Shown in pieces: positions 1 through 35,856 of a stretch of 35,856 bases of DNA (positions are counted from its first letter, which is position 1; each line of letters starts with the position of its first letter). The notes under the pieces were generated by a model, which saw only the letters and a list, made by a program, of their open reading frames with translations, did no database searches and was not told the DNA's origin. The stretch is from Cellulosilyticum sp. (GTDB taxonomy: Bacteria > Bacillota > Clostridia > Lachnospirales > Cellulosilyticaceae). The stretch is from assembly GCA_029851645.1 (NCBI GenBank), contig JARKVN010000138.1, positions 1 to 35,856 of the forward strand, in the 5' to 3' direction. Both the position numbers and the translations under genes were made by a program.

Positions 1-165
1 ATTTTTTAGTGCTTCATGATGATTTTTACTTTCCTGCAATAAATGCTTCATATCAGGGTTACAAACTTTTTCTAACACCTCATCAATAGAAGAAACTGCC
101 ATTTTAGTACCCGCATCACATTCTTGAAGGAGCATTATAGTATCCATATTTTCCGTAATAATCAT
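1..165 (-). CDS. Hypothetical protein, N-terminal part only (runs off the window start)
   Basis: Not in the ORF track. Reverse-strand frame from ATG at 165 stays open to base 1: MIITENMDTIMLLQECDAGTKMAVSSIDEVLEKVCNPDMKHLLQESKNHHEALKN. Helical, possibly ferritin-like; start codon uncertain (an internal ATG is at 147). Confidence 0.6.
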   Translation of the reverse strand, partial: MIITENMDTIMLLQECDAGTKMAVSSIDEVLEKVCNPDMKHLLQESKNHHEALKN

Positions 166-239
166 CCTTTCTGTTTTTCATTATTATATCCAGAAAATGA
201 AATACAATGTATATAACTTACAATAGCTCCACTTTTAAT

Positions 240-833
240 TTACTCTTTTATAAATTGCTGCAAAATAATAAATGCTTTAATATCCATTTTGACATTACTT
301 TCTAGAAGTTCTTTAGCTTTCTCCTTTGAAATAAGAAGTGGTTCAATATCTTCATCAGCCTCTAAATAAGCCTTAGAAAGCTCTCCTGTACAAGTACAAT
401 AAACCATATGAACCGACTCATCTGTCATGCCTGGTGATAGGTAAACCTTCTGTCTACTTCGTTCTTCATCAATTGCTACAAGCTGAAGGCCTGTTTCTTC
501 TTTTAATTCTCTTGCTACAGAAACCTTAAAGTCTTCTGCTTCATCAACTAGACCTGCCGGAAGTTCGTAAATATAGTCATTAAGTGGGACACGGTATTGT
601 TTCACCAAAACTAACTTTGAAGAAGATTCATGAGTCGCCACAATTAAAACCGCATCTACTTGGTCTTCTGTATGTTCAAAACATTGCTTTCTCATCACTT
701 CCTCAGGCTTTCTAGATGCAATAAACCAGCTCTTTTCCTGACCTAATTTATTTTCATACACAGCGTGATAGAAGTTCAAAAATTTGGTTTGATTTAATGT
801 GATAAGTTCTTTAATCCTATTTTTATTCATCAT
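240..833 (-). CDS. Nudix hydrolase (ADP-ribose pyrophosphatase-like)
   Basis: Nudix box G-x5-E-x7-REUxEE visible as GLVDEAEDFKVSVARELKEETGL; overall layout like ADP-ribose pyrophosphatase. Confidence 0.85.
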   Translation of the reverse strand: MMNKNRIKELITLNQTKFLNFYHAVYENKLGQEKSWFIASRKPEEVMRKQCFEHTEDQVDAVLIVATHESSSKLVLVKQYRVPLNDYIYELPAGLVDEAEDFKVSVARELKEETGLQLVAIDEERSRQKVYLSPGMTDESVHMVYCTCTGELSKAYLEADEDIEPLLISKEKAKELLESNVKMDIKAFIILQQFIKE

Positions 834-876
834 TTCTCATTCCTCTCATATGATATAGGCTTTTTACTTTATACTT

Positions 877-1527
877 CTACTTGCGAATTTTCTTTAACTG
901 CTCCTCTACTTTAGTAACTAGTCTCTTAGCATCCGCCTCACGATTTACAACATCATATTGATCCATATCTATGATGATGACTTCACTTGCTTTATAATGC
1001 CTCATAACCCAATTATCATAACCTTCCCAGAGCTTTCTATAATAAGCCTCAAGTTGTGTATCTAATTCATAACTTCTTCCACGCTTTAGAATACGTTCTA
1101 ACACTGTATCAAAAGAACCTTTTAAGTAAATCATTAAATCAGGTGATTTCTTTGGAAGTTCTTCTAATTCTTGAAGCATATTATTTAAGAGCCTATCATA
1201 AATCTCAAATTCTAAATCCGAAATACGCCCTAGTTCATTATTAACTTTAGCAAAGTACCAATCCTCATAAATACTTCTATCTAATATATTATTATCATGA
1301 TATAATGCCGCTTTAATGCTTTTAAAACGTGTGTCTAAAAAATGTAATTGAAGAAGAAATGGATATCTGTACTTTTCTATTTCTTCTGATGTAGCTGTAT
1401 AAAAAAGCGGTAAAATTGGATTATCATCTACACTTTCATAAAATACCTCTGTCTTAAAATGTTTTCCTAAAAGCTTTGCAACACTAGTTTTCCCTAAACC
1501 AATCATACCACCTACAACGATCAACAC
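877..1527 (-). CDS. Deoxynucleoside kinase family protein (dAdo/dGuo kinase-like)
   Basis: P-loop GGMIGLGKTS at the N-terminus, internal DRSIYED motif, and an arginine-rich lid RILKRGRSYE, typical of the dNK family. Confidence 0.85.
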   Translation of the reverse strand: MLIVVGGMIGLGKTSVAKLLGKHFKTEVFYESVDDNPILPLFYTATSEEIEKYRYPFLLQLHFLDTRFKSIKAALYHDNNILDRSIYEDWYFAKVNNELGRISDLEFEIYDRLLNNMLQELEELPKKSPDLMIYLKGSFDTVLERILKRGRSYELDTQLEAYYRKLWEGYDNWVMRHYKASEVIIIDMDQYDVVNREADAKRLVTKVEEQLKKIRK

Positions 1528-1632
1528 ACTTCACCTTTCCTTTCCTCATACCCATTCTTTATCTATATTTTCCCCTTACAAAAGTCAACTCTATCATCAT
1601 AATAGGTTGCATAGTTCTTGTCAACTGAACCA

Positions 1633-1676
1633 TAAAAAACTGTGTTTAAAAGCCTCATTTTTAAACACAGTTTTTC
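1633..1676 (-). terminator. Rho-independent terminator (possibly bidirectional) after the lipoprotein gene
   Basis: Inverted repeat AAACTGTGTTTAAA...TTTAAACACAGTTT flanked by A/T runs, directly 3' of the minus-strand CDS ending at 1693. Confidence 0.75.
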
Positions 1677-1692
1677 CATTCTATCTTTATTA

Positions 1693-2682
1693 CTAATTCC
1701 AATCTTTTAATTTGCTAATATTATTAGCTTCATAAAATTCATTTCTAATGATATTGCCACTTTCCTCATCATAGGTACAATCATAGTATATCAGTGCTGC
1801 ACCTGACTTATAGGTCACAATGATATGAATATTTTCATAATCGTTATAGTCTACATACACAATATACTCTAAACCACCTAATTGAATATAACTCTTCTCA
1901 AAAAGCGGATAAATTTCATCTCCTTTTCGAAGTACCAATGTCCATTGTTGACCATCATCCATTAAATACTCACCCGCTTCTGAAATCTCACCTTGTGAAT
2001 AAACCTCAATGGTTTCATTATTACCATCTTTATCCATGTCTACTTCATAACTGCTAAAAAGATTTAATCCATCAAGATATGTACTATCTTGAATAGGCGT
2101 AATTAAATCACCTTCTCGTCTTTTACCTTCTTCTGCACCTACACTAAGATATTTAATACTATCTTTTCCAATCTTACCATCATAAGTTACAAGATACTCA
2201 CAACTCTTATTTTCATAAGAAACTGTAATAATAATTTGTGGAATTCCCTCTGGGTGATTTGCCTTTACAAGTAATCCATATCCTTCTGTTGTTGCTTCTT
2301 TAGTGTACAAGACGTCTTTAGGAATATAACGTTCTCCTGTATATTCTACTGTGCTAATGGTAATCTTGCTCCCATTATACTTAGGAATAATTAGCATAGA
2401 TTCCTTAGAACCTTCTTCATAAACATAGGAATCTAGTGTATTTAAATGACTTAAATCCTTCTCTGATGGTGAGTTAATGATAATCCCTAAATCCGTAACA
2501 TTATTATAGTTTTCATAAATTGTATTATAAATACTCGATTCGATGGGTGCTGTTGTTTCTACAGTTGGATTTTGTGAAGTGATAGGCGCTTTAGAAGGTT
2601 CTTCTTGCCCACAGCCAACAAATAGTACACTTACCATTGTACTTACTATAAGAAAAGTTCGCCAATTTTTATTTATTTTCAT
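1693..2682 (-). CDS. Putative lipoprotein, unknown function
   Basis: Signal peptide with lipobox-like MVSVLFVGCGQ followed by a Ser/Thr/Pro-rich linker; no recognised domain. Confidence 0.7.
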   Translation of the reverse strand: MKINKNWRTFLIVSTMVSVLFVGCGQEEPSKAPITSQNPTVETTAPIESSIYNTIYENYNNVTDLGIIINSPSEKDLSHLNTLDSYVYEEGSKESMLIIPKYNGSKITISTVEYTGERYIPKDVLYTKEATTEGYGLLVKANHPEGIPQIIITVSYENKSCEYLVTYDGKIGKDSIKYLSVGAEEGKRREGDLITPIQDSTYLDGLNLFSSYEVDMDKDGNNETIEVYSQGEISEAGEYLMDDGQQWTLVLRKGDEIYPLFEKSYIQLGGLEYIVYVDYNDYENIHIIVTYKSGAALIYYDCTYDEESGNIIRNEFYEANNISKLKDWN

Positions 2683-2766
2683 TATTTTGCCCCTTTCATC
2701 AGGTCATCAAATAACATCATACTCTTCTTGCATCTTACCACTATTTTTATATTTATTCAACTCTTT

Positions 2767-3672
2767 CTATATTAAGCTTGCTATCATCCCCATAATAGCT
2801 CCTAATAAGACACCTAACCAAACAATAGCATTTAATTCTTTTCGCATAATAGATAAAATGATTTGCTCTACTTCTAATAAATCTAACGACAAAATTCTTT
2901 CTTCTACAAGCTTTTGTATATTTAACCCTTTTAATAAGCTAGTCATATGATTTTGAATGAACTTTTCATAACCATTTAATAAGGCTCTTTTAAGGAGCTC
3001 ATCATATGGCATTACCTTTTCTATAACGTCCTTTATTTGAGTATTCAATAGGTTCTTACTCTCTTCTTCAACAGCCTTTCTAATAATGCCCTCTCCCTCA
3101 TCCATAATAAACTGAGAAACAACAGGTTCTATTTTACTGGCAATACTTTCTACTAAATTGTCATTAATAAAGAAGCTCATAGGGCCTAGCAAATTACCAA
3201 AACTTCCCTCTTTAAAGGATACTTGAATTTTCTCTACAATAATTTTACCTAATTCCATACTCACCATTTTACTATATAACTTATAAGTCATTTGCTCTTC
3301 TGCTTCACGAACAAGATACCTACTTTGCTCGCTACCAACACACCCGCTTAGTAAGTCACCCAAAGTTTCTTCACGCTGTGCTTGCTCATTTAAATACGTA
3401 TCTATAGCTTTCTCAATGTCTTTATAAACTTCTTCTCTTAAAAGCCAAGAACGTAATACTTCTTCATTAAGGAGTTCCTTGCTAATCACTTCTCCCACTT
3501 TATGTGCAATACGTTCTCTTTCTTTTGGAATCACACCCGGTGTAAAGGGTAAGGTGAATCCGCCTACCTTTACGGGATTAAGCGGTCTAAATAACATTTT
3601 AATCGCAATACCATTTGTAATTCCTCCAATAACTGCTCCAGCTATAGTGCTGATTACAAAATTTACACTCAT
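2767..3672 (-). CDS. DUF445 family membrane protein
   Basis: N-terminal GAVIGGITNGIAIKMLFRPLNPVKVGGFTLPFTPGVIPKERERIA is characteristic of DUF445; C-terminal hydrophobic helix. Confidence 0.85.
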   Translation of the reverse strand: MSVNFVISTIAGAVIGGITNGIAIKMLFRPLNPVKVGGFTLPFTPGVIPKERERIAHKVGEVISKELLNEEVLRSWLLREEVYKDIEKAIDTYLNEQAQREETLGDLLSGCVGSEQSRYLVREAEEQMTYKLYSKMVSMELGKIIVEKIQVSFKEGSFGNLLGPMSFFINDNLVESIASKIEPVVSQFIMDEGEGIIRKAVEEESKNLLNTQIKDVIEKVMPYDELLKRALLNGYEKFIQNHMTSLLKGLNIQKLVEERILSLDLLEVEQIILSIMRKELNAIVWLGVLLGAIMGMIASLI

Positions 3673-3744
3673 ACATTTCTCCTCTTTTCCTATGTTTTCT
3701 CATAGCTTAGTAGGTTGTCCTATTATGAACCATTTTATTTTATA

Positions 3745-3785
3745 ACAAAAAAAGACCTAAAAGCAATATGCTCTTAAGCCTTAAT
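3745..3785 (-). terminator. Rho-independent terminator after the amidase gene
   Basis: Imperfect stem GGCTTAAGAGCA-TAT-TGCTTTTAGGTC followed by a T7 run on the minus strand. Confidence 0.65.
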
Positions 3786-3790
3786 CTTTG

Positions 3791-5884
3791 TCATAGTTTT
3801 AAACCTTCTAAAATAGCCTGATAGACACCATTTGCCCATGTATTAATAAAACTTGCTGTATTAATACGACTTGCATCCCCTTCATTAGATAAGAAACCTG
3901 TTTCAATTAAAACAGCTGGCATGTTTGTTGTATTTAAGACATAAAGGTCTGCTCTTGGTTTAATGCCACGATTCACCATGCCACAATCTTCTACAAGACG
4001 ATTTTGTACAAGCTGAGCAATCTCCTTTCCTCTTGTATCTGTTGTACTTGGATAGTAAAGCGTTTCTGCTCCTTTTACTGCTGGTGAAGCAGCCGAATTA
4101 TTATGAATACTTACAAATAAATCCGCCTCAACTTCATTAGCTAAAGTACTTCTAAACTTTAAAGTTGGATAAACATCTGTCTCTCTCGTTATATAAACCT
4201 TAATATTTTCATCTGCTTCAAGTAATTTATATAATGCCATCCCCTGATTAAAGTTTACATCTTTTTCTTTTAATCCATTTCCAAGGGTTCCACTATCAGA
4301 ACCACCATGTCCTAAGTCTAATACAACAATTTGACTATACTTTTCACTTGGTTTTACCATCTTTAAAGTTACTCTATCACCATCTTGTGATAACTCATAG
4401 GCATAAATTCTTTGTGTTTCTATTGTAATTTGAGTTGTTCCTCCATGACTAATACTAATTGTTTTTATCATATCATCATTAATGGTACGTGTTTCTGGTT
4501 TTAAAATACTACTATAATCTGCACCTAAGTCCATAACGAGCTTTCTATTCCGATAATCATCTGTCACTTTTATCTTACTTGTTGTAAGACCACTCAGATG
4601 AGTTAACGTTAATGTAGGGTTACTATCCTTGATATAAGTTAGTGCTGATAGAGTGTTTTCAGGATTTTGTTCTGTCTCTTCATCCTTATGCTCTTCACTT
4701 GTCTGCCCTGATTTTATAATCAGATTGGTTCCATTTACTGCCTCTTCAAAAGTATAAGTGATACTTTCTTTAAGTTGAATGGTTCCTTGAATATCATTCC
4801 CAACTTGAGTCATGGTGATTTGATTAATAAAAAGACTAGAAATTCCTGTCCAGTTTACTGCTTGCTCTATTTGTACATTAGGTAAGGTAAACTTTAGCAT
4901 TTGGTTCTTACCTTCTGTTACAAAGATTTGTGCTTCACCTAAGCCCTTAAAATAAATTTTATCTGTCGTATCCGTTGAACTCACACTCATTTGCTCAAGG
5001 TTCTGTGCCTTAAGTTGTAATATGAGTTGCTTACGATCATCTGATAAACTAGCCTTAACTTGAGTTCCTGATTTTAAATCCAATACCACACGTGTTGTAT
5101 CTGGAGTAAACTGACTGGTTCGGATGTTTTTTACATATGTATTAGACTCGGGTGTTATTTGATTACTAAGCTGACTCTTACTATTTTTAATATCCACAAC
5201 GACTCTTCCACTCATTGTGCTTATAGCAACTTCTGAAAGTGCTGATGAAGCAGTTATCGTTGCCTTCATTACGTTTTTAGATTCACTCACTTCTACTTTT
5301 TGTATAGAAGTCATTTCATAACTTTCTGATGGTACACTAAAATCGTTCTCATTACTTTGCCCGAAATAAGTCTGACCTGTCACATTTTGTGCATCCTCTA
5401 TATCTGGCACACTAGTTATTGGTTCCTTAATATTTACAGACCGATTGGATGAGTCCCAATGTACTATAAAACCTAAGGACTCACTTACAAAACGGATGGG
5501 AATCATCACCTTATTATTAATAATCTTCCCTGGTACGTCCATAGAAATTTCTTTCCCATTAATCATGGCTATAGTTTGATTCATAACTAAAATAATGGTT
5601 TTATCTTTATATTCAATAGTAACCTTCTTTGCGCCATCATCCCACTTCACTTGTGCCCCCATGGCTTCAAAAACCTCTCTGGCTGGCACTAGGACTCTTC
5701 CATTTAATTGAATTGGATCCATTACTTTTGTTTCAATTTTCTCATTATTAACATAAAGAGAAATCGTTGGTAGATTATAAGCTATAGCCTGTCCATCTAT
5801 ATATAGCGTTTCTGCTTTTGTTGTTACCATACTTGTACAAAGAACGCACCCAGCAAGCAATACTGCGCTCGTTTTTCGTTTCAT
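3791..5884 (-). CDS. N-acetylmuramoyl-L-alanine amidase with N-terminal copper-amine-oxidase-like and AMIN domains
   Basis: Signal peptide; YVNNEKIETKVMDPIQLNGRVLVPAREVFEAMGAQVKWD (Cu_amine_oxidN1-like); AMIN-like beta repeats; C-terminal amidase_3 motifs VVLDLGHGGSDSG, SIHNNSA and VLIETGFLSN. Confidence 0.9.
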   Translation of the reverse strand: MKRKTSAVLLAGCVLCTSMVTTKAETLYIDGQAIAYNLPTISLYVNNEKIETKVMDPIQLNGRVLVPAREVFEAMGAQVKWDDGAKKVTIEYKDKTIILVMNQTIAMINGKEISMDVPGKIINNKVMIPIRFVSESLGFIVHWDSSNRSVNIKEPITSVPDIEDAQNVTGQTYFGQSNENDFSVPSESYEMTSIQKVEVSESKNVMKATITASSALSEVAISTMSGRVVVDIKNSKSQLSNQITPESNTYVKNIRTSQFTPDTTRVVLDLKSGTQVKASLSDDRKQLILQLKAQNLEQMSVSSTDTTDKIYFKGLGEAQIFVTEGKNQMLKFTLPNVQIEQAVNWTGISSLFINQITMTQVGNDIQGTIQLKESITYTFEEAVNGTNLIIKSGQTSEEHKDEETEQNPENTLSALTYIKDSNPTLTLTHLSGLTTSKIKVTDDYRNRKLVMDLGADYSSILKPETRTINDDMIKTISISHGGTTQITIETQRIYAYELSQDGDRVTLKMVKPSEKYSQIVVLDLGHGGSDSGTLGNGLKEKDVNFNQGMALYKLLEADENIKVYITRETDVYPTLKFRSTLANEVEADLFVSIHNNSAASPAVKGAETLYYPSTTDTRGKEIAQLVQNRLVEDCGMVNRGIKPRADLYVLNTTNMPAVLIETGFLSNEGDASRINTASFINTWANGVYQAILEGLKL

Positions 5885-5944
5885 GATGTCATTCCTCCAA
5901 TTGCTTTTTTAGTTTTTATAAAATTTACCATTTTCCCTTTTCCC

Positions 5945-7558
5945 TTAAATATATTGAGATGGGTTAACAGGTGTTCCATTTCTTCTAATTTCAAAGTGAA
6001 CATGGTTTCCTGTCGAGTCCCCTGTTGAACCAACTCCAGCAATCCGCTCTCCCTTAGCAACAGTTTCTCCAACATTAACATATAATTTACTGTTATGTGC
6101 ATAGTAAGTTTGGTACCCATTACTATGTTCAATAATGATTAATTTTCCATAACCTCCTGAATTGTACCCTGAGTAAATGACCTTTCCGCCTGCTGCGGCA
6201 TAAACAGGTGTCCCTGCTGATGCTGCAATATCAATGCCTTTATGGAAACTTCCCCATCTTGAACCATATCCTGATGAAAGACTGCCTTTTCCTTTTAATG
6301 GATGTGCAAACATACCTGAGCTACTGCTATTTTTTTCATTACTACCTGTGTAATAAGTTTCAGATGATTTGGGCTTTTCTTTTGTCCCATAAGCAATCAC
6401 CTTTGTTTTGGCTTCTGAAAGTACTTTTTCTGAAATCAGCGTTCGACTTGCTTCTACTCCATTTACTTTAGTGACAGCTACAGTAAGTTCCTTTAACCCA
6501 TCATAACCCTCTTGATAAACTTTTGTTTCATCCTTATATAAATCGGAAAATTCTACATACTCAATATCTGCTGGGATAAGTTCTTTAAAAGTTGCTTCTT
6601 CTACTGTGGTAATGGATAAGATAGGAAGGGATTGCTCTACCTTAATCACCTCTCCAATTTGCATTCTTGTTTCATCTTCAATGCTTGGGTTAAGTTCTAA
6701 AATATGCTCCATTGTCGTCCCATAAGTCATTGCAATATCCCAAATATTATCGCCCTCTTTTAACGCATACTCAATGATTTCATAACGATTTTCTAGTAAT
6801 TTTTCTTCAGCTTCTTCTTGGGTTAAAATCTCATCTTGACTGACATAAATATTACGCACTGTGACTTCTTCATTAAAATCAAAGTTCTGAATCGTACGTT
6901 TAATTTTTTGCCCTTTACTCTCCTTAGAAGCTTCAGCTCCCATCTCTTCTACTTGAATCTCATTTACTGAAATTTTAGTTGTTACCTTATCATGTGGTAA
7001 AGCCTCTTCTATTTCAATAATTTCTAGCTCTGCATCCCTAGCTGCTTTTCTATTGTCTATGCTAACGGATTCTTCTGAAATCGTTACTTCTTCTAAAGTT
7101 AACTGCCCTTCACTTGGTAAATGTGCTTTGGCAATTGCGCTTAAAACCTCTGTAGCTTCTTCTTGATTACTGACAATGGCGTAGCTTACACCATCTACTA
7201 GAATTTCATAAGCTTCTACACCATAGCTAATGGCATGACTAATTGCAGCAACTGTTTCATTATAACTTTGTCTTTCTGACGCTTTACTATGTACAGCTTC
7301 CACTTCTATTGTTTCATTTACTACAATATCCTTCTTTAAGTCTTCTTTTAACTTAGAAACAACTGATTCATAAGCCTTCTTAACTTCTTCTTTATCTTTC
7401 ATTGTTGCTACCACTTGATCATTGATATAAACCGCATAAGAATTTTTTCTAGTTCCTGCCCATACTAATGTACTGGCTACAAGGGTAACAATAATTCCTC
7501 CTACTATAAGTTGTCTGTTTTTTTTATTATCTTTATTATCTTCTTTTGTCAAAGACAT
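5945..7558 (-). CDS. Membrane-anchored M23 metallopeptidase with LysM and G5 domains
   Basis: N-terminal TM helix; LysM YALKEGDNIWDIAMTYGTTMEHILELNP; G5-like segment KVYQEGYDGLKELTVAVTKVNGVEASRTLISEKVL; M23 motifs HKGIDIAASAGTPVYAAAGG and GNHVHFEIRRNG. Confidence 0.92.
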   Translation of the reverse strand: MSLTKEDNKDNKKNRQLIVGGIIVTLVASTLVWAGTRKNSYAVYINDQVVATMKDKEEVKKAYESVVSKLKEDLKKDIVVNETIEVEAVHSKASERQSYNETVAAISHAISYGVEAYEILVDGVSYAIVSNQEEATEVLSAIAKAHLPSEGQLTLEEVTISEESVSIDNRKAARDAELEIIEIEEALPHDKVTTKISVNEIQVEEMGAEASKESKGQKIKRTIQNFDFNEEVTVRNIYVSQDEILTQEEAEEKLLENRYEIIEYALKEGDNIWDIAMTYGTTMEHILELNPSIEDETRMQIGEVIKVEQSLPILSITTVEEATFKELIPADIEYVEFSDLYKDETKVYQEGYDGLKELTVAVTKVNGVEASRTLISEKVLSEAKTKVIAYGTKEKPKSSETYYTGSNEKNSSSSGMFAHPLKGKGSLSSGYGSRWGSFHKGIDIAASAGTPVYAAAGGKVIYSGYNSGGYGKLIIIEHSNGYQTYYAHNSKLYVNVGETVAKGERIAGVGSTGDSTGNHVHFEIRRNGTPVNPSQYI

Positions 7559-7615
7559 AATTCACCTGCTTTTTTAATGTAAATATATCCACTTGTTACA
7601 TTTTATATCTTAATT

Positions 7616-7643
7616 ATTAACTAAATATTAACCAAACATTAAC
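7616..7643 (+). promoter_or_regulatory. Triple direct repeat ATTAAC at 11-bp periodicity (PHO-box-like activator site)
   Basis: ATTAAC at 7616-7621, 7627-7632 and 7638-7643. An extended -10-like element TG-T-TATAAG lies at 7659-7667, about 18 bp downstream of the last repeat. Confidence 0.5.
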
Positions 7644-7789
7644 TCTAAAATACATCTCTGTTATAAGCTTGAACTTTGTTTAAAATAATCTATGTCTTTT
7701 AGAATTCTTTTCTATTCCAAAGATTATTGTAATCTGTCATTGTAAATTATCCTCCTTCCAGTTAAACTAATACTTGGAGGTATACAGAC

Positions 7790-9259
7790 ATGAAAATCAC
7801 TAAACGTTTAAGAAAACTTGGGCTCTTAATGACGCTTATTTCTATCTCACCCTATACAGTACTTGCGTCCTCTTCTTTACCACCCATTTCTTCTACTTTG
7901 CCATCAGAAATGAGTAGTAATAAAAATACCGAAGTCACAAATTACAATCCATCCATTGTAAACGAACTTCTTCTTCCACGAAATTTATATATTTTGCAAG
8001 GAACAGATGCTAGTCCTGAAAGGCTTACAATCTTTTATCGCAATGCACTTTTGTCACTTAATCCTACCTCGCCTATTAGTACCTATAGCCCTTATGGACA
8101 AGTGACAACTGGACGGTGGTTCTATCAAACTTTAGCGCCAAATCTTACACCTTTTGAACCTTTTAAGCTTAGTATGACAACAAAACTTCAAGACCAACTC
8201 GTTACTAAAGACGTGAATGTGGAGCTTGTAAATACAGTTAATACGAATCCAGTAAGATTACTTGCCATTGGAGATAGCTTAACACGATCTGGTGTTTATC
8301 TATCTCAAATCGAAAAAAAGCTTCCTAATATCAGCTTTTTAGGAACGAGGTTTTACCCCACAGACCATATGCCTGCACGCGAGGGGCGTGGTGGTTGGAC
8401 TTTAGAAAAGTATTTTACTAGTATCAACTCAGATGAGCTAGATAGTCCCTTTCTATTTCCCAAAGGGGTTGCTGCCGAACGTTATAAAGGTAACACCAGA
8501 GATTGGAAACAAATTTGCTATGAAAAACCTAATACAGCAGCATATGGTGGCTTCCAAAAATTAGCTCGTGGCTGGAAAGATGAAGGAGAGTTTCTCTATG
8601 ATACTAATGGTTACTATAAGTACCCTAGCATAGGAGATGTCATGGTAGATCCTAGTCTTCCTAGAGGCGCGCAGTGGATAGAATGGAATGGTTACTATTG
8701 GCAAACTATGGCCGTGCAACCTACAGAATTTGAATTTAGCTTTAGTAAATATATGAGTCGTAACAAGGCAGCCTTCTCTAAGGGTACGCCAACCCATGTC
8801 AGTATTCTACTGGGTGCTAATGATTTTGGTTTTCAAAAACAAATTGATAAAATGGATCTTTTTATCCAAAGGCTTAATGATATGATTGATTCCATTCATG
8901 AATTTGATTCCAACATTAAAGTTATTCTTTGCTTACCTACTGTAGGGCCTAATCCAGAACAAATTACGAGTTCTAAAAAGTCATTTTATGCAGAGTATAA
9001 TTTATACGTCAAATCTGCTACAGCTCAACTTCTTAAAGCCTTTGATACAGATGAGGCACTAGCACGTCAAATTTACATTGCGCCTATGAATTTAACATTA
9101 GACCCTGCTCTTGGTTTCGACTATGTGGAAAAAGTTGAGACGACTCTCGGCATCCCTTCTACTGTGACTGATGTCCAAAATAGTATTCACCCTAATAACA
9201 CAGTAGGTCAACTTCAAATGGGTGATACCCTCGCAGCAGTCATTCAAAAATTCCGCTAA
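7790..9259 (+). CDS. Secreted SGNH/GDSL hydrolase
   Basis: Signal peptide; Block I LLAIGDSLTRSG; Block III-like ILLGANDFGF; C-terminal SIHPNN; RBS TTGGAGG. Confidence 0.85.
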   Translation: MKITKRLRKLGLLMTLISISPYTVLASSSLPPISSTLPSEMSSNKNTEVTNYNPSIVNELLLPRNLYILQGTDASPERLTIFYRNALLSLNPTSPISTYSPYGQVTTGRWFYQTLAPNLTPFEPFKLSMTTKLQDQLVTKDVNVELVNTVNTNPVRLLAIGDSLTRSGVYLSQIEKKLPNISFLGTRFYPTDHMPAREGRGGWTLEKYFTSINSDELDSPFLFPKGVAAERYKGNTRDWKQICYEKPNTAAYGGFQKLARGWKDEGEFLYDTNGYYKYPSIGDVMVDPSLPRGAQWIEWNGYYWQTMAVQPTEFEFSFSKYMSRNKAAFSKGTPTHVSILLGANDFGFQKQIDKMDLFIQRLNDMIDSIHEFDSNIKVILCLPTVGPNPEQITSSKKSFYAEYNLYVKSATAQLLKAFDTDEALARQIYIAPMNLTLDPALGFDYVEKVETTLGIPSTVTDVQNSIHPNNTVGQLQMGDTLAAVIQKFR

Positions 9260-9284
9260 TTGCATTAAGCTAAACTCTATATAA

Positions 9285-9324
9285 AAACAAAAAGTAAGTG
9301 AATGAAATCACCTACTTTTTGTTT
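9285..9324. terminator. Bidirectional terminator between convergent genes
   Basis: AAACAAAAAGTAAGTGA / TCACCTACTTTTTGTTT inverted repeat between CDS 7790-9259 (+) and 9348-9548 (-). Confidence 0.75.
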
Positions 9325-9347
9325 GGTTATTATTTATAAATAAGCAT

Positions 9348-9548
9348 TTAATTTCTATTCATTGCTGCTTCTGTCATTTGTGAAGGTGAACTTGTGGTAA
9401 TTTTAATAATTTCTTTTCCTGGCGCTTCAGCTACTAATTTATACGTCATTTCACAATCTGTACAAACTGCTTTGTATAACGCTGTTTTAGTGGTAATTCT
9501 AACTAATTGTTTACCACAACAAGAACAATATTTAAGTCTCATATTCAT
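9348..9548 (-). CDS. Small zinc-ribbon-like protein
   Basis: 66 aa with paired CxxC motifs: CSCCGKQLVRITTKTALYKAVCTDC. Confidence 0.6.
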   Translation of the reverse strand: MNMRLKYCSCCGKQLVRITTKTALYKAVCTDCEMTYKLVAEAPGKEIIKITTSSPSQMTEAAMNRN

Positions 9549-9696
9549 AGCCCCCTTTTATTTATTTTCCCATTATTATACCGTTTAAATGTGTATCTGA
9601 CAACAAGATATATACGAATACTTATGGGGTCAAATATTTTCTCTTAATCTGTACATACTATTTATTAAGATTATAAATGTTAAAGAGGAAATGATT

Positions 9697-10425
9697 ATGA
9701 AACACAATCACTATTTTTTTAAGTACTTATTTTTGATTACTTTAGTTTCTTTATTTTGCTATCCACTTACTTTGGCAGCAGAGCATACGTCTCAGCCAGA
9801 AGCTGAAAAAGTTGTTTACTTAACTTTTGATGATGGCCCCACCCCAAAAATTACAGAGGATATTTTAGATATCCTTAAAGCTCAAGATGTTAAAGCAACC
9901 TTTTTCATTGTGGGTAAAGAAATCAAAGGCAGAGAATCTATTCTAAAGCGCATTTATGAAGAAGGTCATGGCATAGGCCTTCATACCTATAGCCATAACT
10001 TCAAAATGATTTATAAAAATCCTGAAAGCTTTATTATAGAAATGAAAAAAACTGAAGCAGCTATTAATGAAACTTTAGGAGCCAACCTTACCATCCCCAT
10101 TATTCGATTTCCTGGTGGTAGTGCTGGACGATTGAATTCATCCTTTTATAAAGCACTTTGTGACCATGGCTATTTAATTTTTGATTGGAATGTCGATTTA
10201 AAGGATGGTATTAAAGGTAATCTTTCTCCTGGTGAGTTCTTAGCCAACTCCCAAAAATGTATGGATCGTAGTTCCCGCCGTATTATCTTAGCTCACTGTA
10301 ACTCCAATAATCAAAACACTTGTCAGGCACTAGATGATATTATTGCTTATTATAAAGACCAAGGTTATACTTTTAAGGCTATTGATTCTAGTACTAAGCC
10401 TTACTTCTTTAAATTCAAAAAATAG
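9697..10425 (+). CDS. Polysaccharide deacetylase (NodB homology)
   Basis: VYLTFDDGPTPKITEDIL, IGLHTYSHNF, IRFPGGSAGR and IILAHCN motifs. Start moved from 9691 to ATG at 9697 because AAAGAGG then has correct spacing. Confidence 0.9.
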   Translation: MKHNHYFFKYLFLITLVSLFCYPLTLAAEHTSQPEAEKVVYLTFDDGPTPKITEDILDILKAQDVKATFFIVGKEIKGRESILKRIYEEGHGIGLHTYSHNFKMIYKNPESFIIEMKKTEAAINETLGANLTIPIIRFPGGSAGRLNSSFYKALCDHGYLIFDWNVDLKDGIKGNLSPGEFLANSQKCMDRSSRRIILAHCNSNNQNTCQALDDIIAYYKDQGYTFKAIDSSTKPYFFKFKK

Positions 10426-10430
10426 TCTAT

Positions 10431-10477
10431 AAGGAAAAGCATGACTAAAGCCACAAACTTTAGCCATGCTTTTCCTT
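10431..10477. terminator. Bidirectional terminator between convergent genes
   Basis: AAGGAAAAGCATG-a-CTAAAG-ccacaaa-CTTTAG-c-CATGCTTTTCCTT near-perfect hairpin. Confidence 0.8.
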
Positions 10478-10489
10478 ACTATTTCCATA

Positions 10490-11359
10490 TTAATATGCAA
10501 TAACTTCAACGCCAGTTTCTGTAATTAAAATGGTCTTTTCCCATTGTGCAGATAAAGAATAGTCTTTGGTATAAACTGTCCACCCATCTTCCTCATCGAT
10601 ATAGACTTCATAACCTCCTTCATTCACCATAGGTTCTACAGTTAAGGTCATACCAGGTACTAAAAGCATCCCTTCTCCCTTAACCCCTACATGAGGCACA
10701 AAAGGCTCTTCATGAAATAGCTTACCAATTCCATGTCCACCTAAATCAATCACTACGGAGTAACCATTCTTCCTCGCATGTTCTTGTACCGCCGCACCAA
10801 TATCACCTAGAAAACCCCAAGGTTTAATTGCTTCAATACCTATTTCCATACACTCTTTAGCTACGCGAACTAACCTTTCAGCTTCTTCGCTTACTTTTCC
10901 AATCATAAACATTCTTGAAGCATCTGCAAAGTACCCATCCACAATGGTTGTAACATCCACATTCACAATATCTCCTTCTTTTAGGATGGTTTCTACTGAA
11001 GGAATGCCGTGGCATACGACATTATTAATAGAAATGCAAACGCTTTTGGGATATCCGTCATAGTTAAGGGGTGCTGGAACTCCTCCATGTTCTATGGTAT
11101 AGTTATACACTAATGTATCAATTTCCTCTGTATTCATTCCTGCATGGATTTTTTCTCCTACAAGGTCTAAGATAGCCGTATTAACTTCTGCTGCCTTTTT
11201 CATTCCCGCAATATCTGCTTCATTTTTAATAATTTCTCTTGGTGGCACTTCATAGCCTTTTAATTCATAAGTTTTTATTTTTTCATCCAGTGCAAGGTGA
11301 CACTTTTTATATTTTTTACCACTTCCACACCAACATGGATGATTTCTATCAATTGTCAT
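10490..11359 (-). CDS. map: Type I methionine aminopeptidase with N-terminal SEC-C metal-binding motif
   Basis: N-terminal HPCWCGSGKKYKKCH (SEC-C); MetAP motifs CISINNVVCHGIP, VNVDVTTIVDGYFADASRMF, GHGIGKLFHEEPFVPH and TVEPMV. Confidence 0.93.
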   Translation of the reverse strand: MTIDRNHPCWCGSGKKYKKCHLALDEKIKTYELKGYEVPPREIIKNEADIAGMKKAAEVNTAILDLVGEKIHAGMNTEEIDTLVYNYTIEHGGVPAPLNYDGYPKSVCISINNVVCHGIPSVETILKEGDIVNVDVTTIVDGYFADASRMFMIGKVSEEAERLVRVAKECMEIGIEAIKPWGFLGDIGAAVQEHARKNGYSVVIDLGGHGIGKLFHEEPFVPHVGVKGEGMLLVPGMTLTVEPMVNEGGYEVYIDEEDGWTVYTKDYSLSAQWEKTILITETGVEVIAY

Positions 11360-11535
11360 TTCTTTAGTCTCCTCCCTAAGTTAGCTTTCATCTAACTTAA
11401 TATCATTCCTATTATATACCTATTCAAAAAGATTTACACGACTTATAATAAGAATATCTATTTATTCTTGTGTTTTTCTTAAGGATACTGCAAAATAAAA
11501 TAGAGTCAGAACCAAAATAAGTTAAGGAGATAATT

Positions 11536-12519
11536 ATGATCAAACTATTTACACATAATGATTTAGATGGCTTAGGATGTGCTTTACTTGCTCAGCTTGC
11601 TTATGGTAAAGATGCTATTGATTTCGAAACTTGCCGTCATGAAGATATTAATGAAAAGGTTAGCCTCTATTTTTCAGAAAAGGCCTATGAAAACTTTTCT
11701 TATTGTTATGTAACTGATATTGCAATTCATGAAGAGGTCGCTGCCCAAATTAATAGGCAATTTGACTCACCGAGTCAGTATATCTCTATTATTGATCATC
11801 ATATTAGTACGACATCACTCAATATTTATGACTGGTGTCAAGTTACTGTTGCTAATGAGCAGGGCTTAAAATACTGCGGTACCTCACTATTCTATCAAAA
11901 ACTTCTTTCATTAGATGTTCCTTTTAAAGAAAAACTACTCAGTCCACTTGTTGTTAGTTTTGTTGAAAAAATAAGACGCTATGATGTCTGGGATTGGCAA
12001 GCGCTTAATGATCTTGAAGCAAAGCAGCTTGACGATCTATTATCTATCCTAGGTAAAGAACGTTTCATGGCGTACTGGATAAGTCGCCTTGAAGAAGATC
12101 AGGGGCCTTTCTCTTTTGATGAAACACAAACACTACTTTTAGAACTTAGACAAAATGAAATCAACCAATACATTGAATCACGTAATGAGGAAATCATTGT
12201 CAAGGAAGTTGCCGGTTATCAAGCTGGTATTGTTTTTGCAAATCGCTATCAAAGTGAACTTGGCAACCAATTGGCGCTCTTACATCCTGAACTTGATTTT
12301 ATTGCCATGATTAATGTCGGTGGCGGTGTGTCTTGTCGGTGTGTCAAAGAAAACGTAAATCTTGCTGAACTTGCTGCCTCTTTTGGAGGGGGAGGTCATG
12401 TTAAAGCTGCTGGCTTTCGCATTGGTGATGAAATCCGTGAAATGGTTATTCACAGTGTCTTTAAATTAGATACACATGATAAAGAGTCTTTCTCTTCTGA
12501 CTCTAATTGTAACCTTTAG
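11536..12519 (+). CDS. DHH family phosphoesterase (NrnB/oligoribonuclease-like)
   Basis: FTHNDLDGLGCALLA, SIIDHHIST and C-terminal DHHA1-like FGGGGHVKAAGFRI. Confidence 0.85.
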   Translation: MIKLFTHNDLDGLGCALLAQLAYGKDAIDFETCRHEDINEKVSLYFSEKAYENFSYCYVTDIAIHEEVAAQINRQFDSPSQYISIIDHHISTTSLNIYDWCQVTVANEQGLKYCGTSLFYQKLLSLDVPFKEKLLSPLVVSFVEKIRRYDVWDWQALNDLEAKQLDDLLSILGKERFMAYWISRLEEDQGPFSFDETQTLLLELRQNEINQYIESRNEEIIVKEVAGYQAGIVFANRYQSELGNQLALLHPELDFIAMINVGGGVSCRCVKENVNLAELAASFGGGGHVKAAGFRIGDEIREMVIHSVFKLDTHDKESFSSDSNCNL

Positions 12520-12538
12520 TCCATCATAGGAGGTTATT

Positions 12539-13741
12539 ATGACAAATTTACTTGTTAAATTTTTTATTAAGGATTATGAGAATATAACCAGTCACAAAGT
12601 TCGAGAAGCTTATGGTCTTTTGGGGAGTTATGTTGGTATTTTAGCTAATGTTATTTTGTGCTTTTTCAAAATTGGAGCAGGTCTTCTCTTTAATAGCATG
12701 GCTATCTTGGCCGACGGTATTAACAACTTATCCGATGCTGGCTCTTCTATTGTGACCCTTATTGGTTTTAAGCTCTCTAGTAAACCAGCTGATGAGGATC
12801 ATCCCTATGGGCATGCTCGTATGGAATATTTATCAGGCCTTGCAGTTTCTTTCATTATCTTAATGTTAGGTATTGAACTGATTCGCTCTTCTTTTGATAA
12901 AATTCTTCATCCGGAGCCTTTAACTTTTAGCTGGATTATGGTAAGCATCTTAGCTCTTTCCATTCTTGTTAAGCTTTGGTTATGTCTTTTTAATCGTAAA
13001 CTTGGCAAACGTATTGATTCAACCACTATGCTTGCTACAGCTACTGATAGTTTAAATGATGTCATTGCAACTTCTGCCGTACTGATTGCTTTAATCATTG
13101 CTCAGCTAACAGGTTGGAATTTGGATGGTTATATGGGTATTTTAGTAGGACTTTTTGTTTGCTATTCAGGCATTGGGTTAATCAAAGAAACCATGAATCC
13201 TTTACTTGGTGAAGCCCCCTCTCCAAAACTTATCCAAACAGTTGAAACCAAATTAATGAGCTATGATTATATTTGTGGCTTTCATGATTTAGTACTACAT
13301 AGCTACGGGCCTAATCGATACTTTGCTTCTGTTCATGCCGAAGTTCCAGCTGATGCAAACCTTTGGTATTGCCATGACGTTATTGATATGATTGAGAAAG
13401 ACTTTTCAAGAGAGCTTGATATCGACCTAGTCATTCACCTTGACCCGATTGTAACGAATGATGAGAAAAGTAATCAGCTTAAAGCACAAGTTGATGCTAT
13501 TGTCAAAGCGATAGATCAAGATCTTTCTATTCATGACTTTAGAATTGTTCCTGGCCATACCCATACGAATATTATTTTTGATGTAACGGTTCCTGTTACC
13601 TATCACGCGAAACCAACCAACCTTGCTAGACAAATTGATGCAGAGATCAAAAAATTAGATGAGACCTACTATACAGTCATTACTATAGATACGAACTATG
13701 TTTCTACTTCCTTTTCTTCTTATGATGGGACTTTACATTAA
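12539..13741 (+). CDS. Cation diffusion facilitator (CDF) family transporter
   Basis: MAILADGINNLSDAGSS, DEDHPYGHARMEYLSGL, ATATDSLNDVIATSAVL; RBS AGGAGG. Confidence 0.92.
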   Translation: MTNLLVKFFIKDYENITSHKVREAYGLLGSYVGILANVILCFFKIGAGLLFNSMAILADGINNLSDAGSSIVTLIGFKLSSKPADEDHPYGHARMEYLSGLAVSFIILMLGIELIRSSFDKILHPEPLTFSWIMVSILALSILVKLWLCLFNRKLGKRIDSTTMLATATDSLNDVIATSAVLIALIIAQLTGWNLDGYMGILVGLFVCYSGIGLIKETMNPLLGEAPSPKLIQTVETKLMSYDYICGFHDLVLHSYGPNRYFASVHAEVPADANLWYCHDVIDMIEKDFSRELDIDLVIHLDPIVTNDEKSNQLKAQVDAIVKAIDQDLSIHDFRIVPGHTHTNIIFDVTVPVTYHAKPTNLARQIDAEIKKLDETYYTVITIDTNYVSTSFSSYDGTLH

Positions 13742-13755
13742 ATAGGAACAAAACA

Positions 13756-13795
13756 TAAGGGCAAAGCTATGATTCTATTTTAGCTTTGCCCTTAC
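13756..13795. terminator. Bidirectional terminator between convergent genes
   Basis: TAAGGGCAAAGCTA...TTAGCTTTGCCCTTA hairpin followed by CGTTTT. Confidence 0.78.
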
Positions 13796-13809
13796 GTTTT
13801 ACTCATTTT

Positions 13810-16800
13810 CTATGAAAATAAACTGAGTTGATTGCTCCCTAATACACTGAGCGCAACTGGATCATTATCCATAAAATATGCCTTCTTAATTTCTTGCTCC
13901 TTAGAGAATATAGAAGTTCTTTGGTCTAAAGTACTTCTTAATTTACAGCTATACACAATTGGGAAATATCTTCTGATGAAATCGCCTTCTGAATGGGCTG
14001 TAAGCGCAATCATTTGGAAACCTAATTGCTTTGCAATAAAGAATACAGGTTCTAGAACGTGTCCACTTGATGCTTTTCCAAATGGATTATCCAAAATCAC
14101 TGCCCGGCTTACTTTTTGCTCTTCACTCTGGATGTTTTGTTTCTTCTCCGCTAGATAATTTAAAATCCCGAGATAAAGTGCCATATTCTTGCTCCATTTT
14201 TCTCCCCCTGACCATTTATTAGAGGTTTCCCATCCATATTTCTGGCTACTAATATCACTTGTACTACTTACCTTACGGCATCTTACTCTAATGGCATCAT
14301 TCCCCATGACAACTTTTAGTAGATTTTTAAGTTTGAATTGTTCCTTAATATACTTCTTAATCTTTTGTACATCTTCTTTTCCAGTATCATCTAAGAAACT
14401 CTTGCCTTCAATATCATCTAAAAGACTGTAAATATGTGTACGAATCTTTTCTTTCCCACTTTCCTCTTGCCAACTTGGAATCGTAAATTCATAAATATTT
14501 TTCCAACCCTCTTCTGTATTCACCCTAGTTTTCTTAGGAATTTCAGCAAGTTCACTAGCTACTGTTCTAAGATAAGCATAAAGATGAATAATAAACTGAG
14601 AAATTTGTTGATCCTGATCTAAAAGGTCTCTTTCTAAAATGGTTAAAGTATGATTAATACGCTCTACAATATTCTCTTTCCACATCACAAGTTCCTCATA
14701 GTCTTGCTTTTGTGTAATGCCTTGAACAGCCATATTACGTAACTTGCTATCTCGAATCTCTCTTTGGCAAAATAGCTTAAAATCTGTCTTTCTATCCTCT
14801 ACAGCTTGTTTACTGACTTCTAAATGATTTTTAAGCCAAGCTAGACGTTCTAACAAATTGTTTACAATAACTCTAACTTTTAGTTCATACATGAATTCCT
14901 GCTGCAAGTTTTCATCTAGTACACCTTCTTTAACTTCTGGTGCACAATAGCCATAAAGTTCATCTTTCTTATCCATCTGTTGCTTATGCTCTAAAATGAA
15001 CTTAAGCTCTTTTTCTAGACCTAATACTTTTTTAGAAACATATTTTTCTTTCTCACCTAACTCTATTTGTGCTCTACCTAAACGTTCTTTCGCTTGATTA
15101 GAATAATCAATCTGCTCATCTACTTTTTCGTAGTTTGTTTCATAGGCTATTTTTTTACTTTGATAGTCTTGCTCTTTTTTATCAAAGTCTGTTTTAGCCC
15201 CTCTAACAACATGATCAAAACTTTCTAAGCCTTTTTTTATCTCTTTTAATTCTTCTGTAAGACGTTCTACTTCCTCTTCAAACTCTTCCCTATAAAGAGG
15301 AATCTGCTCTAGCTGTTCTTCTCTTTCTGCTTGTTCTTGACGAAAACTTTTTTCATTTTCCTCATAAGCTTTTTTATTTTGCTTTAAAAGGCTTTCAATT
15401 TCACTGCGTCCTTTTTGCTTGTTACTTAATGCTTCCTTTAACTGCTCTTGTTTATCTCTTAAATAGGTGATATCCCTATTGGAATAAATCGCTTCTTCAT
15501 CTTTTACTTCCTTGTAAAGGACATCATCTTTAATACGATTTTCTTGACTTCTAAAGAGGTTATATTGTTCTTTAGCTTCATCTAAAGCCTCCATGACATT
15601 TCTTAGCGCCTGTTCCACTTTAAATAAAGAATCTTCTTCTACCTTAATATCACCTTGTAAGTTCTTTATCTGCCTTTCATCTCTTTCACATTCTTTTTTA
15701 AGTTCGATATAGTCTTCTGCTTTCTCTACGTAATTTTGTAATCTATTTTTTTCCTCTGCCTCTTTACGTAATGTTTCGTTTATAAGCTTTCTTTCTTTTT
15801 CTACTCGAATCAGTTCGTCTTTAGCCTTTTCTATGGCTCTTACAAACTCCATTTCTTTTCTTTTAAGCTGGTCGCTTTCTTCTCTTAAAGCAGCATATTT
15901 TTCATGAGGATATTCTGATAAGAAGTCACTTAACTTTTCTAAAATCTGCTCTATTTCACGCAAAGTTTTTTCTTTTTGTTTACGAAAAGCAACTGCTGAC
16001 TCTAGTGCTTTTTCAGTTTCTCTTTTACGTAGTTTAAAACGCTCTGTTTGGATATTTTCGCTCCAAGCTGTAGGATAAATGAGATTTGTTAGCTCATCTT
16101 CCACTTCAAGAAGCGCCTTTGCTTCTGAAACATTTATGACCCCTACAGGGTAGGTCATTTTATCTTTTTGCATCTCTATCAAATGCTTTAGTTTTTCCTC
16201 TTCGCCATCAGCAACTACTACCATCTGTGCCCATCTAGGTTGACCATACATTTTCTCCTTCAGCACGTTACTTTCTAAACTCTCAATATAACTAGTCCCT
16301 GTTTGTAAAAAGCTAAACTCACTCATCCATTTTTCCACCCAAATCTCTAGGAGTGGTTCTACTGTAAAGAAGTCATGAGATTCATAGTTCTCAATGAAAT
16401 GGGCATGCTGCCGTTCTAAAAGAAGGGCTTCTTCTTTTTCCCTTGTCATTTTCTCTACTTGCTCTTCTAATGCTGTCATCACCTGCTGAGGTTTTAAGTA
16501 AATAGAAGATAGGTTATTAAAAATAGGTAGAGCCTCTTTAACTTCATGAAGCACTTTTTCCTGTGCACCTTCTAACTGTTCAAGCTTTGCATGCACCTTT
16601 GCGATTTCACCTAAAAACTTTGAGCGATTTTCCCTATTTTCTTCAAGTATTTTGCTATACTTTTCTTCATTTTCTTCTATTCTTCTTAAACTTTGCCTGC
16701 TCTTTAGTCGATTGTTTTCAATCTCTGTTAGTCGTGCTTTCCACTTATCATGTTGCCCTACAATGTCCTCATAGGCCCCTTGAGCAAGCAGCGTCATTTT

Positions 16801-18234
16801 AATATGATTCATTTGCTTTTGCTGATGCTCTAGTTTTCCTGTCATTTTACTTGAATCATTTCTAAGGGTTTGAAGTTTTAATGAAAGCAGTTGTTTTTGC
16901 TTCTTATTTTCTGTCTCCTCCTCTAAATAGCGTTCTTTTTCTCTGCCGCAGTGCTGCATTTCTCTCTTAATATTTTCTAACTGTTCTTCAAAGTATCCTT
17001 TAATTTGCCCACTATTTTCTTCTAATGCTTCTTTTAATGCTTCCACTTCTGTATCTGCATCTAATAAAGCCAGTTGCTCTTCATAAAGCTTGATTTTAGA
17101 CCTAGATTCATTCATATTATTTTGAAATCTAGAAAGCTTTAAAATATGACGCCTTAATTCTTTTTCATCTTGTTTTCCTTTAGCTACCTCATAAGTTTGT
17201 CTTTCTTTCTCATAGTATGTCCTAGCACGCTCTAGCACACTTTTAGACTCTAGCACTTCAATGAGGGCTGTTTCTTTTTCTAAAGCTTTTTTCTCTAACT
17301 CTATACTTCTTCTTTCACCTTCTAATTGAGTGATTAGGGCTTTTGTTTGATTTTCTTTTGCTTCAATAAGCTTCCAGACCGCTTTCGCTTCCTCTTTTTT
17401 TGCCTCATACTCTTTGACCTTTTGATGATAGTCACTATAGCTTATAACATAAGCCTCAATTTCTGACTTGATTTTCTCACTTTCTTTAATACTTCTCTCT
17501 AACTGCTTATGCTTATTAAAGTGTTCTCTCTGGCTTTCAAAAGTCCCCGCAAACTCCTCACTTCCCTTACCTACTAAACCTTGCTCTACTGTTGGCAAAA
17601 GAAGCTTTTCTACTAAATCAGAAGTTGTATGACACCCATCAAAGAAAGCTTCTACAGAACCTTCCCCGCCATTAATGACGGCAACGCTCCTCCATTCCTC
17701 TGGAATAATCTTAAAATGCGCTTCAATATAGCTATGAAACTCCTTAGTGGTTGAAAAAGTTTTAGCAAGTAGATGCTCTTTACTCATTTTTTGATAGTAC
17801 TCATTCATCTCTACCCTTGTGGCTGCTCGTATGCCTTCGCCCTCTTCTTTTATAAAAGGTAAACTTTCAATATGCTCTTTATCTTCTACCCCATACTCAT
17901 AAGCATATTTATAAGATTTTAATTCATTATTTTGAAGATACAAGGTTACAGCGGTTAAACCATAACGTCTTGGTTTATCGCTAATAATCCACTCGATGGC
18001 AATATGTGCTGCATTCCCTTCTAATATAAAGGTTTCCTTTGCCTTACGCTCTCCCAAATCTGTATGAGGCAAAACGGCCTGTAGAGCAGCTTGGATAAAG
18101 ACTGTTTTTCCACCACCATTTTCAAGTAAAATAGCTGTGTTATGCCCTGCACAAATAAAAATCTCATCATTGTAGCGTTTCCCGCCATTTTCATAAATTA
18201 CATTAGTGTATCTAATTTTAGATATTGATGCCAT
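13810..18234 (-). CDS. SMC/MukB-like coiled-coil ATPase, Wadjet JetC-like
   Basis: Walker A-like AILLENGGGKTVF; about 1100 aa of charged coiled coil; signature motif NKWSGGEKWSKNMALYLG; Walker B-like VSRAVILDNPFGKASS; H-loop MIALTAH. Third gene of a jetABC-like operon, 17 bp after the jetB-like gene, RBS GAGGGT. Confidence 0.8.
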   Translation of the reverse strand: MASISKIRYTNVIYENGGKRYNDEIFICAGHNTAILLENGGGKTVFIQAALQAVLPHTDLGERKAKETFILEGNAAHIAIEWIISDKPRRYGLTAVTLYLQNNELKSYKYAYEYGVEDKEHIESLPFIKEEGEGIRAATRVEMNEYYQKMSKEHLLAKTFSTTKEFHSYIEAHFKIIPEEWRSVAVINGGEGSVEAFFDGCHTTSDLVEKLLLPTVEQGLVGKGSEEFAGTFESQREHFNKHKQLERSIKESEKIKSEIEAYVISYSDYHQKVKEYEAKKEEAKAVWKLIEAKENQTKALITQLEGERRSIELEKKALEKETALIEVLESKSVLERARTYYEKERQTYEVAKGKQDEKELRRHILKLSRFQNNMNESRSKIKLYEEQLALLDADTEVEALKEALEENSGQIKGYFEEQLENIKREMQHCGREKERYLEEETENKKQKQLLSLKLQTLRNDSSKMTGKLEHQQKQMNHIKMTLLAQGAYEDIVGQHDKWKARLTEIENNRLKSRQSLRRIEENEEKYSKILEENRENRSKFLGEIAKVHAKLEQLEGAQEKVLHEVKEALPIFNNLSSIYLKPQQVMTALEEQVEKMTREKEEALLLERQHAHFIENYESHDFFTVEPLLEIWVEKWMSEFSFLQTGTSYIESLESNVLKEKMYGQPRWAQMVVVADGEEEKLKHLIEMQKDKMTYPVGVINVSEAKALLEVEDELTNLIYPTAWSENIQTERFKLRKRETEKALESAVAFRKQKEKTLREIEQILEKLSDFLSEYPHEKYAALREESDQLKRKEMEFVRAIEKAKDELIRVEKERKLINETLRKEAEEKNRLQNYVEKAEDYIELKKECERDERQIKNLQGDIKVEEDSLFKVEQALRNVMEALDEAKEQYNLFRSQENRIKDDVLYKEVKDEEAIYSNRDITYLRDKQEQLKEALSNKQKGRSEIESLLKQNKKAYEENEKSFRQEQAEREEQLEQIPLYREEFEEEVERLTEELKEIKKGLESFDHVVRGAKTDFDKKEQDYQSKKIAYETNYEKVDEQIDYSNQAKERLGRAQIELGEKEKYVSKKVLGLEKELKFILEHKQQMDKKDELYGYCAPEVKEGVLDENLQQEFMYELKVRVIVNNLLERLAWLKNHLEVSKQAVEDRKTDFKLFCQREIRDSKLRNMAVQGITQKQDYEELVMWKENIVERINHTLTILERDLLDQDQQISQFIIHLYAYLRTVASELAEIPKKTRVNTEEGWKNIYEFTIPSWQEESGKEKIRTHIYSLLDDIEGKSFLDDTGKEDVQKIKKYIKEQFKLKNLLKVVMGNDAIRVRCRKVSSTSDISSQKYGWETSNKWSGGEKWSKNMALYLGILNYLAEKKQNIQSEEQKVSRAVILDNPFGKASSGHVLEPVFFIAKQLGFQMIALTAHSEGDFIRRYFPIVYSCKLRSTLDQRTSIFSKEQEIKKAYFMDNDPVALSVLGSNQLSLFS

Positions 18235-18251
18235 TTATTTTACCCTCATTT

Positions 18252-18968
18252 CTAGCTAAACTGATAAATAAAGTCTAATAATCCGCGATTATACTCATAA
18301 TCCATGTAATAACGCTGAATAATTACTTTTGTTTTTTCTGTGATTTCTAACTCATAATTTCCAATATCTTTAATCATATCTTGTTTTTCTAAGAACTGCC
18401 TCGTCATATTTAAAAAACTAATACGGCTACTGCTTGTCCCTGTTACCTTTTTGGCTTTTTCTTTAACGTCATCTAAGGCCTTCCATTTATCTATAACTTT
18501 TATCCAGTTGTATGCTTGCTCTTCTTCTATTTTTTGAAGTAACTCCTGATCCATTTCAGCCAAATGATCTACTTTTGTATTAACCGCTTCTAGCCACTCC
18601 TCCATACTGATAAAAGTTCTTGTTGGCTCCTTGGTTTGATAACTATTATAAAACTCCCCTAGTAAAATAATGATGGTCACATACATTAAGTAAATATCTA
18701 AGTTTGTAGCATTATTAGGTAAATAAAGCTTTTTAATGGTTTCATTACTCATATGGAAAGGTGAACTACTTGCAATGGGTACAAGATATATCTCTTCTCC
18801 TGCAATAATAATGGTTGCATGATCTTGCTTGGCAAACTGGTTCACTAATTCTTCTATACGCTCTTCTCTTATGTAAGCTCTCATCTCACCCAAAGAACAA
18901 GAACCAGCTACCGCAAGTTTACTATACAACTTGTAAGACTCTAAAATTTCTTCATTTCTATATTCCAT
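18252..18968 (-). CDS. MukE-like, Wadjet JetB-like protein (DUF6063-like)
   Basis: Position between the JetA- and JetC-like genes and size of about 238 aa. ATG at 18968 has RBS AAGGTGA and overlaps the upstream stop by 11 nt; the track start at 19004 is less likely. Confidence 0.65.
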   Translation of the reverse strand: MEYRNEEILESYKLYSKLAVAGSCSLGEMRAYIREERIEELVNQFAKQDHATIIIAGEEIYLVPIASSSPFHMSNETIKKLYLPNNATNLDIYLMYVTIIILLGEFYNSYQTKEPTRTFISMEEWLEAVNTKVDHLAEMDQELLQKIEEEQAYNWIKVIDKWKALDDVKEKAKKVTGTSSSRISFLNMTRQFLEKQDMIKDIGNYELEITEKTKVIIQRYYMDYEYNRGLLDFIYQFS

Positions 18969-20475
18969 ATCTCTCACCTTCTTTTTGCTTAATCGTGATG
19001 TCAATAATCATATTTTTAATTTCAAAACGGGACACTTTCTGGATCGTTCCTTCATACTCCATGACTTTGATATGATTTGTTATGCCACCTAAGGCTTCTT
19101 TGACACCATTTAACACACTTTCTTCCTCTAACTCTTCAAACTTAATAGGCGACTTTTGGTGTAAAATCATCCACATATCATAAAAAAGTCTTTGCTCCAA
19201 AAATTCTGGTCTTACTTCCTGTAAATATGTACAGATTTCGTCTAATGTCATCACACTTCGACTCTCCCATAAAGGTAAAACCTCACCCATAACCTCTTTA
19301 AAATACTCACCTAGTTTAGATTTACTTTTACTGATTTCTTCCTCTGTTGTGCCTTCCACAAAGGCTCTACCTCTCTCCTTATCATCTGGTCTTTCAATAC
19401 GCTGCTTATAAAATACGCTCATGGGATGCCATATTTTAGCACGCTCTAATTCTAAGAAAGGTTCTATAAATGTTTTACTCGTATAAAGTGGCATCGGATT
19501 CCCCACTAGTGCCTCTACAATTTCTTGCTGAAAGTTAAAGCTATCTATCCCTATGTAATAAAGGGCTTGCTGTGCTGCATCTAAAGCATGGGTTCTAAGG
19601 ATGATACTTTCTTGTAAAAGCTTACTATGTTCATGGTGAACTTCTTCTAATCGATTATCAATTTTTAAAATCAAATCATAAGCCTTTTTATCTTTTTCAT
19701 TATCTAACTGATACTTTAAGCTGTCTTTTGTTAGCCTAACAAATTCTTGCAGTTCTTCAAACTCTTCATTTTCTCTTATGAGCCTTAAGTTAATATCTTC
19801 AATGAGCCGTTTATACCTTGTATAAGTTTCTTCTGATACAATACTTCGACTCACTTCATTTTTAATTTTTGCCAAGCGTTCAGTCAGTGCTTCTGCTGAT
19901 AAGTCCATCTCATCCACTTGCCTCAGCGCCCCCATAAACTCGCCTTTTTCCAATTGCTTACGAAGGAGTAATTGATTGATAGAAATTTGAAATTCGCTAA
20001 AATACTCCTTACTTGAAAAAATGAGCTCTAGGCCCTGCTCATCCAAAACATAGTATTGTGTATTCGATTTTAAATCTGAGCGTGACGCTTTTAAAATCGA
20101 ATAATAAACCGTCTCCTCTCCCCCTGTTTCCCAGTTATAAAAAGTTCTACTATTACGTTTTCCATTAGAAGGTCTATAAACCTCTATGATTTCTCTGGCC
20201 AGTTCTTCAAAGCCTTCCTCATCTAAACTAATTTTTTCATGACACATCTCATATAAAAATAAGGCAAGTTCCCTTGCGCCACTTGTCTTTTGACGCATAA
20301 TCATATTCTCAAAGAAAAAGAGTAATGTAAGCATACCTAATTCATAATACGGAATCTCCCTCCCCTGATGGTCTTTCCCTTTTTTCCTATCTAAACGGTA
20401 TAATGCTTCATAAATGGCAAGTCGTTTCATACGTTCACCAAAATGATCCACTACCCGTCTTGTTTCTAAGTTCAT
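18958..20475 (-). CDS. Kleisin/MukF-like, Wadjet JetA-like protein (DUF5716-like)
   Basis: First gene of the SMC operon; N-terminal RRVVDHFGERMKRLAIYEALYRLDRKKGK and helical body. ATG at 20475 preceded by GGAGG with 8-nt spacing; the track start at 20505 has no RBS. Confidence 0.65.
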   Translation of the reverse strand: MNLETRRVVDHFGERMKRLAIYEALYRLDRKKGKDHQGREIPYYELGMLTLLFFFENMIMRQKTSGARELALFLYEMCHEKISLDEEGFEELAREIIEVYRPSNGKRNSRTFYNWETGGEETVYYSILKASRSDLKSNTQYYVLDEQGLELIFSSKEYFSEFQISINQLLLRKQLEKGEFMGALRQVDEMDLSAEALTERLAKIKNEVSRSIVSEETYTRYKRLIEDINLRLIRENEEFEELQEFVRLTKDSLKYQLDNEKDKKAYDLILKIDNRLEEVHHEHSKLLQESIILRTHALDAAQQALYYIGIDSFNFQQEIVEALVGNPMPLYTSKTFIEPFLELERAKIWHPMSVFYKQRIERPDDKERGRAFVEGTTEEEISKSKSKLGEYFKEVMGEVLPLWESRSVMTLDEICTYLQEVRPEFLEQRLFYDMWMILHQKSPIKFEELEEESVLNGVKEALGGITNHIKVMEYEGTIQKVSRFEIKNMIIDITIKQKEGERYGI

Positions 20476-20573
20476 TCTAGTTGCCTCCAAATGTTTTTGT
20501 TTCATATAGATTTCTTATATCATTATACTACAAAATTTGACCTAGTGAGTAAACCAATGATAGGTTTTTCGTA

Positions 20574-20605
20574 CCAAAAAAAGACCCAGATTCAATCTGG
20601 ATCTT
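20574..20605 (-). terminator. Terminator separating the NlpC/P60-like gene from the jetABC-like operon
   Basis: AGATCCAGATTGAATCTGGGTCTTTTTTT on the minus strand, directly after the stop of CDS 20606-21181. Confidence 0.8.
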
Positions 20606-21181
20606 CTATCCTATCTCTTCATTTCTTACTTCCTCAGTAGAAAGCTCATCAATCACCTCATACAATGCAGGCTCTAATGGACCTTCATAAACTAACTTGA
20701 GCTGGTCATGATTTCTAAAGTCATCACTTCTCACATGTATAGGGTGTTTATTTAAATTTAAAACACCTGTCTCCTTTAACACATGAGCCACAAACTGTGT
20801 ACAAAAAAATCTATTTTTTCGCTCATAATCAATATTCAGCCCTTGAGCTAAGACACCTAAAAAGTGATATTTATATTTCCTTTGCTCCAAAAGAAATCTT
20901 TGAATCAACTGCTTCACCTCTAAATACTGCTCATCGGTTACTTCAAGCTCATAAATACAGCACTGAACCTCTTTAAAATAGTCTACCCACTGAGGATAAT
21001 CTTCCTGAACAAAGCCACCAATTAAAGGATTGGTGATTTTTCTTCTAGAAAAGCTATAGCCATGTTCCAAATGTTTACTCATAATAATAGAGGCATGAAC
21101 ATAGTCTTCTTTTGTATGACAGGCGATTACCCTAGATAAAGTTGAACTCGTCTTGGTTAGTAATATATATATATTTGGCAT
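20606..21181 (-). CDS. Permuted NlpC/P60 (YiiX-like) papain-fold protein
   Basis: KEDYVHASIIM (candidate His) and RKNRFFCTQFVAHVLKETG (candidate Cys) in the permuted His...Cys order typical of this fold. Confidence 0.55.
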   Translation of the reverse strand: MPNIYILLTKTSSTLSRVIACHTKEDYVHASIIMSKHLEHGYSFSRRKITNPLIGGFVQEDYPQWVDYFKEVQCCIYELEVTDEQYLEVKQLIQRFLLEQRKYKYHFLGVLAQGLNIDYERKNRFFCTQFVAHVLKETGVLNLNKHPIHVRSDDFRNHDQLKLVYEGPLEPALYEVIDELSTEEVRNEEIG

Positions 21182-21298
21182 TTTATATTCCCTCTTATGT
21201 CATTTACACACTACTCTTTGTTGAACACGCTTCAACCTTCTTAGTATAACATGTCACCTCTTTTTCTGTCGATTACCATTTCATAGCATGATGCCTGT

Positions 21299-22108
21299 TT
21301 ATTCCTCTAATGTTAATATAGAGCCTACAAATATTCCTGTAAATAACATACCAGATAATGCAATGAGTGCTGTTACGAGTTTAGCCATTAATGTGTTAGG
21401 ACGAATATCTCCAAACCCTACAGTCGTAAAAGTAACAATTAAATAATAAAATAAATCAACTGCTGATTCCTTCGTCAGTCTTTCAGCTTCAATAAAATGA
21501 TGCATTCTTTCGCCCATATAAAATTGAATAAATAGAAGCAGGGTATAAAAATTGCCTAAAATAATAAAAAACCAAGTTAAAATACTCTTTAATTTTAATC
21601 CATTATTTCCTAAAATTTTTTTAGTCATATGTTTATAACTTCCTGTTCCTAGTATCATGCTAATTAATTCTGTATATACAATCACAATACTCATTAATAA
21701 AGCAATCAAACAAACTTTAATTTCTATAGGCCCTTGAATCTGATACATATTTAGAAGAATAATAAGTGGTACGCCAGTTGTAAAAATAACATTGACCGTC
21801 ATAATATGTAGATATTCCTCTAACCATTCCATCACACCAATTAAAGTTTTAATCATCCAAATTAAACTAACAAATGTCAAAGTAAAAATAATGAGTTGCT
21901 CTCCTAACCCTACCGTTTTAATGGCCTGAATTAAGCTAATACAAGATACGATCACAATCTGCAAAATCCCTAAAAGCTTGTCCTCTCCATCTCCCTCTTT
22001 CCAATAAGGAATAAGATAAGCCAAAAGGCCCTCCAAAGAAAACGGTTCATTTTTAAATCTTTTAAGAATTTGCACCCCCATTAAAGCAATTAAAAAGTAA
22101 ACAAACAT
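21299..22108 (-). CDS. Potassium channel family protein (Ion_trans_2)
   Basis: Multiple TM helices; selectivity filter FTTVGFGDIRP near the C-terminus; ATG at 22108 has RBS GAAGGTG. Confidence 0.85.
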   Translation of the reverse strand: MFVYFLIALMGVQILKRFKNEPFSLEGLLAYLIPYWKEGDGEDKLLGILQIVIVSCISLIQAIKTVGLGEQLIIFTLTFVSLIWMIKTLIGVMEWLEEYLHIMTVNVIFTTGVPLIILLNMYQIQGPIEIKVCLIALLMSIVIVYTELISMILGTGSYKHMTKKILGNNGLKLKSILTWFFIILGNFYTLLLFIQFYMGERMHHFIEAERLTKESAVDLFYYLIVTFTTVGFGDIRPNTLMAKLVTALIALSGMLFTGIFVGSILTLEE

Positions 22109-22213
22109 TTTTTCACCTTCATTTGCCAAGACTTTGTCTCATGATTGACTCACTTTATATATATTCCTATAATAGATGAAACATGCCTTACTCTACTTTT
22201 ATGAGATGGTGTT

Positions 22214-24157
22214 TTAGGCCTTTAAAGTCTCAATTTCTGTGAGCCAGAGCGTACTACAAGCGTCACTTGGCATACGCCAATCGCCTCTTGGGGATAAACA
22301 AATGCTACCGATTTTAGGACCATCTGGTAAGCAGCTTCTCTTAAATTGTTGCATAAAGAAACGTCTATAGAAAGTATTTAACCACTTCAAAATCGTTTCA
22401 TGGCTATAAATTTCATCTCCTACTTCTTCTTTTGTACTAAAGGCAACTTTAGCCAGTTCATAGATTTTACTTGGGCTAAATCCAAAACGTAATATGTAAT
22501 ATAAGAAAAAGTCATGTAGTTCATAAGGTCCTACTGTATCCTCAGTTTTTTGTAGCATCTCACCGTTCTTACCAAGTGGCAGAAGTTCTGGGCTTACTGG
22601 CGTATCTAAGACATCTAATAAAGTCTTTCTAACTGCTTCATTTTGATGTTTTGAAATCGTATAGACAAGACTTCTTACTAAAGTTTTTGGAACACTGGTA
22701 TTCACAGCATACATACTCATATGGTCTCCATTATAAGTACACCATCCAAGCGCCAATTCACTTAAGTCACCTGTTCCAATAACCATTCCGCCACATTGAT
22801 TCGCAACATTCATCAGAATTTTTGTACGTTCTCTAGCCTGAGTATTTTCGTAAGTAATATCATGAACATTTTCATCATGCCCAATATCTTTAAAATGTTG
22901 ATGACAAGCCTCTGCAATGGGAATTTCTTTTAAGGTAATGCCAAGTTCTCTCATTAACTGCAGAGCATTTTCATAGGTACGATCTGTCGTTCCAAATCCA
23001 GGCATGGTGATCCCTACCACACCTTTTCTATCCCATCCTAAGTCATCAAAAGCCTGAACAGCAACTAAAAGTGCTAAAGTAGAGTCAAGCCCCCCTGAAA
23101 TACCAATAATAGCACTTTGACTATGTGTATGTTTTAAGCGCTTTTTAAGACCTGCTACTTGCAAGGCAAAAATATCTTCACAGCGTTTATCCCTTGTTTC
23201 TACTGCATGAGGCACAAAAGGTTTTCTAGGAACTTTAATGGTTAACGGTCCACGCCACGAAATCGCTTCTGACTCAACACTTCTTACACAATGCCCATAA
23301 CACTTACGACTATCTCCAAAACTTTTACATTTCATACGGTCTTTATTCAAACGTTCTAAGTCAATATCCGCTGTAATCACATAGTCGGTATCAATAAGTT
23401 TTTGGTTTTCATTTTTTATAGAGCCATTTTCTGCAATCAAACTATGTCCACTAAATACTAAGTCCGTCGTAGATTCCTCGGCGCCTGCTGAAGCATAAAT
23501 ATAAGCACACATTAATCTTGCAGATTGCTGTCCTACTAAGTCTTTCCTATAGTCCCTTTTTGCTATAATCTCATTACTTCCAGAAAGATTTAAAATCACA
23601 TTAGCACCAGCTAATGCCAAGAATGAGCTTGGTGGAATAGGTGTCCATAAATCTTCACATAGCTCTACACCTACCTTTAAATCTCCCATTATAAAAAGTA
23701 AATCTTTCCCTACAGGAACTTCATTACCTAGTAGGTTCATACTACTAACCTGACAGTCTATCCCTAATGCAAACCAACGCTTTTCATAAAATTCATTATA
23801 ATTTGGAATAAAACTTTTAGGCACAACCCCTAGTATTTTTCCCCTTAATATCATGACCGCACAGTTATAAAGCTCATCCTCTATGACAAGGGGCATCCCT
23901 ATGGCAATTAATAATTCCATATGAGTCGTTGCTTCTAAAATTTCCTTTAATGCACTTTTTGCACCTTCTAATAAAGGGGTTTGATAAAACAAATCCCCAC
24001 AAGTATAGCCTGTTAAACATAATTCTGGTAAACAAAGCACCTGTGCCCCCTTCTCATAGGCTTCCTTAATTTTGCCAAGCACTTGTTCTTTATTATAATG
24101 ACAGTCTGCTACCTTTACATTAGGTACTGCTGCTGCTACTTTTATAAACCCAAACAT
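22214..24157 (-). CDS. nadE: Glutamine-dependent NAD+ synthase
   Basis: Nitrilase-type glutaminase domain (LCLPELCLTGYTCGDLF, VGVELCEDLW) plus NAD synthase domain (AIIGISGGLDSTLALLV, VIGTGDLSELALGWCTYNGDHM). ATG at 24157 with GGAGG; the track start at 24220 is an N-terminal over-extension. Confidence 0.95.
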   Translation of the reverse strand: MFGFIKVAAAVPNVKVADCHYNKEQVLGKIKEAYEKGAQVLCLPELCLTGYTCGDLFYQTPLLEGAKSALKEILEATTHMELLIAIGMPLVIEDELYNCAVMILRGKILGVVPKSFIPNYNEFYEKRWFALGIDCQVSSMNLLGNEVPVGKDLLFIMGDLKVGVELCEDLWTPIPPSSFLALAGANVILNLSGSNEIIAKRDYRKDLVGQQSARLMCAYIYASAGAEESTTDLVFSGHSLIAENGSIKNENQKLIDTDYVITADIDLERLNKDRMKCKSFGDSRKCYGHCVRSVESEAISWRGPLTIKVPRKPFVPHAVETRDKRCEDIFALQVAGLKKRLKHTHSQSAIIGISGGLDSTLALLVAVQAFDDLGWDRKGVVGITMPGFGTTDRTYENALQLMRELGITLKEIPIAEACHQHFKDIGHDENVHDITYENTQARERTKILMNVANQCGGMVIGTGDLSELALGWCTYNGDHMSMYAVNTSVPKTLVRSLVYTISKHQNEAVRKTLLDVLDTPVSPELLPLGKNGEMLQKTEDTVGPYELHDFFLYYILRFGFSPSKIYELAKVAFSTKEEVGDEIYSHETILKWLNTFYRRFFMQQFKRSCLPDGPKIGSICLSPRGDWRMPSDACSTLWLTEIETLKA

Positions 24158-24198
24158 CCAGCATCCTCCTTCGGTATATTCTTTGGTTACACTTGTCA

Positions 24199-24738
24199 CT
24201 AAATGACTTGAATTTGACACATCTTCATCGCATCTAATGCCGTCTTATGACTTTCTGGTGTTACCCCTGCACAACAAGCTGAGTCTACTGTAATAGGTAT
24301 TTCTGGTGCATAAGCTTTAATAAGAAGTGCGTTAGATACCACGCAAATATCTGTACATAATCCCACAAGTTCAACTTCTAAGCAAGGTTCTTCTTCACTT
24401 AATGCTTTAATTTTCTCTCCTAACTCAACACAGCCAAAAGTCCCCTTGTCATAGATTTGACTTTGGCTTATGACTGTTTTTTGAATGGTTTCTTCTAAGT
24501 GCCATCCCCAAGTTTCCTTAATACAATGTTCAACAGGTAATTGTTTTCCTTCACTAGTATTTAGGTAATCTGCTCCATGAGTATCTCTTGTATAAATAAT
24601 CTTATGTCCCTCATTCTTATAACTTTCAATTTTCTCTACTACCTGCTCTACAATGCCTTCTGCTTCCTTCGTTCCTAAACTTCCAGTAATAAAATCATTT
24701 TGCATATCAATAACAACTAATAATTTACTCATCTTCAT
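24199..24738 (-). CDS. Isochorismatase family hydrolase, nicotinamidase-like
   Basis: LLVVIDMQNDFITGSLG, IIYTRDTH and ELVGLCTDICVVSNALLIKA (catalytic Cys). Upstream neighbour of nadE supports nicotinamidase. Confidence 0.85.
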   Translation of the reverse strand: MKMSKLLVVIDMQNDFITGSLGTKEAEGIVEQVVEKIESYKNEGHKIIYTRDTHGADYLNTSEGKQLPVEHCIKETWGWHLEETIQKTVISQSQIYDKGTFGCVELGEKIKALSEEEPCLEVELVGLCTDICVVSNALLIKAYAPEIPITVDSACCAGVTPESHKTALDAMKMCQIQVI

Positions 24739-24773
24739 CTTCCTTTCACAAAAGTGTTTTTAGAGCCTATCCT

Positions 24774-25748
24774 TTATAGGATAATAGATTGTTTCATAAA
24801 CTCTACATCTTCTGGCAATAATTGAATATCTCCTGCTTTTACATTCTCTTCAATCTGTGAAATCTTTCTCGCACCACATAGTACATTAATAAGAGGACTT
24901 TGTGCAGCAAGCCATGCCATAGCTAAATTACCATAGGTGCAATTATATTTCTCACAAAGTACTTTCCATGAGTCTACACCATCTACTATTTTAGATAAGT
25001 TTTCAGGTTCATACCACTTCTTACCTGCTCTAGTACTACCTGGTTCTGGTACAAAGTCCTTTCGAATCTTTCCAGTTAATAGCCCTTGCTCTAAAGGCGA
25101 ATAAGCCTGAAAGGTGATATGATGTTTAAGAGCTGTTGGTAATACTTCTTCTTCAACACGTGTATCCATTAAATTATACTTTTCTTGAATGATATCTAAC
25201 TCGCCATATTTAATGTATTCTTCAATATGCCAAGCGGACATATTAGAACCACCAATGGCACGAATTTTACCTTGTTTTTTTAGGAGCATTAAAGCTTCCA
25301 TTGTCTCTTCTACAGGCACAATAAATGGTTCAACCGACTGCCAATGTGTAAATAAAATATCAATGTAATCTGTTTTTAGACGACGTAAACTTTGCTCTAC
25401 AGAATCTATAATCGCACCTTTTGTTAGGTTTTTATAAACCTCTTTTCCATCTCTTGAAAAATAATAGCTTCCTTCTGTTCGATCAAACATTAAGCCACAC
25501 TTAGTAGATAAAATGACTTGATTTCTTCTATCACAAATGGCTTTTCCAACTACTTCTTCGCTATGCCCCATCCCATAAACAGGCGCTGTATCTACTAAAT
25601 TAATCCCTAAATCCAGTGCTGCATGAATGGTTCTAATAGATTCTGTATCATCATTATCTCCCCACCATGAGCCCCCTCCAATAGCCCATGTTCCTAGTCC
25701 TAATCTAGAAACCTCAATTCCTGACTTACCAACTTGCATCATTTCCAT
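24774..25748 (-). CDS. Aldo/keto reductase
   Basis: SRLGLGTWAIGG, INLVDTAPVYGMGHSEEVVGKAI, LKTDYIDILFTHW, AYSPLEQGLLTGK. Confidence 0.93.
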   Translation of the reverse strand: MEMMQVGKSGIEVSRLGLGTWAIGGGSWWGDNDDTESIRTIHAALDLGINLVDTAPVYGMGHSEEVVGKAICDRRNQVILSTKCGLMFDRTEGSYYFSRDGKEVYKNLTKGAIIDSVEQSLRRLKTDYIDILFTHWQSVEPFIVPVEETMEALMLLKKQGKIRAIGGSNMSAWHIEEYIKYGELDIIQEKYNLMDTRVEEEVLPTALKHHITFQAYSPLEQGLLTGKIRKDFVPEPGSTRAGKKWYEPENLSKIVDGVDSWKVLCEKYNCTYGNLAMAWLAAQSPLINVLCGARKISQIEENVKAGDIQLLPEDVEFMKQSIIL

Positions 25749-25765
25749 ATTTTACCTCCTACAAT

Positions 25766-25800
25766 TTAGTTCGATTGGTCTAACTATACTTTTCATTATA
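25766..25800 (-). promoter_or_regulatory. Putative promoter -10 (TATAAT) with adjacent partial palindrome for the AKR-nicotinamidase-nadE unit
   Basis: On the minus strand TATAAT at 25800-25795, then TTAGACCAATCGAACTAA at 25783-25766, upstream of the ATG at 25748 (RBS TAGGAGG). Confidence 0.35.
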
Positions 25801-25833
25801 CTATAGTTTATTAGATATCGTATAGAGAAAGCA

Positions 25834-25866
25834 AGGGCGAAAAGCTTATTTCAAGCCTTTCGCCCA
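25834..25866. repeat. Inverted repeat/hairpin, possible terminator of the pnuC operon
   Basis: GGGCGAAAAGCTT-atttc-AAGCCTTTCGCCC, lying between the pnuC-like stop at 25991 and the aldo/keto reductase start; weak T-tract. Confidence 0.45.
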
Positions 25867-25990
25867 TTATTATCATCAAAGATTCGTATTTACAGACTTT
25901 TTTTCACACGCTCTTGGTTGTGTCATTTAGTAGAAAATTCCTTGCTACATTGTAATTTGTGTACTGTTTTAGCTCAATCTCGTGTAGACA

Positions 25991-26677
25991 CTATCTAGGA
26001 CATTGTTTGGATAGTTTTTTCCAATTATAGTATCCATATACCGAATTAAACAAATATGCAATCCACATTACTACCATCGTAATTGCCGAAGAATCTTTTC
26101 CTATCAATAATCCCCACATAATAACAGATACCACATTTACAATAATCCATAGTAACCATTGCTCTGCATACCGCGCCACTTGAAGAATGAGAGCAACTAC
26201 TGAAAAAATTGTAGACATTGCATCAATAAGAGCTAACTGTCCACCCATCCGAGACAATATCTTCCAGTATCCAATTACAATAGCAGCTACCACCACTAAG
26301 AGTATTGTAATCTGCTTTTTTGTCAACTCCCTACCTTTAACATCCCCACTTTCTTGATTCTTATGTCTTGACCATAAATAAAAACCAACAAAATTCATTG
26401 GAATATAATAAAATGTATTTAGCATAAACTCACCATATAAAGCATTTTGAAATGTTAAATATGCATAAATTGCTACATTGATTGTGGCGAAGAAATATGT
26501 ACTCACCTTTCCTTTTGCCGCTAATACCACTCCTAATATTCCTGTTATTCCACTTATTAAAGCAAGTAGATTATCTCCCCAAACCACACTTAATGCAATC
26601 ATAATAACGGTAGAAGAAACCAACCATATAATCTCAAATAAACTCCAATCTTCGAATATTTCCCTTACTTTTCCCAT
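25991..26677 (-). CDS. pnuC: PnuC-family nicotinamide riboside/nucleoside transporter
   Basis: About 7 TM helices; GITGILGVVLAAKGKVSTYFFATINVAIYAYLTFQNALYGEFMLNTFYYIPMNFVGFYLW is characteristic of PnuC. Confidence 0.85.
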   Translation of the reverse strand: MGKVREIFEDWSLFEIIWLVSSTVIMIALSVVWGDNLLALISGITGILGVVLAAKGKVSTYFFATINVAIYAYLTFQNALYGEFMLNTFYYIPMNFVGFYLWSRHKNQESGDVKGRELTKKQITILLVVVAAIVIGYWKILSRMGGQLALIDAMSTIFSVVALILQVARYAEQWLLWIIVNVVSVIMWGLLIGKDSSAITMVVMWIAYLFNSVYGYYNWKKLSKQCPR

Positions 26678-27576
26678 AACAATATTCTACCTTTCTCAAA
26701 TTTTTCCTTTGTTAACATCGGACCTTTTTCTCCAACTACCAATCCAGATACTTGATTTGCTTTTTCAACTGCTAGTTGATAATCATACCCTAACTTACGC
26801 ACTGCAATTATAGTTCCCATATGTGAGTCTCCTGCCCCTATGGTATCTACAACTGGCACATGCTTTGTACTAACAAACTTACCTTCCCCCTTTTCATATA
26901 AGTACGCACCTTTTTCTCCCACTGTAATAATCACTGTATTTTGGGTTCTGGAAAATAATTCTTTAGCTGCTTCTTGTACGGATTTCTTTCTAGTATGAGC
27001 AAGTGCTTCTGCTTCATTTAAATGTACTATTGCTGATAATTTATCCATTCTCTCGGTTTTCTCTTTTTCAATGTATGTGATACGAGGTCCGGGTGCGTAA
27101 TATAATATGAGTTCTCTATGATTTTCTAAGAATTCAATAATTGCCTCTCCGCCACTTCCCTCTATTTCATATCCACTTACATACACGGAGTCATATTCCT
27201 CAAGATCTAATCTTTCAAACCACTCCTTTCTAAATTCACACTCCACACCAGGAACTGTAACAAAGGTTCTTTCTCCATTCTCTTCTACCATACAAAGACA
27301 ATAGCCATTATCCATATCCTCTACGCTGATTGGACTCATATGGTTTGTCTTTCTCAATGCCTCGCCTATAAACTTCCCATACATGCCTTCTCCCACAGGG
27401 GCAAGTAAAGTACTTGGCACTCCGAAATGTTCCAAAATATTGGCTACATTATATGCACATCCTCCCACATTCATACTCTGTTTAGAGGCATAAATATCTT
27501 CCCCTGTTTTCGGCAGCCTTCCAATTTCCATAATAATATCCAACATAGCTGCACCAATTACCAAACATTTTTTCAT
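26665..27576 (-). CDS. PfkB family carbohydrate/nucleoside kinase
   Basis: N-terminal SMNVGGCAYNVANILEHFG and C-terminal VVDTIGAGDSHMGTIIA, the PfkB signature with intact GAGD. Confidence 0.9.
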   Translation of the reverse strand: MKKCLVIGAAMLDIIMEIGRLPKTGEDIYASKQSMNVGGCAYNVANILEHFGVPSTLLAPVGEGMYGKFIGEALRKTNHMSPISVEDMDNGYCLCMVEENGERTFVTVPGVECEFRKEWFERLDLEEYDSVYVSGYEIEGSGGEAIIEFLENHRELILYYAPGPRITYIEKEKTERMDKLSAIVHLNEAEALAHTRKKSVQEAAKELFSRTQNTVIITVGEKGAYLYEKGEGKFVSTKHVPVVDTIGAGDSHMGTIIAVRKLGYDYQLAVEKANQVSGLVVGEKGPMLTKEKFEKGRILLWEK

Positions 27577-28565
27577 ACAATTTTCCCTCTCTTTCGCTTA
27601 AGCTCTTTTGCATAAGGAACAAAGTCAATATCATTTGCCTGATTGATTATATTTAAATACTCTTTTTCAATATCATTTACTCCTTTTATTCCACCACAAA
27701 TAGCCGTTGCCATAGCACCTATAGTATCTGTATCTCCGCCTAAATTAGCACACATGAGCGCACATTTTTTGACACCAAATGCATAGTATGCAATACTGAT
27801 AGCTGCTGGCACAGACTCTGATATATTCACTCCTGCTCCAATCAAATTATATATATTCTCTAAAAATGCCACTTCATCATCGTGATACTTTTTTGCAAAA
27901 TCAACGCCATATTGAATTCTTGTTGACAGCGAAGGAGACACTGTCGATGCTCCCAATGTCATACTATATTCTTCAACGCCCAACACATCGTCTATCATTT
28001 TATCGCGGTCTTCATATTTCATAACAGAAGCAACAGCCATAGCAATCATAGCTGCCCCTGCAATTGTAATATCACTTGTATGAGTAACTTGTGAAACTGC
28101 TGCTACATAATCACATAATTCTTTCTTTTGTTTCGGTTCAAACAATGTTCCAATCGGAGCGATTCTCATAGCCGATCCATTTGATACAGCCTCATCAGAA
28201 AATTGTTTGGCCTCCTTCCCTTCTTTGAACAAATTTAATGCCACTTTAGAGGTAGGACCCAAAATATTCTTTTCAAATGCTTTTTCTTTTTCTGCCCATG
28301 ATAACATTTTTTTTGCAATGTCACTGCTCACAGGAACGAAATCCGTTTCTATTAAACTGTCCAAAATAATCAATGCTTGTGCAGTATCATCTGTAAATTG
28401 TCCTGCTTTATATTGATACGAAATAATATTTTCTGGACATCCATCTAAAAAACTTTCTATTTTTCCATATTTCTCTAATAACTTTTTTCTACTCCAAAGT
28501 TCTGGTGGCATTCCCATTGCATCTCCAATTGCCATTCCATATAAAACGCCTAATATTTTTTCCAT
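27573..28565 (-). CDS. ADP-ribosylglycohydrolase family protein
   Basis: GMAIGDAMGMPPE, AGQFTDDTAQALI and NLGGDTDTIGAMATAICGG, the canonical DraG/ARH metal-binding motifs. Start at 28565 with RBS AAGGAGAG; the track start at 28592 is less likely. Confidence 0.9.
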   Translation of the reverse strand: MEKILGVLYGMAIGDAMGMPPELWSRKKLLEKYGKIESFLDGCPENIISYQYKAGQFTDDTAQALIILDSLIETDFVPVSSDIAKKMLSWAEKEKAFEKNILGPTSKVALNLFKEGKEAKQFSDEAVSNGSAMRIAPIGTLFEPKQKKELCDYVAAVSQVTHTSDITIAGAAMIAMAVASVMKYEDRDKMIDDVLGVEEYSMTLGASTVSPSLSTRIQYGVDFAKKYHDDEVAFLENIYNLIGAGVNISESVPAAISIAYYAFGVKKCALMCANLGGDTDTIGAMATAICGGIKGVNDIEKEYLNIINQANDIDFVPYAKELKRKRGKIV

Positions 28566-28665
28566 TATATCTCTCCTTCTCTTTTTATACATATTATCAT
28601 AAGGTCTTATTTATTGCATTTAAACTTTTACTTCATAACTTTAATTTTGAAAGCTTATTAGCTCA

Positions 28666-28708
28666 TAAAAAAAGTCAGTCATGAATAGCAATCTATCCAT
28701 AACTGACA
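28666..28708 (-). terminator. Rho-independent terminator after the GHL10 gene
   Basis: GTCAGTTATGGATAG-attg-CTATTCATGACTGAC followed by a T-run on the minus strand. Confidence 0.75.
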
Positions 28709-28711
28709 TTT

Positions 28712-30466
28712 TTATTTTTCGAGAAAGTTAGTCATACTTCCTAACTGAATATATTGTTTGTTTGCCCAACCTACTTTTCCAGTAGCAAGCTTTACTTTAT
28801 ACCATCCATTCAGCTCATCCACAGCAGTTACTTGTGTGCCATAAGAAACGTTCTCTACAATTTCTCGATCTGCTCTAGCACCACTTCTAATATTAAGTGA
28901 TGTTGCTGTTACAGTCCCTTGCATAGGAAAACTTACTGGTTTATGCGTGATTGTATTGTTTCCTGCGCTAGGCAGCTCTACTGGTGAGCTCATATCTACT
29001 TTAATATAGCCACTATTTGCCCAACCAACTGTCCCATTTGGCATCCTAACTTTATACCAATCTCCTAAGACATCTAAAATATTAAGTTGAGTGCCTTGTG
29101 CTACTTGTGCGACAATATCACGGTCAACTCGAGCTCCAGCACGTATATTAAGCGAAAGCGCTGTTACATTTCCTACTTTTCCAATGGCTTCTGTTGTTGT
29201 AGTCACCGTACTTTCACTATTACTTTCTATATTAGCATTTCCATCATTATTCTCCAAATGATTCTCGCTATTACCCATATTATTTTCTAATGGGTTTTCT
29301 TGACTTTCTGGCTTTTCAATATTACTTTGATTATTTTTATAAAAACTTGTGATTTTATCTTTAGATAATTGGCGATTATTTAATAAGTCTCTTAAACTAA
29401 AATAAATACTTCCATTCACTGCACTATATTTTTGGTTAACCTCTAATTGCTTATCAATTTCCTTAGCCACTGCATCTGTATAAATTCCTTGTCCAATATA
29501 AAGTTTCACTTTCGTACCACTTACTTCATTAGACCACCATTTAACTAAGGTTTCATAGTCTGCTTTACTATGTCCTATTTGCCAATAAATTTGTGGTGCA
29601 ATATAGTCAATCCACTCATTTTGAATCCATGTACGGCAGTCTGCAAAAACTGCGTAATAAGACTCACGACCTGATGTATTAGAACCGGTTGGGTCTGAAG
29701 TGCTATTCTTCCAAATACCTGGAGGACTAATACCAAATTTGATAGACTTACTATACTTACTGTTTACAGCTTTTATGGCTTGGCTCACACGTCTCACCAT
29801 ATCATTAACTGCTTCTCTTCTTGCATTTGCTACAGCCCCATCTTTTGACTCACCAGATGGTAATGGATAGGCAGAAGGATAGAAATAGTCATCAAAATGA
29901 ATCCCATCCACATTATAATAGGTAGCAATTTCATTAACAGTATCCACAATATGTTGCTTAACAGCCTCTAACTCAGGATTATAATAAAGTGCATTATTAT
30001 AACTAAATACCCAAGATGGGTTAAGTCTAGCAGGATGATTACTACTTAATGCAGCTAAATCTGTTCCTGTCGTCGTGACGCGGTAAGGATTAAGCCAGGC
30101 ATGAAACTCCATCCCTCTTTTGTGCGTTTCTTCAATCATAAACGCCATTGGATCATACCCTGGATTCTTACCTTGCTCACCTGTTAATACATCTGACCAA
30201 GGATTGATAGTAGAAGCATATAACGCATCGGCTTTAGGTCTAACTTGTACAAAGACTGTGTTAATACCTACTTCTTGAAGCACATTAAGTTTTTCAATGA
30301 ATTCGTTTTGTTGTGCTGTAATATTATTTTTAGTACTTGGATAATCTAGATTATAGACTGTAGAAATCCAAATGCCTTTCATATCATTTTCATAGCTTGC
30401 TGCCTGTAATGGTAAGGCAGAAATTAAAAGAATACAAATCATGAGCGCTGATACTATTTTTCGCAT
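28712..30466 (-). CDS. GHL10 family glycosyl hydrolase-like protein (YddW/DUF187) with two C-terminal SH3b domains
   Basis: Signal peptide; KGIWISTVYNLDYPS, VFVQVRPKADALY, FHAWLNPYRVT, VDGIHFDDYFYP; two repeats of TALSLNIRAGARVDRDIV / TSLNIRSGARADREIV. Confidence 0.92.
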   Translation of the reverse strand: MRKIVSALMICILLISALPLQAASYENDMKGIWISTVYNLDYPSTKNNITAQQNEFIEKLNVLQEVGINTVFVQVRPKADALYASTINPWSDVLTGEQGKNPGYDPMAFMIEETHKRGMEFHAWLNPYRVTTTGTDLAALSSNHPARLNPSWVFSYNNALYYNPELEAVKQHIVDTVNEIATYYNVDGIHFDDYFYPSAYPLPSGESKDGAVANARREAVNDMVRRVSQAIKAVNSKYSKSIKFGISPPGIWKNSTSDPTGSNTSGRESYYAVFADCRTWIQNEWIDYIAPQIYWQIGHSKADYETLVKWWSNEVSGTKVKLYIGQGIYTDAVAKEIDKQLEVNQKYSAVNGSIYFSLRDLLNNRQLSKDKITSFYKNNQSNIEKPESQENPLENNMGNSENHLENNDGNANIESNSESTVTTTTEAIGKVGNVTALSLNIRAGARVDRDIVAQVAQGTQLNILDVLGDWYKVRMPNGTVGWANSGYIKVDMSSPVELPSAGNNTITHKPVSFPMQGTVTATSLNIRSGARADREIVENVSYGTQVTAVDELNGWYKVKLATGKVGWANKQYIQLGSMTNFLEK

Positions 30467-30642
30467 TTTCTTCCCTCCTACTTTTATCGTATTTCTTTAT
30501 ACATTTGTACGCCCTCTATGATTATAAGTTTTCCCCCTCATTTTGTAAACGCTTATCACTTATTTGTAACAATAGTGAAATTAATCACAATATAAACGAT
30601 TTATTATTGTGGAGCGCCCCAAAATAATTCTATTTTCATTAG

Positions 30643-32163
30643 TTAGTTAATTTCTACTTTCTGTCCCTCTTTTATTTTGCTCTTATATTCACTAGGAGAA
30701 TATCCTGTATATTTTTTAAAAGCAGTACTAAAGTAAGGAATATTATCATAACCACACTCCATTGCTACCTGATAAATTTTTATGTCAGATAGACTGATAA
30801 GTTTCTTTGCTTCCTCCATACGACATTGATTTAAATAGTCTGTAAAGGTTATCCCTACTTCTTGTTTAAAAAGTGTACTAAAATGCCCTGGGCTAATATG
30901 TACTACATTTATTATCTTATCCATGGCTAATTGAGAATCCATAAAATGTCCCTCTATATACTGTAAAGCTTTTAAAATAGGTGGTGAGTAGGCTTTTTCA
31001 TTTTGTTGTATCACATAGTCACAAATAGCAAACAACTTTTCTCTTAAACCTTTTACTGCTTGATGAATGGTTTTATACTCTATCAGCTTTCTAAACTCCT
31101 CTACAGGATTTTCAAAAACTTGTTCAAATAAAATTTCATTCTTAGCTAGTTCACGTTGAATATTACTATATAAATTACTCCCAAAAAATTGTAAGTACAA
31201 ATAGGAGTCAGCACCTACTATTTGTAACTTTTTTTCAAGTTCCCTTAATTGCTCTTCTAATTGCTTTTTATCTCCCTTTTTAATGGTTGGTATTAAATCA
31301 TATTCCACTTCCACATAAAAGTCTTTTGGTTGCTCCAGCTTTTTTATATCCTTATAATATAAGACTTGCATACCTTCCTTTATATATCCCCATTGTAATG
31401 CCTCCTGTGCCTGTTTATGGCACATATTTAAATTTTCCAATCCTTGATATATATTACTTATACCACATATCAACAAAGTTGCTATTCCTAATTGATCGGC
31501 TCTATTCCTTATCTCTTTCCAATAATTTGTAATTTGCATCTGAATTGTTAACTTAGAAGGTGATAGTATCAATAGCTCAAATCTATTCTCTCTTTGATTT
31601 ATTAAATAGATGCCTTGCTCTCTAAAAAAGGTTATAAGCTGACTACGTGTTTCTGTACTTACTTCTACTTCTAAGATAAGCATTACACAATAATAGTCTT
31701 TTATTTCCATTAATGCTTCTTCATTGCATCCACCACACATTACATAATGATAGAGAAGTTGTTCTTTCTTATGAAAAGAATTACTTTCCGCTTCCTGATA
31801 TTTATGTATACAAGCTTTTACTATCTGTATAAGACTTCCCATATCAATAGGTTTAGACAGATAGTCTACTACTCCCATACGTAATGCCCTTCTTGCATAG
31901 GAAAAATCATCATATCCACTAAAAATAACCGCCATCAAATCTGACCTAACTTTTCTCCCTTCCTCTATGAGCTGTAGCCCATCAATATAAGGCATACGAA
32001 TATCTGATAACAATAAATCAGGATGATGTTCCTTAATTAGCTGAAGTCCGTTTCTGCCATCAGTAGCTACTCCTACAATCTGCACACCCATTTCTTCCCA
32101 AGGAATAACGGATTTTAAACCTTTTAAGATAATTTCATCATCATCACATATAACTGCTTTCAT
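30643..32163 (-). CDS. Response regulator with AraC-type DNA-binding domain (YesN-like)
   Basis: Receiver domain KAVICDDDEIILKGL...LLLSDIRMPYIDGL...YLSKPID; C-terminal AraC HTH (HISPGHFSTLFKQEVGITFTDYLNQCRMEEAKKLI). ATG at 32163 with RBS AAAGGAGAG; the track start at 32241 runs into the upstream gene. Confidence 0.93.
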   Translation of the reverse strand: MKAVICDDDEIILKGLKSVIPWEEMGVQIVGVATDGRNGLQLIKEHHPDLLLSDIRMPYIDGLQLIEEGRKVRSDLMAVIFSGYDDFSYARRALRMGVVDYLSKPIDMGSLIQIVKACIHKYQEAESNSFHKKEQLLYHYVMCGGCNEEALMEIKDYYCVMLILEVEVSTETRSQLITFFREQGIYLINQRENRFELLILSPSKLTIQMQITNYWKEIRNRADQLGIATLLICGISNIYQGLENLNMCHKQAQEALQWGYIKEGMQVLYYKDIKKLEQPKDFYVEVEYDLIPTIKKGDKKQLEEQLRELEKKLQIVGADSYLYLQFFGSNLYSNIQRELAKNEILFEQVFENPVEEFRKLIEYKTIHQAVKGLREKLFAICDYVIQQNEKAYSPPILKALQYIEGHFMDSQLAMDKIINVVHISPGHFSTLFKQEVGITFTDYLNQCRMEEAKKLISLSDIKIYQVAMECGYDNIPYFSTAFKKYTGYSPSEYKSKIKEGQKVEIN

Positions 32164-33943
32164 CATTATCTCTCCTTTCTTTAGGTATGCATATTGACAC
32201 AGTGGTTCCCTCACCTTCTTTTGATTCAATAAAAACACCATAAGCTATTCCAAATACTATTTTTATTTTATCATTAACATTTCTTGTTCCGTAACCCGTA
32301 TCCATACTTATATTTTGTTTGGCAGATTGTTTAAATGAACGATTAAGTGCATCTACTTTCTCAGATCTCATTCCTAACCCTGTATCTATAACCTCCATAA
32401 CAATTTTCTCTGCTTTCTCATAAACTCTAATAAATATATAGCTTTTTCCTTCTTTTGCTTTTACACCATGATAAATAGCGTTTTCTACAATAGGTTGTAA
32501 AATTAGTTTGGGAGTCATATAGGAAAGTACACCTTCTTCCACCTCTATATCAAAATCAAATTTTTCTTGATATCGATAATGTTGAATATTTAAATAGCTT
32601 GTGATATGCCTAACTTCTTCCTCTATTGTAATAATGTCTTTCCCTTTACTTAATCCAATTTTAAAGAAATTTGTTAGAGCTAACAGCATTTCTATACTTT
32701 CTTCTACTTGTCCCATACGTAAGGACCAAATAATAGAATCTAAAGTATTATAAAGAAAATGTGGATTAATCTGTGCTTGTAAAGCTTTTAATTCTTCTAT
32801 ACGAAGCTTTTCTTGATTCATATATATTGTGTCTATCATTTGCCGCATCTCTCCTACCATATGATTGAAAGATGCATACAACTTTCCAATTTCATCAGTT
32901 CTATCCACTACTACTGTTATTTTTAAGTTTCCCATCTGTATTTGTTCCATTGCTTCTACTAAGTGATCAATAGGTTCAGCTACAGATCTAGTTACTCTTT
33001 CTGCTATCCAAACAGAAATTAGAATGGCCATTGCAATTAACATAACAGTTAAAATCTGAATATAATGTATAGAATCTCTTAAAGCACTCATCGGCATAAC
33101 ACCTACAATTTTCCAATTCATTTGTTCTAAAGTTTGGTATACCACTATATAATTATTGTCTTGAACGACATGAGATACACCATATTCCGGAATTTCATTT
33201 AGTTCTTTTTCTACTAAACTAGCTACTTGTTGTATTATCGCATAATCTTCTTGAACGCTTTCATTGAAATCCATTATTTGATTCTTTTCATTTAATATAA
33301 AGACCTTTCCCTCTTTCTTTAGCACTCTATTGGCATACTCTTTAATTTTACTTGCCTCTATATCTGCAAGCACAACACCTCTTGTATGTCCGGTAGCTTT
33401 ATCAATAAAAGGAATACCTACAGAAAAAAAGGTATTTAGAGGTGTTCTAACCACATAAGAACTTTCATGAACCAGAAACCACTTAGGCTTTCCTGTTGCA
33501 TGAATCACACGATACCAATCCTCATCTCTAAAATCATTAAGATGAAAAGAAAATGTATTACTCTTAAATCGGTTTCCATTATCCCCCAGTATATATACAC
33601 CAAAAATATCTTGATTATAAGAAGGTAAAATCATTAACTCCATACTTCCTACTAAATCTAAAGAATATACTTCCTGTTCATTGCCATGTTGTATGCGCAT
33701 CATCTGTTGCATACTAATATTATCATTTAAAGATTCACAAATACGATAAGCATTATAAAACAAATTATTAATATCTTCACAAACATTGCTAATATTTTTC
33801 TTTGTATTCTCAATAGCATCCTGAACTAACCGAATAGATACAATTTGATGTAAACATATGCCAAAAATAATAACAATACTTGAGGATGCAGCTGCAATAT
33901 AAAGCACTAATTTTCTTCGCAAGGATTTTCTCTTAATATGCAT
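32144..33943 (-). CDS. Sensor histidine kinase (YesM-like; HAMP, His_kinase, HATPase_c)
   Basis: Extracellular sensor region between two TMs; HAMP; ALQAQINPHFLYNTLDSIIW phosphoacceptor motif; PKLILQPIVENAIYHG N-box; DTGLGM. Start at 33943 with RBS AAGGGAG. Confidence 0.93.
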   Translation of the reverse strand: MHIKRKSLRRKLVLYIAAASSSIVIIFGICLHQIVSIRLVQDAIENTKKNISNVCEDINNLFYNAYRICESLNDNISMQQMMRIQHGNEQEVYSLDLVGSMELMILPSYNQDIFGVYILGDNGNRFKSNTFSFHLNDFRDEDWYRVIHATGKPKWFLVHESSYVVRTPLNTFFSVGIPFIDKATGHTRGVVLADIEASKIKEYANRVLKKEGKVFILNEKNQIMDFNESVQEDYAIIQQVASLVEKELNEIPEYGVSHVVQDNNYIVVYQTLEQMNWKIVGVMPMSALRDSIHYIQILTVMLIAMAILISVWIAERVTRSVAEPIDHLVEAMEQIQMGNLKITVVVDRTDEIGKLYASFNHMVGEMRQMIDTIYMNQEKLRIEELKALQAQINPHFLYNTLDSIIWSLRMGQVEESIEMLLALTNFFKIGLSKGKDIITIEEEVRHITSYLNIQHYRYQEKFDFDIEVEEGVLSYMTPKLILQPIVENAIYHGVKAKEGKSYIFIRVYEKAEKIVMEVIDTGLGMRSEKVDALNRSFKQSAKQNISMDTGYGTRNVNDKIKIVFGIAYGVFIESKEGEGTTVSICIPKERRDNDESSYM

Positions 33944-34931
33944 ATGGTAACATCTCCCTTGCATTTTTACTATTAATTATTTTATTTTTCATTAATATTC
34001 TTTTATCTGGAGTTTCTTTTGCTTCCAGCTCCCTAATCACCTTCAATATAACTGGTCCAATCTCTGTATTACTTTGTATTGTTGCAAGATACTCTCCTGT
34101 AATGATTGCTTTTACTACATCTTGTACTCCATTAATAGAAACTAGTACCACTTCCTCTCCTACCTTATATCCTGCAAGTTTTAATGCATGTAATACACCT
34201 AATCCATCTTCATCATTAAAAGACACAACTGTATTAAAAGAAGTATCTTCATCAGCAATAGCTAATTCTGTTAATTTTTGTGCTACTAGTCTATTATTTT
34301 GCCCTTCTACGAGGTATTCAATGTATAAATTTGGATGTTTCCTTACACCCTGTATAAATCCCCTGTACCTCTTCCAGTTTACATCTGATAATTTATCTCC
34401 TTGTATTATTAACGCATTACATGGCTCATTTTGAAAATATTGAGCTAAAATTTCTGCACATAATAGTCCTTCTTTATAGTAATCCCCCGCAATATATACC
34501 TCATAATAGTTTTCTCTCTCATACTCCCTAGACATCTCTACTTCCTGTTCCACTAATATAATGGGAATCTCTCTTTCCTTAGCCAACAAAAGTATTTCCT
34601 CATATCCTTCTTTCTGTCTAGGAATTAATACAAGATAATCTGGATTAAGCTTAATTAATTCCCTTAAATCCTCTAACTGCCACTTCAAACTATACTCTAT
34701 TGGTTCATGATATATTACTTCTATTTCTTCCTCTCTCAATGTATTTATTAGACTATTTATTTGAGATATCTTCCATGAGCTAATTGGCTCTGCTTGAGAC
34801 AGTGCAACCTGTATTTTCCTACTGCCTATTGGATCTACAACCACTTCTTGAGTTGGATAAACTTCCTTAAAAAGCAATCCCCCTCCTATCATAATAACTA
34901 TTAGACATATGCTCATTACTAGACCTCTCAC
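33933..34931 (-). CDS. Membrane-anchored periplasmic sugar-binding-type protein (Peripla_BP_4/RbsB-like)
   Basis: N-terminal hydrophobic anchor with no clear lipobox; periplasmic-binding fold segments LALKLAGYKVGEEVVLVSINGVQDVVKAIITGEYLATIQSN; GTG start preceded by GGAGGGAG. Confidence 0.8.
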   Translation of the reverse strand: MRGLVMSICLIVIMIGGGLLFKEVYPTQEVVVDPIGSRKIQVALSQAEPISSWKISQINSLINTLREEEIEVIYHEPIEYSLKWQLEDLRELIKLNPDYLVLIPRQKEGYEEILLLAKEREIPIILVEQEVEMSREYERENYYEVYIAGDYYKEGLLCAEILAQYFQNEPCNALIIQGDKLSDVNWKRYRGFIQGVRKHPNLYIEYLVEGQNNRLVAQKLTELAIADEDTSFNTVVSFNDEDGLGVLHALKLAGYKVGEEVVLVSINGVQDVVKAIITGEYLATIQSNTEIGPVILKVIRELEAKETPDKRILMKNKIINSKNAREMLPYAY

Positions 34932-35030
34932 AATCTCCCTCCTTTCTGTCTAATCATTTATACTATACTAAGGTTTATAACTACTCAAAATTCATCACTT
35001 AGATTGCATCCATACTGGTTGCACAAAGCA

Positions 35031-35057
35031 CAAAAAAGCATCACTAAGTTAGTGATA
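35031..35057 (-). terminator. Rho-independent terminator after the TRAP permease gene
   Basis: ATCACTAA-C-TTAGTGAT followed by GCTTTTTTG on the minus strand. Confidence 0.7.
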
Positions 35058-35065
35058 CCTTTTGT

Positions 35066-35856
35066 TTAGTAGAATAAGTTTACTAATCCTGTAGAGAAAA
35101 ATGGTACATAAGCCATTAGTAACATACAGATTAATAGCATTATATAAAAAGGAATAGATTCCTTAATAAATTCTTTTATCTTACATTTTGTAATACCACA
35201 TGTTACAAAAATCAGAGCACCCATTGGTGGAGTTACACCTCCACAAGCCATTGTAAATATGTACACCATTGCAAAATGGATAGGATCAATACCATAAGCT
35301 TCTGCAACTGGTGCTAATAATGGTACTAATACAATTAAAGCTGCATTCCCTTCTATAAACATACCAACAACAATTAGGAATAAAATAATAACAAATAAAA
35401 ATACATACTTATTGTCAATTGTCCCTAATACAAGTTGTGTAAATTGTTGTGGGATTTGTTCTCTTGTTAAAACCCACGCAAAAGCAGAGGCTCCTGCCAC
35501 AATAAGCATAATAGATGCCGTTGTTGCAACAGTTTCTTTTAATCCATCTATCATGTGTTTTACTTTAAGTTCCTTATAAAGGATACCTAGTGCTAAAGAA
35601 TAAACAATAGCTACTGCACCTGCCTCTGTAGGCGTAAAAATTCCTAGTCGAATTCCTCCAATAATAATAATAGGGAGGCAAAGTGGTAAAAACGCTCTCT
35701 TAATTTCTGGTAATGCTTCTTTCATAGTGATTTTCTCAGTACGAATTGGTTTATATCCTCTTTTCTTAGAAATTAGGAACACTAATATCATCATAGCTAC
35801 ACATAATAATATACCAGGACCAATTCCAGCAATAAAAAGCTTCCCAATAGAAATAT
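35066..35856 (-). CDS. TRAP transporter large permease (DctM-like), C-terminal part; N-terminus beyond the window
   Basis: RLGIFTPTEAGAVAIVYSLALGILYKEL, MFIEGNAALIVLVPLLAPVAEAYGIDPIHFAMV and GGVTPPMGALIFVTCGI are DctM hallmarks. The frame stays open past the track's Met (35794) to the window edge (ISIGKLFIAGIGPGILLCVA). Confidence 0.93.
   Translation of the reverse strand, partial: ISIGKLFIAGIGPGILLCVAMMILVFLISKKRGYKPIRTEKITMKEALPEIKRAFLPLCLPIIIIGGIRLGIFTPTEAGAVAIVYSLALGILYKELKVKHMIDGLKETVATTASIMLIVAGASAFAWVLTREQIPQQFTQLVLGTIDNKYVFLFVIILFLIVVGMFIEGNAALIVLVPLLAPVAEAYGIDPIHFAMVYIFTMACGGVTPPMGALIFVTCGITKCKIKEFIKESIPFYIMLLICMLLMAYVPFFSTGLVNLFY

Follow-up and report, generated by a model that had tools for sequence, protein, structure and literature searches.

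A JetD-less type III Wadjet operon in Cellulosilyticum with a candidate clamp-binding motif at the C-terminus of JetC

Introduction

In Wadjet systems, JetABC senses and extrudes DNA, which is then cut by JetD (PMC12287153). Certain members of the Wadjet group do without this nuclease, namely MukBEF and 'several other' complexes (PMC7617805), and MukBEF has replaced Smc-ScpAB in its hosts (PMC10586767). In Stenotrophomonas maltophilia, a Wadjet type I system without jetD was found to have a highly conserved jetABC and was judged 'probably inactive' (PMC11680222). A review regards it as unsettled how Wadjet and other SMC complexes are related in evolution (PMC10586767). At issue are the way in which Wadjet complexes find their cellular targets and what the JetD-less complexes of this group do.

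Binding to the beta sliding clamp follows a consensus, QL[S/D]LF or QxxLF, of which the C-terminus of Bacillus subtilis PolC (QLSLF) is an example (PMC12309361). Escherichia coli CrfC, a nucleoid-partition factor, also binds the clamp (PMC6374313).

Here, we analysed a stretch of 35,856 nucleotides (contig JARKVN010000138.1, assembly GCA_029851645.1), hereafter called the window, from a Cellulosilyticum MAG of 148 contigs that is 86% complete (G000). Its jet locus resembles Wadjet type III (JetDABC) in its full-length orthologous JetA, JetB and JetC, in the A-B-C order and in the ATPase motifs, but differs from it in that no JetD is adjacent and that several of the genomes carrying the operon have no JetD at all.

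The jetABC operon and its boundaries

Positions 13810 to 20475 of the window hold a complete jetA-jetB-jetC operon, with all three ORFs on the minus strand and no adjacent jetD (Table 1). The likely start of jetB is the family-conserved ATG at 18968, as the mechanically called TTG at 19004 would add 12 residues. With this start, jetB overlaps jetA, whose stop lies at 18958, by 11 nt and is separated from jetC by a gap of 17 nt, in agreement with the spacing that the original prediction gave for its three minus-strand genes. The end of the unit at 20475, also taken from that prediction, coincides with a jetA ATG located 8 nt after a GGAGG Shine-Dalgarno site; the start proposed by the ORF tool, at 20505, is an in-frame ATG upstream. 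Likewise, the terminators named there as bounding the unit were recovered as hairpins whose folding is far more stable than that of shuffled sequences. We consider this anatomy near certain.

The 12-mer TGTAGTATAATG is found in identical form 5' of jetA in four Cellulosilyticum genomes or species, where it is followed by the Shine-Dalgarno site. Since both elements are conserved upstream of jetA, the operon appears to begin at this gene, with TGTAGTATAATG as its probable -10 region; a generic sigma-70 scan did not single the element out. The gene upstream of the operon encodes a 191-aa protein without a match among defence profiles, and the downstream neighbour of jetC, a convergent cation-efflux gene, is not JetD-like.

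Table 1. Features of the jetABC locus and their positions in the window
Feature	Position	Strand	Description
jetA	18958..20475	-	kleisin-like subunit of type III Wadjet; 505 aa, counted from the ATG behind a Shine-Dalgarno site
jetB	18252..18968	-	KITE/MukE-like subunit; 238 aa; DUF6063
jetC	13810..18234	-	SMC-type ATPase; 1474 aa; JetC3 profile, ATPase motifs
JetC C-terminal QLSLF	13816..13830	-	codons of residues 1469-1473; candidate beta-sliding-clamp-binding motif
TGTAGTATAATG element	20521..20532	-	probable -10 region upstream of jetA; conserved
Intrinsic terminator of upstream gene	20570..20606	-	hairpin and T run, z -3.9
Bidirectional convergent terminator of jetC and cation-efflux gene	13742..13809	.	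hairpin, z about -8.8 on both strands

Assignment to Wadjet type III

The locus had been described from its sequence as a Wadjet/MksBEF-like JetABC operon without jetD, and PADLOC profiles place it in Wadjet type III. JetC3 gives 1623 bits over residues 1-1473 of 1474, while JetB3 (354 bits) and JetA3 (689 bits) match near full length; JetB is moreover matched by Pfam DUF6063 with 273 bits. Homologues of JetA3, JetB3 and JetC3 therefore lie in one operon, from which the JetD nuclease is missing. The ATPase motifs expected of a functional JetC are present, with Walker A (NGGGKT), signature (WSGGEK) and Walker B-type (VILDNPFG) all intact. Walker A NGGGKT, SGGE and DNPFG are also intact in the main JetD-less clades considered below, the Walker B of G068 included.

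In the Walker B-type motif (a hydrophobic residue followed by D-N-P-F-G; residues 1378-1389 of the window JetC), Asn replaces the usual catalytic Glu after the Asp. This Asn was seen in almost every type III JetC that was read, whether JetD is present or not, and a degenerate Walker B was thus rejected as a trait of JetD-less operons.

The best Foldseek match of the JetA model (61.5, moderate) is MukF of MukBEF; the match is weak (E 0.037, prob 0.99), and the sequences are of type III. A PDB sequence search found no relative of type III JetC or JetD.

JetD in the genus and in the genome of the window

Orthologues of the window JetC, with 68-75% identity, were found in four of the six other Cellulosilyticum genomes (in one case divided between two contigs), and none was found at E 1e-30 elsewhere among the 24 family genomes searched. 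In all, jetABC occurs in five Cellulosilyticum genomes, with JetA 81-83% identical between the window and its genus relatives. JetABC is missing from G005 and from most of the family, and is therefore dispensable. No adjacent jetD was seen at any orthologous locus, of which that of G002 can be read only from inside jetA, where its contig begins.

Searches with PF09983, with PADLOC JetD3 and with a profile of 31 type III JetDs revealed no JetD in G001, G002 and G004, the first of which is a single 4.7-Mb contig with 99% completeness. The profile of 31 type III JetDs found none in G057, G087 and G142 either. As controls, Corynebacterium glutamicum was matched, and profile A4 recovered the JetD of sister genomes. 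The JetD of G006 is of type II and is accompanied by its own JetC2. As far as these profiles can tell, the JetD-less operon stands alone in G001, G002 and G004. The co-occurrence, across relatives, of the locus with a jetD encoded elsewhere, which the original prediction had named as an argument against it, was accordingly not found.

In the window's own genome, the PF09983 search located a single JetD, an intact 323-aa JetD3 on contig C78, which retains the conserved ENK and GDxD residues. This jetD is directly followed by jetA and jetB, and the C78 JetA is 51% identical to the window JetA. A second jetC, represented by its 3' part, lies at the end of contig C92; its product is 40% identical to the window JetC. 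The two contigs probably hold a single canonical D-A-B-C locus that was split at contig ends by assembly, although their join is inferred; the parts of this second, probably complete Wadjet III locus lie at 81-3264 of L017 (C78) and at 3372-5192 of L018 (C92). Of the possibilities initially left open, a nuclease-free SMC complex is thus supported by the relatives without any JetD. The genome of the window, with the jetD of C78, is itself not JetD-free.

Recurrent loss of jetD and retention of jetABC

Among the genomes searched, 392 from the order and 399 from the phylum, a type III JetA was found in 35. The usual type III gene order is D-A-B-C, and six further genomes, all of family f22, have no jetD upstream of jetA. 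Three Lachnospirales genomes (G057, G121 and G135) retain a remnant of jetD, its last 30-odd codons, just 5' of jetA. This scar matches the final residues of JetD in a sister genome, G203, where the gene is intact (HIEEMSCHLSEAYIPQEALTKDELQ-LISD), and in G057 it has an internal stop. Neither G142 nor G087 has jetD, while their sister G193, in which the downstream genes are laid out alike, does. In G135 and G068, another JetD, which is divergent, belongs to a complete D-A-B-C operon of its own. The well-supported branches of the JetA tree require that the state of jetD changed at least five times. Read from these scars and from the tree, the loss of jetD in type III is recurrent and secondary.

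The genes that remain are conserved. The dN/dS of the window jetC against its genus orthologues is ~0.10-0.11, and that of jetABC in the five Cellulosilyticum genomes is about 0.06-0.15. JetA, JetB and JetC of JetD-less Lachnospirales pairs gave pairwise values of 0.02-0.19, similar to those of JetD-containing pairs. JetD-less jetABC is under purifying selection. These operons are comparable to the S. maltophilia Wadjet I in having a conserved jetABC without jetD (PMC11680222); that case, however, concerns type I in one species, whereas the present one concerns type III in several lineages and includes scars and selection data. The combination of recurrent, scar-marked jetD loss in type III with purifying selection is new to the literature that we searched, and the supplementary data of PMC7617805 may list some of the operons.

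Spread of the JetD-less operon by plasmids, phages or viruses was considered and rejected: one distant plasmid match was obtained (Pontibacillus, with JetD), and none among phages or viral contigs.

A clamp-type motif at the C-terminus of JetC

The window JetC ends in LGSNQLSLFS and its genus orthologues end in QLSLFV or QIGLF, so that the window protein carries the same C-terminal pentapeptide as B. subtilis PolC (PMC12309361). Of the 39 type III JetCs, 28 have the pattern Q[LIM]x[LFM][FLIM] among their 15 C-terminal residues, compared with 2/311 other ORFs (both the same TetR protein), 8/3582 internal JetC windows and ~1/39 shuffled tails; these counts take related JetCs as separate, and p-values derived from them are not literal. 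None of the JetA, JetB or JetD tails shows the pattern, nor do the type II JetC tails examined (one from G006 and four from plasmids). The 11 type III JetCs without the motif include the second JetC of G000, which ends in RLGQAE.

The form of the motif was described from 19 distant tails that were picked for having it, and which do not constitute a second test. The motif is their most conserved part, the last 200 aa having a median identity of 33%, and columns 1, 2, 4 and 5 are the most informative, with Q in 19/19, L in 12/19, S in 8/19, L in 15/19 and F in 12/19; S is the commonest residue at position 3. The JetC of a Pontibacillus megaplasmid, also distant, ends in QASLFDEE.

The motif was observed in 10/10 JetD-less JetCs of the main clade and in about two thirds of those from JetD-containing systems. 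Because JetD-containing systems have it as well, the motif cannot account for JetD loss. A link between gain of the tail motif and loss of jetD was likewise not supported, the independent pairs being too few and undirected.

The window JetC thus possesses a Q-x-x-L-F type motif in a position whose accessibility is assumed from its terminal location; the AlphaFold model of the C-terminal fragment is poor (pLDDT 48). Short motifs can be misleading as evidence; we consider it fairly likely that the QLSLF tail binds the DnaN clamp. In the literature searched, neither an SMC or Wadjet protein bearing such a motif nor a link between Wadjet and the sliding clamp was found, and a JetC tail of this putative clamp-binding type would be new to it. 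In comparison with CrfC (PMC6374313), the candidate motif is here carried by an SMC protein.

A possible role on replicating DNA

The association of a JetD-less motor with a clamp-type tag suggests work at replicating DNA rather than plasmid cutting. Our preferred reading, to which we give a probability of roughly one half, is that a Wadjet III JetABC motor has been kept without its nuclease, is recruited by the clamp and acts on replicating DNA without cutting it. JetABC would still load on DNA and extrude loops by ATP hydrolysis, and the QLSLF tail would dock the JetC head on the DnaN clamp. As a consequence of this docking, the complex would act on replicating or freshly replicated DNA, which, without JetD, would be compacted, silenced or segregated instead of cut. 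The non-cutting function on replicating DNA is, when taken separately, a tentative proposal. More generally, type III Wadjet motors might dock on the sliding clamp through the C-terminus of JetC, several lineages having dropped the nuclease and controlling replicating plasmid, phage or chromosomal DNA uncut; we regard this extension as speculative and rather more doubtful than clamp binding by the window JetC itself.

If true, a clamp-binding tail would bring the motor to DNA at the replication fork, which offers a simple and testable answer to the question of targeting. Moreover, repeated loss of the nuclease with the motor kept would provide naturally occurring intermediate steps from defence to chromosome maintenance of the MukBEF type; for some of them, there are sister genomes that differ in jetD and have neighbouring genes in common.

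Alternative explanations

It is unlikely that JetD has given way to some other effector whose gene lies elsewhere. A Wadjet-like defence needs an effector, and 10 conserved JetA columns are changed in the whole JetD-less Cellulosilyticum clade (including R201D and E285R), more than in most JetD-containing clades; yet as many or more are changed in two JetD-containing lineages. The same changes might reflect the decay of a surface on JetA that binds JetD, a reading to which this comparison applies as well. Furthermore, the neighbours vary by lineage (amylase, MATE, Dus, MCP, EF-G-like, Pirin, MFS, glycosidase and cation-efflux genes), and neither a conserved companion nor a common candidate effector was found in the gene neighbourhoods of the JetD-less lineages.

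No better placed is a dedicated accessory condensin that organises the chromosome independently of the clamp, in the manner of MukBEF, which is itself a Wadjet-group SMC complex without nuclease (PMC7617805). MukBEF took the place of Smc-ScpAB in its hosts (PMC10586767), whereas ScpA was found in 12/12 JetD-less relatives searched, and JetD-less JetABC is therefore a second SMC complex rather than the sole condensin. The housekeeping role initially envisaged is for this reason improbable if it is meant purely as replacement of the main condensin. The ScpA search of the window MAG gave no match, which is probably due to incompleteness. The absence of JetABC from G005 and most of the family also weighs against this explanation, which in addition leaves the tail motif unexplained.

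A shared nuclease, by which the JetD-less JetABC would be a functional plasmid-cleaving Wadjet borrowing the JetD of the second locus, appears a little less probable still. The C78 JetD is intact, with its conserved residues, and could in principle serve both complexes of the window genome. However, it has its own JetAB, just as the JetD of G135 and G068 belongs to a separate complete operon, and as a general explanation sharing was rejected, because G001, G002 and G004 hold the JetD-less jetABC and no JetD.

Finally, a decaying remnant, in which jetD loss has disabled defence and jetABC is in the course of being lost too, would fit the deletion scars and the truncated JetB and JetC of G003, a distant JetD-less type III lineage, but is very improbable, as the ATPase and tail motifs are retained and the dN/dS values of the Cellulosilyticum genomes and Lachnospirales pairs largely contradict decay.

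Other type III operons

Within the same family, the G003 locus with truncated genes (L106, contig C44) and a locus of G020 (L108, contig C11) form a separate, divergent lineage of JetD-less type III JetABC, whose ATPase signature is non-canonical (STGQSNG in G020). G003 also has a JetD-containing Wadjet III operon (L105, contig C67, 3079-9802), in which jetC is broken up into three frames (521, 507 and 295 aa). In two Lachnospirales Wadjet III operons, a 480-aa protein is encoded between jetB and jetC (L089:8585-10027 and L090:4888-6330); the L089 copy was tested and corresponds to Schlafen AlbA_2/HATPase_c_4. The JetCs of these two operons have no tail motif and a variant Walker A (QNGIGKT in L089). 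At L080:6046-8253, jetA and jetB are apparently fused in one 735-aa frame, which may be a true fusion or a sequencing error.
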